A DNA stretch of 64,000 bases from Microbispora bryophytorum (GTDB taxonomy: Bacteria > Actinomycetota > Actinomycetes > Streptosporangiales > Streptosporangiaceae), in the NCBI RefSeq assembly GCF_006874465.1, contig NZ_VIRL01000001.1:744001-808000 (forward strand), read 5' to 3'. The translations under genes were made by a program, and so were the position numbers. How positions within the stretch are numbered: the first letter of the stretch is position 1; every line of letters begins with the position of its first letter. Below the pieces are notes generated by a model. That model saw nothing but the letters and a program-made list of their open reading frames with translations. It was not told the DNA's origin and did no database searches. Below, piece after piece: positions 1-64,000 of the stretch.

Positions 1-104
1 ACCGTGCCATCAAAGGTGCAGATTGCCCTTTCGCCGGACATCTGAGGCAATCGATGCCGGCCCGGCGCTGCCGCCGGAACCCGCCACAGAGCGTGAGACG
101 CGAA

Positions 105-142
105 GACCTCCGGACGTGGTGGGCGGCACCACGCCGGAGGTC
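105..142 (-). terminator. Terminator hairpin after serS
   Basis: A nearly perfect inverted repeat lies just beyond the serS stop. GACCTCCGG (105-113) pairs with 134-142 and CGTGGTG (115-121) pairs with 127-133, with one bulged base and a 5-nt loop. There is no strong U tract, as is usual in high-GC actinobacteria. I see no gene in bases 1-104. Confidence 0.75.
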
Positions 143-164
143 TCCTCGATCAGGGCCGGTGGAT

Positions 165-1430
165 CTACCGGGACAGCGGCTCCAGGACGTCGAGCCCCAC
201 GTACGGCCGCAGCGCCTTCGGCACGACCACCGAGCCGTCGGCCTGCTGGTGGTTCTCCAGGATCGCCACGATCCAGCGGGTGGTGGCGAGCGTGCCGTTG
301 AGCGTCGCCACGTGGTGCGGCTTGCCGTCCTCGTCCTTGTAGCGCACCTTGAGGCGGCGGGCCTGGTAGTCGGTGCAGTTGGAGGTCGAGGTGAGCTCGC
401 GGTAGCGGCCCTGCGTGGGCACCCAGCCCTCGCAGTCGTACTTGCGCGCCGCCGACGAGCCGAGGTCGCCGCCCGCGACGTCGATCACGCGGTAGGGGAT
501 CTCGACCTTCTCCAGCATCTCCTTCTCCCACGCGAGGAGCCGCAGGTGCTCCTCGTGCGCGTCCTCAGGACGGCAGTAGGAGAACATCTCCACCTTGTCG
601 AACTGGTGGACGCGAATGATGCCCCGGGTGTCCTTGCCGTACGACCCGGCCTCGCGCCGGAAGCAGGACGACCAGCCGGCGTACCGCATCGGCAGCGACG
701 CCCGGTCGAGGATCTCGTCGGAGTGGTAGGCCGCCAGCGGCACCTCGCTGGTGCCGACCAGGTAGAGGTCGTCGGCCTCCAGCCGGTAGACCTCGCTCGC
801 GTGGGCGCCGAGGAAGCCGGTGCCGGCCATCGCCTCGGGCTTGACCAGCACGGGCGTGATCATCGGGGTGAAGCCGGCCTCGACGGCCTGCTGGATCGCC
901 ATGTTCAGCAGCCCGAGCTGGAGCCGCGCGCCGACGCCCTTGAGGAAGAAGAACCGGGCGCCGGAAACCTTGGCCCCGCGCTCGGTGTCGATCGCGCCGA
1001 GCCGCTCGCCCAGCTCGACGTGGTCGCGGGGCTCGAAGTCGAAGACCGGCTTCTCGCCGACCTCCTCCAGCACCACGTAGTCGTCCTCGCCGCCGGGAGG
1101 CGCGCCCTCCTCGACGAAGTTCGGCACGGTCATGAGCAGCTCGTCGAGCTCGCTCGCCAGCGCGGCGGCCTCGGTCTCGGCCGCCTTCACCTGCGCGGCC
1201 AGCTCCTTCGCGCGGTCGAGCAGCGTCTGGCGCTCGTCTCCGGACGCGCGGGACACCGACTTGCCGATGCTCTTCTGCTCGGCGCGCAGCGACTCGAAGG
1301 TGTTGAGCGCGGCACGGCGGCGCTCGTCGAGCGACAGCAGGGTCTCCACGACCGAGTAGTCCTCGCCGCGGACGCGCTGCGACGCCCGGAGCCGGTCAGG
1401 GTCCTCACGAAGGGTTCGCAGGTCAATCAC
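165..1430 (-). CDS. serS: Serine--tRNA ligase
   Basis: Cytosolic class II aminoacyl-tRNA synthetase that charges tRNA-Ser (and tRNA-Sec where present) with serine. The protein is 421 aa, the normal length. It has the N-terminal tRNA-binding coiled coil (about residues 30-105, starting from [17 protein letters not shown]), motif 2 around [15 protein letters not shown], and the motif 3 region near the C terminus ([16 protein letters not shown]). The start is GTG at 1428-1430. It lies 38 bp downstream of pheA in the same direction, so the two may be cotranscribed. A strong hairpin follows the stop. Confidence 0.97.
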
Positions 1431-1468
1431 GGCTCAAAGGCTACCGGAGCCGGTGCGGCTCCCGCCCG

Positions 1469-2389
1469 TCAAGCGAGGCCGGCGCGGATCTTTCCGAGCC
1501 ATTCGGCGGCCTCGGCGAAGTCCGGGTCGGCCGTACCCTCCTTGATCTGCGTCGCGACCCGGTCGGCCCGCGGATAGCTGCCGAGAAAACGCAGATCGTC
1601 GCAGAGCCGGTGGAGCCCGGCGACGGCCTCCCCGACCCGGGCGTCGGCGATGTGCCCCTCGAAGTCGAAGTGGAAGAAGTAGCGGCCGATGCCGTCGCCG
1701 GTGGGACGCGACTCGATGCGGGTCAGGTTGACCCCGCGCACCGCGAACTCGCTCAGCATCTCCAGCAGCGCGCCCGGGTGGTCGTCGCGCAGGAAGGCCA
1801 CGAGCGAGGTGCGGTCGGCGCCGGTCGGCTCGGGCAGCCGCCCGGGGCGGTTCACTTTGATGAACCGGGTGACGGTGTCGGAGCGGTCGCCGATGTCCGA
1901 GGCGATCGCGTCGAGCCCGTAGTACTCCCCGGCGATGGCCGGGCTGATCGCCGCGTCGTACGGAGACCCGGGAGAGGCGACCTCCTGCGCGGCGGCGGCC
2001 GTCGACGAGGCCGCGATCACCACGGCGCCGGGCATCTCGCGCTCGATGAACCCGCGGCACTGGGTGTGGGCCGCCGGGTGGGTGAGGACCCGCTTGATCT
2101 GGGCCAGCTCGGTGCCGGGCCGCACCAGCAGGGAGAACTCGACCGGAAGCAGCCACTCGCCGGTGATGTGGAGCGCCCTCCCCCCGGCCAGCTCGTCGAG
2201 GGTCTGCGTGATCGCCCCCTCCACCGAGTTCTCCAGCGGGACCACCGCGCCGTCCGCCTCGCCGTCGCGGGCGGCGTCGAGCGCGGCTCCGACGTTGGCG
2301 CAGGGCAGGCGCTCGGCATCGGGCTCCAGGAGCCGCAGGGCCGCCTCACAGAAGGTGCCCTGGGGCCCCAGGTACGCGAGCTTCGACAT
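1469..2389 (-). CDS. pheA: Prephenate dehydratase
   Basis: Converts prephenate to phenylpyruvate in phenylalanine biosynthesis. The 306-aa protein begins MSKLAYLGPQGTFCEAAL, the hallmark of the monofunctional enzyme. The catalytic region carries the TRF motif (DTVTRFIKV), and a C-terminal ACT domain (from about residue 195, TSLVAFLRDDHPGALLEML, with ESRPTGDGIGRYFF) is the usual phenylalanine-binding allosteric site. Length and domain order are normal. It starts with ATG and precedes serS. I looked for a Phe-rich leader peptide upstream and saw none. Confidence 0.96.
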   Translation of the reverse strand: MSKLAYLGPQGTFCEAALRLLEPDAERLPCANVGAALDAARDGEADGAVVPLENSVEGAITQTLDELAGGRALHITGEWLLPVEFSLLVRPGTELAQIKRVLTHPAAHTQCRGFIEREMPGAVVIAASSTAAAAQEVASPGSPYDAAISPAIAGEYYGLDAIASDIGDRSDTVTRFIKVNRPGRLPEPTGADRTSLVAFLRDDHPGALLEMLSEFAVRGVNLTRIESRPTGDGIGRYFFHFDFEGHIADARVGEAVAGLHRLCDDLRFLGSYPRADRVATQIKEGTADPDFAEAAEWLGKIRAGLA

Positions 2390-2456
2390 GCCCCAAGGGT
2401 ATCCGCAGGTAGGTGTGGCCTGCGTGCGGAGACACCCCTGTGCCCGACCGGCTTTC

Positions 2457-2590
2457 GCCGGTGAACCGGCCGGCCCCGCTCAGCCGGGGAGGCATCGGCC
2501 CAGCTCGGCCGGTGAACCGCCGGCCCGGCTCAGCCGGGGAGGCATCGGCCCAGCTTGGCCGGGGAGGTGTCGCGGCTCAGCCGGGGAGGC
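2457..2590. repeat. Imperfect tandem repeat, about 50-bp period
   Basis: About 2.6 copies of a 50-51 bp unit start at 2457, 2508 and 2558. Each contains CAGCCGGGGAGGC. The last partial copy runs into the 3' end of the DUF4446 gene and sets its last codons. The repeat fills the gap between pheA and that gene. Confidence 0.75.
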
Positions 2591-2996
2591 GTTGCGGCTC
2601 GACCTCGGGCCCGATGCCGAGCCTGGCGGCCCGCACGGCGTGCTCCTCCTCCGGCGACAGCGGCTGCAGCCCCTTCCCGCCGCGTACGGCCCGGGCGTAC
2701 GTGCGGGTCTCGGTGCGCCCGTTGATCGACGTCAGCACGACGCCGTCGCCGAAGCCGTTGATGAGCGCGAGCGAGAACGACAGCCTGCCGGTCATCTCGT
2801 CGAGCGCCTCATACCGATACAGCGCCACGTCGCGGATCGCCCTGCTGTCCACCGGGCCCTCGACGGCGGCCCGCCGATCAAGGGCGTCCAGGCACACTCG
2901 CACGGAACGGCGGGCGGCGCGCAGCGCGATCAGGCCGACGGCCACGCCGGTCACCCCCGCCAGGACACCGGCCATCTCCACAACGGTAACCAGCAC
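2577..2996 (-). CDS. DUF4446 family membrane-anchored protein
   Basis: A 139-aa protein with one N-terminal membrane segment (about residues 5-27), then a soluble domain carrying the family block (ALYRYEALDEMTGRLSFSLA and LINGFGDGVVLTSINGR). These match DUF4446, a conserved family of unknown function in Gram-positive bacteria. The 3' end lies within a tandem repeat, so the last few residues are probably not conserved. It sits between pheA and a glycosyltransferase gene on the same strand; no functional link is evident. Confidence 0.8.
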   Translation of the reverse strand: MLVTVVEMAGVLAGVTGVAVGLIALRAARRSVRVCLDALDRRAAVEGPVDSRAIRDVALYRYEALDEMTGRLSFSLALINGFGDGVVLTSINGRTETRTYARAVRGGKGLQPLSPEEEHAVRAARLGIGPEVEPQRLPG

Positions 2997-3018
2997 GGCA
3001 CTGAGCGTAATGACTCGG

Positions 3019-4293
3019 TCAAGTGGCCGCAGCGGGAACGGCGACAGCGGCCCGCCGCCGGGGCAACCAGGTGCCGAGGAGCCAGACGAGCCCGATGGCG
3101 CCGAGTCCGAACGCGTTCTGCACGATCTTGCCCGCGACCGGGCTGAGCACGGGGATCTCCAGCGCCTTGAGCGTCACTCCCCACCACGGGATGGGCAGCA
3201 CGTAATAGAGCCACACACCCGCCGCGACCAGCAGCCGGACCGGGTCGCGCCCGGATCCCGCGAGGGCCGCGAGGACGACCACGACCCAGGCGATGTGGTG
3301 GATCCAGGCCACCGGCGACAGCAGCACCGCCATCAGCCCGGTCAGCGCCACCGCGGTCGTCACGTCACCGGCCAGGTACGCCCGCCGGGCGCGGCGGAAG
3401 CCGTACCAGCCGATCACGGCGACGGCGGCGAGCCAGAGCACCGTGGTCAGCCAATCGGGCAGGTAGAGCCTGAGCAGCATGCCGCGCAGCGACTGGTTGG
3501 TGGTGGCGGCGTTCGCGCCGAGGCGCTCGGAGTCGAGCAGCGCCCCGAACCAGAAGTCCCGGGCGTCGTCGAAGATCACCAGCAACGGCAGCAGCGTGAG
3601 CAGGGCCGCCGTGAACACCGCCATGAAGAAGGCACGCCGCTGTCCTGCGCTCCCGTGACGCTGCCTTGTATCCCCCTCCCGGGCGGGGAAGGCGGTGATC
3701 GCCAGGTAGACGAGGAACACGCCGGGCGTGAGCTTCACCGCCGTGGCGAGGCCGATGAGCATCCCGCGCGGCCACCACGGCCTGCGGGCCACGCAGTCGA
3801 GCAGGCACAACGCCAGGAGGAACAGGTCCACCTGGCCGAACCTGAACTGGTCCCTGATCGGCATGAGATAGGTGCACGCGGCGCACAGCACGGCGAACAG
3901 CAGCGGCGCGGCCAGGACGCCGCGCACCCCGTCCAGTAAGGCCCGGAAGGCGTGCCGGACCGTCACGGCGAGGACGGCGACGATGGCGACCGTCCACACC
4001 CACTGCGCGACCGGCCACGACATCACGGCGAGCGGCACCGCCAGCATCGCGGCCACCGGCGGATAGGTGAACGGCAGCAGTTGAGGAGCCGGCGTGATCA
4101 CGTCGTAGACGGGCAGACCCCGCAGCAGCGCCCAGCCGCCCGTACGGTAGACGTCCAGGTCCACCAGACGCTGGTCCTCGGGGTTGGTCAGCCAGTAGGC
4201 GATCAGCGGCGACGCCGCGGCGGCCAGCGCCACCAGGGCGAGCGCCCACGCCCAGGCGGGCCGGCGGCCCCCGGCGATGCGGCCAGTCGTCAT
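3019..4293 (-). CDS. GT87-type membrane mannosyltransferase (DUF2029)
   Basis: Polytopic membrane protein of about 424 aa with some 10 hydrophobic segments. The family signature is present: an early acidic region after the first helix (DQRLVDLDVYRTGGWALLRG) and PQLLPFTYPPVAAML, typical of GT87/DUF2029 polyprenyl-phosphomannose-dependent mannosyltransferases that build cell-envelope glycolipids. I chose the ATG at 4291-4293; an upstream in-frame start at 4326 is possible but would extend the protein with a non-hydrophobic tail. It is divergent from the next gene, with about 60 bp between the starts. Confidence 0.8.
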   Translation of the reverse strand: MTTGRIAGGRRPAWAWALALVALAAAASPLIAYWLTNPEDQRLVDLDVYRTGGWALLRGLPVYDVITPAPQLLPFTYPPVAAMLAVPLAVMSWPVAQWVWTVAIVAVLAVTVRHAFRALLDGVRGVLAAPLLFAVLCAACTYLMPIRDQFRFGQVDLFLLALCLLDCVARRPWWPRGMLIGLATAVKLTPGVFLVYLAITAFPAREGDTRQRHGSAGQRRAFFMAVFTAALLTLLPLLVIFDDARDFWFGALLDSERLGANAATTNQSLRGMLLRLYLPDWLTTVLWLAAVAVIGWYGFRRARRAYLAGDVTTAVALTGLMAVLLSPVAWIHHIAWVVVVLAALAGSGRDPVRLLVAAGVWLYYVLPIPWWGVTLKALEIPVLSPVAGKIVQNAFGLGAIGLVWLLGTWLPRRRAAVAVPAAAT

Positions 4294-4355
4294 GACCAGG
4301 CAGGCTACCGTGGACCGTGTCCGCACCGTTATCGATCATGAGGGAGCGCGGGACA

Positions 4356-6587
4356 GTGCCACCTGGATCAGCCCCGGCACAGGGCCCGGCTCGGGGCCCG
4401 GCGGCCCGAGCCGCGGCGAGGCTGTTGGCGTCGATCCTGGTGCTCGTCGTGGCGGCCCTCGTCCTGCCCGCCGCTCCCGCGTCGGCCGCACGGCAGGCCG
4501 CCTCGGTGACGGGCCGGGTCGTGGTGATCGGAGTGCCCGGCCTGCGCTGGGACGACCTCGACCCGCGGCGGACCCCCGCGCTGTGGGGGCTGGCCGCCCG
4601 CGGCTCCAGCGCGTCGCTGTCCACGAGGACGGTCCCTCCCGAGGGGCTGCCGGTGACCTGCCCGGCCGCCGGCTGGCTGACGGTCTCCGCGGGCCAGCGG
4701 GCGGGAGCTCCCGGCGCCGGTTGCGGCCCCCTTCCCGAGCCCGTGACCGCCGCCGGCGGCACGGCGACGATCCCGAACTGGTCCGAACTGGTCGCCGTAC
4801 AGCAGGCCGGTCCCTTCAAGGCCCGGCTCGGACTCCTCGCCGACACAGTGACCGCCGCCGGGGGAAGGATCGCGGCCGTCGGCCCGGGGGCCGCCCTGGC
4901 CGCCGCCGACCGGTCCGGCAGGGTCGCGACGTACGCCGCGACGCCCGCCGCGCTGCCCGACCTCGCGCCGTACGCCCTCGTGGTCGCGGAGGCGGGGGAG
5001 ATCACCGGGGCCCAGGCCGACGGCCCGGCAGACGACCCGGCCGGTGACCAGGCCGGCGACCCGGCCGGCGACGGGCGCGGGCAGGCGCGGCGGGCGGCCG
5101 TGAGCGCCGCCGACCGGACCGTCGCCGAGGTGCTCGCCAAGGTGCCCGCCGGTTCGGTCGTGCTCGTGGCGGGGCTGTCCGACTCCCCCGGCCGCGGCGA
5201 GGGGGCCATCGCCCACCTGCACGTCGCGATCGCCGCCGGCGGGCCGTACGGGCACGGGGCGCTGACCGCCTCCTCGACCCGGCAGCGGGCGCTGGTCACG
5301 GTCACCGACGTCACGATGACGGTCACGCACCTGCTCGGCCTCCCCACTCCCGACGGCGCGGTCGGCAGGCCCTGGTCCGGGGGCGGCGAGGCGCCCTCAG
5401 CGGCCGAGCTGGCCGACGCCGACCTCGCGAGCCAGGTGCTCAGGGAGGTCAGAGAGCCGTTCTTCATCACGCTGGTCGCCGCGCAACTGCTCTTCTACGG
5501 CCTGGCCGCGCTCGTGATCAGGCGCCACCGGCGGATGCCGACGACCACACGGGTCGTCGCGACGGTCAGCGGCGCGCTCCCGGTGTCGATCTTCCTGGCG
5601 CAGCTCGTGCCGTGGTGGGGCTTCGCGCACCCGATGCCCGCCCTGCTCGGCACGATCCTGGGCTTCGCCGTCCTGGTGGCCGGGCTCGCGTACGCCGGGC
5701 CGTGGCGCCGCCATGTGCTGGGGCCGCCCGCCGTGGTCGCCGGGATCAGCTCGCTCGCGCTCCTCGCCGACGTGGTGACGGGCTCGCGGCTGCAGGTGAA
5801 CGCGGTGGCCGGCTACGAGCCCGTGACCGGCGGCAGGTTCTACGGCTTCGGCAACATGGCCTTCGCCGTCTACTCGACCGGCACGATCCTGCTCCTGGCG
5901 GCCGTCGCCCACGTGCTGCGCCGCCGGCCGAGGCTCGCCGCGGCCGTGTGCGTGGCGTACGGCCTGCTCGCGATCGCCGGGGACGGCTGGCCGACCTGGG
6001 GCGCGGACTTCGGCGGGGTGCCGTCGTTCGTCCTCGGCGTGGCGGTGTGCGTGCTGATGGCCGCGGGCAAGCGGGTGTCGGTCCTCCGGCTGGGGCTGAT
6101 CGGCGTGGCGGGGGTTCTGCTCATCTCGCTGATCGCGGTGGCCGACTGGCTGCGTCCCGCCGACCGGCGGACCCACCTCGGGGCGTTCGTCCAGCAGATC
6201 ATCGGCGGCGAGGGCGGCTCGGTCGTCGGGCGCAAACTCGGGGCGATGCTCCACACGCTGGGCAATCTCCCGCTGACGCTGCTGTCGGTGGTCGCGCTGG
6301 CGTTCCTGTTCCTCGTGCTGGCCCGGCCGTCCCGGTGGGGCGCGCCCGCGCTGAGCCTGGCCTACGAGCGGGCGCCGGAGCTGCGGGCCGGGCTGTTCGG
6401 CGCGCTGACCGCGGCGTTCGCCGGGTTCCTGATCAACGACTCGGGGATCGCGATTCCGGCGATGGCCCTGACGGTCGCGGTGCCGCTGGCGCTGGCGGCG
6501 TCCGTACGCGCGTTCCAGACCGCGCCGCCCACCACAGCAGCGCGATCGTCAGCGCCAGCAGGAGCGACGGCGCCACCCAGGCCCTGA
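4356..6587 (+). CDS. Alkaline-phosphatase-superfamily-like membrane protein
   Basis: A 743-aa protein. It has a signal anchor near residues 20-45, an extracytoplasmic domain beginning VVVIGVPGLRWDDLDP that resembles the metal-binding start of alkaline phosphatase/sulfatase folds, and then about 8-9 membrane helices from residue 370 to near the C terminus. It matches a conserved actinobacterial family of unknown function; a role in envelope glycolipid or phosphate metabolism is only inferred. The GTG start at 4356 was chosen because AGGGAG lies 9 bp upstream; ATG 4338 and GTG 4317 are alternatives. Its last 155 bp overlap the convergent gene, so both C termini are encoded on opposite strands. 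Confidence 0.7.
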   Translation: MPPGSAPAQGPARGPAARAAARLLASILVLVVAALVLPAAPASAARQAASVTGRVVVIGVPGLRWDDLDPRRTPALWGLAARGSSASLSTRTVPPEGLPVTCPAAGWLTVSAGQRAGAPGAGCGPLPEPVTAAGGTATIPNWSELVAVQQAGPFKARLGLLADTVTAAGGRIAAVGPGAALAAADRSGRVATYAATPAALPDLAPYALVVAEAGEITGAQADGPADDPAGDQAGDPAGDGRGQARRAAVSAADRTVAEVLAKVPAGSVVLVAGLSDSPGRGEGAIAHLHVAIAAGGPYGHGALTASSTRQRALVTVTDVTMTVTHLLGLPTPDGAVGRPWSGGGEAPSAAELADADLASQVLREVREPFFITLVAAQLLFYGLAALVIRRHRRMPTTTRVVATVSGALPVSIFLAQLVPWWGFAHPMPALLGTILGFAVLVAGLAYAGPWRRHVLGPPAVVAGISSLALLADVVTGSRLQVNAVAGYEPVTGGRFYGFGNMAFAVYSTGTILLLAAVAHVLRRRPRLAAAVCVAYGLLAIAGDGWPTWGADFGGVPSFVLGVAVCVLMAAGKRVSVLRLGLIGVAGVLLISLIAVADWLRPADRRTHLGAFVQQIIGGEGGSVVGRKLGAMLHTLGNLPLTLLSVVALAFLFLVLARPSRWGAPALSLAYERAPELRAGLFGALTAAFAGFLINDSGIAIPAMALTVAVPLALAASVRAFQTAPPTTAARSSAPAGATAPPRP

Positions 6588-7893
6588 CTACGCCGACGAG
6601 CCACCCCAGGTCGGCCGGCTGATCCGCCTGGCGCGCGGGCAGGTAGGCGAGCGAGAGCACGGCGAGCCGGGCGACCAGGAACGCCTCCAGGCCCGGCCAG
6701 GCGACCAGGGCTAGCAGCGCGAACCCCAGCCCGTCATACCAGGGCAGCGCGTACGGCGTGGCGAACAACCAGGCCACGGCGACGGCCAGGGCCACCACCG
6801 GCCCCTCGCGCTCGGCGGTGGGACGTCCACGCAGCAGGAGGGCGGCGAGCGCGGCCAGCAGGAGCAGCGACCCCGCCTGGATCCACGCCCGGTAGGCCCC
6901 GGACCCGAACATCACCTGCAGGGCCCTTTGCGCGAGCTTCCACGGCGTGGCCAGCGAGACCGACTTGCTCGCGTTCAGCAGCTGGTCGAGCGCGTGGGGC
7001 CCGGCCAGCAGATAGGCCACGAACACGGTCAGCGCCGCCAGCCCGGCGACCAGGGCGAGCCGCCGAGGGCTCCTGCGCAACTCCCACGCCGTGCCCAGCG
7101 CCACCAGGCCCACGGTGGCCTTGACCGCGACCCCCAGGCCGAGCGGCACGCCCCTGCGGGCGACCAGCCCCGCCACGACGAACGCGATCGCCACGGTGTC
7201 GAGGTGCATCCCGGCCACGAGCTCGTAGACGAGCAGCGGATTGGCCGTCCACAGCAGGGCCGCGCGGCGCTGCCGTACGGGATCGCCGGCGGTTGCGCGG
7301 TGGAGCAGCAGGCCGGTGGCGACGAAGGCGGCGGCGTTGACCAGGGCCATCACGAAGACCGTCAGGCGGACCGAGTCGCCCCCGGCATGGCTCGCCAGCG
7401 CCTGTACTGCCGTCGCGACCGGGCCGTACACGCTGGGCGTCCTGGTCCACTCCTCCACCCGGCCGATGACCGGATCGGCGGGAAGGTCGGCGGGCACGGT
7501 CGCGTACGGGTCGTGGCCGAGGGCCGCCATCCGGCCGTACGCCGCGTAGTTGAGGTGGTCGGCCGACCCGGAGGGCGGCAGGAACGCGAGGACCGCGGCG
7601 GCGGCGCACCCGGCGACGACCAGTGCGCGCGCCTGCGGCAATCGGTCGGCGTACGCGAGGCCGGCGGCCAGGCCTGCCGCGCCGAGGACGAGCGCCGCGG
7701 CGGCCAGCGCGACGACGAGACGACCGTCCGGCGCGAGATCGAGCGAGTAGGGAGGCTGCCACGACCGCCCCGGCAGTCGGGGCACCATCGCCGACGGCCC
7801 GAGGACGCCGATGGTGATCGTGAGAACGATCGACAGGCCGCCGGCGGCCGGGGCCAGCCGGGCGGCGATCCGAGCACGCCCCCGCGAATCCAC
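6433..7893 (-). CDS. Polyprenyl-phosphate-dependent membrane mannosyltransferase (GT-C, MptB-like)
   Basis: About 486 aa with roughly 12 membrane helices. The first extracellular loop has DHLNYAAYGRMAALGHDPYA, typical of actinobacterial GT-C mannosyltransferases of the MptA/MptB group that extend lipoglycans using polyprenyl-phosphomannose. Start chosen at GTG 7891-7893; starts at 7911 (GTG) and 7983 (ATG) lie upstream, the latter inside repetitive DNA. The final helix (about VRAWVAPSLLLALTIALLWW) and basic tail overlap the convergent upstream gene by 155 bp. Confidence 0.75.
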   Translation of the reverse strand: MDSRGRARIAARLAPAAGGLSIVLTITIGVLGPSAMVPRLPGRSWQPPYSLDLAPDGRLVVALAAAALVLGAAGLAAGLAYADRLPQARALVVAGCAAAAVLAFLPPSGSADHLNYAAYGRMAALGHDPYATVPADLPADPVIGRVEEWTRTPSVYGPVATAVQALASHAGGDSVRLTVFVMALVNAAAFVATGLLLHRATAGDPVRQRRAALLWTANPLLVYELVAGMHLDTVAIAFVVAGLVARRGVPLGLGVAVKATVGLVALGTAWELRRSPRRLALVAGLAALTVFVAYLLAGPHALDQLLNASKSVSLATPWKLAQRALQVMFGSGAYRAWIQAGSLLLLAALAALLLRGRPTAEREGPVVALAVAVAWLFATPYALPWYDGLGFALLALVAWPGLEAFLVARLAVLSLAYLPARQADQPADLGWLVGVVRAWVAPSLLLALTIALLWWAARSGTRVRTPPAPAAPRPSGPSPESRSPSR

Positions 7894-7916
7894 CCCCGAA
7901 TTCCACCACACCCGCG

Positions 7917-8167
7917 CCGTGATCTTGGATTTTGTCGCAAGTGGCGGCGTCGACCAGGGGCTATCCCTTTCGTGATCTTGCACTGATCACGACCGACGGG
8001 CGCTCACCTGCGGCATCTCGACAGATGATCTTGCATTGCGACGGACAGTGCAAGATCACGAACAATGTAGCCGCGGGTCAAGACGCCCACAGGTCGCTTT
8101 GCTGCATGATCACGGAGCCGATCGGCCCAGGTAGACGCGCAGCCTGCGACAAACTACAAGATCACGG
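7917..8167. repeat. Cluster of CAAGATCACG intergenic repeats
   Basis: Six copies of the core TGATCTTG or CAAGATCA, some degenerate, lie in 250 bp: near 7917-7928, 7971-7983, 8026-8035, 8049-8060, 8103-8115 and 8157-8167, in both orientations. TGATCTTGCA (8026-8035) and TGCAAGATCA (8049-8058) form a perfect 10-bp inverted repeat. No convincing ORF lies here. The stretch is less GC-rich than its neighbours. Confidence 0.8.
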
Positions 8168-8173
8168 CGGGGG

Positions 8174-8929
8174 TTAGGGGAGGTGGCGGCGGGGCGGGCG
8201 CAGGGCGGCGCGTGCCTGGTCCACTGCGGGCTCGCGGGCGGCGAGGGCCAGGCCGACGTCGCGGAGCTGCTTGGCCCTGTGCAACTGGGCGCGCCAGTCG
8301 GTGCCGGTCGCCCGGTGCGACATCTCGACCTCGGCCTCGACCACTCGGAAGCCCTTCCTGAGCAGGTCGACGGTCATGCCGGTCTCGACGCCGAAGCCGT
8401 GCGCGAGCGGCCGGGCCGCCTCGAACGCCGCCCGGGTGAGGCACCGCTGCCCGTTGAGCGGCTGGGTGGCCTCCCAGCCGGTGAGCCGCTTGATGCCGTC
8501 GCGGGCCAGCCGCACGACGATGCCGTGCCCGCCGAGCTTCACCCTGGTCGCGAACTTCGCGATGGTCATGTCGGCCTCGCCCGCGCGCACCGGCGCGATC
8601 AGCGGGAGAGCCGCCGCCGCCGTCTCGCCCAGGTCGGCGTCGAGGAACAGCAGGTGCCGGGGATGGTCCTCGTCCAGGAGGCGCACGGCCTCGGCGCCGC
8701 TCTCCATCGCCGCCGCCTTGCCCCGGTTGCGGCTGTGCCGTACGACCCGGGCGCCCGCCGCCCTGGCCACCCGGCCGGTCTCGTCGGACGAGCCGTCGTC
8801 CACCACGACCACGAGATCCACGCCGGGCAGCTTCAGGGCGGCGGTCACGGTGGCGCCGATCCGGTCGGCCTCGTCCTTCGCCGGGATCACCACCGCGGTG
8901 TCCGGCTCGGGTACTGCCATCTCCCCCAT
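8174..8929 (-). CDS. Family 2 glycosyltransferase
   Basis: A 251-aa soluble GT-A transferase. The N terminus VVIPAKDEADRIGATV and the VVVDDGSSDET block bind the nucleotide-sugar; LFLDADLGE supplies the DxD metal site. It resembles glucosyl-3-phosphoglycerate synthase-type or polyprenyl-phosphate GT2 enzymes, but the acceptor cannot be assigned. The ATG (8929) lies 4 bp after the stop of the STAS gene, suggesting cotranscription. A second ATG three codons in is possible. Confidence 0.85.
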   Translation of the reverse strand: MGEMAVPEPDTAVVIPAKDEADRIGATVTAALKLPGVDLVVVVDDGSSDETGRVARAAGARVVRHSRNRGKAAAMESGAEAVRLLDEDHPRHLLFLDADLGETAAAALPLIAPVRAGEADMTIAKFATRVKLGGHGIVVRLARDGIKRLTGWEATQPLNGQRCLTRAAFEAARPLAHGFGVETGMTVDLLRKGFRVVEAEVEMSHRATGTDWRAQLHRAKQLRDVGLALAAREPAVDQARAALRPPRRHLP

Positions 8930-8933
8930 GCGC

Positions 8934-9293
8934 CTAGCCCTGATGCTCGGCCGTGAGCAGGTCGGCGGGCACCGTGTCGTGCACGGTGAACACCGAGTCC
9001 AGGCCGGTGACCTGGAGAATCTTGCGTACCGCCGGTCTCGGGGCCGCCACCTCCAGCGTGCCGCCCCGCTCGCGCAGCCGCTTGAGCGCCGACAGCAGCA
9101 CGTTCATGCCCGTGGAGTCGCAGAACTCCACTCCTGACATGTCGATGACCACCCTGTCGGGCCCGGTCTCCAGCAGACGGGTGAACTCCGCCTGCAGCCG
9201 GGGCGCGGTATATAGGTCGATTTCGCCGAAGACGGCCATGACGGCCTGACTGGCGTGGGATTGCGTCGCGACTTTGAGCTCCACGAGGCGCAC
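8934..9293 (-). CDS. STAS-domain anti-sigma factor antagonist
   Basis: About 119 aa consisting of one STAS domain. It has IDLYTAPRLQAEF and the phosphorylatable-serine loop FCDSTGMNVLLSALKR, as in SpoIIAA/RsbV/BldG. Proteins of this type bind RsbW-like kinases and release sigma factors when dephosphorylated. The GTG at 9291-9293 was chosen; GTG 9282-9284 would give the more compact MELKVATQ start. The open frame extends further upstream but without family similarity. An RsbW-like kinase is encoded at 15.7 kb. Confidence 0.85.
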   Translation of the reverse strand: MRLVELKVATQSHASQAVMAVFGEIDLYTAPRLQAEFTRLLETGPDRVVIDMSGVEFCDSTGMNVLLSALKRLRERGGTLEVAAPRPAVRKILQVTGLDSVFTVHDTVPADLLTAEHQG

Positions 9294-9508
9294 ACTAGCG
9301 TCGTCCCGGCCCCGGGTCACGCTCCATCGGATTCGTCGAAGAGTCGTCCGCCCTTTGTCCCCGATTCCGGCCCCACGTAAACGCGGAGTGCGCGAAGCTT
9401 GACGGTATGCGACACCGGCGTCGCCGGATGGAGGGCCCGGATCCTCCGCGTCTTGGTCGTCACTTCGCAAAGGAGGGCGGGCGCCGAGCACAGCGGGCCC
9501 GAGAGCAG

Positions 9509-9946
9509 ATGAACAGTGAGATTCCCGAGGATCCACAGCGGCGTGTGCTACGCGAGCATCTGGAGACCATGCAGGTGCGCACCGAGAAGGCCTCATCGTG
9601 GCGCGACGCGGCCGAGCCGCTGCGCGGCCTGGTCAACCGCGAGGGGTACGTCCCGGTCAGCGCCCGGCTGGCGTCCGAGGACCTCGACTTCCTCGCCGAG
9701 GCGCGCGAGGAGCTGCTGAGCTTCTCCGAGCTCGGCATCCGGCTGCTCGATCTGCACCAGCCCCGGGACGCCGGCGGTATCTCCAGCGACCCGGGCAACC
9801 CGATCCTGCGGTGCCGGAGCTGCATGTGGCGCTGGCCGTGCCCCACGTTCCGGGCCATGGCGGAGGCGTTCACCCCGCGCCGGCGGGAGGTCGCCCCGGA
9901 CGTCCCCTCCTGGCGCGGCCAGCTGGAACACCAGACCGACCTGTGA
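9509..9946 (+). CDS. Conserved hypothetical protein with C-terminal Cys cluster
   Basis: About 145 aa, soluble and acidic in the middle. The C-terminal part has RCRSCMWRWPC, a CxxC plus a third Cys that could bind a metal. I do not recognise a named domain. I chose ATG 9509 (MNSEIPED); an AAAGGAGG at 9469 is too far upstream to serve it. It is divergent from the STAS gene. The 215-bp gap upstream (9294-9508) shows no clear structure. Confidence 0.55.
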   Translation: MNSEIPEDPQRRVLREHLETMQVRTEKASSWRDAAEPLRGLVNREGYVPVSARLASEDLDFLAEAREELLSFSELGIRLLDLHQPRDAGGISSDPGNPILRCRSCMWRWPCPTFRAMAEAFTPRRREVAPDVPSWRGQLEHQTDL

Positions 9947-10065
9947 CCTGGGCGGCGAGCGCGGCGCCGAGCCGCGCTTCTCATGCCGGAACCGGCGACG
10001 CCAAGAGTCACCAAGTCGGTGTTAAGTGTTCGCCATGGAGGCGTTCCTAACGTCCTCTGTGTAAG

Positions 10066-10093
10066 GGCCGGCGCGCGGAGACGGGCGCCGGCC
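10066..10093 (+). promoter_or_regulatory. 5' leader hairpin before the copper-oxidase operon
   Basis: GGCCGGCGC (10066-10074) and GCGCCGGCC (10085-10093) form a 9-bp stem with a 10-nt loop, 67 bp upstream of the next start. It could be a leader structure or a terminator of the upstream gene. The sequence does not decide between them. Confidence 0.4.
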
Positions 10094-10159
10094 GACACAG
10101 GAGAGGACCGCGGAGCCCGGCGTCGAAGGGCTTGCCGGGTCCCGGATGGGAAGAGCGTC

Positions 10160-10630
10160 ATGAAGCTGGTCTACAAGGTCCTGGCCGCACTCGTCGCGGT
10201 CGAGGTCGCCGTGCAGGCGATGATGGTCGTGCTCGGCGACGCGGGGCTGTTCAAGTACATCGAGCAGGGCGGCGTGATCGACAAGGCGGGCGTGGAGAGC
10301 GGGGGGATCGAGTTCCCCGAGTTCTTCGCCTTCATGGTCCACGGCATGAACGGGATGATGATCATCCCTGCGATCGCGCTGCTCCTGCTGGTCTCCTCGT
10401 TCTTCGCGAAGCTCCCCGGCGCGGTCAAGGGGGCCGCCCTCGTGGTCCTGCTCGTCGCGGTCCAGGTCTCCCTGGGCCTCCTCGGCCACCAGATCCCCGC
10501 CCTGGGCGCCCTGCACGGCCTGAACGCGCTGCTGCTGTTCGGCGCGGCCGTCCACGCGGCGCTTCGCGGGCGTCGGGCGGCGGCGAGCGTGACCGCCCAG
10601 CCCCACGCCCGGGTCGAGACCGTCGTCTGA
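10160..10630 (+). CDS. Small four-helix membrane protein (DUF6220-like)
   Basis: 156 aa with four hydrophobic segments, at about residues 5-25, 58-80, 88-107 and 115-135. The middle carries FAFMVHGMNGMMIIPAIALLLL, with His and Met facing a membrane segment. This resembles DUF6220-type actinobacterial membrane proteins of unknown function. ATG 10160 follows GGGAAGAG. It ends 11 bp before the multicopper oxidase gene, so the two probably form an operon and may work together at the membrane. Confidence 0.65.
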   Translation: MKLVYKVLAALVAVEVAVQAMMVVLGDAGLFKYIEQGGVIDKAGVESGGIEFPEFFAFMVHGMNGMMIIPAIALLLLVSSFFAKLPGAVKGAALVVLLVAVQVSLGLLGHQIPALGALHGLNALLLFGAAVHAALRGRRAAASVTAQPHARVETVV

Positions 10631-10641
10631 CGACGACTCGC

Positions 10642-12246
10642 ATGGACGGGACTCGCCGTCGCGGCGCCCGCCTCCGGACCGTCCTGGCGGGCGCCGCGAC
10701 CATCGCCCTGCTCGGCCCGCCGGCCTGGATGTGGCAGGACAGCCTCATGCCCGGCGCGTACTCCGTCATGGACATGGGGTACGCGGACTACGGCGGCGCC
10801 CTGACACACGTGGCCGCCGGCACCTCCGCGCACTCGGCGCACACGCACTCGGACTCGGAGCACATGCCCTCGGCGCACACGCCCTCGGAACACAGCGGGC
10901 GCCCGGAGCACATGCCCTCGGAACACGGGGCGTCGGAACACGCGGCGTCGGCGCGCAGCCTGACGTCGTTGACGGCCGACCCCGACCGCGAGGCCGACGT
11001 CTCGATCACCCTGGTCGCGCGCAGGCAGCGGTTCCGCCTGTCCACCGGCCGCCCGGTGGACGGGTACACGCTGAACGGCACCTCCCCCGGCCCGGTCATC
11101 CACGCGACCGTCGGACAGTTGGTGCAGGTCCGCCTGGTCAACGAGTCGGTGCCGGACGGCATCACGCTGCACTGGCACGGCGTCGACGTGCCCAACGCCG
11201 CGGACGGGGTCGCCGGTGTCACCCAGGACGCGGTCGGCGAGGGCCGGTCGTTCACCTACCGGTTCGTCGCCGGTCAGGCCGGCACCTTCTGGTACCACTC
11301 CCACCAGGTGTCCCACGAGCAGGTGCGCCGCGGCCTGCTGGGCGCCCTGGTGGTGACCCCGGCGGCGCGGCCGCCCGCGGGCACGGCCGACGTCGTGGCG
11401 CTGTTGCACCTCTACGACGGGGCCCGCACGATCAACGGGCGTGAGGGAGACGTCCGCGCCGAGGCGCTCCCCGGCGAACGGGTGCGCGTACGTATGATCA
11501 ACACGGAGAACGGCCAGACGTCCCTATGGGTCGGCGGCGCCCCGTTCCGGCTCATCGCCGTCGACGGCACGGACCTGCACGAGCCCGCTCCCGTACGGGA
11601 CACCGCCGTGACGGTCACGGCGGGAGGCCGGGCCGACATCGAGGTGACGATGCCCGAGGACGGCTCGCCGGTGCGGGTGCACATCGGCGGTCCGGCCGGC
11701 GTCGTGCTCGGTTCGCGGTCGTACGACGTGCCCGCCGTCCCCCGGCCCGCGACCTCGCTGGACCTGCTCACCTACGGCACGCCGGCGCCGCTCGGGTTCG
11801 ACCCGGACCGGCCCGATCGGCGGTTCGACTACGTGATCGGGCGCCGTCCGGGCTTCCTCGACGGACGTCCCGGAATCTGGTGGACGATCAACGGCCACAT
11901 GTTCCCCGACGTGCCGATGTTCGTCGTCGCGGAGGGCGACGTGGTGCGGGTGCGGATCGTCAACGACAGCGGAGAGCCGCACCCGATGCACCTGCACGGC
12001 CACCACGCCGTGGTGCTGAGCCGTGACGGCGTGCGCGCGACGGGCGGCCCCTGGTGGGTGGACTCGCTCGAAGTCGGCGCCGGCGAGTCGTACGACCTCG
12101 CCTTCGTCGCCGGCAACCCGGGCATCTGGATGGACCACTGCCACAACCTGCCGCACGCCACGGAGGGGCTCGTCGCCCATCTCATGTACGAGGGGGTCAC
12201 CACGCCCTTCACCGTGGGCGGGACGGCCGGGAACGAGCCGGAGTGA
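10642..12246 (+). CDS. Multicopper oxidase with His-rich N-terminal linker
   Basis: A 534-aa exported oxidase with an N-terminal membrane segment (about residues 11-30). Copper ligands are visible: HWH (177-179), HSH (219-221), HPMHLHGH (447-454) and HCH (499-501) followed by H505, with Leu near the usual axial position. These define a laccase/bilirubin-oxidase-type enzyme with T1 and trinuclear centres that couples oxidation of Cu(I) or phenolics to reduction of oxygen. Residues 63-103 hold repeated SEH/SAH and HMPS units (10828-10950), a likely metal-binding linker. It follows the four-helix protein and ends near a convergent histidine kinase, hinting at copper or redox control. Confidence 0.9.
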   Translation: MDGTRRRGARLRTVLAGAATIALLGPPAWMWQDSLMPGAYSVMDMGYADYGGALTHVAAGTSAHSAHTHSDSEHMPSAHTPSEHSGRPEHMPSEHGASEHAASARSLTSLTADPDREADVSITLVARRQRFRLSTGRPVDGYTLNGTSPGPVIHATVGQLVQVRLVNESVPDGITLHWHGVDVPNAADGVAGVTQDAVGEGRSFTYRFVAGQAGTFWYHSHQVSHEQVRRGLLGALVVTPAARPPAGTADVVALLHLYDGARTINGREGDVRAEALPGERVRVRMINTENGQTSLWVGGAPFRLIAVDGTDLHEPAPVRDTAVTVTAGGRADIEVTMPEDGSPVRVHIGGPAGVVLGSRSYDVPAVPRPATSLDLLTYGTPAPLGFDPDRPDRRFDYVIGRRPGFLDGRPGIWWTINGHMFPDVPMFVVAEGDVVRVRIVNDSGEPHPMHLHGHHAVVLSRDGVRATGGPWWVDSLEVGAGESYDLAFVAGNPGIWMDHCHNLPHATEGLVAHLMYEGVTTPFTVGGTAGNEPE

Positions 12247-12269
12247 CCCCCGGCCGCGGCGAGGCGCGG

Positions 12270-13385
12270 TCAGGCCAGTGGCAGCGTGATCGTGAACAGG
12301 CAGCCGGGGCCCTGGTTGACCACGTCGATCTCGCCGTCGTGGGCCTCCACGATGCCGCGCGCGATGGCGAGGCCGAGCCCGGCGCCTCCGTCGGGGCCGG
12401 GTGTCCGCGCCGCCTCGCCGCGGAACGCGACGTCGAAGACCCGGGGAAGGTCCTCCTCCGGGATGCCGCCGCAGCCGTCCAGCACGGACAGGCGGGCGGT
12501 CGTCCCCTCCGCCACCGCCCGTACGACGACCGTGCCCCGGGCGGGCGTGTGGCGGATGGCGTTCACCACCAGGTTGCGTACGGCCCGGCCGAGTTGCCCG
12601 GCGTCCGCGGACACCGGGACCCGCGGGTCCGCCTCGCCGGTGAGGTGCACGCCCTCGGCGCGGGCCAGCGGTTCGACGGCGGCGAGGGTGTCCGCGACGA
12701 GGTCGCCGAGCCCCGTGCGGGTGAGCCTGGGCCGCAGCGTGCCCGCGTGGATGCGCGACAGCTCGAACAGGTCCTCCACCATCCCGGCGAGCCGGTCGAC
12801 CTCCACCCTGATCTGGACGTGGTAGCGCTTGACGGTCTCGGGGTCGTCGGCCACCCCGTCCTCCAGGGCCTCCACCATCGCCCGCATGCCGGCGAGAGGA
12901 GTGCGCAGGTCGTGGCTGACCCACGCGACCAGTTCGCGCCGCGCGCTCTCCAGCGCCCGCTCGCGTTCGTGGCCCAGCCGCAGCCGCTCGTACGCCTGCT
13001 CGAGCGCGGTGCTGATGGTCTGCAGTTCGGCGGGGAGCGGCGCGGGCGGCGGGGTGAACAGGCCGGAGGGCGGCACGCTCTCCAGCGCGCCGACGAGGCT
13101 CCTGCTGGCGCGCACCACCGTGCGGGCGTTCACCAGCGCGACGCCGATGCCCACCAGGCCGCCGATGCCGACGACGGTGAGCACGATGTTCTTCGGCCGT
13201 CCGTCGAGGATCATGGCGAGGGTGATGGCGACCACCCCGGCCAGCGTCGCGGAGACCGTCACGGCCGCGACGACCGCGAGCATCACTCCGATCGACCGGC
13301 GGCGCAGCACCCGCAGCAGCGCCAGGCCGAGGGCCGCGATGACGAGACCGAGCCCGGCGGCGACCGCGACGATCTGGACGATCAC
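12270..13385 (-). CDS. Sensor histidine kinase
   Basis: 371 aa. Three N-terminal hydrophobic segments (about 3-24, 32-60 and 66-87) are followed by a short linker, a HisKA dimerisation domain with phospho-acceptor H158 (WVSHDLRTPL), and a HATPase domain (N box NLVVNAIRH, G2 box GAGLGLAIARGI). There is no sizeable extracytoplasmic sensor domain, so it may sense within the membrane or through a partner. It overlaps the upstream response regulator by 4 bp. The convergent multicopper oxidase makes metal or redox stress a plausible input, by context only. Confidence 0.92.
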   Translation of the reverse strand: MIVQIVAVAAGLGLVIAALGLALLRVLRRRSIGVMLAVVAAVTVSATLAGVVAITLAMILDGRPKNIVLTVVGIGGLVGIGVALVNARTVVRASRSLVGALESVPPSGLFTPPPAPLPAELQTISTALEQAYERLRLGHERERALESARRELVAWVSHDLRTPLAGMRAMVEALEDGVADDPETVKRYHVQIRVEVDRLAGMVEDLFELSRIHAGTLRPRLTRTGLGDLVADTLAAVEPLARAEGVHLTGEADPRVPVSADAGQLGRAVRNLVVNAIRHTPARGTVVVRAVAEGTTARLSVLDGCGGIPEEDLPRVFDVAFRGEAARTPGPDGGAGLGLAIARGIVEAHDGEIDVVNQGPGCLFTITLPLA

Positions 13386-14095
13386 GACAGCGGCTCGTAG
13401 CGGTAGCCGACGCCCCAGACCGTGACGATCCGGCGCGGGTCGGTGGGATCGTCCTCGATCTTCTCCCGCAGCCTGCGCACGTGGACCGTCACCGTGGAGG
13501 AGTCGCCGAACGACCAGCCCCAGACCTGGTCGAGCAGGGCCGCGCGGCTGAACGCCTGGCGGGGGTTGCGCAGCAGGTAGACGAGCAGGTCGAACTCCCG
13601 GGCGGTCAGCGTGATCTCCTTGCCGTCCAGGCGCACCTCGTGGGCGCCGACGTCCACCACCAGGTCGCCGTCACGCAGCACGCCGGTGCCCGTCGGCACC
13701 AGCGCGCCGCGGGCCCGCCGCAGCACGGACTGCACGCGCAGGGCCAGCTCGCGCGGGCTGAACGGCTTCGTCACGTAGTCGTCGGCGCCGGTCTCCAGGC
13801 CGACCACCCGGTCCATCTCCTCGCCGAGGGCGGTCAGCATGATCACCGGGACGGGCCAGCGCTCCCGCAGCTTCCGGCAGACCTGAAGGCCGTCGAGCTT
13901 GGGCAGCATCAGGTCGAGCACCATCAGGTCGGGCGGGTCGGCCAGGGCCCGCCGCAGCGCCTCGGCCCCGTCACCCACGCACTCGACCTGGTGCCCGTCC
14001 CGCTCCAGATAGCGGGCCACCACCTCGGCGACGGTGGGGTCGTCGTCCACCACGAGGACACGGGCGGGATTCGAGGGAGTCTTTGAGGGCGGCAC
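13382..14095 (-). CDS. OmpR/PhoB-family response regulator
   Basis: 237 aa. The receiver domain (about 11-125) has acidic residues VVDDDP, phospho-acceptor D61 (VLDLMLPKLDG) and the conserved Lys in DDYVTKPFSPREL. The C-terminal winged helix includes LTAREFDLLVYLLRNP and VHVRRLREKIEDDP. It is the first gene of a two-gene operon with the histidine kinase, with a GTG start at 14093-14095. The target genes are not identifiable from the sequence. Confidence 0.93.
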   Translation of the reverse strand: MPPSKTPSNPARVLVVDDDPTVAEVVARYLERDGHQVECVGDGAEALRRALADPPDLMVLDLMLPKLDGLQVCRKLRERWPVPVIMLTALGEEMDRVVGLETGADDYVTKPFSPRELALRVQSVLRRARGALVPTGTGVLRDGDLVVDVGAHEVRLDGKEITLTAREFDLLVYLLRNPRQAFSRAALLDQVWGWSFGDSSTVTVHVRRLREKIEDDPTDPRRIVTVWGVGYRYEPLS

Positions 14096-14168
14096 GCCTC
14101 AACGGTATGTCCGCCGGCCGACCCGGCGGAGTCCCGTCACCGTCTCGTAAGAACCCGCCGCCGCTCCC

Positions 14169-14208
14169 GGCCGCGGGTTCCGGCCGCGGGTTCCGGCCGC
14201 GGGTTCCA
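14169..14208. repeat. 13-bp tandem repeat, three copies
   Basis: Three consecutive copies of a GGCCGCGGGTTCC-like unit lie in the region between the response regulator and the small membrane protein. No gene is visible in 14096-14294. Confidence 0.75.
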
Positions 14209-14366
14209 GCGCGGCGAGCAGGCGCCGGGCGCGGCGTCCGGCTGTTCACCGTCCGGCGGGCCGCCGCCGAAAACGATGATTCACGTGAAACCTCATGGAA
14301 CGCGGGTATGTGAACCGATTCTGGATCAAGCTCGCAGTTGTCGGTGCCACCGCGTACCTTGGGGCC

Positions 14367-14534
14367 ATGGCCCGTACCGTACTGACCGTACTGGGGATCC
14401 TCCTGGCCCTCTGGCTGGTGTTCGGATTCGTGATCCCCGCACTGTTCGCGACGCTGAAGTTCCTGCTCATCATCGGGATCATCGCCCTCGTCGCCGTCGC
14501 CGTGGTCACCGTCGTCGGGAAGCTGTCCCGCTGA
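14367..14534 (+). CDS. Small hydrophobic membrane protein
   Basis: About 55 aa and almost entirely hydrophobic, with two helices and a short KLSR tail. I chose ATG 14367 (MARTVLTVLG); an in-frame ATG at 14295 would add 24 residues. Similar tiny membrane proteins are common in Streptomyces relatives and have no known function. It is followed at once by the DUF6412 gene. Confidence 0.5.
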   Translation: MARTVLTVLGILLALWLVFGFVIPALFATLKFLLIIGIIALVAVAVVTVVGKLSR

Positions 14535-14535
14535 C

Positions 14536-14817
14536 GTGCACGCGCTCCAGGCCGCCATCGGATCGCTCGTCTGGCTGCTGGCCGAGTCGGCCGCCGGGTC
14601 TTCGGGCCCCGGCGCGCTGACCGCGGCCGGCCTGGCCGGCGTGACCGTCCTGGTGTTCGCCTGGATGCTCTGCCGGCTGACCGGCGTCGCCGTTCTGCGC
14701 CGGGGGCCGGGCAGTCCGCCGTACAACGGCGAGACGGCGATGGTCAGGCTGCGCGATCCCGGCGCGCCCGGCCGTCCCCGTCCCCGTGCGCCATCCGGAA
14801 GCCCCGCGCTCGCCTGA
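14536..14817 (+). CDS. DUF6412-like small membrane protein
   Basis: 93 aa with two hydrophobic segments (about 3-20 and 26-48) and a polar tail rich in Arg and Pro, ending near RPRPRAPSG. This resembles the DUF6412 family that sits next to yidC-like genes in actinomycetes. The start is GTG at 14536, directly after the previous stop. The function is unknown; gene order suggests a link to membrane-protein insertion. Confidence 0.6.
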   Translation: MHALQAAIGSLVWLLAESAAGSSGPGALTAAGLAGVTVLVFAWMLCRLTGVAVLRRGPGSPPYNGETAMVRLRDPGAPGRPRPRAPSGSPALA

Positions 14818-14890
14818 CCGGCCATTCCGGTCACGAGCGCTTTCGTCATGTCCTGATCCCTCGCAAAAGGTCACAGACGAAAGGCTTCCC

Positions 14891-15553
14891 ATGTTCGACT
14901 TCGTGCTCGATCCCGCCTATCGCCTCGTCGAGGCACTCAGTCAGGTCACCGGCGCCGGGCTCGCGATCGTCCTGGTCACCCTCGCCGTACGGCTGTCGCT
15001 GCTACCGCTGAGCGTCCGCGTCGCCCGCGCCCAGCGGATCAGGACGCGGCTCGCTCCCCAGGTGGACAGGCTGCGCACGCGGTGGAAGAACGATCCGCAG
15101 CGGCTCCTGCGTGAGGTGAACGCGTTGCACGCAAAGGAGGGCGTCGGCCGGTTCACCGGCTATCTTCCGGCGTTCGCGCAGTCGCCGTTCTTCATGGTGA
15201 CCTACCGGCTGTTCACGGCCGCCGTGATCGCGGGACACCCGAACCTGCTGCTGGCGCAGAGCGTGCTCGGCGTGCCGCTGGGGGAGCACCTCGCCGCCGC
15301 GGTCGCCGGGGCGGGCCTGGCCGGCCCGCCGGTCCTGGTCTTCGCCGGGCTGCTCGCGCTGCTCGTGGCCGTGGCCGTGGTCGCCGCCCGCAGGGTCGAG
15401 CCCACGGCGCCGATGCGGCGCCTGCAACTCCTCGCACCGTTCTGGACCGTGGCCGTGGCGGCCTTCCTCCCGCTCGCGGCGGGCGTCTACCTGCTGGTGA
15501 GCAGCGCCTGGACGACGGCCGAGCGGGCCGTCCTCCACCCGCGCGCCGCGTGA
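14891..15553 (+). CDS. YidC/Oxa1-family membrane protein insertase (paralog)
   Basis: 220 aa. The family pattern is visible: a first helix after MFDFVLDPAYRLVEAL, a cytoplasmic hairpin rich in basic residues (RTRLAPQVDRLRTRWKNDPQ) and AFAQSPFFMVTYRLF in the next helix. It is shorter than the housekeeping YidC and lies outside the usual rnpA-yidC locus, so it is probably a second, specialised insertase. ATG 14891 was chosen by family start. The protein is expected to insert or fold small membrane proteins, perhaps its neighbours. Confidence 0.85.
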   Translation: MFDFVLDPAYRLVEALSQVTGAGLAIVLVTLAVRLSLLPLSVRVARAQRIRTRLAPQVDRLRTRWKNDPQRLLREVNALHAKEGVGRFTGYLPAFAQSPFFMVTYRLFTAAVIAGHPNLLLAQSVLGVPLGEHLAAAVAGAGLAGPPVLVFAGLLALLVAVAVVAARRVEPTAPMRRLQLLAPFWTVAVAAFLPLAAGVYLLVSSAWTTAERAVLHPRAA

Positions 15554-15661
15554 CGAGGCGCCTGGAACGCCGACGGCAGGACCCGTCACCACGCGATCAT
15601 GACCTGGGCGGCGGGGGACACCGGCGGGGACGGCCTGCGGGCGCGGAGCGTAGCGGGGCGC

Positions 15662-16114
15662 TCAGCCGACCTCGCGCAGCACCGGGGTTTCGGACAGCTC
15701 GGGATGCACATTTCGGGCGGGCCATGAGGCGGGGACGACGGCCCAGACAGTGGTCGTCTCCTCCTCGTGCCTGACCCCCCAGCGCTCGGCCAGGTATTCG
15801 ACGATGCCGAGCCCGCGTCCGCCGAGGGACGACAGGGTCGGGCGACCGGCACGGGGTTCGGTGTACGCGCCGCCGTCGCTCACGGCCACCTCGACCTGGG
15901 TGTCCGAGCAGAGCCATGCCACTTTGAGCTGGCCGGACGGAAGGGGGTGGGCGTGGCGCAGCGCGTTGCTCAGCAGTTCGCTCATGATCAGAACGACGTC
16001 GTCCACGGCGGTGGCGAGCAGCCCCGCGTTCGAAAGGTCGGCGCTGAGGCGCTGACGTGCGACGGCGACGCTCGACGGTGCGTACGGCAGCATCACGACG
16101 CTCGACGCACTCAC
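15662..16114 (-). CDS. RsbW-like anti-sigma serine kinase (HATPase)
   Basis: About 150 aa, a single GHKL ATPase domain. The N box SELLSNALRHA, the VSDGG segment and GGRGLGIVEYLAERWG bind ATP. Such proteins phosphorylate STAS antagonists and/or bind sigma factors in partner switching. I chose GTG 16112-16114, preceded by G-rich sequence; the frame is open to 16198. Partners could be the STAS proteins at 8.9 or 45 kb, but no adjacent partner exists. Confidence 0.82.
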   Translation of the reverse strand: MSASSVVMLPYAPSSVAVARQRLSADLSNAGLLATAVDDVVLIMSELLSNALRHAHPLPSGQLKVAWLCSDTQVEVAVSDGGAYTEPRAGRPTLSSLGGRGLGIVEYLAERWGVRHEEETTTVWAVVPASWPARNVHPELSETPVLREVG

Positions 16115-16262
16115 CTCCCGTTCCCCCGTTCCTGCTGCACGAGCCAGTACGACCGAAATGCCCCGCTTACTCGGCTGGGAAACCGTGCTCCGGATCACAG
16201 CTTGTGCACATTGGACAATAGTTCAGTCCTTAAGTGGTGACGCCACGCTCCGATCTGTCTTA

Positions 16263-18221
16263 TCAGGATGAAGATCCTGCCGAGTTCAACACCAGCCACA
16301 TGCGTGTTCCCCCGCTGGATCGGGGCAGCGCGGCGACGTCTCCGCCCTGGGCGCGGGCGAGGTTGCGCACGATGTAGAGCCCGAGCCCGACCCCGCCGAA
16401 CCTGCGCCGGTCGCCGCCGTCGGCCTGGACGAACCGCTCGAAGATCCGCTCTCGGTCGCTCGCCGCGATGCCCACTCCCTCGTCGTCCACCACCAGCACG
16501 ACCCGGTCGTCCTCCGGCCATGCCTCGACCCGGATCAGGCCGCCGTCGGGGGAGTACTTGAACGCGTTCTCCAGGAGCTGGGCCAGAAGGATGTCGGTGG
16601 CCAGCGCGTCCCCGTACACGAAGGGGAGATCGGGCGGGATGTCCACCTCCAGCCGGTGCCGGTCGGACAGGACCGGCAGCCCGAGCGTCGCCGCGTGCAC
16701 CCGCGCGGCCAGGTCGAAGGGCTCGACCCTGACCTTCAGCTCCTTCGCCCCTGCCCGCGCGCCCAGCAGCAGATGGTCCATGAGCTGCCCGAGCGAGCGG
16801 GCGCGCTCGGCGATCGTGTGAACCGCCGACCGCCGCTCCTCGTCCGCCAGGTGCTCCCAGCGGGAGTCGAGCGTGCTGGCGAAGCCGTGGACGATCGTGA
16901 TCGGCGTACGCAGCTCGTGGCTGGTGGTGGCGAGGAACAGGTCCTTCGCCTCCTCCAGCTCCTTGGCCCGGGTCACGTCGCGGAAGTCGACGACGGTCTC
17001 CCCCGTCTCCCGGATCTCCGCGCACAGCACGTCGAGCCATCGGCCGGACGGAAGCTGGAAGGTGAGCTTCTCCCCCGGCGCCGGCAGCGGGAAGGGCGGC
17101 GGCCCTCCGATCACCCGGTCCTCCGGGTGGCCGGTCAGCTCGGCCGCCGCGGGGTTCCACCGCACGACCGCGCCCGAGCCGTCGAGCACCGCGATGCCGT
17201 CGGCGCTGGCGTCGAAGACGGCCCGCTCGTGTGCGCGCTGCCGCACCGCTTCCTGGTACGCCATGGCGTTGGCGACCGCGATCCCGGCGTGTCCGGCGAG
17301 CAGTTCGAGCAGTTCGAGCTCCAGATGGCTCGCCTTGCGCCGGGCGAACAGCGCGTAGAGCGCTCCATAGGGACGCCCGCCCACGGCGGCGATGCCGACG
17401 GCGATCGTGTGCAGGCCGGGCAGACGCGCCCAGATCAGGTCCTGGAAGCCCTCCGGGCCGGTCTCGAGCAACACGGTCTTGCCGGTGCGCAGCAGCTTGG
17501 CGACCAGGCTGGTGTGCAGCCCGGCGGTCGCCCCGCGCAGCGTTTCGGGCAACTGGTGGACGCCGACCAGGCGCAGCCGCTCCCCCTCGATGGACACGAA
17601 GCCGCCGGCGTCGGCGCCGGTCAGCTCGGTCAGGCTCGCGGCGATGCGGTCGAGCACGACGGGCAGGTCGAGCTCGGCGTTGATGTCGCCGACCACGTCG
17701 GTCAGCCGCCGCACCAGGCGGGCGCGCTGCACCATTCTGCCGTGCGCGGCGTCGTCGTCCTCGGCGGCGTGGTAGACGCTCACGTATCCGAGCAGGACGC
17801 CGCCCGGCGAGCACAACGCGCTCGTGTCCACCCGCAGGTCGAGCAGCCGCCCGTCCTGGTGGAGGCGCTTGGTGGTCAACGACACCCGGCCGCCCGCGCG
17901 TACGCGTTCGAGCACGGCGTTGTGCTCGGCCGTCAGCTCGTCGGGCACGATCGGGGCCCTCCTGCCCAGCAGATCGGACGCGGGCCAGCCGAACAGCCGC
18001 TCGGCCGCCGCGTTCCAGCTCAGCACGGCCAGGTCGCGGTCGAGCGCGACGATCGCGTCGGGGGAGCCGGCCAGGACCGCCCGCGCGAGGCCCTCCTCCG
18101 CGTCACCGAACACCGCGTCACTGAGGGGCGCGACGTCCGGGACCGTGACGTCCGCGACCGTGACGTCCGGGACCACGGGGGCGAGGTCCGCCGCCCGGCC
18201 GTCCACGCTGCTGTCACCCAC
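16263..18221 (-). CDS. PAS-GAF-PAS sensor histidine kinase
   Basis: 652 aa, soluble. The order is PAS (about 45-150, ALDRDLAVLSWNAAAERLFGW), GAF (about 180-325), a second PAS (about 332-415, SADGIAVLDGSGAVVRWNPA), HisKA with H435 (TTSHELRTP), and HATPase (LLENAFKYSPDGG, then GGVGLGLYIVRNLA). It probably senses a small molecule, light or redox state in the cytoplasm; no cofactor residue is evident. Near the N terminus, DVTVADVTVPDV is encoded by 15-bp direct repeats. No response regulator is adjacent, so it is an orphan kinase. Confidence 0.92.
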   Translation of the reverse strand: MGDSSVDGRAADLAPVVPDVTVADVTVPDVAPLSDAVFGDAEEGLARAVLAGSPDAIVALDRDLAVLSWNAAAERLFGWPASDLLGRRAPIVPDELTAEHNAVLERVRAGGRVSLTTKRLHQDGRLLDLRVDTSALCSPGGVLLGYVSVYHAAEDDDAAHGRMVQRARLVRRLTDVVGDINAELDLPVVLDRIAASLTELTGADAGGFVSIEGERLRLVGVHQLPETLRGATAGLHTSLVAKLLRTGKTVLLETGPEGFQDLIWARLPGLHTIAVGIAAVGGRPYGALYALFARRKASHLELELLELLAGHAGIAVANAMAYQEAVRQRAHERAVFDASADGIAVLDGSGAVVRWNPAAAELTGHPEDRVIGGPPPFPLPAPGEKLTFQLPSGRWLDVLCAEIRETGETVVDFRDVTRAKELEEAKDLFLATTSHELRTPITIVHGFASTLDSRWEHLADEERRSAVHTIAERARSLGQLMDHLLLGARAGAKELKVRVEPFDLAARVHAATLGLPVLSDRHRLEVDIPPDLPFVYGDALATDILLAQLLENAFKYSPDGGLIRVEAWPEDDRVVLVVDDEGVGIAASDRERIFERFVQADGGDRRRFGGVGLGLYIVRNLARAQGGDVAALPRSSGGTRMWLVLNSAGSSS

Positions 18222-18325
18222 GTCCCCATCGTGCCCCCTTTCACCTTTTGATCTTGGGGTTTTCCGTCACCTCGCGACCGCTCCGATACGCTGCCTGCAC
18301 GCAGAGAAGAGAAAGTGGGGCGCCC

Positions 18326-18886
18326 ATGTCCACCGAGGACCTCGAAGCCCTGCTCCGCGTGACCTCGCCGGGCTATGTCGGCGTGGCCCCGCCCGAGGTC
18401 GCCTTCGGCACCATGGACGCGCCGATGGGCCGCCTGGCCCTCGCGGTGACCGCACGTGGCGTGCTGGCCTGCGCCTACGAGGACGAGCACAAGGTCTTCG
18501 CCCGGATCTCCCGCGCCGTCGGCTCGTTCATCGGGCCCGACCCGCGCCGCCTCGATCCCCTGCGCAGGGAGCTGGACGCGTACTTCACCGGCAGGCTGCG
18601 CACCTTCTCCCTCTCGGTGGACCTGCGCCTGGTCACCGGCTTCAGCCGTACGGTGATCCAGCTCATGCCGGCCGTGCCGTACGGCAGCGTCACCACCTAC
18701 CAGGAGATCGCCGAGCGGATCGGGCGGCCGCAGGCGCCCCGCGCGGTGGCCAACGCCCTGGCCGGCAACCCGGTCTGCCTGCTCCTGCCGTGCCATCGGG
18801 CGGTGGAGGGCCCCGGCGCGCTCGGCGGGTACGCCGGCGGCCCGGCGGCCAAGGAGCATCTGCTCCGCCTCGAAGGCGCCCTCTGA
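18326..18886 (+). CDS. ogt: Methylated-DNA--protein-cysteine methyltransferase
   Basis: 186 aa. It removes alkyl groups from O6-alkylguanine in a suicide reaction. The active-site motif is LLPCHRAV with C156; the HTH/asparagine-hinge region (VPYGSVTTYQEIAERIGRP) and the RAVANALAGNP segment are normal. ATG 18326 was chosen because the protein then begins MSTEDLEALL; the region upstream is shared with the divergent kinase promoter. Confidence 0.93.
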   Translation: MSTEDLEALLRVTSPGYVGVAPPEVAFGTMDAPMGRLALAVTARGVLACAYEDEHKVFARISRAVGSFIGPDPRRLDPLRRELDAYFTGRLRTFSLSVDLRLVTGFSRTVIQLMPAVPYGSVTTYQEIAERIGRPQAPRAVANALAGNPVCLLLPCHRAVEGPGALGGYAGGPAAKEHLLRLEGAL

Positions 18887-18887
18887 C

Positions 18888-18939
18888 CGCCAGACCGAGC
18901 GCCAGGCCGAGCGCCAGGCCGAGCGCCAGACCGGGCGCC
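18888..18939. repeat. 12-bp tandem repeat between convergent genes
   Basis: About four copies of a GAGCGCCAGGCC-like 12-bp unit fill the gap between the ogt stop and the cytX stop. Confidence 0.8.
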
Positions 18940-18940
18940 T

Positions 18941-20281
18941 CTAACGGCGCGACCGCAGGCGGCGCGCCGGAAGGGACAGCACCACGGTCGCCAGCGCGGC
19001 CACGAGGAACGCGGCGAGCGCCGCGTTCATCCAGGGCTGGTGGACGAACCCGAGGGCGAGGCGGACCTCGGTCCAGATCCCGTCCCACCAGCCGACGGTC
19101 GGGGTGGAGGTCACGATCCAGTACGCCGCGAACCCGAGGATCCACGGCACGACCATGAGCCAGCGGGAGGGGGCGTCCTTGGCCGTGTTCCACCGGGCGG
19201 CCCCGCCGAGCAGGAAGTAGTCCACCACGAGCACGGCGAACATCGGCACGAACACCGCCCCGATCACGCTCAGGAAGGCGCCGTAGGAGTTGACGTCGGC
19301 GAACAGCGCGATCAGCGTGGTGAGCACGCCGATCACGACCGAGATCACCCGGCGGTCCCAGCGCGGCGCGAGGTTCTGGATCGAGACGGTCGTCGAGTAG
19401 ACGTTCGCGAACGACTGGTCGGCCTCACGCAGCACCAGGATGCCGAAGAACACGACCCCGAGAGGGGCGGCCACGAACGGGTCCCACACCTTGTCCCCGT
19501 CGTTGCCGACCAGGGCGAGCGCGGCGATGCCGAGGGCCAGGCAGGCCACCTGAGCGATCGTGTATCCGGCGACGACGCCCGTGAACGCCGCGCCGCTCGA
19601 CCGCGAGTGCCTGGCGTAGTCGGCGGCCATCGGCACCCACGACACCGACAGCGCGATGACGTAGTCGACGGCGGGGGCGAAGGCGTCCCAGCTGCCGCCG
19701 CCCACGGACGGCCCCTGCCGGAACAGGGCGATCGACAGCCAGATCATCGCGATCACCACGCCCGCCGTGACGTACCGCCGCAGCAGCCGCAGCGCGCCGA
19801 GCGGCCGGATCGTCAGCGCGATCGTCAGCGCGCCCGCCGCGACCGCCCACACCGCGTACGGCACGGCCGTGCCAAATAGCGCCTGCGCGCCGTTGGCGAT
19901 GACCCACAGCTCGAAGGCGCCCCAGCCGAGCATCTGCACGATGTTCAGCACGGTCGGGATGTAGGAGAGCCGGGCCCCGAACAGGCCGCGCAGCAGCACC
20001 ATCGCGGGCCGCCCGGTGCGTACGCCGGGGATCGCGGCCAGGCCGACCATCGCCGTCCCGAGCAGGCTGCCGACGACGGCGGCGAGCACCGCCGCGGTGA
20101 AGGTGAGCGGCTTGCCGCCCAGCGGGTCGAGCAGGAACAGCGCCCCCGAGAAGCCGAGGAGGCTGACGCCGAGGTTGGCCCAGAAGGCACCCTGGTCGAG
20201 CAGGCCCAGAGTCCTCGGAGCCTCCTCGTCCAGGGTGAGCGGAACCTCCGCGTGCACGTCGTCGACGACGGCAGAAGTCAT
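18941..20281 (-). CDS. cytX: NCS1 transporter, predicted hydroxymethylpyrimidine permease CytX
   Basis: 446 aa with about 12 membrane helices, of the nucleobase-cation symporter 1 family (GFSGALFLLDPLGGKPL, and SWVPMAADYARHSRS in the substrate region). Sequence alone would suggest a cytosine/purine permease. The TPP riboswitch immediately upstream points to a thiamine precursor, so CytX importing hydroxymethylpyrimidine is the best call. The ATG at 20279-20281 has GGGAG 6 bp upstream, at the 3' edge of the riboswitch, so ligand binding can occlude the ribosome site. An in-frame GTG precedes it. tenA lies 1.5 kb away. Confidence 0.88.
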   Translation of the reverse strand: MTSAVVDDVHAEVPLTLDEEAPRTLGLLDQGAFWANLGVSLLGFSGALFLLDPLGGKPLTFTAAVLAAVVGSLLGTAMVGLAAIPGVRTGRPAMVLLRGLFGARLSYIPTVLNIVQMLGWGAFELWVIANGAQALFGTAVPYAVWAVAAGALTIALTIRPLGALRLLRRYVTAGVVIAMIWLSIALFRQGPSVGGGSWDAFAPAVDYVIALSVSWVPMAADYARHSRSSGAAFTGVVAGYTIAQVACLALGIAALALVGNDGDKVWDPFVAAPLGVVFFGILVLREADQSFANVYSTTVSIQNLAPRWDRRVISVVIGVLTTLIALFADVNSYGAFLSVIGAVFVPMFAVLVVDYFLLGGAARWNTAKDAPSRWLMVVPWILGFAAYWIVTSTPTVGWWDGIWTEVRLALGFVHQPWMNAALAAFLVAALATVVLSLPARRLRSRR

Positions 20282-20286
20282 CACAC

Positions 20287-20378
20287 GCTCCCTACGCCGG
20301 CATTATCCGGACAGGTTCATGCGGTCGGCGGCACGACTTCGATCCGCCCTCTCAGCCCGGTCACGCCCGAGCTCCCGC
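20287..20378 (-). promoter_or_regulatory. TPP riboswitch (THI element) controlling cytX
   Basis: On the minus strand the conserved blocks appear in order: GGGCTGAGAGGGCGG, then GCATGAACCTGTCCGGATAA, then TGCCGGCGTAGGGAG. These are the CUGAGA and GAACCUGAUCUGGAUAAUGCC consensus regions. The element ends about 5 bp before the cytX start and contains its Shine-Dalgarno sequence, which suggests translational control. Confidence 0.95.
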
Positions 20379-20443
20379 GGGTATTCATGATGTCTTGGGG
20401 ATTATGACACTTCTTTGACCGTTGCCCTACGCCGCCCCCGTCC

Positions 20444-20767
20444 CTACGCGACGTAGGGCGCCTCACCGCCCTCGCTCACCATCGGACGTCCGGCCGCGGC
20501 CCAGGACCGCATGCCGCCGTCCACGTTCACGGCGTCCCGGCCGATGTGGTTGAGCCACATCGCGGCGTGCGCCGAACGTCCGCCGACCCGGCAGACCACG
20601 TACACCGGCCGGTCGTGCGGCACCTCGTCCACCCGCACCTGCAGCTCGCCGAGCGGGATGTGGACGGCGCCGGGGGCGTGGCCCGCCACCCACTCCTCGT
20701 TCTCGCGGACGTCCAGCAGGTACGCGTCCTCGGGCAGTGCGTCGGGGGCGATTTCCGGCAATGTCAT
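20444..20767 (-). CDS. Rhodanese-like domain protein
   Basis: 107 aa, one rhodanese fold. DAYLLDVRENEEW and AGHAPGAVHIPLGEL are family hallmarks, and the active-site loop VVCRVGGRSAHA contains the catalytic Cys. Single-domain rhodaneses carry sulfane sulfur or act as sulfurtransferases; the acceptor is unknown. ATG 20767 was chosen (MTLPEIAPDAL). It lies between the thiamine riboswitch and the DNA glycosylase gene on the same strand; a link to thiamine sulfur chemistry is only a possibility. Confidence 0.88.
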   Translation of the reverse strand: MTLPEIAPDALPEDAYLLDVRENEEWVAGHAPGAVHIPLGELQVRVDEVPHDRPVYVVCRVGGRSAHAAMWLNHIGRDAVNVDGGMRSWAAAGRPMVSEGGEAPYVA

Positions 20768-20872
20768 GCGCCCATTCTGACGGCACACCATCGGTGCCCG
20801 GGCCCATGCGGCGAGCTGTGACCCACGGTGATGCGCAGAACCCTCTGCAGGTCCGGCCGCTCCTCGCGGGGC

Positions 20873-21751
20873 CTACTTGAGCAGGCGGGACATCCGGCGG
20901 TCGGCCAGCGGTTTGCCGCCGGTCTGGCAGGTCGGGCAGTACTGCAGCGACGAGTCGGCGAACGAGACCTCCCTGATCGTGTCGCCGCACACCTCACACG
21001 CCTCGCCCGTACGGCCGTGCACGCGCAGGCCCGACTTCTTCTCCGACTTGAGGTCCTTGGCCGCCAGCCCCCTGGCCCGCCCGACCGCGTCCCGCAGCGT
21101 GCTGACGATCGCGTCGTGCAGGTCGGCGACCTGGCCGTCCGTCAGCGTTCCGGCGATCTTGAAGGGGGACATCTTCGCGACGTGCAACACCTCGTCGGAG
21201 TAGGCGTTGCCGATGCCGGCGATCACCTTCTGGTCCCGCAGCAGGCCCTTGATCTGCGTGCGGCTCCCGCCCACGATCGTCTTGAGCAGGTCCGGCGTGA
21301 AGCCCTCGGCCAGCGGGTCCGGCCCGAGGCCGGCGATGCCGGGGACGTCCTCCGGATCGCGCACCACGTAGACGGCCAGGCGTTTCTGCGTGCCCGCCTC
21401 GGTCAGCTCGAACCCGGGGGCGCGGCCGTCCTCGTCCGGCGACAGTCTCACCCGCACCGCCAGCGGGCCCTTGCCCGGCCGCACCGGTTTCGCTCCGGTG
21501 AGGTCGTCGCGCCAGCGCAGCCAGCCGCCGCGGGCCAGATGGGTGACGAAGTGCAGGCCGTCGCAGTCGACGTCGAGAAACTTGCCGTGCCGCGCCACAC
21601 CGGTGACGAGCAGTCCGGCGAGCGCGGTGACGGGCGGGTCGACGGTCTTGAGCGCTTGGAAGGCGGTCACGTCGACCCCGACGACGGCATGGCCGACGGC
21701 GTGCTCGCGAAGGAACTCGGCGAGCGCCTCGACCTCGGGCAGCTCCGGCAT
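20873..21751 (-). CDS. Fpg/Nei family DNA glycosylase
   Basis: 292 aa. The protein begins MPELPEVEAL with catalytic P2 and E3 of the formamidopyrimidine/endonuclease VIII family. The H2TH region includes KGLLRDQKVIAGIGNAYSDE, and a C-terminal zinc finger has C-x2-C (EVCGD) and C-x2-C (YCPTCQ). It excises oxidised bases and cuts at the abasic site. Whether it prefers 8-oxoG or pyrimidine lesions cannot be settled; the sequence is closer to the actinobacterial Nei-like/Fpg2 paralogs. Confidence 0.92.
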   Translation of the reverse strand: MPELPEVEALAEFLREHAVGHAVVGVDVTAFQALKTVDPPVTALAGLLVTGVARHGKFLDVDCDGLHFVTHLARGGWLRWRDDLTGAKPVRPGKGPLAVRVRLSPDEDGRAPGFELTEAGTQKRLAVYVVRDPEDVPGIAGLGPDPLAEGFTPDLLKTIVGGSRTQIKGLLRDQKVIAGIGNAYSDEVLHVAKMSPFKIAGTLTDGQVADLHDAIVSTLRDAVGRARGLAAKDLKSEKKSGLRVHGRTGEACEVCGDTIREVSFADSSLQYCPTCQTGGKPLADRRMSRLLK

Positions 21752-21772
21752 GTCCTCACACTAGCTCCGCGT

Positions 21773-22378
21773 TCAGGGGACGTCCCAGAACGCGAGTTCG
21801 TGCTCCATGCCGCGGACGAACAGCTCCCGGGCGCGCGCCGGGTCCGGAGCCGCCTCGTCGATCATGACGGCGATGCGCGCGGACAGGGCGGCGAACGCCG
21901 GGTCGGCGTAGGTGTCCACCCACGCCTTGTACCGAGGCTCGGCGGGCGGGTCGGCGGCCAGGATCCGGCCGAGCGTCGAGTAGCCCCACATGCAGGGGTA
22001 GAGGGCCGCCAGCCCCTCGCCATAGTCCGCCGCCGACTCCAGCAGGAACGAGGTGTACGCCGCGCAGGCCGGGCCCTTCACCGCGCCGTCGAGGTCGGCG
22101 CCGAACCCGGCCGACAGCGACCGGTGCAGGTCGAGCTCGTCGTGCCACGTCGAGTGCGCCAGGTCGACCAGGTCGCCGAGGTGGGCGTCCGGAGCCTGCC
22201 AGGCCAGCCGCGAGAACACCCGGACGTAGTCGAGCAGGTACAGGTAGTCCTGCTCAAGCCATGACCGGAAGACCGCCTCGGGCAGGTCGCCCGCCGCGAT
22301 GCCGCGTACGGTCGGGTGCGCGAGCTGGGCGTCCAGCATCGGCCGCCCGATGGCGTGCAGGTCCGCAGAGATTCCCAT
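21773..22378 (-). CDS. tenA: TenA-family aminopyrimidine aminohydrolase (thiaminase II)
   Basis: 201 aa, helical TenA fold. The catalytic cysteine is in the LYPCMWGYSTLG motif (C129), and the substrate pocket residues in LEQDYLYLLDYVRVFSRLAW are present. TenA hydrolyses aminomethylpyrimidine or formylaminopyrimidine breakdown products to hydroxymethylpyrimidine, salvaging thiamine. CytX under TPP control lies nearby. The two are separated by rhodanese and Fpg genes, and I see no riboswitch in front of tenA itself. Confidence 0.9.
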   Translation of the reverse strand: MGISADLHAIGRPMLDAQLAHPTVRGIAAGDLPEAVFRSWLEQDYLYLLDYVRVFSRLAWQAPDAHLGDLVDLAHSTWHDELDLHRSLSAGFGADLDGAVKGPACAAYTSFLLESAADYGEGLAALYPCMWGYSTLGRILAADPPAEPRYKAWVDTYADPAFAALSARIAVMIDEAAPDPARARELFVRGMEHELAFWDVP

Positions 22379-22421
22379 AAGGGCTCATTGTGGCCGTAAT
22401 CCGCGAGTTAGGCTCGACTCC

Positions 22422-23072
22422 GTGACACTGACGATCGCCGAGGAAGTGCTGCTTCTGGCCTACCGGGAGGACACCGGCAAGCCGATCATCGGTTCGGTGG
22501 AGCTCGACTGCGCCCTGGCCGGGGCCCTGCTCGCGGATCTGGCCGTACGCCGCCGGGTGGACCTCGACGGCGCGAAGGTCGTGCCCGTCGACCCCACCCC
22601 GGTGGGCGAGGAGGAGCTGAACGCGACGCTCACCCGCATCGCCGAGGAGCGCGCCCCGCGCAAGGCCGACTGGTGGGTGGGCAAGCTCCGCGCGGGCAGG
22701 CTGCGCAAGCGGCTGCTGACCCGTCTGGCCGCCCGGGGTGTGCTGAGCGAGCAGGAGGGCAAGATCCTGGGGATCTTCCCCACGACGCGCTATCCCGAGC
22801 TCGACCCGAGCCACGAGCAGGGCGTGCGGGAGCGCGTGCGGAACGTGCTGGCCGGAGCCGAGCCGGACGAGCGGACGGCGGTCCTGATCGCGGTCATGCA
22901 CGCGGCCAAGCTCGACCGCAAGGCGTTCCCCGACGCGCCGAAGGGCCGGATCAAGGAGATCGCCGAGGGCCAGTGGACCGCCGATGCGGTCCGCAAGACG
23001 ATCGCCTCGATCCACGCCGCCGTGGTCGCCGCCACCACCGCCGCGACGGTCGCCGCCACCGCGGGGAGCTGA
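22422..23072 (+). CDS. GPP34 (Golgi phosphoprotein 3-like) domain protein
   Basis: 216 aa, the GPP34/VPS74 fold: TIAEEVLLLAYREDTGKPI at the start, then LDCALAGALLADLAVRRRVD and PRKADWWVGKLRAG. Eukaryotic homologues bind phosphoinositides. The bacterial members are widespread in actinomycetes and their function is unclear, perhaps membrane association. It starts with GTG 22422. The C terminus is Ala/Thr-rich (AAVVAATTAATVAATAGS). It is divergent from tenA. Confidence 0.85.
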   Translation: MTLTIAEEVLLLAYREDTGKPIIGSVELDCALAGALLADLAVRRRVDLDGAKVVPVDPTPVGEEELNATLTRIAEERAPRKADWWVGKLRAGRLRKRLLTRLAARGVLSEQEGKILGIFPTTRYPELDPSHEQGVRERVRNVLAGAEPDERTAVLIAVMHAAKLDRKAFPDAPKGRIKEIAEGQWTADAVRKTIASIHAAVVAATTAATVAATAGS

Positions 23073-23169
23073 GCCCTGCCGCTCGTGCCGCTCGTGCCGC
23101 GCGCGTCGTGCGCCCGCGCGAGCGGCGGTGCCCCTACGTGGAGACGACGTCCTGCTCGGTGATGACGCC

Positions 23170-24438
23170 CTACTTGGTGATGACGTCCTTGGGCACCTGC
23201 TTGTCGGCGGCGAGCGCCTCGAACAGGCGCAGCGCCTTCTGCGTGTCCCACTTGACCACCGCCTGGCCCCCGATCGTGGGCAGCGAGCCGATCGGCACGG
23301 CGGTGGCGACGGGTCCCTCGCGCATCGCGAGACCGACCGACAGCAGGTTGAACAGGCCGGTGCCGGGGTCGACGGCGACCGAGTCGGCCGCGCTCAGCGC
23401 CAGCGGGACCGAGGTGAACGGGTTGATCAGCGTGCCCGGGCTCGCGGCCTTCTGCACGACGGCGGAGAAGAACTGGCGCTGCCGCTGGGTGCGCTCGAAG
23501 TCGGGGATGGCGCCGGTGGCACGGGTGCGCACGTAGCCGAGCGCGGTGCCGCCGTCCATGTCCTGGCAGCCCTTCTTCAGGTTGATCCCGGCCTTCGGGT
23601 CCTTGATGTCCTGCTTCACACAGATGTTGACCCCGCCGACCGCGTCCACGATGCCGACGAACCCGCCGAAGCCGATCTCCATGTAGTGGTCGATCCTGAT
23701 GCCGGTCACCCGCTCGACGGTCTTGGCCAGCAGCTTCGGGCCGCCGAAGGCGTACGCCGCGTTCAGCTTGCCGCTGCCGTGCCCCTCGATCGGGACGTAC
23801 GAGTCACGGGGCAGGCTGACCAGGGTGGGCCGGCCGCTGTCGGGGATGTGCAGCAACATCATCGTGTCGGTGCGCTTGCCGACCGCCTTTCCCGTCGCCA
23901 GCTTCCTGCGCTGCGCGGCCGTCAGGCCCGCCCGGCTGTCGGACCCGACCAGCAGCCAGTCCTGGCCCGGCGTCTCGGCGGGCCGCCCGTCGTAGTCGGT
24001 CAGCGACTCGACCGGCCGGAGCCGGGAGCCGATCCAGAAATATCCGGCGACGGCGGCGACGAGCAGGAGCACGACCACCACGAGGACGACCCGCAGAACG
24101 AGCCTCCCGGTCCGGCGCGGCCCGCGTCCGCCGCCGCGCACGGACCCGTCGCGGCCCGCCGGCCCACCGCCCCCGCCGTGCGGGGCGCCTGCCCGGTCTC
24201 CGGCCTCGTGCCTGCTCCCGCCGAGCGGGCGGACCGGGGCGCTGCCGGAGCGCGGCTTGCCGTACACCTTGGACTGGGCGCGGGGGACGGTGTCCTCCCT
24301 GCCGGACCCCGCCGGCGCCGCCGCCTGAGGCTGTGCCGCCCTGGGCGGGGCAGCCGGGGATTGGGCCGCCCTGGGCGGGGCAGCGGGGGGTTGGACCGCA
24401 CGCCGGTACGCACGGGTCGCCTCGTCCTCGTCGGCCAC
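23170..24438 (-). CDS. LytR-CpsA-Psr (LCP) family wall ligase
   Basis: 422 aa. A Pro/Ala/Gly-rich cytoplasmic stretch (1-110), one membrane helix (about 112-135), then the LCP domain. Conserved elements include LLVGSDSRAG, GKRTDTMMLLHI, LVSLPRDSYVPI and KLNAAYAFGGP. LCP enzymes transfer polyprenyl-linked glycopolymers to peptidoglycan. The start is GTG at 24436-24438 behind a G-rich ribosome site. A short direct repeat of GATGACG lies just past the 3' end (23150-23185). Confidence 0.93.
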   Translation of the reverse strand: MADEDEATRAYRRAVQPPAAPPRAAQSPAAPPRAAQPQAAAPAGSGREDTVPRAQSKVYGKPRSGSAPVRPLGGSRHEAGDRAGAPHGGGGGPAGRDGSVRGGGRGPRRTGRLVLRVVLVVVVLLLVAAVAGYFWIGSRLRPVESLTDYDGRPAETPGQDWLLVGSDSRAGLTAAQRRKLATGKAVGKRTDTMMLLHIPDSGRPTLVSLPRDSYVPIEGHGSGKLNAAYAFGGPKLLAKTVERVTGIRIDHYMEIGFGGFVGIVDAVGGVNICVKQDIKDPKAGINLKKGCQDMDGGTALGYVRTRATGAIPDFERTQRQRQFFSAVVQKAASPGTLINPFTSVPLALSAADSVAVDPGTGLFNLLSVGLAMREGPVATAVPIGSLPTIGGQAVVKWDTQKALRLFEALAADKQVPKDVITK

Positions 24439-24587
24439 CTGATCCCCCAGCCCTCAGCGTCTTGCTACTGCTTTCATCGCAGCGGCCGAAGTCTTTGCCG
24501 ATGCGTCCCCTACTTCACGGTACCCAGACGCCTTCTAAGCAGTCAGTAAAGGTTGCCGGGAAACACAGGAGAGATTCCAGCCGTTAC

Positions 24588-24601
24588 GGTGGTATACCAC
24601 C
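24588..24601. promoter_or_regulatory. 14-bp perfect palindrome, candidate operator
   Basis: GGTGGTATACCACC reads the same on both strands. It lies about 90 bp before the first CNNM/CorC gene, in a 250-bp gap with no other structure. The inner TGGTATACCA resembles operators of GntR/HutC-type repressors. No regulator of that type is encoded nearby. Confidence 0.5.
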
Positions 24602-24691
24602 ACGCGAAAGGATCGTCGTGTCCGTTCCGGACCCCTGGAGTACCTGCCCGTGCACCGGCACGGGATCTCATGATCGCACGGCGGGCGCCCG

Positions 24692-26157
<1,466 letters not shown>

Positions 26158-26161
<4 letters not shown>

Positions 26162-27174
26162 GCTCTCTCACGGGGGTCCTGCTCGGCGTCGTCCTGCTCG
26201 CCGTCAACGGGTTCTTCGTCGCGGCCGAGTTCGCCCTGGTCTCCGCCCGCCGTCACCGGCTGGAGGAGGTCGCCGTCAGCGGCGGCCGGCTGGCCAAGGT
26301 CACGGCCCGCGCCGCGGTCAGGGGCGGGCGCGAGCTGTCGCTCATGCTCGCCGGGGCGCAGCTCGGCATCACGCTGGCCTCCCTGGGCCTCGGCATGGTC
26401 GCCGAGCCCTCCATCGAGCATCTGATGGAGCCGGTCCTCACGCTGCTGCCGGAGTCGCTGCGCACGCCCCTGGCGTACGTCGTGGCGCTCGCCCTGGTGA
26501 CGTTCCTCCACATGGTCGTCGGCGAGATGGCGCCCAAGTCGCTGGCGCTCACCCACCCCGAGCGCGCCGCGATGGGGCTGGCGCTGCCGTTCCGTAGCTT
26601 CGCCTGGGTCGTCCGCCCGATCCTGGCCCTGCTGAACGCGCTGACCAACGGCATCCTGCGCCTGGCCGGCGTGCGGCCCCGCGACGAGCTGGCCACCACC
26701 CGGACACCGCGCCAGCTCGCCATGCTGGTCGCCGAGTCGGGCCGGATGGGCATGCTCGACCGCGACGAGCACGACCTGCTCACCCGCGCGCTGCGGGTCC
26801 ACTCCCAGCCGGTCGAACGGCTGATGGTGCCCGTCGGCGAGGCGCCTTCGGTGCCCGCCGACGCCGACGACCTGCTCGTGCGCCGGACGGCCGCGGGCGG
26901 CGGGAGCCTGCGCATGCTGGTCCTCGCGCACAAGCCGACCGCCGACGACGTGGTCGGCGTGCTCCACGTGCGCGACGCGGTCCTCCAGCCGGGGCGCAGG
27001 GCCGCCGAGCTCGCGACCCCCGTCCCCCGCATGGCGAGGGACACCACGATCTCCGACGCCGTGACCCTGCTGCAGGAGGCCCGCGCGCAGCTCGGGCTCG
27101 TCACGGACGCCGGCGGCACGCCCGTCGGTGTGATCGATCTCACCACCCTGGTCGGCGAACTGCTCGTCGCCTGA
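26158..27174 (+). CDS. CNNM/CorC-type hemolysin-family transporter, short form
   Basis: 338 aa with the same membrane domain as its neighbour (GVVLLAVNGFFVAAEFALVSA, LMLAGAQLGITLASLGLG, VVGEMAPKSLALTHPE) and a CBS pair (about 205-335), but no C-terminal CorC domain. ATG 26158 overlaps the upstream stop (ATGA), giving translational coupling. The long/short pair arrangement is typical in actinobacteria. Confidence 0.92.
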
Positions 27175-27635
27175 CGACCGAGGCGGCGCGCCCCTCCCGT
27201 GAGCGGGCGCGCCGGCCTGGGACGTCACGGCGCGGCCCCACGCCCGCGGCCGCACGGAGGATCTCCCTCAGCGAGGCCGCTGAGCTCATGAACCAGGACA
27301 GAAGGTAAAGGTCGCCCCTGCAAGCGCGGGGAAAGTGGTTTGAAAGGCGATCTCCTGAGAATGTGCAGTGCGCGGCGGGGGGCCCCGAGTCCGGGACCCC
27401 CGCCGCGACATCGCCAGGGAGGGCCCGTGCCGTACGGGCCGGGACGGAATGGGGGGCCGGACGTGGACGCTTCGCTTGCGACCGGGCGAGGCCGCCCACC
27501 CGCCCCGGGGCCGCAGGAGACGGTCCTTTTCGACGGTGCGGAGGAAAATATTCGCCGGGGCGGAGATTTCCTTCCCACCGGGCGAGGCCGCTCGTCGGCC
27601 CGGGAGTTCCCCGGGGCTGTCCCCCTAGGTCACAC
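27175..27635. other. 460-bp intergenic region without a supported gene
   Basis: Short overlapping open frames occur on both strands but none has family similarity or a good ribosome site. Visible structure: a hairpin at 27310-27338, another around 27421-27441 (GGCCCGT/ACGGGCC), and a 15-bp direct repeat ACCGGGCGAGGCCGC at 27481-27495 and 27578-27592. A less GC-rich patch (GAGGAAAATATTC) lies near 27541. Confidence 0.5.
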
Positions 27636-27657
27636 AACGAAGAAGCCCCGCCGGGCT
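27636..27657 (-). terminator. Terminator after tRNA-Leu
   Basis: On the minus strand AGCCC-GGCG-GGGCT is followed by TCTTCGTT, starting about 23 bp past the tRNA 3' end. A short stem with a partial U tract is a plausible intrinsic terminator. Confidence 0.65.
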
Positions 27658-27679
27658 ACTGCCGAGCGAGGCCTGTTCT

Positions 27680-27765
27680 TGGTGGGCAAGGGGGGAGTTG
27701 AACCCCCACGTCCTTTCGGACACACGGACCTGAACCGTGCGCGTCTGCCATTCCGCCACTTGCCC
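27680..27765 (-). tRNA. tRNA-Leu (anticodon CAG)
   Basis: Begins GGGCAAGTGGCGGAATGGCA and ends with the matching CTTGCCC acceptor strand, discriminator A and an encoded CCA. The anticodon stem-loop is CACGG-TTCAGGT-CCGTG, so the anticodon is CAG (reads CUG). A long variable arm (class II) and a T arm (GGGGGTTCAACTCCCCC) complete the cloverleaf. Confidence 0.97.
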
Positions 27766-27922
27766 TTGCGGTTGGTCCCCATCTCTGGGTGCCTGGAAAG
27801 GTTAGCACGTAACCGCCCGTGCTTACGAACCCGGATACGATCCTTCTAAACGACGATGCGAAGGGGCTCAGTGCAGCACCGGAGCGGTCGCGACCATAGT
27901 GGCAATGGAAGGGAGGGATCCG

Positions 27923-28663
27923 GTGGGAGTCCTTCAGCGCTTCGAGCGCAGGCTCGAAGGGTTGGTTGAAGGTGCCTTCGCTCGGGCGTTCAAGTCCGAT
28001 CTCCAGCCGGTCGAGGTCGCCAGCGCCGTGCAGAGGGAGATGGACGAGCGCGCCGCGATCGTCGCTCAGGGTCGCACGCTCGTGCCGAACGACTTCGTGG
28101 TGGAGCTGTCGACGACCGACAGCGAGCGGCTGGAGGTGTACGCCGACAGCATCAGCCACGAGCTCGCCACTCTCGCACGGGAGTACGCCAAGGAGCAGGG
28201 CTATTCGTTCGTCGGGCCGGTGCGGGTGCGTTTCGAGACCGCAGACGACCTCGCGGTCGGGCTCTTCCGCATCCGGTCGGGTGTGATCCGGGGCGCCACG
28301 GTCGAGCAGGACGAGATCCGTCAGCCGCCGAGCGACGTGCCGACCGGCCGGCCCAGCGCGTTCCAGGGCCGTCCCCGGCTGCTCGTCTCCACCCAGGACG
28401 ACCCCCAGGGCCAGCGCTCGTACGAGCTGACCACGCCGGTCACTTTGCTGGGCCGCGGAACCGATTGTGATCTTCGGCTGGTGGATCCCGGCGTATCACG
28501 GCATCATGCCGAGCTAAGAGTGGAAGGGCCGCAGGTCGTGCTCGTGGACCTGGGGTCGACCAACGGCACCTTCATCAACGGCCAGCCGATCCGCAGGATC
28601 GAGATGCAGGACGGGACGAGGGTGACGCTCGGCCGCACGACACTGGTTTTCAGGCGCGATTAG
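27923..28663 (+). CDS. fhaA: FHA-domain protein FhaA
   Basis: 246 aa. An N-terminal DUF3662 domain (about 1-115, VGVLQRFERRLEGLVEGAFA), a linker, and a C-terminal FHA domain (about 150-246, LLGRGTDCDLRLVDPGVSRHHAEL and DLGSTNGTFING) that binds phosphothreonine. In mycobacteria FhaA binds the phosphorylated pseudokinase MviN and the PknB pathway at the pole or septum. GTG 27923 was chosen because GGGAGG lies 7 bp upstream and the protein then matches the family start. It is the first gene of the wall operon. Confidence 0.95.
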   Translation: MGVLQRFERRLEGLVEGAFARAFKSDLQPVEVASAVQREMDERAAIVAQGRTLVPNDFVVELSTTDSERLEVYADSISHELATLAREYAKEQGYSFVGPVRVRFETADDLAVGLFRIRSGVIRGATVEQDEIRQPPSDVPTGRPSAFQGRPRLLVSTQDDPQGQRSYELTTPVTLLGRGTDCDLRLVDPGVSRHHAELRVEGPQVVLVDLGSTNGTFINGQPIRRIEMQDGTRVTLGRTTLVFRRD

Positions 28664-28680
28664 AGGTAGACAAACGGTCC

Positions 28681-29145
28681 ATGTCCGAGCTAACGCTGCT
28701 GCTGATCCGGCTCGCCTTCCTGGCGGTGCTGTGGTTCTTCGTGATCGCCGCGGTCGGCGTCATCCGGACAGACCTGTTCGGTCCGCGTACGGCACCCGCG
28801 CCCACACGCAAACCGGTCAAGCAGCCCCGAGCGGTTTCCAAGCCCAAGAAGGGCGAACCCCGCCAGCTGATCGTCACCGGTGGCCCCCTGCAAGGGACCA
28901 TCATCAACCTCACGGAGACGCCAATCACCATCGGCCGGGCGAACGACGCCACGCTGGTTCTCAGCGACGACTACGCTTCGAGCCGGCACGCCCGGCTCTT
29001 CCCTCAGGACGGCCAGTGGATCGTGGAGGATCTCGGCTCCACCAATGGCACGTACCTTGAACGCTCCAAAGTGACCCGCCCGACCCCGGTGCCCCTCGGA
29101 GTTCCGATCCGCATCGGCAAAACCGTCATCGAATTGCGCAAATGA
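28681..29145 (+). CDS. fhaB: FHA-domain protein FhaB
   Basis: 154 aa. An N-terminal membrane helix (about 3-25), a short basic linker, and a C-terminal FHA domain (TIGRANDATLVLSDDYASSRHARL, LGSTNGTYLERSKV). It reads phosphothreonine on kinase substrates at the membrane. It overlaps pstP by 4 bp and follows fhaA by 17 bp, as in other actinobacteria. Confidence 0.95.
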   Translation: MSELTLLLIRLAFLAVLWFFVIAAVGVIRTDLFGPRTAPAPTRKPVKQPRAVSKPKKGEPRQLIVTGGPLQGTIINLTETPITIGRANDATLVLSDDYASSRHARLFPQDGQWIVEDLGSTNGTYLERSKVTRPTPVPLGVPIRIGKTVIELRK

Positions 29146-30416
29146 CCATCGCACTCCGCTACGCCGCTCGCTCGGACGTCGGGCTCCTCCGTGAAGGCAA
29201 CGAGGACTCGGCGTACGCCAGTGCCCGCCTGCTGGCCGTCGCAGACGGCATGGGCGGGCATGCCCACGGCGAGGTGGCCAGTTCGGTCGCCATCGCCGCA
29301 CTGTCGTCCCTCGACCGGGACGCCTTCGGCAATGACCTGCTCAGCGCCATCGAGGCGGCGGTCCGGGACGCCAACCACCAGTTGCACGCGATGGTGGGCC
29401 GGGACCCGAGTCTCAAAGGCATGGGCACCACCCTCACCGCGATGCTCTGGAGCGGCTCACGCTTCGCGCTGGTCCACGTGGGCGACTCCCGCGCGTACCT
29501 GCTCAGGAACGGCGAGCTGTACCAGATCACGCACGACCACACGCTCGTGCAGTCGTTGGTGGACGACGGGCGGATCACCCAGGAGGAGGCCGCCAACCAC
29601 CCCCAGCGCTCGATCCTGCTGCGCGCGCTGGACGGGAGCGGTGAGGTCGACCCCGACCTGCAGGACCGGGAGGCCCAGGTGGGCGACCGGTACCTGCTTT
29701 GCTCGGACGGCCTGTCCACGGTGGTCAGCGCCGAGACCCTGCACCACACCCTGTCCACGATCGACGATCCCGAGGACGTCGTCCGGCAGCTCATCGACCT
29801 CGCCAACCGGGGCGGCGGGCCGGACAACATCACCTGCGTGCTCGCCGACGTGATCGAGGTGGACGACCTGCAGCCGCCCCCGGCGGTGGCGGCGGTCGTC
29901 GGTGCGGCCGGCTCCGGCCGGGCCCGCTCGGCGCCGCCCGACACACCCGCGGGCCGGGCCACCACGGTCACCGCGCCCCAACCCGTGCTCACCGACGACG
30001 ACCTGGACGACGAACCCGTGCGCGAGGCCCCGGCCTCCGCGCGGCGTTCGCGCAAAAGCCGATCGGGTCCGAAAGTGGCCGTCGGGGTGCTGGTCGTCGC
30101 CGCCGCGCTCGGGGTCGGCGGCTATCTCGGCTACCAGTGGACCCAGAGCCAGTTCTACATAGGCGCCAAGGGAGACGAGCTCGTCGTCTTCCAGGGCGTC
30201 GACGCGGAGGTCGGCCCTGTGTCCTTCAAGAAGGTCGCCTACACCGACCACATGCGCGTCTCGTCGCTGCCGGCGGTGCAGCAGGACCAGGTCCGCAGCG
30301 GCATCCCGGTCGACAACCTGCAGACCGGGATAACCAGGATCAAGAGCTTCGGCGACTCGGCGACACCCCCGCCGGACGCCAAGTCGACGCCGACCCCCAC
30401 GAGGTCCAGTAAGTGA
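29142..30416 (+). CDS. pstP: PP2C Ser/Thr phosphatase PstP
   Basis: 424 aa. The PP2C catalytic domain (about 1-238) has metal-binding motifs RSDVGLLREGNEDS, VADGMGGHAHGE, HVGDSRAYLLR, LLCSDGLSTVV and GGPDNITCVL. A Pro/Ala-rich linker, one membrane helix (about 306-326) and an extracellular domain follow, ending in a Pro/Thr tail. It dephosphorylates PknA/PknB and their targets. It overlaps fhaB and rodA by 4 bp each. Confidence 0.96.
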   Translation: MTIALRYAARSDVGLLREGNEDSAYASARLLAVADGMGGHAHGEVASSVAIAALSSLDRDAFGNDLLSAIEAAVRDANHQLHAMVGRDPSLKGMGTTLTAMLWSGSRFALVHVGDSRAYLLRNGELYQITHDHTLVQSLVDDGRITQEEAANHPQRSILLRALDGSGEVDPDLQDREAQVGDRYLLCSDGLSTVVSAETLHHTLSTIDDPEDVVRQLIDLANRGGGPDNITCVLADVIEVDDLQPPPAVAAVVGAAGSGRARSAPPDTPAGRATTVTAPQPVLTDDDLDDEPVREAPASARRSRKSRSGPKVAVGVLVVAAALGVGGYLGYQWTQSQFYIGAKGDELVVFQGVDAEVGPVSFKKVAYTDHMRVSSLPAVQQDQVRSGIPVDNLQTGITRIKSFGDSATPPPDAKSTPTPTRSSK

Positions 30417-31792
30417 CTGCTGTCGAAGCCACGCCCGTACCGATGACCGCGAAGAGGCGGGGGGCCCAGCTGGGCATGCTCGCCTTCGCCGTGCTGATCG
30501 TGATGGGCGCGTACGCGAGCGTCGGGCTCGGGATCAACGGCAAGGTCCCGTCCGGCATGCTCGGCTACGGCCTCGGCCTCGGCGGTCTGATGCTCGCGGC
30601 CTACCTGGTGCTCGCCAAGTGGGCGCCGTGGGCCGATCCCCTTCTGCTTCCCCTCGTGACGCTGGTCAACGGCATCGGCCTGGTGATGATCTACCGGATC
30701 GAGCTGGCCGGGCAGGCGGGCGCGTCCGCCACGAACCAGCTCATGTGGACGGCGCTCGGCGTGGTGATGTTCTCCGCGACTCTGATCGTGTTGAAGGACC
30801 ACCGCGCCTTGCAGCGCCTCACCTACACCGCCGGGTTCGTCGGCGTGGTGCTGATGGCCATCCCGGCGCTGCTGCCCGGGTCGCTGAGCGAGGTCCAGGG
30901 CGCCAAGATCTGGATCCGCATCGGCGGGTTCTCGATCCAGCCCGGCGAGTTCGCCAAGCTGGCACTCGTCGTCTTCTTCGCCGGCTATCTCGTGGCCAAG
31001 CGCGACGTGCTCGCTCTCGCCGGCCGCCGGCTGCTGTTCATCGACCTGCCCCGCGCCCGCGACCTCGGCCCGGTGCTCATCACCTGGGGCTTCGCGATCG
31101 CCACGCTGGTCCTGGAGAAGGACCTCGGCACCTCGCTGCTGCTGTTCGGCGCGTTCATCGCGATGCTCTACATCGCCACCCAGCGCACGTCCTGGGTGCT
31201 CATCGGCATCCTGTTGTTCGTCGGCGGCGCCTTCCTCGCCGGGCAGGTCTTCAGCCATGTCGAGGCCCGCTTCAACGTCTGGCTGCACGCCGAGGACCCC
31301 GCGCTGTACGACGCGGGCGGCGGCAGCTACCAGCTCATGCAGGGCATGTTCGCCATGGGCTCGGGCGGCATCCTCGGCACCGGCCTCGGGCAGGGCTACC
31401 CCAAGCTGATCCCGCTGTCGTTCTCCGACTTCATCTTCTCGGCGACGGGCGAGGAGCTGGGTCTCACCGGTCTGATGGCGATCCTGATGATCTACGCGCT
31501 GATCGTCCAGCGGGGGCTGCGCACGTCGCTGGCCGCCCGCGACCCGTTCACCAAGCTGCTCGCGGGCGGCCTGTCGTTCATCCTCGCCTGGCAGGTGTTC
31601 ATCATCGTCGGCGGTGTGACCCGGCTGATCCCGCTGACCGGTCTCGTGACGCCGTTCATGTCCGCGGGAGGCTCGGCGCTGCTGGCCAACTGGATGCTCA
31701 TCGCCCTGCTCGTACGGATGTCCGACGCGGCCCGCCGGCCGCCGCCGCAGGCGATCCAGGACGAGGGAATGACCCAGGTGATGCAGCGATGA
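30413..31792 (+). CDS. rodA: SEDS-family peptidoglycan polymerase (RodA/FtsW type)
   Basis: 459 aa with about 12 membrane helices. SEDS hallmarks include GGFSIQPGEFAKLALVVFFA, LVLEKDLGTSLLLFGAF with the catalytic Asp, and GLVTPFMSAGGSALLANWM. It polymerises lipid II with the PBP encoded next. The start is GTG (30413) overlapping the pstP stop. Position in the operon makes it the RodA of the elongation machinery; FtsW normally lies in the dcw cluster. Confidence 0.95.
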   Translation: MTAVEATPVPMTAKRRGAQLGMLAFAVLIVMGAYASVGLGINGKVPSGMLGYGLGLGGLMLAAYLVLAKWAPWADPLLLPLVTLVNGIGLVMIYRIELAGQAGASATNQLMWTALGVVMFSATLIVLKDHRALQRLTYTAGFVGVVLMAIPALLPGSLSEVQGAKIWIRIGGFSIQPGEFAKLALVVFFAGYLVAKRDVLALAGRRLLFIDLPRARDLGPVLITWGFAIATLVLEKDLGTSLLLFGAFIAMLYIATQRTSWVLIGILLFVGGAFLAGQVFSHVEARFNVWLHAEDPALYDAGGGSYQLMQGMFAMGSGGILGTGLGQGYPKLIPLSFSDFIFSATGEELGLTGLMAILMIYALIVQRGLRTSLAARDPFTKLLAGGLSFILAWQVFIIVGGVTRLIPLTGLVTPFMSAGGSALLANWMLIALLVRMSDAARRPPPQAIQDEGMTQVMQR

Positions 31793-33246
31793 ACAGCCCG
31801 CTCAAGCGCGTCTCCGTGGCCTGCCTGCTCATGTTCGGCCTGCTCATGGCCAACGTGACCTACATCGGCACGGTGAAGGCCGACGGGCTGCGGACCGACT
31901 CGCGCAACGTCAGGGGCTTCTACGCCCGGTATGCGGTCGACCGCGGCTGGATCACGGCCGACAACGGCAAGACGACCCTCGCCAAGACCGTGGACAGCGG
32001 GGACAAGACGTTCCGTTTTGAGCGCGAATACCCCCTCGGCAAGCCGTTCACGCATGTCGTCGGCTGGTTCGCGCCGGAGAGCGCCTCGGGCATCGAGGCC
32101 GCGATGAACCGCTACCTCGACGGCAGCCACCCCGAACTGGTGGTCCGCCGGGCCATCGACATGGTCAGCGGCAAGCCCGCCAAGGGCGCGAGCGTCGACC
32201 TCACGCTGAACAGCAAGGCGCAGGAGATCGCGTACAAGGACCTGGCGGGCACCGGCAAGCGCGGCGCGGTCGTCGCGCTCGAGCCGAAGACGGGCAAGGT
32301 CCTGGCGATGGTGTCGGTGCCGTCGTACGACCCGAACCCGCTGGCCAAGGCGAACAAGGACACCGTCAACAAGGCGTACAACAAGCTGAACAAGGACGAC
32401 AACAAGCCGCTGCTCAACCGGGCCATCGACCTGACGTTCGCCCCGGGGTCCACGTTCAAGACGGTCACCTCGGCGGCCTACCTCAGCGACGACACCTCAC
32501 GCGACGAGAACACGCAGGTCGACGCGCCCGACTCGCTGCCGCTGCCGGGCACGAGCATCTCGCTGCCCAACTACCACGGAGAGTCCTGCGGCGGCCGGGC
32601 GACGCTGGTGGAGGCGCTGACCATCTCCTGCAACACGCCGTTCGCGAAGATGGGCATGGAACTCGGCTACGACAAGCTCAAGGAGCAGGCCGAGAAGTTC
32701 GGCGTCGGCCAGCCGCTGGAGATCCCCCTCAACGTCGCGGCCAGCAACATCGGCGCGGACGAGGGCAAGGCGGCTCTCGCCAAGACCGCGATCGGCCAGC
32801 AGAGCAACCAGATGACCCCGCTGCAGATGGCGATGGTCGCGGCCGGCATCGCCAACCAGGGCACCGTCATGAAGCCGTACCTGGTCAACAAGATCATGGG
32901 ACCGGACGGCGCGGAGATCGACGGGACCGACCCCGAGGAGCTGGACGAGGCCGTCACGCCCGAGGTGGCCGGCGAGCTGACCAAGATGATGATCGGCGTG
33001 ATCGAGAACGGCACCGGCGGCGCGGCCAAGCTTCCGGGCATCACCGTGGCCGGCAAGACGGGCACGGCGGAGACCCTGCCGGGCAAGCCGTCGCACGCGT
33101 GGTTCATCTCCTTCGCTCCGGTGGAGGACCCGAAGGTCGCCGTGGCGGTCTTCGTGGAGTCCGGCAGCGCCGGCAACGACGCCACCGGCGGCGCGGTGGC
33201 CGCGCCGATCGCCCACGACGTCATGCAGGCGGTGCTCGGACGGTGA
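31789..33246 (+). CDS. pbpA: Class B penicillin-binding protein PbpA
   Basis: 485 aa. An N-terminal membrane anchor (about 8-28), a short dimerisation domain, and a transpeptidase domain with SxxK (S221-TFK), SxN (S280-C-N) and KTG (K423-TG). It crosslinks peptidoglycan made by the SEDS partner. It overlaps rodA by 4 bp, and the kinase gene follows after 7 bp. The length is normal for PbpA and shorter than FtsI-type PBPs. Confidence 0.96.
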   Translation: MNSPLKRVSVACLLMFGLLMANVTYIGTVKADGLRTDSRNVRGFYARYAVDRGWITADNGKTTLAKTVDSGDKTFRFEREYPLGKPFTHVVGWFAPESASGIEAAMNRYLDGSHPELVVRRAIDMVSGKPAKGASVDLTLNSKAQEIAYKDLAGTGKRGAVVALEPKTGKVLAMVSVPSYDPNPLAKANKDTVNKAYNKLNKDDNKPLLNRAIDLTFAPGSTFKTVTSAAYLSDDTSRDENTQVDAPDSLPLPGTSISLPNYHGESCGGRATLVEALTISCNTPFAKMGMELGYDKLKEQAEKFGVGQPLEIPLNVAASNIGADEGKAALAKTAIGQQSNQMTPLQMAMVAAGIANQGTVMKPYLVNKIMGPDGAEIDGTDPEELDEAVTPEVAGELTKMMIGVIENGTGGAAKLPGITVAGKTGTAETLPGKPSHAWFISFAPVEDPKVAVAVFVESGSAGNDATGGAVAAPIAHDVMQAVLGR

Positions 33247-33253
33247 CCGACAC

Positions 33254-34735
33254 ATGACCGACACCGTGCTCGGCGGCCGCTACCGGCTGACCTCCCCCAT
33301 CGCCGCGGGCGGCATGGGCGAGGTCTGGCGGGCCGAGGACGAGCTGCTCGGCCGGGAGGTGGCGGTCAAGCTGCTCGGGCGCCATGTCGCGGGCGACGCC
33401 ACCTTCCGCGACCGGTTCCGCTCCGAGGCCAGGATCACCGCCGGGCTGACCGACCCCGGGATCGCCCAGGTCTTCGACTACGGCGAGACCGACGGCGTGG
33501 CCTACCTCGTGATGGAACTGGTGCGGGGCGAGCCGCTGTCGGCCATCCTCGCCCGCAACGGCGTGCTCGGGCCGCACGTCACGCTCGACCTCGTCGAGCA
33601 GACCGCCCGTGGCCTGCACGCGGCCCACCGGGCCGGGGTCATCCACCGCGACGTCAAGCCCGGCAACCTGCTCGTCACCGAGACCGGCCAGGTGAAGATC
33701 ACCGACTTCGGCATCGCCCGCGCGCTGGAGGCCGCGCCGCTGACCGCGACCGGCACCATCCTCGGCACCGCCCAGTACATAAGCCCGGAGCAGGCGTCCG
33801 GCGCCACCCTCACCCCGGCGAGCGACATCTACTCGCTCGGAGTGGTGGCCTACGAGTGCCTCGCGGGCCGCCCGCCGTTCACGGCGGACAACCCGGTGGC
33901 GCTCGCGCTGCGGCACCTCAACGACACGCCCCCGCCGCTGCCCGGGAACGTGCCCGCTCCGGTGGCGGCCCTCGTGACGGCCATGATCGCCAAGGACCCA
34001 GCCGCGCGGCCGGAGACCGGGCCGGTGCTCCTCGACGGGGCGCGGGCGCTGCGCGAGACCCTCGCTGGCACGGCCTCCCCGGCGGCCCTCGGTTCGCTGA
34101 CCGACCCCCGGGGCTTCCCCGTGGCGGGCGGCCCCGGCCGCACGATCCCTCCGGTCGCGCCCGGCCTCACGACGCCCCTCGGCGAGCCCGGCGCTCGCAC
34201 CCCGGGTTCCGGCGCCACCGCGCCGCTGAGCCCGGTCCCGGCCACCTCGCGCCGGGCTGTGGGAGTCCCCGACGCCGGTACGCGGCGGCCCGGAGGTCGG
34301 GGGCCGGCCGGCGAACGGCGCCCCCGTCCCGCGACCCTGCTCCTCGTGACGGCCGGCTGCGCCGCCGCGGTCGGCATCGGGGTCCTGGCCTTCTCCGCCG
34401 CCCGTACCGGCGAACCGCCGGCCCCGGGTGAGACGGTCGCGCCCGTCTCTCCGTCCCCCTCGCCGTCGCCATCGCCGTCGTCGGCGCGTACGCACAGGTC
34501 AGAGATTCCACGGACGCATCGGCCGACCGCTCCGGCAATGTCGGACGAGCCGAGCGCCGTTCCGTCGGCTACCGTAAGCAGGTCGGCATCAACCCCCCAG
34601 ACGCCTACACCGGCTTCGTCCCCGACCTCGACCTCGACCCCGACTCCGACGTCCACCCCGGCCACGGAACCCAGTGAGACTCCGCCCCCCGCGGACGACC
34701 CACCCGACACGAACCCTCCGGATGAGGGGGAGTGA
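33254..34735 (+). CDS. pknA: Ser/Thr protein kinase PknA
   Basis: 493 aa. Kinase domain (about 8-265): glycine loop AAGGMGEVW, catalytic Lys in VAVKLL, HRDVKPGN, DFG (TDFGIARAL) and the activation segment ending SPEQASG. A Pro/Gly linker and one membrane helix (about 360-378) follow, then a short extracellular Ser/Thr/Pro tail with SPSPSPSPS and TPTPTSTP runs. There are no PASTA repeats, the feature that separates PknA from PknB. It lies between pbpA and pknB. Confidence 0.93.
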   Translation: MTDTVLGGRYRLTSPIAAGGMGEVWRAEDELLGREVAVKLLGRHVAGDATFRDRFRSEARITAGLTDPGIAQVFDYGETDGVAYLVMELVRGEPLSAILARNGVLGPHVTLDLVEQTARGLHAAHRAGVIHRDVKPGNLLVTETGQVKITDFGIARALEAAPLTATGTILGTAQYISPEQASGATLTPASDIYSLGVVAYECLAGRPPFTADNPVALALRHLNDTPPPLPGNVPAPVAALVTAMIAKDPAARPETGPVLLDGARALRETLAGTASPAALGSLTDPRGFPVAGGPGRTIPPVAPGLTTPLGEPGARTPGSGATAPLSPVPATSRRAVGVPDAGTRRPGGRGPAGERRPRPATLLLVTAGCAAAVGIGVLAFSAARTGEPPAPGETVAPVSPSPSPSPSPSSARTHRSEIPRTHRPTAPAMSDEPSAVPSATVSRSASTPQTPTPASSPTSTSTPTPTSTPATEPSETPPPADDPPDTNPPDEGE

Positions 34736-34802
34736 TGAGAACAGGGGTCGATGATGGAGACCGGTGGCACCCCACGATGAACGGCAAGGGACAGTGCAGG
34801 AA

Positions 34803-36719
34803 ATGACTCAGCCACGACTTCTCGGCGGACGCTACGAGCTGGACGGCGTCGTGGGGCGTGGCGGCATGGCCGAGGTGTATCGCGCCCGGGACATCCGGCT
34901 GGACCGTATCGTCGCCATCAAGACGCTCCGCTCCGACCTCGCCAGGGACCACACGTTCCAGGCGCGCTTCCGGCGTGAGGCGCAGTCCGCCGCCTCGCTC
35001 AACCACCCGTCGATCATCGCTGTGTACGACACCGGCGAGGACATGATGGACGGCACGCCCGTGCCGTACATCGTGATGGAGTTCGTCGACGGGCGGACGC
35101 TGCGCGACCTGCTGCGCGCCGACCGGCGGCTGCTGCCCGAGCGGGCCGTGGAGCTGGTGGACGGCATCCTGCGGGCGCTGGACTACAGCCACCGGGGCGG
35201 CATCGTCCACCGGGACATCAAGCCGGCCAACATCATGTTGACAGTCAACGGCGAGGTCAAGGTCATGGACTTCGGCATCGCCCGGGCGATGGCCGACTCC
35301 GCCGCCACGATGACCCAGACGGCGCAGGTGATCGGCACCGCGCAGTACCTGTCTCCCGAGCAGGCCCGCGGCGAGCGCGTGGACGCCCGCAGCGACATCT
35401 ACTCGACCGGCTGCGTGCTGTACGAGTTGCTCACCGGCCAGCCGCCCTTCACCGGCGACTCGCCCGTGGCGATCGCCTACCAGCACGTGCGGGAGGACCC
35501 GATCCCGCCGTCGCGGATCGACCCCGAGATCCCGCAGTGGGCCGACGCGATCGTGCTCAAGGCGATGGCCAAGGACCCGCTCCACCGCTACCAGAGCGCC
35601 ACGGAGATGCGCGGCGACCTCCAGCGGGCCCTGTCGGGCATGCCGGTCGACCCGCAGACGATGGCGATGGCCACCCAGCAGTACAACGGGTACGGCACGG
35701 CGGACCGCACGCGGACGATGGCCGCCTCCGGCGCCCCCATGACGCAGAGCACCCGCGCCATCCCCGACTACGAGTACGCCCAGGAGCAGCGCGGCGGGGG
35801 CCGGTACGACGGACGGCGGCGCAGCGGCGGCGGCAACACCGCGCTGAAGACCGCCCTGTGGATCCTGATCCCGCTGGCGGTGATCGGCGCCATGATCGGT
35901 GTCGGATACGCGTTCCTCGGGTCCGGCGGATCCTCGGCGTCCGACAAGGTCGAGGTGCCGCGGGTGACGAACCAGACGAAGGCGGCGGCCGAGCAGGCGC
36001 TGAAGGCGGCCGGGTTCACGGTCACCTTCGGACCGGAGGAGTACAACAGCGACGTCCCCAAGGGCGCCGTCGTGAGCACCGACCCCGCCGGGGGCGAGCA
36101 GGCCGACCGCGGGGGCGCGGTCACCGTCGTCGTGTCCAAGGGCGAGGAGAAGGTCACCGTCCCCGAGGACCTGATCGGCAAGACGACGGAAGAGGCCAGG
36201 TCCGAACTGGAGGCGCTGGAGCTGAAGGTCAGCATCGTGCCGAAGGCCTCGACCAAGGAGCAGGGCAAGGTCTTCGACAGCAGCCCGAAGGGCGGCGAGA
36301 AGGTCGAGAAGGGCGCCCTGGTCCGGCTGTACGTGCCCAAGGAGATGACCGAGGTCCCGAGCGTCGTCGGCCTCACGCTCGAGGACGCGAGTCAGACGCT
36401 GAAGGGCGCCGGCTTCAAGGTCAAGACGTCGGAGCAGCCGAGCGACGTGGTGGCGCAGGGCAACGTGATCGACCAGTCGCCGCAGGCGGGGGCGAAGCTC
36501 AACCCCGGCACCACCATCACGCTGACGGTCTCCAGCGGCCCGCAGCCGCAGCAGCAGCCGACCGACCAGCCCGTACCCGACACGCCGACGGACGGCACCG
36601 GAGACGGCACCGGGGACGACACCGGAGACGGCGGCGACATGGGTGACGGCGGTGACGGTGGCGGCGGCGTGCAGATCGGGCCGCCCGGAGAGGGCGGGGA
36701 CAACCCGTTCGGCAACTAG
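34803..36719 (+). CDS. pknB: PASTA-domain Ser/Thr kinase PknB
   Basis: 638 aa. Kinase domain with K40, HRDIKPAN (D138) and DFG 156-158; juxtamembrane segment with several Thr; membrane helix about 348-373; then three PASTA repeats (about 383-447, 448-513 and 514-578) and a Gly/Asp-rich tail. PASTA units bind muropeptides or lipid II and tune wall synthesis. M. tuberculosis PknB has four PASTA units, so this one is shorter. I chose ATG 34803 (MTQPRLLGGRYEL); GTG 34764, 13 codons upstream, also has a possible ribosome site. It is the last gene of the operon. Confidence 0.95.
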   Translation: MTQPRLLGGRYELDGVVGRGGMAEVYRARDIRLDRIVAIKTLRSDLARDHTFQARFRREAQSAASLNHPSIIAVYDTGEDMMDGTPVPYIVMEFVDGRTLRDLLRADRRLLPERAVELVDGILRALDYSHRGGIVHRDIKPANIMLTVNGEVKVMDFGIARAMADSAATMTQTAQVIGTAQYLSPEQARGERVDARSDIYSTGCVLYELLTGQPPFTGDSPVAIAYQHVREDPIPPSRIDPEIPQWADAIVLKAMAKDPLHRYQSATEMRGDLQRALSGMPVDPQTMAMATQQYNGYGTADRTRTMAASGAPMTQSTRAIPDYEYAQEQRGGGRYDGRRRSGGGNTALKTALWILIPLAVIGAMIGVGYAFLGSGGSSASDKVEVPRVTNQTKAAAEQALKAAGFTVTFGPEEYNSDVPKGAVVSTDPAGGEQADRGGAVTVVVSKGEEKVTVPEDLIGKTTEEARSELEALELKVSIVPKASTKEQGKVFDSSPKGGEKVEKGALVRLYVPKEMTEVPSVVGLTLEDASQTLKGAGFKVKTSEQPSDVVAQGNVIDQSPQAGAKLNPGTTITLTVSSGPQPQQQPTDQPVPDTPTDGTGDGTGDDTGDGGDMGDGGDGGGGVQIGPPGEGGDNPFGN

Positions 36720-36730
36720 GCGAGCGAGCG

Positions 36731-36770
36731 GACGGCGGTCACCGCGAGGCGGTGGCCGCCGTCGGCGTTT
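36731..36770 (+). terminator. Terminator of the fhaA-pknB operon
   Basis: GACGGCGGTCACCGC (36731-36745) pairs with 36749-36763 across a 3-nt loop, with one G-T wobble, and is followed by GGCGTTT. It begins 11 bp after the pknB stop. Confidence 0.8.
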
Positions 36771-36916
36771 CATCGACCGGGGTCTCTCCCGGGACCTCTG
36801 CCGGTGAACGGCTGCCCCCACCCCGGCGAGCGGCCCGGACGGGGCATCGACGTCGGCGAGGCCGCGGCCGCCCGGCATCCCCCGTTCACCCTGCCGGAGG
36901 TCGCCGGGCATGAGGA

Positions 36917-36953
36917 AGGGCTTCCGCCACTCGGGGGCAATGGCGGAAGCCCT
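36917..36953 (-). terminator. Terminator hairpin after pabA
   Basis: AGGGCTTCCGCCA (36917-36929) and TGGCGGAAGCCCT (36941-36953) form a perfect 13-bp stem. It lies 33 bp past the pabA stop, and is placed to stop pabA transcription and perhaps read-through from pknB. Between the two terminators (36771-36916) I see no gene. Confidence 0.75.
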
Positions 36954-36985
36954 CACTTTCCTATTCGTAACGAGAGCGGAAAGCG

Positions 36986-37564
36986 TTACACAATCTGCGC
37001 GAGCCAGTTTCCGAGCAGCCGATGGCCGTGCTCGGACACGACCGACTCGGGGTGGAACTGCACGCCCTCGATGGGGGCGTCGCGGTGGCGCAAACCCATG
37101 ATGACGCCGTCGGGCGTGGTGGCCGTGACCTCCAGCGTGTCCGGCACGGTGCCGGGGACCACGGCGAGCGAGTGGTAGCGCGTCATCGTGACCGGCGACG
37201 GGAGCTCCCGGAACACCCCCCGCCCGTCGTGGGAGATCAGGCTGGTGCGGCCGTGCATGAGCTCGGGCGCGCGCTCCACCGCGGCCCCGTACGCCACGGC
37301 GATGGCCTGGTGGCCGAGACAGACCCCGAGCAGCGGCAGGCCGCGGTCGGCGCAGTGCCGCACGAGGGACACCGACACCCCGGCGGCCTTCGGCGTGCCG
37401 GGCCCCGGCGACACGAGCACGGCGTCGAATTCGTCGGCGTCGCCCACGGCGACGTGATCGCGCGGCCGTACGTCGCAGTCGGCCCCCAGACCGCGTAGAT
37501 ACTGCACGATCGTGTGCACGAAGCTGTCGTGATTGTCGACCACGAGCACCCGGACCGGGCTCAT
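36986..37564 (-). CDS. pabA: Class I glutamine amidotransferase (PabA/TrpG)
   Basis: 192 aa. It supplies ammonia from glutamine to the chorismate-using synthase in folate and/or tryptophan synthesis. The catalytic Cys is in GVCLGHQAI, and His and Glu are in GVQFHPESVVSEHG; the oxyanion motif is SPGPGTPKAAG. ATG 37564 has GGGAG upstream; a GTG six codons earlier is weaker. Its partner subunit is not in the window. The position beside pknB and crgA is conserved in actinobacteria, where it is labelled trpG or pabA, and one protein may serve both pathways. Confidence 0.93.
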   Translation of the reverse strand: MSPVRVLVVDNHDSFVHTIVQYLRGLGADCDVRPRDHVAVGDADEFDAVLVSPGPGTPKAAGVSVSLVRHCADRGLPLLGVCLGHQAIAVAYGAAVERAPELMHGRTSLISHDGRGVFRELPSPVTMTRYHSLAVVPGTVPDTLEVTATTPDGVIMGLRHRDAPIEGVQFHPESVVSEHGHRLLGNWLAQIV

Positions 37565-37759
37565 AGATGTCTCCCGCTTCACGGGGGTTGCTGGGTGTCC
37601 AGAGCGGAAACCGGACTTTCAGCGTACGGCAATCCCGCATGGGGGATCGCCCGTTGGGGTCCGCGACGACTATCCTTGCTCGGGACTTCACCGCCACAGC
37701 GATTACGCTATTGACACCAGCCCGCACGACCGCGCGGGTACCCACCAGGAGAAACTCCC

Positions 37760-38005
37760 GTGCCCAAGTCGAAGACCCGCAAGAAGGCCGTTTACACGCC
37801 GCCGCAGAAGTCGCAGACGGTGAAGGTCAGCCCACGTTGGCTCGCCCCCGTCATGGTGGCCTGCTGGATCATCGGTATCGTCTGGATCGCGATCTACTAC
37901 ATCGCGCCGAGCGTTCCCGTCATCTCCGCCCTGGCGAACTGGAACCTGCTGATCGGTTTCGGGCTCATCATCGTCGGCGTCGTGCTCTCCACGAAGTGGC
38001 GATAG
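37760..38005 (+). CDS. crgA: Cell division protein CrgA
   Basis: 81 aa. A basic N terminus (MPKSKTRKKAVYTPP) and two membrane helices (about 29-49 and 58-77) ending in STKWR, the CrgA pattern. CrgA binds FtsZ, FtsQ, FtsI and CwsA and times septation. It is divergent from pabA. In many relatives a DUF881 gene and a class E sortase gene lie between; both are absent here. Confidence 0.95.
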   Translation: MPKSKTRKKAVYTPPQKSQTVKVSPRWLAPVMVACWIIGIVWIAIYYIAPSVPVISALANWNLLIGFGLIIVGVVLSTKWR

Positions 38006-38021
38006 GCTGCTTTCTGAAATC

Positions 38022-38047
38022 TTTCCACAGCCTTTATCCACAGCCTG
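38022..38047 (+). promoter_or_regulatory. Two DnaA-box-like direct repeats after crgA
   Basis: TTATCCACA at 38034-38042 matches the E. coli DnaA box exactly, and TTTCCACAG lies 13 bp before it, so TCCACAGCCT occurs twice. CCACAGCCTGTGG at its end is also a short palindrome. Two boxes alone do not make an origin; I see no AT-rich unwinding region or dnaA/dnaN genes. Confidence 0.4.
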
Positions 38048-38149
38048 TGGGCAGCAGGCGCCGAGCGACCCCCTGGTGGGGTAGACGCCGGCCCGGTCGA
38101 GCCGGCTCCGGCCGGCTCGACCGCGTCACCCAGCCCGGTGCGCGGGGTG

Positions 38150-39016
38150 TCAGGTGAAGGCGCCCTCCAGGGGCAGGCCGTACGGCGGAAGCATGGTGAC
38201 GAGCAGGACCAGCGCCACCAGCACCACGGCCGCGACGCAGGCCTGCACGAGGGTGCGGTTGCGCGGCGGAGCGTAGGCGAAGCCGACGGCGACGACCGTG
38301 CCGGTCACGAGCCCGCCGAGATGCCCCTGCCAGCTGATGCCCGGCACGACGAACGTGAGCACCACGTTGATGCCGATCAGCCACAGAACGCCGCGGGCAT
38401 CGTAGCCGAGCCTGCGGGCGACGACGAACAACGCGCCGAACAGGCCGTAGATGGCTCCGGAGGCGCCGACGGCCGACGTGCCGAACAGGTAGATGGCGAC
38501 CGAGCCGCCCAGCGCCGACAGCAGGTAGAGCGCGGCGAACCGGCCCGCGCCGAGCCTGCGCTCCAGTTCCGGGCCGATCGCGTAGAGCGCCCACATGTTG
38601 AACAGGATGTGCCAGAACGACGGCGGCGGGGAGTGCAGGAAGGCACTGGTGATCAGCCGCCACCACTCGCCCATGTGGACCCCGAGCGACCACATCGCGA
38701 ACCGCTGGATGACCTCGTCGGGACGCAGGACCTCGGCCCCGTACGCGAGCACGTTGAGGATCAGCAGAGTCCACGTGACGCGGGGCACGGCCACGGCGGC
38801 GCCGCCGAAGGTCGCTCGGGCCTGCGGCGCCTCGCGACCGCCGTCGCGGACGCACTCGGGGCACTGGTGACCGACGGCCGCCTCGCGCATGCAGTCGGGG
38901 CAGATCGGGCGCTCACAGCGCTGGCAGCGGACGTAGGTCTCGCGGTCGGGGTGCCGGTAGCAGGTGGGCACGGCTTGCGCCCCCGACTGCGGGGGCGGCG
39001 GAGGCTGGGAGGTCAT
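38150..39016 (-). CDS. Rhomboid-family intramembrane serine protease with N-terminal zinc ribbon
   Basis: 288 aa. The N terminus has Cys/His pairs (CYRHPDRETYVRCQRCERP, CPDCM, CPECV) resembling a B-box-type zinc domain. A six-helix rhomboid core follows, with the catalytic Ser in VGASGAIYGLFG and His in WQGHLGGLVTG, plus the HILFNMWALYAIGPELE signature. It cleaves membrane proteins within the bilayer; the substrate is unknown. ATG 39016 has AAGGA 9 bp upstream. It lies downstream of ppiA on the same strand. Confidence 0.93.
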   Translation of the reverse strand: MTSQPPPPPQSGAQAVPTCYRHPDRETYVRCQRCERPICPDCMREAAVGHQCPECVRDGGREAPQARATFGGAAVAVPRVTWTLLILNVLAYGAEVLRPDEVIQRFAMWSLGVHMGEWWRLITSAFLHSPPPSFWHILFNMWALYAIGPELERRLGAGRFAALYLLSALGGSVAIYLFGTSAVGASGAIYGLFGALFVVARRLGYDARGVLWLIGINVVLTFVVPGISWQGHLGGLVTGTVVAVGFAYAPPRNRTLVQACVAAVVLVALVLLVTMLPPYGLPLEGAFT

Positions 39017-39080
39017 GCGGTCCTTTCCTGGGCGAGTCCCTGTGCGGGGGCGCATCCACCAGCCAGCCTATAAGCCGGAA

Positions 39081-39114
39081 ACGCCCCGGCCGCGTGTTCG
39101 CGGGGCCGAGGCGT
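39081..39114 (-). terminator. Hairpin between ppiA and the rhomboid gene
   Basis: ACGCC...CGGCCGCG and CGCGGGGCCGAGGCGT form an imperfect GC stem with a TGTT loop, 25 bp after the ppiA stop. It is probably a terminator or attenuator before the rhomboid gene. Confidence 0.5.
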
Positions 39115-39138
39115 CTCCGGAGCGCCGGAAGGGCGGCG

Positions 39139-39669
39139 TCAGGACCGTTCGATGGTGACCTCTTCGATGACCACGTCGTTCACCGGCCGGTCGTTGCGGC
39201 CGGTGGGGGCCTTGGCGATCGCGTCGACCACCTCGGCGCCCTCGATCACCTCACCGAAGATCGTGTGCCCCTGGTTAAGGTGGGGCGTCGGCGCGACGGT
39301 GATGAAGAACTGCGAGCCGTTGGTGCCCTTGCCGAACCGCTTGCCCGCGTTCGCCATGGCGAGCAGGTAGGGCCGGTTGAACTGGTTCTCCGGGTGGATC
39401 TCGTCGTCGAAGCTGTAGCCCGGGCCGCCGACGCCCTGCCCGAGCGGGTCGCCGCCCTGGATCATGAAGCCGCTGATGACACGGTGGAAGATCGTGCCGT
39501 CGTAGAGCTTGGCGTTCGTCTTCTCACCGGTCTCCGGGTGGGTCCACTCCCGGGTGCCCTCGGCGAGTTCGACGAAGTTGCGCACGGTCTTCGGCGCCTT
39601 GTTGGGGAAAAGCTGGACACGGATCGTGCCGTGGTTCGTGCGCAGATTCGCGATGAGGTTGTCAGCCAC
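39139..39669 (-). CDS. ppiA: Cyclophilin-type peptidyl-prolyl isomerase
   Basis: 176 aa, a single cyclophilin domain without signal peptide. Catalytic and ligand residues lie in FHRVISGFMIQGGDP, SQFFITVAPTPHLNQGHTIFGEV and the GPGYSFDDEIH segment. It catalyses cis-trans isomerisation of Xaa-Pro bonds. The start is GTG at 39667-39669 behind a G-rich stretch. Its position beside crgA and rhomboid is conserved in actinobacteria. Confidence 0.95.
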   Translation of the reverse strand: MADNLIANLRTNHGTIRVQLFPNKAPKTVRNFVELAEGTREWTHPETGEKTNAKLYDGTIFHRVISGFMIQGGDPLGQGVGGPGYSFDDEIHPENQFNRPYLLAMANAGKRFGKGTNGSQFFITVAPTPHLNQGHTIFGEVIEGAEVVDAIAKAPTGRNDRPVNDVVIEEVTIERS

Positions 39670-39809
39670 GAGGGCCGCCCCCTTTGGTAGCTCGTGTTAG
39701 TTGTCCGGGGAACAGGGTATCGAGCATGCCTTCAAGCACCGCTCGTGATTGAGGCACAACCATCCGGGAAGGGGTCGTTCCGGGGCCCCGTCGATTGGGG
39801 AGGTTGATC

Positions 39810-40310
39810 GTGTCCCTGACAATGAACAGAAGGCAGCGTGCCGAGGTGGTCATCCCGCAAACGTGGCTGAGCAGGATGAGAGACCAGGCGACAAAGGCCG
39901 GCGGCCGGATGAGTCCGGTCGCGGAGACCGCACGAGATCTCGCCTCGCACCGGATCGAGGACGCCAGGGTCTGGGCGGCGCCGAAGCTCGATCAGGCGGC
40001 GCAGTCGGTCGAGGAGCAGATCGCTCCGATCGTGAGCGCGTTCCTGGCCGAACTGGCCCGCCGGATCGATGTGGGCAGCACCAGGAAGCCCCGCAGGCGC
40101 TGGCCGGTTGTCGCACTGCTGGGCGGCGTCGCGATCGGCGCGGTGGGTGTGGCGATGTACCGCAACAACGCCCAGCGCTGGACCGAGACGATGCGGGAGA
40201 GCATACGTCACACCGGCTCCGACGCCAGCAAGTGGGTCGGAGACAAGGCCGGGGAGGCCGGCGAGAAGGCCGACAAGGCCGCCGACGAGATCTCGGGGAA
40301 AATGCCCTGA
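39810..40310 (+). CDS. DUF5324-like membrane-anchored protein
   Basis: About 166 aa. A helical, charged N-terminal half (RDQATKAGGRMSPVAETARDLAS), one membrane segment (about 104-122, WPVVALLGGVAIGAVGVAMY), then a Lys/Ala/Glu-rich tail (DKAGEAGEKADKAADEIS). It fits DUF5324, found near ppiA in Streptomyces relatives; function unknown. GTG 39810 was chosen for the GGGGAGG 6 bp upstream. Confidence 0.7.
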   Translation: MSLTMNRRQRAEVVIPQTWLSRMRDQATKAGGRMSPVAETARDLASHRIEDARVWAAPKLDQAAQSVEEQIAPIVSAFLAELARRIDVGSTRKPRRRWPVVALLGGVAIGAVGVAMYRNNAQRWTETMRESIRHTGSDASKWVGDKAGEAGEKADKAADEISGKMP

Positions 40311-40330
40311 CACATCCCTCACAGCCACCA

Positions 40331-40363
40331 GTACGGCCGGCGTTCCCCCAACGCCGGCCGTAC
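40331..40363. terminator. Bidirectional terminator
   Basis: GTACGGCCGGCGTT (40331-40344) and AACGCCGGCCGTAC (40350-40363) form a perfect 14-bp stem with a CCCCC loop, followed by TGTGTTT. It separates the convergent DUF5324 and helD genes. Confidence 0.9.
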
Positions 40364-40380
40364 TGTGTTTCCCGCTTCAC

Positions 40381-42657
40381 TCATAGGGGTGTTGGAGCGG
40401 TCTCCAGGCGGTGCAGTACGGCGGGGAGACGGTCCTCGTAGACCACGGTGAGCCGCCGGGTCGCCCGGGTGATGGCGACGTACAGGTCCTGGCCGCCCTT
40501 CGGCGACTGACGCAGGATACCCTCGGGATCCACGACCACCACGGCGTCGAACTCCAGGCCCTTCGAGCCGCGCACGGTGAGGACGGCCACCGGGCTGTCC
40601 AGGGGGTCGACGGCCTCGGGGAACAGCGCGGCGACCTCCGCGTGCCGGGCGTCCGGCGTGACGACGCCGACCCGCCCCTCCCCGATCTCGCGCAGCTCCG
40701 ACTCCACGAGCCGGCGCAGGTCGGTGCCGTCGGCGGGCACGGCGCGGGGGCGGGCGCCGCCGAACCGGACCGACTCGGGCGGCTCCTCCCCGGGCGCCAC
40801 GGCGCGCAGCACGTCGGCGGCGACCTCCATGATCTCGGCCGGCGTCCGGTAGTTGACCAGCAGGCGCTCCTCCCGCCAGCGTCCTTTCACGTACGGGTCG
40901 AGCATCTCGCCCCACGACCGCGCGCCCGCCGCCGAGCCGGTCTGGGCGATGTCGCCGACGACCGTCAGGGAGCGGGCCGGGACCCGCCGCATCACCGTCC
41001 GCCAGGCCATCGCCGACAGCTCCTGCGCCTCGTCCACGATCACGTGCCCGTACGCCCAGGTGCGGTCGCGGCCGGCCCGGTCGGCCGTCGTGACGTACGG
41101 CCCGGCGTCGCGGTTGCGGCCGGCCAGCAGGGTCGCGTCGAGCACCGGATCGACGTCGGTGATGGTCAGGACCTCCCGCGCGTACAGCTCCTCCTCGCGG
41201 CGCTCGTCGTCCGCACGGCGCCGCCTGGCCCCGGCCCCGTAGTCGTACTCGCCGAGCAGTTCGGCGGCCTCGTCCAGCAGGGGGACGTCGCCGACCGTCC
41301 ACGGCGCCTCGCGGGGCCGCAGCAGGAGCGCGCGCTCCTCCTCCGTCAGGTAGGGCCCGGCCGCCGTACGCAGCCGCTCCTCGTCCGACAGAAGCTCGCG
41401 GACGAGCCGCTCAGGGGTGATCTCCGTCCACAGGGCGTCGAGCGCGTCGCGCACCGACCGGTGCTCCCACAGGGTCGTGGCGGCGTACCGCAGGTCGCCG
41501 TCCTCCAGCGGCCGGTCGAGTTGTGCCGCCTCGTCACGGGCCAGCGCCAGCAGCACCCGGTCCATGAACGTCCACCGGGCGATGTTGTGCTGCCGCCGCA
41601 GGCCGCGGGCGCGGTCGCGGGCCCGCAGGCAGGTGGCGTGGTCCACCCGCAGCGTCATCTCCTCGACCACGACCTCCACGCCGCCGCGCACCGACGTGCG
41701 AACTGGGATCTTCACCTCCAGGTCGCCCTCGGGCACGCGCTCGCGGTCGCGGACCGCCTCCTCGACCACCAGGACCATGCGCGGGTCGCCCTTGACGACG
41801 GCGACGGCCGGCTCGTCCTCGGCGGTGGCCCGCACCCCGGGGTGGAGCCCGCCCATGCTCGTCAGCACCACCTGCGTCTCACCCAGCGCGGGCAGCACCT
41901 GGCCGATGTAGCGGGAGAAGGTCGCGTTGGGGCCGACGACGAGAACGCCGCGCCGCTCCAGCGTGTCGCGGTGGGTGTAGAGCAGGTACGCCGCCCGGTG
42001 CAGGGCGGCGACGGTCTTGCCCGTGCCCGGCCCGCCCTGCACGACGAGCGCCCCCGCCAGGCCGGCGCGGATCACCCGGTCCTGCTCGCGTTGGATGGTG
42101 GCGACGACCTCGCCCATGCGTCCGGTGCGCCCCCGGCGCAGCGCCGCGAGCAGCGCGGCCTCGCCGACGAGCGTACGGCGGTCTCCGTCGGCCATCCGGT
42201 CGAGGTCGAAGACCTCGTCGTCGATGCCCACGACGTCGCGGTGCCGCGTGTGCAGGTGCCGTCGGCGTACGAGGGAGCCCGGGTCGCTGGGGGTGGCGAC
42301 GTAGAAGGGCCGGGCGGCGGGGGCACGCCAGTCGACGAGCACGGACGTGTGGTCGTCGTCGCGCAGCCCGACGCGGCCGATGTAGAGGGTCTCGCCCCCG
42401 GCGTCGTCGATGCGGCCGAAGCACAGGCCGCGTTCGACGGCCGACAGTTGCGCGTGGCGGCGGGCGTGCTCGGCCGCCGCCGCCTCGCGCTCCACGACGG
42501 CCTGCCGGGTTCCCGTGCCGCCACGGGCCAGGACTTCCCGCATGCCACGCTCGGCCCGTTCGCGGGCGATGTCGAGACGGCCGTACAGCATGGAGACATG
42601 TGACTGCTCGATCCGCAGGGCCTCAGCGCGAGCGGATTCAGATTGACGGTCACCCAT
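40381..42657 (-). CDS. helD: HelD-type UvrD-like helicase, RNA polymerase recycling factor
   Basis: 758 aa superfamily 1 ATPase. The N-terminal 170 residues form a coiled-coil-like arm (AEALRIEQSHVSMLYGRLD) and a beta domain (CFGRIDDAGGETLYIGRVGL, VDWRAPAARPFY) typical of HelD. Walker A is GGPGTGKT (208-215); DEAQEL is motif II; TVRGSKGLEFDAVVVVD is motif V. HelD frees stalled RNA polymerase, and some actinobacterial versions (HelR) give rifamycin tolerance. I looked for a clear rifamycin-associated element upstream and did not see one. ATG 42657; the start region overlaps a promoter firing in the opposite direction. Confidence 0.92.
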   Translation of the reverse strand: MGDRQSESARAEALRIEQSHVSMLYGRLDIARERAERGMREVLARGGTGTRQAVVEREAAAAEHARRHAQLSAVERGLCFGRIDDAGGETLYIGRVGLRDDDHTSVLVDWRAPAARPFYVATPSDPGSLVRRRHLHTRHRDVVGIDDEVFDLDRMADGDRRTLVGEAALLAALRRGRTGRMGEVVATIQREQDRVIRAGLAGALVVQGGPGTGKTVAALHRAAYLLYTHRDTLERRGVLVVGPNATFSRYIGQVLPALGETQVVLTSMGGLHPGVRATAEDEPAVAVVKGDPRMVLVVEEAVRDRERVPEGDLEVKIPVRTSVRGGVEVVVEEMTLRVDHATCLRARDRARGLRRQHNIARWTFMDRVLLALARDEAAQLDRPLEDGDLRYAATTLWEHRSVRDALDALWTEITPERLVRELLSDEERLRTAAGPYLTEEERALLLRPREAPWTVGDVPLLDEAAELLGEYDYGAGARRRRADDERREEELYAREVLTITDVDPVLDATLLAGRNRDAGPYVTTADRAGRDRTWAYGHVIVDEAQELSAMAWRTVMRRVPARSLTVVGDIAQTGSAAGARSWGEMLDPYVKGRWREERLLVNYRTPAEIMEVAADVLRAVAPGEEPPESVRFGGARPRAVPADGTDLRRLVESELREIGEGRVGVVTPDARHAEVAALFPEAVDPLDSPVAVLTVRGSKGLEFDAVVVVDPEGILRQSPKGGQDLYVAITRATRRLTVVYEDRLPAVLHRLETAPTPL

Positions 42658-42671
42658 TCCCGTGATAAACT
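42643..42671 (+). promoter_or_regulatory. Sigma70-type promoter facing away from helD
   Basis: TTGACG (42643-42648), a 17-bp spacer and TAAACT (42666-42671) match the housekeeping consensus well. The predicted start is near 42678, at the foot of a 9-bp stem. The -35 box lies inside the first codons of helD on the other strand. Confidence 0.65.
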
Positions 42672-42677
42672 CCTAGT

Positions 42678-42781
42678 GAGAGCGTCTGATTTTCAGATAA
42701 CTGGGAATCTCTCACTATAGGGCATCGCGCCTCTGTGATGCGGCGCGCTTCTATCCACTCCGTTCCGGGGTGGATTTTTTG
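42678..42781 (+). ncRNA. Predicted structured short RNA, about 105 nt
   Basis: Downstream of the promoter lie TAGTGAGAG (42674-42682) and CTCTCACTA (42709-42717), a perfect 9-bp stem, enclosing a second small stem TCTGA/TCAGA. GCATC/GATGC and GCGCC/GGCGC then interleave, so only one can form. An intrinsic terminator ends at 42781. The RNA would be antisense to the helD leader. It could be a free small RNA or a terminated leader for the ORF at 42948. It matches no RNA family I recognise. Confidence 0.5.
42753..42781 (+). terminator. Intrinsic terminator with U tract
   Basis: ATCCACTCCG pairs with the segment ending GTGGAT across a 3-nt loop and is followed by six Ts. This is the most canonical Rho-independent terminator in the window, which is unusual for this GC content. 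Confidence 0.85.
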
Positions 42782-42947
42782 TTTACCGAGACTTCTGTGA
42801 CTGAAGTGAGTGATGTCGCCTCCGTCCTGGGTAGCCGCCGTACGGCGCGATCACCGGGACGCATCGCCACATTTCCGTCCCGATTCGCATCGCACCAGGG
42901 TCAACCGTCGCGCGCCGCGGAACGTCTTTGGAAACAAGGAGGCCCGG

Positions 42948-43055
42948 ATGGACGTCCTCGAAAGCCTCGTGGACGACGAGCTCCGCCTGGAGCTCGTCGT
43001 CATCGAGGCGCTGCACCACGAGGCGGAACGGCTGGCCGCCCCGGCCGTCCGCTGA
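42948..43055 (+). CDS. 35-aa acidic helical peptide
   Basis: A short ORF beginning MDVLESLVDDELRLELVV and ending LAAPAVR. AAGGAGG lies 7 bp before ATG, one of the best ribosome sites in the window. The peptide is acidic and predicted helical with Leu/Val on one face; it has no signal or membrane segment. A GC-rich hairpin follows the stop. I do not recognise the family. It lies beyond the terminator at 42781, so it needs read-through or its own promoter. Confidence 0.5.
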   Translation: MDVLESLVDDELRLELVVIEALHHEAERLAAPAVR

Positions 43056-43062
43056 GATCACC

Positions 43063-43093
43063 CGCCCGCCGCCTCACACGGGGGCGGCGGGCG
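43063..43093 (+). terminator. GC-rich hairpin after the 35-aa ORF
   Basis: CGCCCGCCGCC (43063-43073) and GGCGGCGGGCG (43083-43093) form an 11-bp stem with a 9-nt loop. There is no U tract. Confidence 0.65.
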
Positions 43094-43128
43094 CTCTCCA
43101 CGGGTCAGCCCCCGTCAGATGCGGGCCC

Positions 43129-43225
43129 AGGCAGGTAACACCCACCCTGGCCCACGCAGGGCCCGGCAGGTCACACCCACGCAGGCCCACACAGGTCACA
43201 CCCATGCAGGTCAGACCCCGGCAGG
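43129..43225. repeat. Imperfect minisatellite of CAGGTCACACCCA units
   Basis: Four to five degenerate copies of a CAGGTCACACCCA(CG)CAGGCCCA-like unit lie between the 35-aa ORF and the alcohol dehydrogenase stop. Copies differ by one to several bases. Confidence 0.75.
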
Positions 43226-44401
43226 TCAGGCCCAGGGGCGGAAGACCGCGCGGACGCAGCCGTCCTTCTTGTGCTTGAACATGTCGTAGCCCTTGGGCCC
43301 CTCGTCGAGCGTCATCGTGTGCGTCGCGAGGTAGGAGGTCTTCAGATCGCCCTTCGCGATGCGTTCGAGGAGCTTCGGGATGTACCGCTGGCCGTGCTGC
43401 TGCGCACCGCGCAGCGTGAGGCCCTTGTTCATCAGCGCACCGAGCGGGAACTTGTCCACGAAGCCGGCGAAGACCCCCAGCACGAACACCGAGCCGCCCT
43501 TGCGGCAGGCGTGAATCGCCTCCCGCACCGCGATCGGGCGGTCCTGCTCCAGGCGCAGCTGCTGCTTGACGCCGTCGTAGACGCGCTGGATCCCCGTGCT
43601 GTCGGCCTCCATGCCGACGGCCTCGACGCACACGTCCGGGCCCCGGCCGCCGGTGCGCTCGCGCAGCTCGGCGGTGACGTCGGTGCTCGTGTAGTCGATC
43701 ACCTCGCAGCCGACATGCCGGGCGGTCATCGCCAGCCGTTCCGGGTAGCGGTCGATCGCGATGACCCGCTCGGCCCCGAGGAGCATGGCGGCCCGGGCGG
43801 CCATCTGGCCGACGCCGCCGCAGCCCCACACCGCGACCACGTCTCCGGGTCGTACGCCGCCGAGCTCGGCGCCCATCCAGCCCGTCGGGGCCGCGTCGGA
43901 GGCGAACAGGGCGTCGAGGTCCGCGACCCCCTCGGGGATGGTGAACGCGTTGTAGTCCACGAAGGGCACCCGGATGTACTCGGCGTGGCTGCCCCGGAAG
44001 CCGCCCATCGCGTGGGAGTAGCCGAAGATGCCCGCGGTCGTGCCACCCCACATCAGGTCCGTGACGCCCGGCTTGGGGTTGCTGTTCTCGCACAGCGACC
44101 ACTCGTCGTGACGGCAGGCCCAGCAGCGGCCGCATCCGATAATCGAGCAGACCACCACCCGGTCGCCCCGCCGGTGCCGGCTCACCTCGGGGCCGACGTC
44201 GACGATCTCGCCGATGAACTCGTGCCCGATGACGTCGCCGGCCCGCATGGCCGGGATGTAGCCGCCGAGCAGGTGGAGGTCGGAACCGCAGGTGGTGCTC
44301 GCCGTCACCTTCACGATCGCGTCCTGGGCGTTGAGGATCGCGGGGTCGGGCACCTGCTCGACCGACAGGTCGTTCACGCCCTGCCAGCACAGCGCCTTCA
44401 C
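43226..44401 (-). CDS. Zinc-dependent alcohol/formaldehyde dehydrogenase (MDR family)
   Basis: 391 aa. The catalytic zinc site includes C38 (TTCGSDLHLLGG) and GHEFIGEIVDVG; the structural zinc loop has CSIIGCGRCWACRHDEWSLCE; the Rossmann motif is VWGCGGVGQMAA. It resembles glutathione-independent formaldehyde dehydrogenase-like enzymes of the MDR superfamily that use NAD(P). The substrate is uncertain. The start is GTG overlapping the upstream stop by 4 bp, so it is translated in an operon with the 157-aa protein. Confidence 0.9.
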   Translation of the reverse strand: MKALCWQGVNDLSVEQVPDPAILNAQDAIVKVTASTTCGSDLHLLGGYIPAMRAGDVIGHEFIGEIVDVGPEVSRHRRGDRVVVCSIIGCGRCWACRHDEWSLCENSNPKPGVTDLMWGGTTAGIFGYSHAMGGFRGSHAEYIRVPFVDYNAFTIPEGVADLDALFASDAAPTGWMGAELGGVRPGDVVAVWGCGGVGQMAARAAMLLGAERVIAIDRYPERLAMTARHVGCEVIDYTSTDVTAELRERTGGRGPDVCVEAVGMEADSTGIQRVYDGVKQQLRLEQDRPIAVREAIHACRKGGSVFVLGVFAGFVDKFPLGALMNKGLTLRGAQQHGQRYIPKLLERIAKGDLKTSYLATHTMTLDEGPKGYDMFKHKKDGCVRAVFRPWA

Positions 44402-44871
44402 AGCCGCCCCCCTTCAGCCGCGCGTCCCAGCGCCATGTCGAGGACCTTGCCCGGCAGCGTCGGCCGGGTCGTCGCGATCTCCTCGTCCGAGCGCAGCACG
44501 TCGCCGGTCTCCAGCAGTGACTTCGTCTCGCGCAGCGCCGTACGGATCCCCGGGCGGGGATCCTCACCCCGCAGCCGGGCGAGGACGCCGTCGGCGCCGC
44601 CCCGGTGCTCCCTCGGCCGTGCGTAGATCTCCGTGCCCCGGTCGCCGGGCGCCCGGTTCATCCGCACCTCGGCGTCCACCTGGGCCAGCGGCTCGGGCAG
44701 GTGCCCAGCCGGGGCGACCTCGTCCGGCGGCCGGTTGACGGTGACGCCCAGCCAGCGGCTGGATTCCAGCGGGTCCTTCGCCGCGGCCGGCACCCGGCCA
44801 CGCGCGGCCACCCATCGCGCCACCGCCAGGCCGGCAGCCGCGAGCGCCGCTCCGGCAACGAGACGTTTCAT
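44398..44871 (-). CDS. Conserved hypothetical protein coupled to the dehydrogenase
   Basis: 157 aa with an N-terminal hydrophobic anchor (about 3-24) and a soluble domain: RWLGVTVNRPPDEV, EVRMNRAPGDRGTEIYARP and ALRETKSLLETGDVL. The middle resembles the START/SRPBCC-type half domains often paired with MDR dehydrogenases in actinobacteria, but I cannot name the family. Its stop overlaps the dehydrogenase start, which suggests joint function. Confidence 0.65.
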   Translation of the reverse strand: MKRLVAGAALAAAGLAVARWVAARGRVPAAAKDPLESSRWLGVTVNRPPDEVAPAGHLPEPLAQVDAEVRMNRAPGDRGTEIYARPREHRGGADGVLARLRGEDPRPGIRTALRETKSLLETGDVLRSDEEIATTRPTLPGKVLDMALGRAAEGGRL

Positions 44872-44997
44872 TGCTTCGCCCCCTCCACGGCCGACTTCCT
44901 CGGGTGCTACCCCCGCTCATGGGCTCTATCCGCCCAAGGCAGGCATCTGAGGAGGAGTTGGACGCCAGGTGACGGTCGCGGGACGACGGTCCGCGGG

Positions 44998-45381
44998 CTA
45001 TCCGGCGTCGGGAGACGGCGCGGCGGCGAGGGCGTCCGCGACGGTGGGGAAGATCGGGACGTGGGACGCCAGCCCGGTGATCCACAACGCGCGGGCCGCG
45101 CCCTGCTCGACCGCGACGAGGCCCAGCCAGCCTCCGTCGTCCAGCGCGCGCTTCCAGCAGGTGACCAGCAGCCCCGTCGCTCTGGAGTCGAGGAAGTCCA
45201 GCCCGAGCAGGTTCACCACGAGGTGCGGCCCGAACTGGGCGAATGCCTTGTCGAAGAATTCGGTGGCCGATTCGTGCGTGGTGAAGTCGAGCGTTCCCCG
45301 CACCGTCAGCACGCCCATGCTTCCGCTGCTCTCGGCGGCGAACGTGGTCTCGGCTGTCGAGATGTTGTGACGATCAGCCAT
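44998..45381 (-). CDS. STAS-domain protein partnered with a SpoIIE phosphatase
   Basis: 127 aa, one STAS domain (about 15-115). The usual phospho-site loop reads LDFLDSRATGLLV. It may bind an RsbW-type kinase or regulate its neighbour. The ATG overlaps the stop of the phosphatase gene by one base (TGATG), giving tight coupling. The sequence differs clearly from the STAS protein at 8.9 kb. Confidence 0.82.
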   Translation of the reverse strand: MADRHNISTAETTFAAESSGSMGVLTVRGTLDFTTHESATEFFDKAFAQFGPHLVVNLLGLDFLDSRATGLLVTCWKRALDDGGWLGLVAVEQGAARALWITGLASHVPIFPTVADALAAAPSPDAG

Positions 45382-46991
45382 CAGGACACTTCCAAGGAGT
45401 TCGGCAGAATGCGCGCGACCAGGATGCAGGTGTCGTCGCCGGTGTTACTCGGGGCCAGGGTCTCCATGACCGCCGCCACCCGATCCTGCGGTGGCACCTT
45501 CGGCACGGTCTTGGCGATCGCCGCGCTGAGGATGTCGAGGCCCTCGAACAGGTCCCGGCCCGGGCGTTCGATGAGACCGTCGGTGAACATGAGGAGGAGA
45601 TCGTCCGGCTCCAGCTGGATCTCGGCGCAGCTGTAGCTCACGTCCTCGAAGACGCCGAGCAGCACGCCGGGGTGCAGCAGCCGGTGCACCTTGGTCCCCC
45701 TGACGAGCAGCATCGGCGGGTGGCCCGCATGGGTCCAGCTCAGCGTGCGGTCCTTGGTGCGGTAGCGGGCCACGACCGACGTCGCGAGCACGTCGGGCCG
45801 CATCCGCCGGAGGAGCCGGTTCAGCGCCACGAGGATCTGCGCCGGATCGTGGTCGGCGAAGGCCAGCCCGGTGATCGCGTGCCGCAGCTTGGCCATCGCG
45901 GAGGCGGCGGCCAGGCCGTGCCCGGCGACGTCGCCCACGGCCAGCAGCGCCTCGCCGTGGTCGAGGTGGATGGCCTGATACCAGTCACCGCCCAGCGGCG
46001 CGGTCTCGGCCGGGAAGTAGCGCACGCCGAGCTGCAGGCCGGGCACCGAGTCCTGCATCGGCAGGATGATGCTCTGCAGTCGCGCGGTGAGCTGCGACTC
46101 CTCCTCAAGCCGCTGGGTGACCTCGGCGAGCTCGTCGGCGGTCCTGCGCCAGTCGGTCACGTCCTGCACGACGCCGTGGATCTCGACGGGCATACCGTTC
46201 GCGTCCCGGGTGACCTCGGCCGTCGCCCTGATGTGCCGGTACTCGTCACCGACACGGATGCGGATGTCAAACTCGTGCGGCCCGCCGGTGCCGGTCAGCG
46301 TCGCGAGCGCCTGCTCGACGATCGGGACGTCGTCGGGGTGGGCGATCTCGCGGTAGTACTCCAGCGCGAACGGCCCCTCGGCGGGGTCGCGCCCATGGAT
46401 GATGTAGAGCTGGTCGGACCACTCGGCATCGCCGGTGATCAGGCTCCAGTGCCCCCATCCGAGGTGGCCCAGGCGCTCGGTGTGGAGCAGCCGGGCCGAC
46501 AGGCGTTCCTCCCTGTCGCGGCGATCCCAGGAGACGAGCAGGCCGCCCTGCAGCCATGCGAGGCGGACGCCGTAGGTGGACAGATGAGGCACGCCGTGCC
46601 CGTCTTCCCGGTGCACGTAGGGATCGACGTCCTCGGGATCCCCGGTCTCGATGACGCGGAGGCAGGCGTCCCACAGAGGGGAGCCGGCGACGCCCGGATA
46701 CGCCTCAAGCGTGCGGAGGCCGACGAGCTCCTTGCCGGCCCTGTCGCGGACGTCCCTGGCCTCGGGTCCGGCCGCGCACACCTCGAAGTCGACGATCGCA
46801 CCGGCCTCGCCCCGGACGGGCGCCAGCCAGACGGTCTGCACCGGGATCGCATCGAGCATGGCCTGCACCAGCCCGGCCATCGCTTCGGGATACGATTCGC
46901 CTGCGTCGAGAGACGAGCCGCTAACAGCAGTAAGCCGCAGGATGCGATCACCTCCACTCATTGAATCCGCCGGCCACCCTTCTTCAGGCAT
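45381..46991 (-). CDS. PAS-containing SpoIIE/RsbU-type PP2C phosphatase
   Basis: About 536 aa. An N-terminal PAS-like region (about 25-165), a second PAS (about 185-285, with IHGRDPAEGPFALEYYREI and GVVQDVTDWRR), a coiled linker, and a SpoIIE domain (about 305-535). Metal-binding motifs are GGDWYQAIHL, VGDVAGHGLAAA, FTDGLIERPG and NTGDDTCILVA. It dephosphorylates STAS antagonists in response to a signal sensed by the PAS domains. I chose ATG 46991; TTG 46997 and ATG 46961 are alternatives. Confidence 0.9.
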   Translation of the reverse strand: MPEEGWPADSMSGGDRILRLTAVSGSSLDAGESYPEAMAGLVQAMLDAIPVQTVWLAPVRGEAGAIVDFEVCAAGPEARDVRDRAGKELVGLRTLEAYPGVAGSPLWDACLRVIETGDPEDVDPYVHREDGHGVPHLSTYGVRLAWLQGGLLVSWDRRDREERLSARLLHTERLGHLGWGHWSLITGDAEWSDQLYIIHGRDPAEGPFALEYYREIAHPDDVPIVEQALATLTGTGGPHEFDIRIRVGDEYRHIRATAEVTRDANGMPVEIHGVVQDVTDWRRTADELAEVTQRLEEESQLTARLQSIILPMQDSVPGLQLGVRYFPAETAPLGGDWYQAIHLDHGEALLAVGDVAGHGLAAASAMAKLRHAITGLAFADHDPAQILVALNRLLRRMRPDVLATSVVARYRTKDRTLSWTHAGHPPMLLVRGTKVHRLLHPGVLLGVFEDVSYSCAEIQLEPDDLLLMFTDGLIERPGRDLFEGLDILSAAIAKTVPKVPPQDRVAAVMETLAPSNTGDDTCILVARILPNSLEVS

Positions 46992-47262
46992 CCACAAGAG
47001 CGGACTTTCGGGAGGATCGCTCTTGCCTTCCCGATGAGGTTACCCTCCACCCTTCAGGATAGGCGCTGGATGCCTTTGGTCTCCTCGCCAGGCTCCGTCC
47101 GTCCTGGGCGCACTCCCCCTGTCGACTCCGCGCACGTCATCGACGCGCCCGCCCGGCGCGATCCAGAAACACTTCCTCTTGTCGTCAAGAAAGGGTCCGG
47201 CCGCGCGGCACGGGCCGCGCGCTCCCCTGACGGCCGCGCACAATGCGCTGGTCGATCTGCGT
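46992..47262. other. Intergenic region between divergent genes
   Basis: No supported gene. Short frames on both strands lack family similarity. The region should hold the promoters of the SpoIIE and GDPD genes; I see no strong -35/-10 pair. Confidence 0.5.
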
Positions 47263-47300
47263 TGATCGATTGCGGGCTGATCGATTTAGGGCTGATCGAT
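47263..47300 (+). promoter_or_regulatory. Three TGATCGAT boxes at 15-bp spacing
   Basis: TGATCGAT occurs at 47263-47270, 47278-47285 and 47293-47300, with GGGC or GGG-type sequence between. Each contains the palindrome ATCGAT. The array ends 28 bp before the GDPD start, where an operator would lie. Confidence 0.6.
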
Positions 47301-47328
47301 TTGGGCCGGCTGGTGGGGAGGGCGAGCG

Positions 47329-48165
47329 ATGATCAGGGCGTCAGCGGGCATCGCGCCGGCCCTCGTGGTCGCGCTGCTCGCCCCACCTCCACCCGCACCC
47401 CCACCCGCACCCGCACCCGCACCCGCATCCGCGGAGGAGTTGCCGCCCTGCCCGCTGCTGATCGGCCACGGCGGCTACCCGAAGAGCGCCGGCGCCAAGG
47501 CCAAGGACGTGATCCGCCAGCCCAACGTGCTGCGGGCGGTCGACGACCAGGCTTCATGGGGCGCCGACGGCGTCGAGGCCGACGTCCAGCTCACGCGGCA
47601 GGGCACGAAGGCCGTCATGTGGCACAACAGGACGACCAACGGGCTCACCGGTCCCCGGCAGGAGATCCGCGAGATCGGGTGGGCCGACGGGCCCGGCGAC
47701 CTGCGCGACCGCCGCGTCGCCCGCGGGCCGTACGCGGGTGAGCGCGTGCCGACGCTGCGGGAGTGGCTCGACCACGTCCGCGCCCGGGGGCTGATCGCGC
47801 TGCTGGAGATCAAGAAGTCCGCCGGGCCCGTCCTGGCCGACCCGGAGCACGGCACCGCCGCATGGCGGGAGATCGTCGACCCCGTCGTCGAACGGCAGGA
47901 CGAGCAGCCGATCCTCGTCTACTCGCGTGACGAGTGGATCGAGGCGGGGCTCGCCGATCGGCTGCCGGATCATCTGCGAGGGTCGGCGGCGAAGTGGGCC
48001 GACGGCGTCAAATGGGACGAGCCACCGCCCCCTTGGCAGCTCAACGTGCCGCGGTGGCAGGCCGTGTTCGACCGCGCTCCCACCAGCGTGATGACCAGCC
48101 ACACCGCGGACTACCGCGCCTGGCTCGACGGCAGGTGCCACCGCTATGCCGCCGGGCCGCGGTAA
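47329..48165 (+). CDS. Secreted glycerophosphodiester phosphodiesterase-like protein
   Basis: 278 aa. A signal peptide (about 1-35) with a Pro/Ala run (PPPPAPPPAPAPAPA) encoded by CCCGCA hexamers, then a GDPD barrel. LLIGHGGYP, GADGVEADVQLTRQG and MWHNRTTNG supply the family's His and Glu/Asp residues, and LLEIKKS is the second metal-binding strand. It hydrolyses glycerophosphodiesters outside the cell. The array of TGATCGAT boxes lies just upstream, and GGGGAG precedes the start. Confidence 0.82.
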   Translation: MIRASAGIAPALVVALLAPPPPAPPPAPAPAPASAEELPPCPLLIGHGGYPKSAGAKAKDVIRQPNVLRAVDDQASWGADGVEADVQLTRQGTKAVMWHNRTTNGLTGPRQEIREIGWADGPGDLRDRRVARGPYAGERVPTLREWLDHVRARGLIALLEIKKSAGPVLADPEHGTAAWREIVDPVVERQDEQPILVYSRDEWIEAGLADRLPDHLRGSAAKWADGVKWDEPPPPWQLNVPRWQAVFDRAPTSVMTSHTADYRAWLDGRCHRYAAGPR

Positions 48166-48247
48166 ATGAGGTGACGGGCGCGGGCGGGGGCGGCACGATG
48201 AGACGCCACCCTCTTTCCCGTGTTCCACGTCCTTTGGAGTCGTCCTC

Positions 48248-49504
48248 ATGCCCGGCCTCCGCCGTGATCTCGGCCTTCTCAGGGATCGGCGGTTCGCCCT
48301 GCTGCTGGCGGCCCGGACGATCTCCGTACTCGGCACCGCCTTCGCGCCGGTGGCCCTCGCCTTCGGCGTGCTCGGCCTTCCGGGCGCGACCGCCACGACG
48401 CTGTCCGCCGTGCTCACCGCCGAGGCGCTGCCGATGGTGCTGTTCATGCTCGTCGGCGGGGTGATCGCCGACCGGCTGCCGCGCCACCGGGTCATGATGA
48501 CGGGGGAATCGCTCAACGCGGCGGCGTACTTCTGCCTCGCCGCGATGATGCTCACCGGCTGGACGCCGCTGCCCGCCCTCGTGACCGCGAGCGCGGTGAG
48601 CGGCATCGCCTCCGCGGTCCTGTTCCCCGCCCTCACCGGAATCATCCCGGACGTGGTGCCCGCCGACCGGTTGCAGACCGCGAACGCGCTGCTGGGCCTG
48701 GGACAGAACATCTCCCGCGTCGCCGGCCTCGTGCTGAGCGGCGCGGCCGTGGTCCTGCTGGGGAGCGGGTGGGCGCTGACGGCCAGCGGGGCGATGTTCA
48801 CCGTGGCCGCCGTGCTGATCGCGCTGCTGCGCCTCACGCCCGCCGAGCGCGCGGCCGGCGGCGGGCACTCGGTGCTGGCCGAGCTGCGGGACGGCTGGCG
48901 CGAGTTCGTCTCGCGGCAGTGGCTGTGGGTGGTCGTCGCCCAGTTCTCGGTCCTGGTCATGGCGCTGCAGGCCGCCCACGGCGTGCTCGGGCCGCTGGTC
49001 GCCAAGCAGTCCCTGGGCGGGGCGCCCGCCTGGTCGGCCGTCCTCGCGGGCGAGGCCGTCGGCATGATCGTGGGGGTGGTCGTCACGCTGCGCCTGCGGC
49101 CCCGGCGGCCCATCCTGGTCGCGACGCTCCTCACGCTGCCCACCGCCGCGCCGTACGTGCTGCTCGGCCTGAGCGCGCCGTTGTGGACGATCGTGGGCGG
49201 GGCGTTCGTGATGGGGGTGTGCTTCGACATCTTCGGCGTGCTGTGGCAGACCACCATGCAGCGCGAGATCCCGGCCGAGTCGCTGTCGCGGGTGAGCTCC
49301 TACGACGCGCTCGGGTCCCTCATGTTCGGGCCGCTCGGCCTGCTGCTGGCCGGGCCCGTGGCCATCGCGGTGGGGCCGCGGCCGGCGCTGGTCGTCTGCG
49401 GGGCGATCATCATCCTGGTCACGCTGGCCGCGCTGCTGGCCCCCGGCGTACGCGGCCTGCGGGTCGTCGACGACGAGCCCGCGGGCGTAGCCGCGTCGCG
49501 ATGA
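48248..49504 (+). CDS. MFS transporter (drug-efflux-like, MFS_3)
   Basis: 418 aa with about 12 membrane helices. The loop between helices 2 and 3 has GGVIADRLPRHRVMM, the MFS motif A. The pattern (LLRDRRFALLLAARTISVLGTAF at the start, and LVGGVIADR) resembles EntS/macrolide exporters. The substrate is unknown. A TTTGGAG ribosome site precedes ATG 48248. It lies downstream of GDPD with an 82-bp gap. Confidence 0.88.
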   Translation: MPGLRRDLGLLRDRRFALLLAARTISVLGTAFAPVALAFGVLGLPGATATTLSAVLTAEALPMVLFMLVGGVIADRLPRHRVMMTGESLNAAAYFCLAAMMLTGWTPLPALVTASAVSGIASAVLFPALTGIIPDVVPADRLQTANALLGLGQNISRVAGLVLSGAAVVLLGSGWALTASGAMFTVAAVLIALLRLTPAERAAGGGHSVLAELRDGWREFVSRQWLWVVVAQFSVLVMALQAAHGVLGPLVAKQSLGGAPAWSAVLAGEAVGMIVGVVVTLRLRPRRPILVATLLTLPTAAPYVLLGLSAPLWTIVGGAFVMGVCFDIFGVLWQTTMQREIPAESLSRVSSYDALGSLMFGPLGLLLAGPVAIAVGPRPALVVCGAIIILVTLAALLAPGVRGLRVVDDEPAGVAASR

Positions 49505-49568
49505 CGGCCACCCGCCGGCCAGGGGCCCGAGGTGGGGCCGGGAGGCCGCGCCCCGGGCCCGCGGGCGC

Positions 49569-50237
49569 CTACCGGGCCGGCTTGGTCAGCCGGACCTCGA
49601 CGCTGATCCCCTCCGCGCGGATCTCACAGGTTCCGAACGCGCTCTCGGCGGCGAGGCGCGCGAACAGGCCCCGGGAGTAGGCGCGGCGGCGCAGCGCCAG
49701 CAGCGGCATCTTGGTCATCAGGGAGTTCAGCCGCGTGAGCCGCATCCCCCTGACCTCCTCGTCGATGGCGGCACGGGACGCCTCCCGGCTCATGTCGTCG
49801 ATCACCGCCGTGCCGCCGGGACGCAGCACCCGGTGCATCTCGTCCAGCACGCGGACGGGCCGCCCGAAGTTCTTGAAGGCGGCCTGACAGACGATCAGAT
49901 CGAACGAGCCGCCGGGATAGGGGAGGTCGGCGGCGTCGCCCAGCCGCACGTCGACGCGCACCCCTGCCCGGGCGGCGTTCTCCGTGGTGATCTCCACGAA
50001 CGTGCGGCTCAGGTCGATCGCGGTCACCGCGCAGCCGAGCCGGGCCATCTCGACGGCCAGATAACCGGGCCCGGGGGCCACCTCCAGGACGGCCGCCCCG
50101 GCCGGCAGACCGGCGGTGACCTGCGCCGCGTACCGTCGTACGGCGGCGATCTGGGGCGCCGAGGCGCGCTGGCGCGCGTACCACCGGGCCATCGCGCCCT
50201 CCATGCCGGGCGCCTGCTTCTGCGTGACCTTCTCCAT
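49569..50237 (-). CDS. Class I SAM-dependent methyltransferase
   Basis: 222 aa. Motif I VLEVAPGPGYLAVEMARLG, an acidic residue after strand 2 (VTAIDLSRTF), LGDAADLPYPGGSFDLIVC (motif II/post) and HRVLRPGGTAVIDD (motif III) define a Methyltransf_11 fold. The substrate is unknown. ATG 50237 has GGAGGAG 5 bp upstream; the open frame reaches 50312. It is convergent with the MFS gene. Confidence 0.9.
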   Translation of the reverse strand: MEKVTQKQAPGMEGAMARWYARQRASAPQIAAVRRYAAQVTAGLPAGAAVLEVAPGPGYLAVEMARLGCAVTAIDLSRTFVEITTENAARAGVRVDVRLGDAADLPYPGGSFDLIVCQAAFKNFGRPVRVLDEMHRVLRPGGTAVIDDMSREASRAAIDEEVRGMRLTRLNSLMTKMPLLALRRRAYSRGLFARLAAESAFGTCEIRAEGISVEVRLTKPAR

Positions 50238-50406
50238 GGTCTCCTCCGGTTCCGGATCATGCGTGTCCGAACCGGCCCGTGGAGGGAGCCCGGTTATCCT
50301 TGCGGTTGCCACCTTCCGACCGGATTCCGCCCGCGGGTTTCGGTTCGAGGGTCACGGACTCCGGCCAGGTGTTCCCGCACCTCGGCCGGGGTCCGTCCTG
50401 ATGAGT

Positions 50407-50694
50407 TCAGTCCGTTCTGAGGTCCCTTTCCGCGAATTCGCCCGCCTCGGGCGGCATCCGCCCGGACTCGCGCCAGGCCCGCCACATCGCCAGGTCGGGG
50501 AACCACCCGGTGGTCAGCTCCCCCATGGAGGACTGCACCCAGGACGCCCCGGCCTCGCGGATGGCGAGGTCGCACTCCGCCTCGCGAGCACGGCCAGGCC
50601 CAGAAGATTGCTCGCCTTCCGCCGTCCGGCCATCGGCCTCGCTCCATCCTGATACTCGTATGCGACTATACGTTGACGAGTATGATCCGTCCAT
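50407..50694 (-). CDS. Unrecognised 95-aa ORF, low confidence
   Basis: An open frame in the 530-bp gap between the methyltransferase and the sigma factor. It begins MDGSYSSTYSRIRVSGW and has a Trp-rich middle (TGWFPDLAMWRAWRES). I find no family match and no clear ribosome site. An 8-bp inverted repeat (ATACTCGT 50652-50659, ACGAGTAT 50676-50683) lies inside its first codons. It may not be a gene; two other frames overlap it without better support. Confidence 0.25.
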   Translation of the reverse strand: MDGSYSSTYSRIRVSGWSEADGRTAEGEQSSGPGRAREAECDLAIREAGASWVQSSMGELTTGWFPDLAMWRAWRESGRMPPEAGEFAERDLRTD

Positions 50695-50770
50695 ACCGTG
50701 AACCCGAAGCGCGGCAAGTGGCGAGACATGGCTGTCAGTTCCCCCCGAAGGGTTAGGCCGGCTCGATGCC

Positions 50771-51361
50771 ATGGTGTCGTTGATGATCCCCCTTGCCACC
50801 CCACGCCTGGACTCGGACCTGATCGCCGAGTCCAGGGCGCGGCCCGAGGCGTTCGCGGCACTGTTCGACCGCTACGCGTCGATGCTCTACCGCTACGTGT
50901 CCCGCCGCCTCGGCCCCGAGGTCGCCGAGGACTTGGTGGGTGAGACGTTCCTCGTCGCGTTCCGGCGCCGGGACCGCTACGACCTGGCCCGCCCCGACGC
51001 CCGTCCCTGGCTGTTCGGCATCGTCAGCAAGCTCGTCTCCCGGCATCACCGTGACGAGGCCGCCCGCTATCGGGCGCTCACCCGCAGCCCGTTCGACGAC
51101 GTCGCGGAGTCCCCCGCCGAACGCGTCGAGGACGGCGTGAGCGCGACGGCCGTCCGCCCACTGCTGGCCGCCGCGCTGGCGCGTCTGTCGAAGGGCGATC
51201 GCGACGTCCTGCTGCTCATCGCGTGGGCCGACCTGTCGTACGACGAGGTGGCGCAGTCTCTCGGCATCCCCGTGGGCACCGTGCGCTCGCGTCTGAACCG
51301 GGCCCGCCGCAAGGTGCGCGAGTCGCTCGGCCACACCAATCCGCTGCGGGACGAGGAGTAG
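50771..51361 (+). CDS. ECF-type RNA polymerase sigma factor
   Basis: 196 aa. Region 2 (about 22-90) includes FAALFDRYASMLYRYV, EDLVGETFLVAFRRR and RPWLFGIVSKLVSRHHR. Region 4 (about 130-185) includes SYDEVAQSLGIPVGTVRSRLNRARRKVRE. It directs RNA polymerase to a stress or envelope regulon. ATG 50771. The gene ends 2 bp before the LCP-like gene, which probably encodes its regulator. Confidence 0.92.
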   Translation: MVSLMIPLATPRLDSDLIAESRARPEAFAALFDRYASMLYRYVSRRLGPEVAEDLVGETFLVAFRRRDRYDLARPDARPWLFGIVSKLVSRHHRDEAARYRALTRSPFDDVAESPAERVEDGVSATAVRPLLAAALARLSKGDRDVLLLIAWADLSYDEVAQSLGIPVGTVRSRLNRARRKVRESLGHTNPLRDEE

Positions 51362-51363
51362 CC

Positions 51364-52434
51364 ATGGACGACCTCACGATGCTCCGCGACCTAGGCCGCG
51401 GCCTCGACCGCACCCTCGAACATGAGCCCCCGGCCGGTCTCGCGCGCCAGCGGCGCCGCCTGCTCGACGAGGCGGCGGGCGGGCGCCGCCGGCGCCTGAC
51501 GCCGTTCACCGGCGGACGCCGGGCGGGCTGGATCGCGCTGGCCGCGGTCGCGGTGGTCACCGCGGCGCTGGTCGTGGTGCCGACCGTGCTGCTGCGCGGG
51601 ACGACCGGCGCGCACACCGTGGCACCGCCCGCGGGAGACCGCCCGCCCAAGAAGGGCGAGGCCCTGACCGTGCTGCTCCTCGGCTCCGACCGGCGTCCGA
51701 CGTCCGCACGCGTCGGCGACTTAGGCGAGCGCAGCGACCTCATGGTCCTCCTGCGGCTGTCCGCCGACCGGAAGCGGGCGACGGCCGTCAGCCTGCCCCG
51801 GGACTCCATGGTCCGGATCCCGCAGTGCCGGTCGGCCGACGGCCGGACCGTCGCCGCACATGAGGACATGATCAACCAGGCGTACGCGATCGGCGGCCTG
51901 ACCTGCGCGTGGAAGACGGTGGAGAGCACCACGGGCATGCGCGTCGACCACGCCGTCGCCGTCCGCTACGACGGGCTGGAGAAGCTGGTCGACGCGCTCG
52001 GCGGTGTGGAGGTCACCCTCCCCCAAGCCGTGAACGACCCCAAGGCGAAGCTGAAGCTGCCCGCCGGCCGGTCCGTCCTCGACGGCAGGACCGCGGTGGC
52101 CTACGCACGCCTGCGGTTCGCGTTGGGCGACGGCTCCGACATCGCCCGCGTCAAGCGGAATCAGGCCCTCATCCAGGCGTTGCTGAAGAAGGTCTCCCGT
52201 CTCGACGATCCCGCCGCCCTGGCCGCCCTCGTCCGCGTGGCCGCGACGTCCCTCACCGCGGACGCGGGTCTGGACCTGGACACCATGCTCGCGCTGGTGG
52301 GGGACGTGCAACGGGCCGGCACCCGGGTCACGTTCACGATGGTGCCCTGGCGGCCCTACGCGAAGGATCCGAACCGGGTCGAGTGGCGGCAGCCGGACGC
52401 CGCCCGCCTGTTCGACCGGCTCGCCGCGCTCTGA
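51364..52434 (+). CDS. LCP-domain protein with anti-sigma-like N terminus
   Basis: 356 aa. The cytoplasmic N terminus (MDDLTMLRDLGRGLDRTLEH, then LARQRRRLLDEAA) resembles the start of CU044_5270-type proteins that follow ECF sigma genes and act as anti-sigma factors. A membrane helix (about 55-77) is followed by an LCP domain (LLLGSDRR, ERSDLMVLLRL, VSLPRDSMVRI, DMINQAYAIGGL) with the conserved Arg and Asp residues. It could couple sigma-factor release to wall-polymer ligation. AGGAG precedes ATG 51364, and it forms an operon with the sigma gene. Confidence 0.85.
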   Translation: MDDLTMLRDLGRGLDRTLEHEPPAGLARQRRRLLDEAAGGRRRRLTPFTGGRRAGWIALAAVAVVTAALVVVPTVLLRGTTGAHTVAPPAGDRPPKKGEALTVLLLGSDRRPTSARVGDLGERSDLMVLLRLSADRKRATAVSLPRDSMVRIPQCRSADGRTVAAHEDMINQAYAIGGLTCAWKTVESTTGMRVDHAVAVRYDGLEKLVDALGGVEVTLPQAVNDPKAKLKLPAGRSVLDGRTAVAYARLRFALGDGSDIARVKRNQALIQALLKKVSRLDDPAALAALVRVAATSLTADAGLDLDTMLALVGDVQRAGTRVTFTMVPWRPYAKDPNRVEWRQPDAARLFDRLAAL

Positions 52435-52435
52435 G

Positions 52436-53659
52436 TCACGACTCGGACTCCCACAGGGCTGCGGCGCGGGCCTCGACGAGACCGCCGATGCGGGCCAGCG
52501 CCTCGGCGGCGGGCATCGCGTCCAGGGCGCGGCCGTCGCGCAGGCGCAGCGCGACCTCGTCGCCCACGGCCTCCTTCGCGCCGATCACGGCCTGGTAGGG
52601 CGCCAGCCGGGCGGCCCGGACGCGGGCGCCCAGGCTGCCGTGCTCGGGCCCGGAGACCTCCGCCCGCAGGCCCAGCTCGGCGCAGCGCCGTACGAGCGCC
52701 TCGGCCTGCGGCAGTTCGGCCTCGGTCACCGGCAGGACCACCACCTGGGCGGGGGCGAGCCAGGCCGGGAAGGCGCCGCCGTACACCTCGATGAGGTGCG
52801 CCACGGCCCGCTCCACGCTGCCGATGATGCTGCGGTGGACCATGACGGGCCGGTGCCTGCCGCCGTCCGGGCCGATGTAGTGCAGGTCGAACTGTTCGGG
52901 CTGGTGGAAGTCGACCTGCACGGTGGACAGGGTGGCCTCCCGCCCGGCGCCGTCGGCGATCTGCACGTCGATCTTCGGGCCGTAGAACGCCGCCTCGCCC
53001 TCCGCGGCCTCGTAGGCCAGGCCGGAGCGGTCGAGGACGTCGGTCAGCATGGCGGTCGCCCGCCGCCACATCTCGGGGGCGGCGACGTACTTGCCGCCGG
53101 CCCCGGGCAGGGACAGCCGGTAGCGGACCGGGCGGATGCCGAGCGCGGCGTACGCGCGCCTGATCATCTCCAGGGCCCCGGCCGCCTCGGCGGCGACCTG
53201 GTCGAGGGTGCAGAAGATATGCGCGTCGTTGAGCTGGATCGCCCGCACGCGGGTGAGCCCGCCGAGCACGCCCGACAGCTCGGAGCGGTACATGCCGCCC
53301 AGCTCGGCGACGCGCAGCGGCAGCTCGCGGTAGCTGTGCGAGCGGGAGCGGTAGATCAACGCGTGGTGGGGGCACAGGCTCGGCCGCAGGACGACCTGCT
53401 CTCCCCCGAGGTCCATGGGCGGGAACATGTCGTCGCTGTAGTGCGACCAGTGCCCGGAGATCTCGTACAGCTCCCGTTTGCCGAGCACGGGGGAGTACAC
53501 GTGCCGGTAGCCCGCCCGCCGTTCGGCGTCGCGGATGTACTCCTCCAGGGTGTGCCGGATGACGGCTCCGTCGGGCAGCCAGTAGGGCAGCCCGGAGCCG
53601 ATCAGCGGGTCGGTGTCGAACAGGCCGAGCTCGCGGCCCAGCTTGCGGTGGTCGTGCAT
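52436..53659 (-). CDS. Short threonyl-tRNA synthetase lacking TGS and editing domains
   Basis: 407 aa against about 640-690 for normal ThrRS. It begins at the catalytic core (MHDHRKLGRELGLFD) and keeps motif 2 (GGMYRSELSG), the zinc ligands C96, H147 and H275, motif 3 (VHRSIIGSVERAVAHLIE) and the C-terminal anticodon-binding domain. The N-terminal TGS and Ser-editing domains are missing, so mischarged Ser-tRNA-Thr would not be cleared in cis. It is probably a second ThrRS, perhaps for starvation or for resistance to a ThrRS inhibitor. GAGGAG precedes the ATG. A Thr-codon leader and hairpin lie upstream. Confidence 0.9.
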   Translation of the reverse strand: MHDHRKLGRELGLFDTDPLIGSGLPYWLPDGAVIRHTLEEYIRDAERRAGYRHVYSPVLGKRELYEISGHWSHYSDDMFPPMDLGGEQVVLRPSLCPHHALIYRSRSHSYRELPLRVAELGGMYRSELSGVLGGLTRVRAIQLNDAHIFCTLDQVAAEAAGALEMIRRAYAALGIRPVRYRLSLPGAGGKYVAAPEMWRRATAMLTDVLDRSGLAYEAAEGEAAFYGPKIDVQIADGAGREATLSTVQVDFHQPEQFDLHYIGPDGGRHRPVMVHRSIIGSVERAVAHLIEVYGGAFPAWLAPAQVVVLPVTEAELPQAEALVRRCAELGLRAEVSGPEHGSLGARVRAARLAPYQAVIGAKEAVGDEVALRLRDGRALDAMPAAEALARIGGLVEARAAALWESES

Positions 53660-53706
53660 CGCGGTCTCCTCGCGTTTCGGCTGCGGCGAGGCGAGTGACC
53701 GGACGA

Positions 53707-53738
53707 CGAAGCCCCGGGGCGCTCGCCCCGGGGCTTCG
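53707..53738 (-). terminator. Attenuator hairpin before the short thrS
   Basis: CGAAGCCCCGGGGCG pairs with its complement across a 2-nt loop, a 15-bp perfect stem. It lies 13 bp after the leader-peptide stop and about 47 bp before the synthetase start. No U tract follows, as is typical here. Confidence 0.75.
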
Positions 53739-53751
53739 ATGAAAGTACGAA

Positions 53752-53802
53752 TCAGCGCGCCGGGACGGTCTCCGGCGTCGTCGTCAGGCAGGCGCGCATC
53801 AT
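53752..53802 (-). CDS. Threonine leader peptide
   Basis: A 16-codon ORF, MMRACLTTTPETVPAR, with three consecutive ACG Thr codons and a fourth Thr (ACC) three codons on. It has no ribosome site, but a promoter places transcription start at its first base, so it should be translated from a leaderless mRNA. A 15-bp hairpin and then the ThrRS gene follow. This is the layout of ribosome-mediated attenuation: scarce Thr-tRNA would stall the ribosome in the Thr run and change folding downstream. It is an inference, but four Thr in 16 codons before a ThrRS is unlikely by chance. Confidence 0.7.
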   Translation of the reverse strand: MMRACLTTTPETVPAR

Positions 53803-53809
53803 GCCGCGA

Positions 53810-53839
53810 ACGCTAGCACAGCCGTTGATCGTCTCTGAA
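53810..53839 (-). promoter_or_regulatory. Promoter of the thr leader
   Basis: On the minus strand TTCAGA (53834-53839), an 18-bp spacer and TAGCGT (53810-53815). The -10 box ends 7 bp before the leader ATG, so the transcript should begin at or next to the A of ATG. Confidence 0.55.
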
Positions 53840-53862
53840 CCGGTTTCACCGCACGCCTTCGC

Positions 53863-54546
53863 TTGGAGACCCTGCTGCGCGCGGGCGGCGTGCCCATGGA
53901 GCAGGTCGAGGCCACCGTCGCCGACCTCGCCGCGTACGCCGCCGAGACCGGCGCCGACCCGGACGAGGAGTTCGGGCCGGTCGGCGACTTCGCCGGGCAG
54001 TTGCTGGCGGCGCGGGCCCCCGAGGCCGACGCGGCGGCCGCCACCGAGTGGCGGTGGACCGCCGACATCTTCACCGACCGCCAGATGCTGGCCCGGCTCG
54101 GCGACCAGGGCTGGGAGATCGACCGGGTGGACCACGTCGGCAGGTTCATCAGCCACCGCGATCCGGAACGGCCGCAACGGTGGGAATACCGCAGGGAACT
54201 GTCGATCGGCGGTGCCGCGCCGGCCGCGCGGCTGGAGCCCGAGGGGTGGGAGCTCTGCGGCACCTGGATGTGCTGGCGATACTTCAAGCGGCCCAGGGCC
54301 GCCAGCGTGGGACCGGCCGCGCAGCTCGACTCTCCGCCCGCGGCCCCCGGCCGCAACGTCTTCTTCAGCCGGCGGTTCTACCTCGTGCTGGCCGTGATCC
54401 TGCTCGCCGTGGTCCTGCCCGGGATCCTGTGGCGGCCGTCGGACGACGACGGGCCGGGCTTCTTCGCCGGCATGGCCGTCGGAGGCTGCGTCGCGATCGC
54501 CGCCCTGGCGGTCATGTGGCTCTGGACGGCCCGCCGCCGTCGCTGA
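53863..54546 (+). CDS. HAAS-like and DUF2812-like membrane protein
   Basis: About 227 aa. The N terminus (TLLRAGGVPMEQVEATVADLAAY) resembles the HAAS fold; the middle (WRWTADIFTDRQMLARLGDQGWEI, WEYRRELSI, GWELCGTWMCWRYFKRP) resembles DUF2812. Two membrane helices follow (about 167-188 and 198-220), ending in RRRR. TTG 53863 is the only start that keeps the full N-terminal domain, since an in-frame stop lies at 53836; ATG 53896 is an alternative. It is divergent from the thrS leader. Proteins of this kind often accompany PadR regulators, but none is adjacent here. Confidence 0.6.
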   Translation: METLLRAGGVPMEQVEATVADLAAYAAETGADPDEEFGPVGDFAGQLLAARAPEADAAAATEWRWTADIFTDRQMLARLGDQGWEIDRVDHVGRFISHRDPERPQRWEYRRELSIGGAAPAARLEPEGWELCGTWMCWRYFKRPRAASVGPAAQLDSPPAAPGRNVFFSRRFYLVLAVILLAVVLPGILWRPSDDDGPGFFAGMAVGGCVAIAALAVMWLWTARRRR

Positions 54547-54576
54547 GCCCGCTGCCGGGCCCTCCGCCCCGGATGC

Positions 54577-55704
54577 TCAGCGCGTCTGCGAGGCCGCCTC
54601 GGCCGAGGCGGCCCGCCCGTCGCCGAACACCTCGGCGACGAGGCGCTGCGTCGCCTTCTGGAACGCCTCGCCCATGGACAGATCGGCGTCGTCCACATAG
54701 TTGAGGGCGGCGGTCAGGGTCGTGCTGCCGTCGGGCGTGCTGTACATCAGCGCCGCGTGACCCGCCATGCCGCCGTTGTGCGTGATGATGGTGCCGCCAC
54801 CCGGCACCTCCTGCACGAACACCCCCAGGCCGTAGCCGGCCTTCGCCTCGGGCGTGCACATCTCGGCCAGCAGCTCGGCCGGCAACAGCTTGCCCGCCAG
54901 CAGTGCGGAGATGAACGTGTGCAGGTCCTGTGTGGTGGAGATCATGTCTCCACCGCTGGAGATCCAGGACGGGTTGTGGCGGGTGACGTCGACCGTCCGG
55001 GTCTGGCCGTCCTCGTCGTACCGGTAGTAGGCGTGGGCGTGCGGCTCGGGAATCTCCTGCTCGGAGGTCGGCTGGATGGTGCCCGACAGGCCGAGCGGCC
55101 CCAGGATCAGCCGCTGCATCTCCTCGGCGACTGAGCGGCCGGTGACCTTCTCGATCAGCAGCCTGGCCAGCACGTAGTTGGTGTTGGCGTAACTCCAGTC
55201 GGTGCCCGGTTCGAAGCGCGCCGGCTTGGACAACGCCAGCCGAGTCAGCTCCTCCGGCCGATAGGTGTGGAACCGGTTGTCCACCCACTCCTTGCCCGCG
55301 GGGGTGGCGGGGATCCCCGGCACGAACGTGCCGTCCTCGAAGTACTCGCCGGTGAAGTTGAACACCCCGCTGGTGTGCTGCAGCAGCATCCGCACCGTGA
55401 TCCGCGGGTCCAGCCCGAACTCGGACAGGTAGTCGTCCACCGCGGTGTCCAGCCCGATCCTGCCCTCGGCCACCAGTTGCAGCACCACCGTGGCGGTGAA
55501 GGTCTTGGTGTTGCTGCCGATCCGGACGTGCCCGTCGATCGGCGGCTCTTCGATCCGGCCCAGCTCGCGCAGCCCGGCGCTGCCGGTCCACTCGCCGTGC
55601 TCGTCGTGCACCCGCAGCGTCACCCCGACGAAACCGGAATCGACCATCTCCTCGATGATCTTCTGCAGCTCCGGGCGAACCTGGCCGGTGAGAGTGACGG
55701 ACAT
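54577..55704 (-). CDS. Serine beta-lactamase-like hydrolase / D-Ala-D-Ala carboxypeptidase family
   Basis: 375 aa, cytoplasmic as annotated since no signal peptide is seen. Catalytic SxxK is in RIGSNTKTFTA, YxN in DWSYANTNYVLA, and the third motif is HNGGMAGH. It fits the Beta-lactamase (PF00144) family: esterases, carboxypeptidases or peptidases of unknown substrate. It is divergent from a regulator, with paired operator-like repeats between, so it is a likely target of that regulator. Confidence 0.88.
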   Translation of the reverse strand: MSVTLTGQVRPELQKIIEEMVDSGFVGVTLRVHDEHGEWTGSAGLRELGRIEEPPIDGHVRIGSNTKTFTATVVLQLVAEGRIGLDTAVDDYLSEFGLDPRITVRMLLQHTSGVFNFTGEYFEDGTFVPGIPATPAGKEWVDNRFHTYRPEELTRLALSKPARFEPGTDWSYANTNYVLARLLIEKVTGRSVAEEMQRLILGPLGLSGTIQPTSEQEIPEPHAHAYYRYDEDGQTRTVDVTRHNPSWISSGGDMISTTQDLHTFISALLAGKLLPAELLAEMCTPEAKAGYGLGVFVQEVPGGGTIITHNGGMAGHAALMYSTPDGSTTLTAALNYVDDADLSMGEAFQKATQRLVAEVFGDGRAASAEAASQTR

Positions 55705-55821
55705 GGTGGGGCTCCTTCAGGTGACTTCGCTTGGACGGTTGGAGGCTGCGGGCAGAGGTCGCGGGGGACGGACTGCTGCACGCGCTCTCCTGTGCCCGTT
55801 GTTTCGAACACAGGAAACGCT

Positions 55822-55945
55822 ACGTTGCATTTCTGAACTGCACAACATGATTGTTGCGTACGAACGATGAAATCGCAGGCCACAGCCGAGAAATCGTTGC
55901 GATGGCCGTGAATTCTAATGCAACGTTCTCCGTCTGTTCGTTGCA
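55822..55945. promoter_or_regulatory. Five GTTGC boxes between divergent genes
   Basis: ACGTTGCAT (55822-55830) and its exact reverse complement ATGCAACGT (55918-55926) stand 88 bp apart. Further GTTGC boxes start at 55853, 55896 and 55940. They fill the shared promoter region of the hydrolase and the regulator, as expected for an autoregulator's operator. Confidence 0.55.
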
Positions 55946-56001
55946 ATAGATCGAAAGTGAACGCTAGGCTGAGGAGGCCGCAGACCACGAAGGAGACCGC
56001 G

Positions 56002-56736
56002 ATGCCGGGAGGCAGGCTCACCCAGCAGGACCGCCAGCAGATCGCGCTGGGACTGGCCGACGGCCTCGCCTACGCGGAGATCGCCAGAGGCCTCGGCCGC
56101 CCCACTTCGACGATCACGCGTGAGGTGATGCGCAACGGCGGCCCCACCGCCTACCGCGCCGATCTGGCTCACCGCGCCACTGAGCGCCGCACCCACCGCC
56201 GCAGGAAGGCGGCGCCCCGGGATCCCGGCACATCCCCGCAGGCACCCGGACGCGATGCCGAAGCGGTGCGTGAGTACGAGGAGGTGTTCGCCACCGTCTT
56301 CATGCAATCGGGCCTGCCCAAGATGACGGCACGGATGCTGGCCGGCCTCTACACCACCGACGCCGGCAGCCTCACCGCCTCCGAACTCGCCGGACGCCTG
56401 CAGGTCAGCCCCGCGTCCGTCTCCAAAGCGACCACGTTCCTCGAGAGCCAGGGCCTGATCCGCCGGGAACGCGACGAACGCCGCCGCGAGCGCTACGTCG
56501 TCGACGACGACGTCTTGTACCAGTCGATGATGGCCAGCGCCCGTGCCACCGCCCACCTCGGCGAGGTCGCACGACAGGGAGTCGGCGTCCTCGGCCCCGG
56601 AACCCCGGCCGCCGCCCGCCTGGAAAACATCGCCCGCTTCGTCGCCTTCGTCTCCGAGAGCATCGCCCGTGCCGCGGACCAGGCCCGCGAGATCCTCCAC
56701 ACGAAGGTCGAGACGACTTCGGACAGCGCTACCTGA
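56002..56736 (+). CDS. Regulator with IS30-type HTH fused to a MarR/GbsR-like domain
   Basis: 244 aa. The N terminus (LTQQDRQQIALGLADGLAYA, then EIARGLGRPTSTITREVMRNG) matches the HTH_38 domain of IS30 transposases. A basic linker leads to a GbsR/MarR-type winged helix (about 95-225, with SLTASELAGRLQVSPASVSKA and GLIRRERDERRRERYVV). There is no transposase catalytic domain, so this looks like a domesticated DNA-binding domain giving two DNA-binding units. AAGGAG precedes ATG 56002. It probably controls itself and the divergent hydrolase. Confidence 0.85.
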   Translation: MPGGRLTQQDRQQIALGLADGLAYAEIARGLGRPTSTITREVMRNGGPTAYRADLAHRATERRTHRRRKAAPRDPGTSPQAPGRDAEAVREYEEVFATVFMQSGLPKMTARMLAGLYTTDAGSLTASELAGRLQVSPASVSKATTFLESQGLIRRERDERRRERYVVDDDVLYQSMMASARATAHLGEVARQGVGVLGPGTPAAARLENIARFVAFVSESIARAADQAREILHTKVETTSDSAT

Positions 56737-56896
56737 GCACGGATCGCGGGCAGACGGCCCCGGCGGCCACCGCGGGGACGTCAGCCGGTTTCGGGAGACA
56801 CCCAACCGCCGGCTCGCCTGTCTTCGGACGTCACGCGCGGCTGGTGGGGGACTCATCGCACGAACCCGAGCGGAGGGCCCACTAGCCTGAGCGGCG

Positions 56897-58111
56897 ATGG
56901 ACCGTATGACGACGGCGCGCGGTGATCTCGACCTCGCCCGCTTTCCCCAGGATACCCGCGACCCGCTCCGCGCGTGGGACGCGGCCGACGAATACCTGCT
57001 GCGGCACCTCGACGAACGCGAGGGCGGGCCGGTGGACCTGTCGGGCAGCCTGGTCGTGCTGGGCGACCGGTGGGGCGCTCTCGCCACCGCTCTCGCCACC
57101 ACGCCGGCCGCGCGCCGCCCCGTCCACGAGTCAGTCCACCGGCCGATCCACCAGCAGATCCTCCGGCCGGTCCAGATCAGCGACTCCTTCCTCGGGCAGC
57201 AGGCCACCCGCGCCAACCTCGAGCGCAACGGCCTCGACGCGGACGCCGTACGGCTGCACACGACCAGGGACGCGCCGCCGGACCGGATCGACGTGCTGCT
57301 GGTGCGGGTGCCCAAGAGCCTCGCCCTCCTGGAGGACCAGTTGCACCGCCTCGCCCCTCACGTGCACGAGGGCACGGTGGTCGTCGGCACCGGGATGGTC
57401 ACCGAGATCCACACCTCGACGCTGACGCTGTTCGAGCGCGTCCTCGGGCCGACCCGGACCTCGCTGGCGGTCAGGAAGGCGCGGCTGATCTTCTGCTCGC
57501 CCGGCCCCCAGGTGTCGCGAGGGGCGAATCCGTGGCCGCGGAGCTACGCGTTGCCCGCTGACGTCGGGGTGGTCTCCGGCCTGACCGTCGTCAACCACGC
57601 CGGCGTCTTCTCCGCCGAGCGCCTCGACGCCGGCACCCGCCTCCTGCTGCGCAGCCTGCCCGCGCGTACGGGGGCCGAGCACGTGGTCGACCTCGGCTGC
57701 GGCAACGGGGTGGTCGGGCTCGCCGCGGCGCTGTCCAACGGCGAGGCCGAGGTGACGTTCATCGACGAGTCCTACCAGGCGCTGGCCTCGGCGGAGGCCA
57801 CCTTCCGGTTGAACGCCGGGGCGCAGGCCGCCGCCAGGTTCGTGGCGGCCGACGGCCTCGCGGACTTCCCGCCGGGCACGGCCGACCTGGTGCTGAACAA
57901 CCCGCCGTTCCACACCCATCGGGGCAGGACCGATGCGACCGCCTGGCGCATGTTCAACGGCTCGCGTGCCGCGCTGCGGCGGGGTGGCGAGCTGTGGGTG
58001 GTGGGCAACCGCCACCTCGGCTACCACGTGAAGCTGCGCCGGCTCTTCGGCAACTGCGAGGTCGTCGCGAGTGACCCGAAGTTCGTCGTGCTGCGGGCCG
58101 TGAAACGCTGA
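56897..58111 (+). CDS. RlmG/RsmC-like rRNA guanine-N2 methyltransferase
   Basis: 404 aa, two tandem Rossmann-like halves. The N-terminal half is degenerate; the C-terminal half has VDLGCGNGVVGLAAAL, FIDESYQAL and the catalytic NPPFH motif (LVLNNPPFHTHRG). This is the architecture of RlmG (23S m2G1835) and RsmC (16S m2G1207). Length matches RlmG (about 380). The target base is inferred. The gap upstream (56737-56896) shows nothing notable. Confidence 0.88.
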   Translation: MDRMTTARGDLDLARFPQDTRDPLRAWDAADEYLLRHLDEREGGPVDLSGSLVVLGDRWGALATALATTPAARRPVHESVHRPIHQQILRPVQISDSFLGQQATRANLERNGLDADAVRLHTTRDAPPDRIDVLLVRVPKSLALLEDQLHRLAPHVHEGTVVVGTGMVTEIHTSTLTLFERVLGPTRTSLAVRKARLIFCSPGPQVSRGANPWPRSYALPADVGVVSGLTVVNHAGVFSAERLDAGTRLLLRSLPARTGAEHVVDLGCGNGVVGLAAALSNGEAEVTFIDESYQALASAEATFRLNAGAQAAARFVAADGLADFPPGTADLVLNNPPFHTHRGRTDATAWRMFNGSRAALRRGGELWVVGNRHLGYHVKLRRLFGNCEVVASDPKFVVLRAVKR

Positions 58112-58128
58112 CCCTGATCCGCGCCGGC

Positions 58129-58998
58129 TCAGAACAGGGTCAGCGGCTCGTCCGGCAGCGGCCCGTTCGACGGCATGGGCTCGGGCAGCGGCTCCAGGCC
58201 GGGCACCTCGGCGCGTACGTCGTCGTGGAACCGGCGGGCGAGCGTCAGCGCGTCGGCGTTGTCCGGGGTGTGGACGAACACCGTCGGCGAGCGGCCCTCG
58301 CGCAGCCACCCGGCGGCCGCGTCCACCCAGTGCCGCCAGCCCTCGGCCGTACGCTCCGGGTCGTCGCGGCCGATGTAGCGGACGATCGGGCGGTCGGTGA
58401 GTGCGGCGGTCCGCAGCGGCACGCGCGGCTTCTTCGACCAGGCGTCCCGCTCGCCGTCGCTGGTCGGCGGGCTGCGGAACAGGACCGTCGTGTCGAACGG
58501 CACCCACTCGGCGCCGGCCCCCGTCAGCACCCGCTCCAGGAGCCGCACGGCCCGGGGGTCGTCGAAGAACGCGCGGTGCCGGACCTCGACGGCGTAGCGG
58601 TGGTCGCGGGGAAGACGGCCGAGGAAGGCCGCGAGCGCACCGACGTCCGCTGGGCCGAACGAGCCGGGAAGCTGGATCCACAGCGCGTGGGCGCGCGGGC
58701 CGAGCGGCTCGATCGCGTCGAGGAAGGCCCGCAGCTCGTCGTCGGCCCCGGTCAGGCGGCGCTCGTGGGTGATCGGCTTGGGCAGCTTGACCACGAAGCG
58801 GAAGCCGGGGTCGGTCTGCCCCGCCCAGGACTCGACCGTGCTCCGCGAGGGCGTCGCGTAGAACGTCGTGTTGCCCTCGACCGCGTTGCACCAGGTCGCG
58901 TAGGCCCGCAGCCGCTCCCCCGCAGGAAGCGGGTGCGGCAGGAGACGCCCCCGCCACGGCGCGTGCGTCCACATCGCGCATCCCACATGAAGCCGCAT
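58129..58998 (-). CDS. DUF72-domain protein
   Basis: 289 aa, TIM-barrel DUF72 family: HVGCAMWTHAPWRGRLLP at the start, AVEGNTTFYATPSRSTVESW, FRFVVKLPKPITHERRL, YAVEVRHRAFFDD and FVHTPDNADAL. The function is unknown in bacteria, although members sit near nucleic-acid repair or hydrolase genes. It is convergent with rlmG at 17 bp. Its start side faces the decayed galactonate genes. Confidence 0.92.
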   Translation of the reverse strand: MRLHVGCAMWTHAPWRGRLLPHPLPAGERLRAYATWCNAVEGNTTFYATPSRSTVESWAGQTDPGFRFVVKLPKPITHERRLTGADDELRAFLDAIEPLGPRAHALWIQLPGSFGPADVGALAAFLGRLPRDHRYAVEVRHRAFFDDPRAVRLLERVLTGAGAEWVPFDTTVLFRSPPTSDGERDAWSKKPRVPLRTAALTDRPIVRYIGRDDPERTAEGWRHWVDAAAGWLREGRSPTVFVHTPDNADALTLARRFHDDVRAEVPGLEPLPEPMPSNGPLPDEPLTLF

Positions 58999-59061
58999 GG
59001 CCCCGACGTTATCCGGTTCGGATCACTCCCCTGCGCCGGGCGGCGGCCCGTCCGTCCCGGA

Positions 59062-59190
59062 CCACCGCCCGGGGTCCGGGGGCCCGGCATCCTGGTCGAC
59101 GAGGCCGCAGTGCATGATGCCGACAAGCAGGGCCACGCCTGGCGCTCTCCGATCTGGCGTTACCCCGACCGCTCCTTCGCAGAATGGTGA
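59062..59190 (+). pseudogene. 3' remnant of a D-galactonate dehydratase gene (dgoD-like)
   Basis: About 42 codons ending GPGILVDEAAVHD, then QGHAWRSPIWRYPDRSFAEW and stop. This is the C-terminal signature of D-galactonate dehydratase-type enolase-superfamily enzymes (GHxWRxPxWRxxDGSxAEW). The remaining 340 or so residues, with all metal and catalytic sites, are gone; the sequence just upstream is unrelated and runs into the DUF72 start. Its stop overlaps the next remnant (ATGGTGA), preserving the old operon junction. Confidence 0.6.
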
Positions 59191-59351
59191 CCGGCGTGCA
59201 ACCACACGACCTACCCGACCTCCTCAGGACCAGGCGGCTCCTGGCCATCGTCCGCGGCGACGACCCGGCGGCGGCGCTGCGCAGCATCGGCGCCGGGACC
59301 GTGCTGACCGCGCGGGACGCCGCGGCGCTCGACCTGGTGGGCGCCGCATGA
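59184..59351 (+). pseudogene. Internally deleted KDPG/KDPGal aldolase (eda/dgoA-like)
   Basis: A 55-codon in-frame ORF. Its first half (LPDLLRTRRLLAIVRGDDPA) is the N terminus of the 2-keto-3-deoxy-6-phosphogluconate aldolase family. It then jumps to SIGAGTVLTARDAAAL, the family's AGTVLT strand, and stops. The catalytic Glu strand between, and the Schiff-base Lys and the rest of the barrel after, are missing, so it cannot be active. It still overlaps the kinase start (ATGA), so it may persist as a coupling ORF. Confidence 0.65.
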
Positions 59352-60292
59352 AGGCGGACGTCCTGACGATCGGCGAGGCGATGGTCACGGTCCGGTGCGC
59401 GGGACCGCTGCGGCTCGGCAGCGACTCGCGGGTGTCCACCGCCGGTGCGGAGGCCACCGTCGCGATCGCGCTGTCCCGCCTCGGCCACACCGCCCGCTGG
59501 ACCGGCGCCCTCGGGAACGACGAGCCCGGCGAGCTGGTCCTGCGCACGCTGCGGGCCGAGGGCGTCCTGACCGACCACGTCGTGCGGCGTACGGACGCCC
59601 CGACCGGCCTGCTGCTCCGGGACGTGGCCGCCGGGGCCCGGGCCCGGGTGCACTACTACCGGAGGGACTCGGCCGCCTCGACGGTGTCGTGGGACGAAGT
59701 GCGCCCCGCCGTCGAGGCGGGTCAGGCGGGCCTGCACCTCACCGGCATCACGCCGGCGCTGGGGCCCGCGCCGCTGGAGGCCGTCGCCGCCGTCGCCCGG
59801 CAGGCGCACCGGTCCGACGCCTGGGTGAGCCTCGACGTCAACCACCGTTCCCTGCTGTGGTCCCGCCAGGAGGCCGCGCGGGCGCTGCGCCCGCTGCTGC
59901 CGTACGTCACGGTGCTCATCGCCTCCGACGACGAGCTGGACATCATGGCGGACGGCGACGGCGAACACGACCGCGTGGCGGCCCTGCTGGACGCCGGTGT
60001 CGACGAGGTCGTCGTCAAGCGCGGCGCGGCGGGCGCGAGCTACCACGACGCGCGGACCTCGTTCGACGTCTCGGCTCGACGGGTGCCCGTCGTGGACGTC
60101 GTCGGCGCGGGCGACGCGTTCACCGCCGGATATCTGTCCGGGCGGCTCGACGGGCTCGACGCGTACGGCCGGCTCGAACGGGCGACCCTGCTGGGCGCCG
60201 CCAGCGTGGCCTGCGCCGGGGACTGGGAGGGGCTGCCCACCCGGGCGGAGCTGCCCGCGCTGGCCCTGCCGGACGGGGAGACCCTGCGTTGA
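59348..60292 (+). CDS. PfkB-family sugar kinase, probable 2-keto-3-deoxygluconate/galactonate kinase
   Basis: 314 aa and intact. The N-terminal VLTIGEAMVTVRCAG, STAGAEATVAIALSRLG and the C-terminal VVDVVGAGDAFTAGYLSG with catalytic Asp are PfkB signatures. VHYYRRDSAASTV is typical of KDG kinases, which phosphorylate 2-keto-3-deoxy-gluconate or -galactonate. Its pathway partners upstream are remnants, so it is now an orphan or serves another sugar. It overlaps the eda remnant by 4 bp. An IS5 fragment follows 80 bp downstream. Confidence 0.88.
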   Translation: MKADVLTIGEAMVTVRCAGPLRLGSDSRVSTAGAEATVAIALSRLGHTARWTGALGNDEPGELVLRTLRAEGVLTDHVVRRTDAPTGLLLRDVAAGARARVHYYRRDSAASTVSWDEVRPAVEAGQAGLHLTGITPALGPAPLEAVAAVARQAHRSDAWVSLDVNHRSLLWSRQEAARALRPLLPYVTVLIASDDELDIMADGDGEHDRVAALLDAGVDEVVVKRGAAGASYHDARTSFDVSARRVPVVDVVGAGDAFTAGYLSGRLDGLDAYGRLERATLLGAASVACAGDWEGLPTRAELPALALPDGETLR

Positions 60293-60372
60293 CGTCGCCG
60301 GACTGCCGGTCGACGCCGGTTCCGAGCTCGGCGAGGGCGCCGGCCGGCTCGGAGCGTGCGGACCACGCGCTC

Positions 60373-60513
60373 GGGCGCTCGCGTGGCGGCCACGCGGTCG
60401 AGTGCGGGATCAGCAAGCTCAGGCGACACCGCGCGGTGGCCACTCGCCACGACAAGGTCGCTGTCCGCTACAAGGCCACTGTGCAGATCGCCGCCATCAA
60501 TGGCTGGTCATAA
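60373..60513 (+). mobile_element. IS5-family transposase C-terminal remnant
   Basis: 46 codons reading GGHAVECGISKLRRHRAVAT, then RHDKVAVRYKATVQIAAI, match the DDE-transposase C terminus ([27 protein letters not shown] type). The Glu of the DDE triad may be in VECG. The N-terminal two thirds and left end are absent. The right end probably lies near 60532, where GGCACGGC follows a CTCACTTTGAA stretch. Confidence 0.75.
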
Positions 60514-60532
60514 CTCACTTTGAAGGCACGGC

Positions 60533-61258
60533 CTAGGCGAGTTTGAGAAGCAGTTCGCTGAGTTCGGCAGGCATGGTGATCATGCAGTCGTGGCCGGTCG
60601 GCAGCTCCCAGACCTGCGCGGCAGTGCCGTTGGGTTGGATCGGGGGGACGGGGCGACGGGTGACGCCCGCCGGCATAGCGCCGACATTGTGGATGTGTGT
60701 GCGCGGGATCGCGTTCACGGCGGGGTTGTCCAGCCGCACCGGCTGCTGCAGACAGCGCACCGGCTGGTCCGAGAGCATCCCGCGCAGCCAGGCGACGTCC
60801 GCCGGGTCTGTGACGCCGAACAGGCCGAAGGGCGCGGGCTGCTCGGGCATCGGCGGCACGCGCCAGCCGCTCTCGGACTTCTCGGCGAGCTCGATCAGTT
60901 GCTGTGTCACGGGTTGGACGTCGACCGCGGACTCGCCGTCTTCCGGGACCATCGCGTCGAGGTAGACCAGGTGCGCGATGCGTTCCGGAATCCGGTTGGC
61001 CGCAGAGGAGATCACTAGCCCCGCGTAGCTGTGGCCGACGAGTACGACGTCGCTGAGGTTCTCCTCGGTGATCAGCCCGACCACGTCGTCGACGTGCGTA
61101 TCGAGCCCCACCTCCGGACCGAGTAGGTGCGCCTTGTCGCCATAGCCGGTCAGGGACGGCGCGAACACCCGGTGCCCGGCACCCTCCAGCAGCGGCACCA
61201 CCCGCTCCCAGCACCGTCCGCTGTGCCAAGCACCATGTACCAGCAGAAATGTGGACAT
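60533..61258 (-). CDS. Alpha/beta-fold hydrolase (methylesterase/salicylate-esterase-like)
   Basis: 241 aa. STFLLVHGAWHSGRCWERV carries the oxyanion HG, the nucleophile elbow is VLVGHSYAGLVIS, and the catalytic His is in PTGHDCMITMPAELSELL. It belongs to the small plant-like methylesterase group of hydrolases. Substrate unknown. ATG 61258 was chosen (MSTFLLVHGAW). It is divergent from an HxlR regulator that probably controls it. Its 3' end abuts the IS remnant. Confidence 0.88.
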   Translation of the reverse strand: MSTFLLVHGAWHSGRCWERVVPLLEGAGHRVFAPSLTGYGDKAHLLGPEVGLDTHVDDVVGLITEENLSDVVLVGHSYAGLVISSAANRIPERIAHLVYLDAMVPEDGESAVDVQPVTQQLIELAEKSESGWRVPPMPEQPAPFGLFGVTDPADVAWLRGMLSDQPVRCLQQPVRLDNPAVNAIPRTHIHNVGAMPAGVTRRPVPPIQPNGTAAQVWELPTGHDCMITMPAELSELLLKLA

Positions 61259-61349
61259 GAGTGAATCAATCTTCCTTCGCAGAAGCAGAAGAGCACGGCC
61301 ACGCGCCTGCCGCCGGTTCGCGGCTCTGGCGGTTACCATTCGTGCCCCA

Positions 61350-61364
61350 GTACTGTTTGAGTAC
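61350..61364. promoter_or_regulatory. GTACT-n5-AGTAC operator for the HxlR regulator
   Basis: GTACTGTTTGAGTAC is a perfect 5-bp inverted repeat with a 5-nt spacer, midway between the divergent hydrolase and regulator genes. Sites of the GTACT/AGTAC form are typical for HxlR-family proteins. Confidence 0.65.
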
Positions 61365-61440
61365 CAAGAGCATGCTGGTGCACGCGACGCGCCGCAGGCA
61401 ATAAGGCACTTTTCGATGCCCTGGTTCTCTGGAGGTAACC

Positions 61441-61839
61441 ATGGACGTGGCACACGGCGATCCGCGGCCGGCGGCGCGGCCCAGCGACGCGTGCCGGACC
61501 CGCGTGGTGCTCGACATCGTCGGGGACAAGTGGTCGCTGCTGGTCGTGCGCAATCTCAGGAACGGACCGCGCCGTTTCACCGAGCTCAAAAAGGCCATCG
61601 ACGGAATCAGCCAGCGCATGCTGACCGTGACGCTGCGCAGCCTGGAGCGTGACGGAATCCTGACACGCACCGTCCACGAAGTGATGCCACCGCATGTCAG
61701 CTACGAGCTCACCGAGATGGGCCGCACCCTGCGCGAGGCCACCGCGCCCCTGCTCGAATGGAGCGTCGCGCACCTCGCCCGGATCGACGATGCCCGCGCC
61801 GCCTACGACGCCCGCACGGACACACCAGTGTCCTCGTAG
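61441..61839 (+). CDS. HxlR-family transcriptional regulator
   Basis: 132 aa. DACRTRVVLDIVGDKWSLLV with the conserved Cys near the N terminus, then RFTELKKAIDGISQRMLTVT and the wing LERDGILTRTVHEVMPPHVSY are the HxlR winged helix. The Cys may sense electrophiles or oxidants, as in related repressors. GGAGG lies 6 bp before ATG 61441. It is divergent from the alpha/beta hydrolase with an operator-like palindrome between. Confidence 0.92.
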   Translation: MDVAHGDPRPAARPSDACRTRVVLDIVGDKWSLLVVRNLRNGPRRFTELKKAIDGISQRMLTVTLRSLERDGILTRTVHEVMPPHVSYELTEMGRTLREATAPLLEWSVAHLARIDDARAAYDARTDTPVSS

Positions 61840-62001
61840 CGGACGGCGAGTCGATGTCACCCGACAATTTCACTTCGAAGACACGGTGCTGGTGACCTCC
61901 GCGCGGTACGGCCTCGCCGACCCGGCCCCGGCCGACGGGGCGTTGTCGACGTGCGACGCGGGGGTGAGCGCCCCACCGGCCCGCGCCGCCCTCCTCACCC
62001 G

Positions 62002-62094
62002 CTACCCGCAGTAGACCTCCAGCTCGCCGATCTGGGCGGCGGGCCGGCCGGTGCTGCCGGTCACGGCCCATCCCGTGACCTCCAAGTCATGTGA
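62002..62094 (-). pseudogene. C-terminal remnant of a discoidin (F5/8 type C)-like domain
   Basis: Reading VTGWAVTGSTGRPAAQIGEL, then EVYCG and stop, this matches the last strands of discoidin/CBM32-like domains (GxTGxPAAQIxELEVY). Nothing of the rest of such a protein is present: upstream on this strand the frame enters the ATPase gene without similarity. The gap 61840-62001 holds no recognisable gene. Confidence 0.45.
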
Positions 62095-62752
62095 CGAGCT
62101 GGAACATCGCGGCCAGCTCCACGGCCAGCTCCGCGGCGCTGCGGGAGCCGTCGACGGGCAGGACCGGCAGCCCGAGTTCGCGGGCCTGGCGTCGCACCTC
62201 CTCGTCCCAGAGCCGGTCGCGGGCCAGTCGCTTGGCCAAGGCGACGGTGTGGTCACCGTCTCCCCAGTTGGCGCGCGCTCGGGCGGGATCGGCGAACCTG
62301 GCACCCAGCGCGCGGGCCCGGAACTCGGGCGCCGGCAGGAGGAAGACGGCCTGCTCCGGCCGCCTGACCAGCGGCGCGACCTCCCTCGGCAGCGTACGGA
62401 AGTCGTCGACGAGGACGGGACGGTCGGCGGGCAGGGCGAGCAGGTCGTCGAGGACGAAGCCGAAGGTCTCGCCGTGCAGGCTGGGCATGGCGTGGAAGAT
62501 CTCCTCGGCGGTGCGGCTCGCCCATCTGTCCTCGATGGGCGTTCGCAGCAACGCCCACAGGTAGGGCTGTCGCAGCGGGTCGCACCTGTGGACGTAGCCG
62601 AGCTCGGCTCGGTCGCCGTCGTAGACGAGTACGTCGTGCCGTTCGGCCAGGGCCCGCGTGACGGTGCTCTTGCCGGCTCCGGCGCCGCCGGCTATCCAGC
62701 GGACGTGCGCGAGCCTGCGGCGGAGATCGGCGGTGGAAGGCCGGCTTGTCAT
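62087..62752 (-). CDS. P-loop AAA-type ATPase, kinase-like
   Basis: 221 aa. Walker A is WIAGGAGAGKSTVTRALAE, the nucleotide-adjacent strand VLVYDGDRAEL, and a likely Walker B strand RPVLVDDFRTL. The size and layout resemble small-molecule or zeta-toxin-like kinases of the AAA_33 group. The substrate is unknown and no antitoxin-like gene is adjacent. ATG 62752 was chosen (MTSRPSTADL). Confidence 0.8.
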   Translation of the reverse strand: MTSRPSTADLRRRLAHVRWIAGGAGAGKSTVTRALAERHDVLVYDGDRAELGYVHRCDPLRQPYLWALLRTPIEDRWASRTAEEIFHAMPSLHGETFGFVLDDLLALPADRPVLVDDFRTLPREVAPLVRRPEQAVFLLPAPEFRARALGARFADPARARANWGDGDHTVALAKRLARDRLWDEEVRRQARELGLPVLPVDGSRSAAELAVELAAMFQLVT

Positions 62753-62804
62753 GCCCGGCAGTCTCACAAACGCGAGCGGAGCCGGTCCAGGGCCGCGACG
62801 GCCG

Positions 62805-64000
62805 TCAGCAGGTGGGCCGGTAGTCCACCGTGGGGAAGTGGGCGGCCCACTCCGCGCGGGTGAGGTCGCGGCCGATCTCCTCGCACAGCCGTCCCGCGAG
62901 CGGGCCGGGCCGCAGCTCCCAGCGGATGATCCTGCCGTCCTCCCCGCCCGAGATCAGGTCTGCGCCCGCGGTGAAGGCCAGGCCCCTGATCGGCGCGGTG
63001 TGCCCGGTCAGCGTGGCCGAAGGCCGCATCGTCGCGAGGTCCCAGACGACGATCGTGCGGTCGTCCCCCGCGGACGCGAGCGATCGCCCGTCCCGGCTGA
63101 AGGCGAGGGCCTGGACCGGGGCGGTGTGGCCGGTCAGCGTGGCGTACGACGCCCAGGTCCGCGTGTCCCAGAGCTTCACGGTGCGGTCGGCGCCCGCCGT
63201 GGCGATCGACCTGCCGTCCGGGCTGAAGGCGACGTCGAGCACCGAGCCCTGCCTGGTCCTGAGGGCGCGCACCTCCCTGTCGCGGGCGAGGTCCCAGACG
63301 ACCAGATCTCCGGCCGGGCCGGTGGTGGCGAGCAGCGGATCGCGGGGGCTGAACGCCAGCGCCGAGACGAGATATCCGCCCGCGAACGGCACCTCAACTG
63401 GTTTGCCCGGATCGCGGACGTCCCAGCGGAACCGGCCGAGCGCGGTGGCGACGACAAAACGCCCGCGCGGATCGAAGCCGACGTCGGTGGACGCGCCGAG
63501 CCCCCGGTACGCCGCCGTGCCGAGCCTCCGCCCGCTGCCTGCGTCCCAGAGGGTGAGCGTGTGGCTGCGCGTGACGGTCGCGAGCAGGCGGCCGTCCGGG
63601 CTGAAGGCGACGGCCCGGACGTGGTCGGGGTGGTCGCCGAACGTCGCGATCGGGTTCCCGGCCACGTCCCACAGCCGGGCGGTCCTGTCGCTGCTCGCCG
63701 AGGCCACGAGCCGGCCGTCCGGGCTGACCTCGATGTCGTTCACGGCCTGGTTGTGTCCGCTGAACGGAGGAACGGCGCGCTCGCGGACCACGATGGTCCG
63801 GCCCAGCCCGGCCGAGGCGAGCATCGAGCCGTCGGCGCTCAGGGCCAGGGACAGCGTCTCGGTGCGGCTTCTGTCCTGATAGGTCTCGACGGGCTGCCGT
63901 CGCGCCACGTCCCAGATCGTGATCAGGCCGTCCTCGTCGGCGACGGCGATCCGGCCGGCGACCGGGGCGGACATGTCCCAGGTGTACGGCGACCGCTTGG
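62805..64000 (-). CDS. WD40-repeat protein, 3' part (5' end outside window)
   Basis: At least 398 codons to the window edge without a stop; the frame is open past the internal ATG at 63974 (RSPYTWDM), so the gene continues. About nine WD40 blades are visible, with repeats such as DIEVSPDGRLVASASSDRTA and ALAFSRDGRSLASAGDDRTI. The C terminus LCEEIGRDLTRAEWAAHFPT and YRPTC is typical of actinobacterial XRE/NACHT/nSTAND-WD40 proteins. The missing N terminus probably holds an ATPase or effector domain. It may act as a signal-transduction or defence scaffold. Confidence 0.88.
   Translation of the reverse strand, partial: KRSPYTWDMSAPVAGRIAVADEDGLITIWDVARRQPVETYQDRSRTETLSLALSADGSMLASAGLGRTIVVRERAVPPFSGHNQAVNDIEVSPDGRLVASASSDRTARLWDVAGNPIATFGDHPDHVRAVAFSPDGRLLATVTRSHTLTLWDAGSGRRLGTAAYRGLGASTDVGFDPRGRFVVATALGRFRWDVRDPGKPVEVPFAGGYLVSALAFSPRDPLLATTGPAGDLVVWDLARDREVRALRTRQGSVLDVAFSPDGRSIATAGADRTVKLWDTRTWASYATLTGHTAPVQALAFSRDGRSLASAGDDRTIVVWDLATMRPSATLTGHTAPIRGLAFTAGADLISGGEDGRIIRWELRPGPLAGRLCEEIGRDLTRAEWAAHFPTVDYRPTC

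Follow-up and report, generated by a model that had tools for sequence, protein, structure and literature searches.

What does a minute, threonine-rich ORF do in front of what looks like a spare threonyl-tRNA synthetase (ThrRS) gene, and which tRNAs might it sense? The question is raised by a locus of Microbispora bryophytorum contained in a 64,000-nt stretch of contig NZ_VIRL01000001.1 (positions 744,001 to 808,000; this whole stretch is called the window below). Positions are numbered from the start of the window, and (-) denotes the reverse strand.

A short ThrRS gene behind a leaderless Thr leader

The synthetase gene (52436..53659, (-)) codes for a protein of 407 residues. It matches the equivalog model TIGR00418 with 435 bits for a cut-off of 384, and it scores above the cut-offs of PF00587 (class II core) and PF03129 (anticodon-binding). 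The protein is composed of the catalytic and anticodon-binding domains, without the N-terminal TGS/editing part, and it aligns over almost its full length with solved ThrRS cores among its PDB relatives. By class, it is a second, short ThrRS of predicted activity. The preliminary description of this DNA had called it second, rightly, as the genome also encodes a separate ThrRS of 661 residues, which has no Thr leader. The nearest named relative of the short gene among the best 80 of 523 relatives is that of Microbispora rosea (98%), and 9 of 15 Microbispora genomes harbour such a gene. The protein is low in Thr, with 9 of 407 residues in the window compared with 5.8% in a sample of 184 proteins from this genome.

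Upstream of the gene, whose Shine-Dalgarno (SD) sequence is GAGGAG at 53671-53666 (-), lies an ORF of 16 codons and a stop that codes for MMRACLTTTPETVPAR (53752..53802, (-), ATG at 53802). We refer to it as thrL and to the synthetase gene as thrS2. A -10 element, TAGCGT (53810..53815, (-)), is found 7 nt 5' of the ATG, and a leaderless start is predicted. The ORF contains three adjacent ACG Thr codons (53776..53784, (-)), the presumed sensor codons, and a fourth Thr codon, which is ACC. A hairpin denoted T (53707..53738, (-)) begins 13 nt 3' of the thrL stop; it has 14 perfect bp and a GAGC loop, and no U-tract follows it. The promoter with its predicted start at the ATG, the 16-codon ORF with Thr-Thr-Thr plus a fourth Thr and the 13-nt distance of the hairpin from the stop had all been described beforehand and were found again; the hairpin had been given 15 bp, one more than we count. 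A divergent ORF of 227 residues (53863-54546, (+)) with no Pfam or NCBIfam match stands beside the leader. An Rfam scan of positions 53500-54000 of the window returned 12 weak matches, the best at 22.4 bits for a gathering score of 50, and scanning seven related loci matched no Rfam family.

The leader is conserved in front of short ThrRS genes

We selected 80 loci with the ThrRS protein as the sole query, and 79 of these are preceded, at a distance of at most 400 nt, by a short ORF that encodes a TTT run; near relatives are over-represented because the loci are the best 80 of 523 relatives. The exception (L054) comes with only 102 nt of upstream sequence. A class-wide sample of 394 genomes yielded 59 short ThrRS genes (E 1e-140 or better). 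Directly upstream of 57 of them, on the same strand and at a median gap of 41 nt, we found a match of at least 38 bits to a covariance model of thrL, called R1. The other two genes start 55 nt and ~106 nt from a contig end, so that their leaders could not be seen. Conversely, two of 59 leader matches in this sample are devoid of a short ThrRS gene: for one (L117, genome G245), the contig ends 118 nt away and the remaining sequence shows no ThrRS start, and the other (G243) stands before a full-length thrS. The training set of R1 consisted of ACG-bearing leaders; the 80 loci and the 59 class genes, by contrast, come from protein searches. The family samples gave leader matches at 1e-5 or better in 87 of 200, 117 of 200 and 7 of 35 genomes, and the phylum sample gave matches at 1e-6 in 6 of 296 genomes, one of which lies outside the class (G760) and has its leader before a short ThrRS gene. 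Thus, leader and gene occur together far beyond chance, and thrL, as judged from these alignments, is a conserved leader directly upstream of short ThrRS genes. Conservation of the Thr codons and of the hairpin among homologues, which the preliminary description had named as support for an attenuator, is indeed what we found at the loci picked by protein and in the class sample.

R1 matches below 38 bits were treated as noise (11 fetched, none showing the core), and those that scored 38-48 bits when the families were searched form a mixture of real leaders, relics and other elements. Parsing of 258 loci gave 220 with a complete leader and start; the 38 failures are due to contig ends, decay of the copy, the presence of other genes or odd sequence, and include the 11 noise loci. 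The leader counts below rest on the 220 parsed rows, which contain 208 distinct leaders. Twenty stretches (L348-L367) are represented by inspection of L348 alone.

In the 208 distinct leaders, the start codon follows the -10 element by 6 nt (36 leaders) or 7 nt (172 leaders), in a search that allowed 5-9 nt and preferred 6-7. The start is in frame with the Thr run in 207 of them, and the frame is open to the conserved stop in 202. The peptides range from 15 to 28 codons, with whole-codon insertions mainly between the MKRA start and the Thr run. The window leader begins with MMR, most homologues with MKR or MQR. Such conservation of the frame argues that thrL is translated.

Leader and gene use opposite Thr codons

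In the leaders, the last two positions of the Thr run are ACG in 202 of 202 cases, and the first is ACG in 194 of 199 (ACT in 3, ACC in 2). The short ThrRS genes have the reverse preference. The 206 distinct genes contain 2,028 Thr codons, of which 1,964 are ACC, 52 ACT, 9 ACG and 3 ACA; ACG and ACA are both absent from 196 genes, and the nine Thr codons of the window gene are all ACC. The 12 ACG/ACA codons in 2,028 contrast with proportions of 35-42% in samples of six genomes. Other codons are ordinary in the short genes (Arg CGG 43%, Ala GCG 39%, Val GTG 46%, and Pro normal too). The avoidance is also unusual for the host genomes. In 400 kb of the M. bryophytorum genome plus the window, ACG makes up 39% of the Thr codons, and none of 251 genes with at least 10 Thr is free of it; 80-kb samples of five other genomes have 29-38% ACG, and a single ACG-free gene (in G234) among 208 of that kind. 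The fifteen full-length thrS genes of Microbispora have 3 to 7 ACG codons each. ACG is read by tRNA-Thr CGU and UGU, and ACC and ACT by tRNA-Thr GGU; genes for all three were found in the M. bryophytorum genome, in which 30 of 56 tRNA hits were scanned. A codon skew of another kind is seen at the N-terminal Arg of the leaders, which is CGC in 157, CGT in 26, CGA in 1 and CGG in none of 184, vs the 43% CGG of the short genes.

Full-length thrS genes provide a comparison. Of 57 loci, 34 could be parsed and 23 could not; a leader was defined as a peptide of at most 40 residues with TT, starting 5-9 nt after TAnnnT and within 420 nt. The eight genes with a leaderless Thr leader have 4 ACG/ACA in 183 Thr codons, compared with 142 in 676 for the 26 genes without (Fisher P 6e-12, a value that ignores kinship, five of the eight belonging to one genus). 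These Thr-rich leaders (e.g. MARVFWSTTTPGISRRLSLAR) occur in four genera, before genes with little or no ACG (L196/L368 in G243, L369, L372-L374, L376/L209 in G404, L379 and L391). The Thr run is not pure ACG in L372, L373, L374 and L379, and L391 has T-S-T. Five full-length genes in which no leader was found are also low in ACG/ACA (L381, L382, L383, L389 and L401; 4-9%).

Predicted attenuator-type folds around the stop codon

The transcript may adopt mutually exclusive folds around the end of thrL. Segment 1 (GCGCGCC, 53791..53797, (-)) is complementary to 53755-53761. The sequence with which the ORF closes, GTCCCGGCGCGCTGA, hardly varies, even at third codon positions. With the third Thr and Pro codons, it can form a protector hairpin, P, whose 5' arm CGCCGG (53772..53777, (-)) overlaps these two codons and whose 3' arm is CCGGCG (53758..53763, (-)). 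Alternatively, it can pair with the 5' arm of T, as GUCCCGGCGC:GCCCCGGGGC, with nine pairs and one mismatch. The strands of the latter helix are segment 2, the putative antiterminator strand, which is the near-invariant GTCCCGGCGC of the Val-Pro-Ala codons (53757..53766, (-)), and segment 3 (53725..53734, (-)).

We computed folds of the transcript before the 3' arm of T is made, with a ribosome placed on it. The 2:3 pairing was predicted in all 187 distinct sequences with the ribosome on any Thr codon, and in none of them with the ribosome at the stop. Without a ribosome, 2:3 appeared in 138 of the 187 and P in 75. In a comparison with synonymous recodings, which covered the first 25 distinct peptides, the stability of P stood out (median fraction 0.05); 2:3 was modestly better in energy (median fraction 0.14, with 3 of the 25 peptides not exceeding 0.05) and not above average in L187, L189 and L240. 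Covariation can lend 2:3 no support, because segment 2 is near-invariant.

By contrast with segment 2, the stem of T varies by paired changes. In 98 distinct hairpins, position 5 is GC in 74 and CG in 20, position 8 CG in 86 and TA in 8, and position 11 AT in 74 and GC in 8. We looked for a U-tract in the 8 nt that follow T in these hairpins and found a median of 2 U, with at least 5 U in 2 of 98. Because T is conserved and the U-tract absent, we call the arrangement attenuator-like and do not claim a classical transcription attenuator.

An alternative fold between GACGACG of the Thr codons and CGTCGTC at the 3' edge of the hairpin had been put forward in the preliminary description. The complementarity exists in the window; as a general switch it was discarded, since CGTCGTC follows 7 of the 98 distinct related hairpins.

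Two covarying helices at the Shine-Dalgarno sequence

Downstream of T, an anti-SD strand, GGTCACTCGCC (53690..53700, (-)), can fold over the thrS2 SD region, GCGAGGAGACC (53663..53673, (-)), to form a helix that we call S. The same anti-SD has a second possible partner: the T loop and the end of the 5' arm (GGGCGAGUG) are complementary to CACUCGCCC, in a helix that we call M. In the window, the 5' strand of M, an SD-mimic, is GGCGAGCG (53720..53727, (-)), and M contains one mismatch.

Both helices covary among homologues. For M, the strands of the same locus pair with -18.4 kcal/mol vs -16.5 kcal/mol when permuted, and none of 1,000 permutations was as good (n=220); with one sequence per loop class (n=34), the values are -18.4 and -15.0, again with 0 of 1,000. 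For S, they are -18.8 and -16.4, with 0 of 1,000 permutations as good, and this also held when each SD class was represented by a single sequence (n=139); a minor weakness of that test is that its two S strands share 4 nt. Counting 4-mers at fixed positions over distinct loop and anti-SD types gave a weaker signal, with P values of 0.16 and 0.06 for full complementarity and <0.01 for mean pairs. We relied on the energy permutation because the 4-mer counts varied with where the regular expression landed. Examples of concerted changes are GCAAGUG with CACUUGC and an SD of GCAAGG in L014, GGGCGAACG with CGUUCGCCC in L193, GGGGCGCAC with GUGCGCCCC in L239, and GGGCCGAGUG with CACUCGGCCC in L303. 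The covariation indicates that helix S can sit on the SD and that helix M can capture its partner.

Equilibrium folding gives S and M different standings. S is present in the minimum-energy folds of the consensus and of the window, both without a ribosome and with the ribosome at the stop; when the consensus is folded with a ribosome stalled at Thr, the SD is covered in the best structure by pairing other than S. The mean predicted probability that the SD is unpaired is 0.31-0.41 at all ribosome positions for the consensus, the window and L014, three of the sequences folded. T together with S beats M-containing nested folds by a median of 14-16 kcal/mol, and freeing segment 2 shifts this by ~2; in L193, the difference is 1.2 with the ribosome stalled at Thr1 and 7.8 at the stop. 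This deficit rules out M as an equilibrium structure. As M lies 14-16 kcal/mol above the best nested fold, it must act kinetically or be minor; if at work, it would have to be established while the RNA is being made, once the formation of T is held back.

As the SD helices covary and T lacks a U-tract, the initiation of translation may be in part what is controlled. The passage of RNA polymerase into the synthetase gene on Thr limitation, as proposed in the preliminary description, is not established by these features.

A WblC-like box in the promoters

Among 203 distinct upstream sequences, we counted 100 instances of a GAAA whose first letter lies 37-40 nt upstream of the -10 element's end. 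The full GAAAWY motif is found in 52 of the 203, always at those positions, and TTGAC in none; the -35 is weak. In the WblC-activated promoters of Streptomyces coelicolor, GAAAWY precedes the -35 by 3 nt and the -10 is TANNNT (PMC7157823). By this resemblance, about half of the thrL promoters have a WblC/WhiB7-like box at a fixed spacing. The window has the near-match GAAACC (53842..53847, (-)) at this conserved position, with C in place of W, so that the full GAAAWY is absent. The WblC regulon table includes a thrS2 (PMC7157823), which we infer to be the short ThrRS gene. The thrS2 promoter is probably under WblC/WhiB7 control, in which case the gene would answer ribosome stress and a shortage of Thr-tRNA together.

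Proposed mechanism and its rivals

We hold with moderate confidence that thrL, a leaderless leader read by the ribosome, attenuates the spare ThrRS and senses the charging of the ACG-reading tRNA-Thr, and that its gene remains translatable via tRNA-Thr(GGU). The response to starvation is deduced from the sequences and would proceed as follows. With the ACG-reading tRNA charged, the ribosome would reach the stop codon and cover segment 2, and T would form; the anti-SD would remain on the SD and little ThrRS would be made, an effect to which some termination at T might or might not add. With that tRNA uncharged, the ribosome would stall on the ACG run, block the 5' arm of P and free segment 2, which would engage the 5' arm of T while this is being transcribed and delay T. 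The T loop strand could then pair with the anti-SD as helix M, which would open the SD, and ThrRS would be translated from its ACC codons.

Could these features be explained otherwise? That thrL is a spurious small ORF before the ordinary terminator of a neighbouring gene has a probability that we regard as practically nil: GC-rich hairpins are common in such genomes, and an automatic promoter and terminator scan called no element at the locus, but the next upstream ORF listed is divergent, and the conservation of the leader in both samples refutes this reading. Another proposal is that TTTPESVPAR itself stalls the ribosome as an arrest peptide, irrespective of Thr charging. Its C-terminal PESVPAR residues do look conserved as a protein would be; nevertheless, conservation is at the nucleotide level, the Val, Pro, Ala and Arg codons being near-invariant at their third bases, and the residues encoded by the P loop vary. 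In L062 and L125, the 3' end of the leader is in another reading frame and encodes other residues, and the segment 2 RNA is still kept. We rejected the arrest peptide on account of these two frame-shifted leaders and rate it as very improbable. For the codon partition, one may argue that the genes use ACC for high expression or translation speed and that the leader has ACG only for RNA pairing. The third Thr codon does overlap hairpin P, the five full-length genes named above, in which no leader was found, are low in ACG/ACA as well, and some Thr leaders of full-length thrS genes mix ACC or ACT into the run. However, no such bias affects the other codon families of the short genes, the first two ACG codons lie outside P and yet are nearly always ACG, and in full-length thrS the bias follows the presence of a leader. 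We consider this explanation improbable, if less so than an arrest peptide.

A further rival is classical transcription attenuation alone, in which T would be a terminator that needs no U-tract or is helped by NusG or Rho, segment 2 would block it, and the SD helices would be incidental. The geometry of P, 2:3 and 3:4 is that of trp/his-type attenuators, the stem of T is conserved with paired changes, and equilibrium folding makes the openness of the SD almost independent of where the ribosome sits. PMC1262725 and PMC13236596 describe other actinobacterial leaders in this way. The near-complete absence of U-tracts argues against it, as does the covariation of S and M beyond permutation, which such a model does not need. 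All in all, we find it unlikely, though a serious contender.

More tentatively, and with somewhat less than an even chance in our estimation, the locus could be an emergency circuit partitioned by isoacceptor, in which an ACG sensor, a rescue enzyme written in ACC/ACT, a gate made of the SD-mimic loop and the WblC/WhiB7 ribosome-stress regulon act together. With the sensor in ACG and the rescue enzyme in ACC/ACT, the spare ThrRS would be switched on when the ACG-reading tRNAs are uncharged or destroyed, and it would be translatable although they are. The gate on its output would be a loop that imitates the hidden Shine-Dalgarno sequence and draws off its partner. If true, this would be a natural case in which the codon choice of a gene evolved to complement that of its own leader. 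The circuit would explain the making of a spare ThrRS when the normal one fails, and through thrL the ribosome-stress response of actinobacteria may be connected with a sensor of tRNA. The ~200 distinct leader-gene pairs with opposite Thr codons, together with the like avoidance in full-length thrS genes behind a Thr leader, offer a natural experiment on selective charging and make isoacceptor-specific sensing directly testable by codon swaps.

Relation to known systems

Translation attenuation of the erm type and SD-sequestering leaders are known, in which stalling on the leader frees a hidden SD. Compared with the erm type, the inducer of thrL would be uncharged tRNA and not a ribosome drug, and thrL has an extra hairpin with an SD-mimic. 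With the trp, his and thr attenuators of Escherichia coli, it shares regulatory codons and protector, antiterminator and terminator-like segments, so arranged that a stall would free segment 2; it differs by its leaderless ORF, the lack of a U-tract, the covarying SD helix and a loop that competes for the partner of the SD.

The kind is not new, because one example, thrL of Streptomyces lividans TK24, was printed in 2021, with a leaderless start from RNA-seq (PMC8079986). The statement in the preliminary description that no Thr-codon attenuator was described for an actinobacterial ThrRS is superseded by that report. According to the excerpt of PMC8079986, thrL-thrS of S. lividans (SLIV_19412/19410) has a leaderless MKRVRPFLETTPGFVPAR before thrS, a single hairpin without U-rich sequence and the MKR...TTP..VPAR pattern. 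In comparison with this printed peptide, our set has the same pattern: a leaderless MKR...TTP..VPAR ending at the stop, a ThrRS gene, and a hairpin after the stop. The S. lividans example concerns one strain, two Thr and an unclear termination, and conservation, an SD switch, the codon partition and the promoter box are not among the features given in that excerpt (PMC8079986). In the open-access literature, we found no paper giving the codon partition, the SD helices or a WblC-like box for thrL. The family described here thus appears to go beyond the known kind in having no U-tract, an SD helix and a loop that competes with it, Thr codons in the sensor that are opposite to those of the gene, and a WblC-like promoter box. 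The leaderless Thr leader and the short ThrRS had been correctly described beforehand; the fold named there proved local, and the ACG partition, the WblC-like box and the possible SD switch had been missed.

The leader peptides before actinobacterial trpS, leuS and alaS are alike in preceding synthetase genes, several of them leaderless, and differ in the amino acid, as far as the excerpts of PMC1262725 and PMC8079986 go. The excerpted 2005 survey reported no conserved Thr structure (PMC1262725). Selective charging theory, as outlined in PMC1183508, holds that leaders should use the codon of the most starvation-sensitive tRNA; in thrL, the output gene also avoids that codon almost wholly. The thr leader of E. 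coli uses ACC (PMC1183508), in contrast with the ACG of thrL.

Decayed, duplicated and divergent copies

Six loci (L232, L253, L283, L284, L285 and L286) contain apparent decayed leaders or relics of leader and synthetase; in L284, a stop interrupts the leader and only a late piece of the synthetase is left. L257 (G580) is a natural leader loss: hairpin T, the anti-SD and the ThrRS start are kept, and in place of the leader ORF and promoter, which we did not see, there is other coding sequence. In G005, the short ThrRS is split into two parts ~20 kb apart, residues 28-405 at C26:62359-63492 (-) and residues 1-33 at 83181-83279 (-). In-frame TGA codons reported in ThrRS genes by the genome search proved to be the natural stop overrun by the alignment (L156, L163 and L166, the three of six opened loci for which the gene was printed). 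G621 has two equal-scoring leader copies in opposite orientation near one contig end, at C1:26629-26730 (+), fetched as L288, and C1:53016-53117 (-). Lastly, two weak R1 matches (L223 in G460 and L233 in G498), in leader orientation and ~200 nt from the locus start, correspond to aromatic-rich leader peptides (MQ..FWRFYGYRPL...) in front of what is presumably a DAHP synthase gene.
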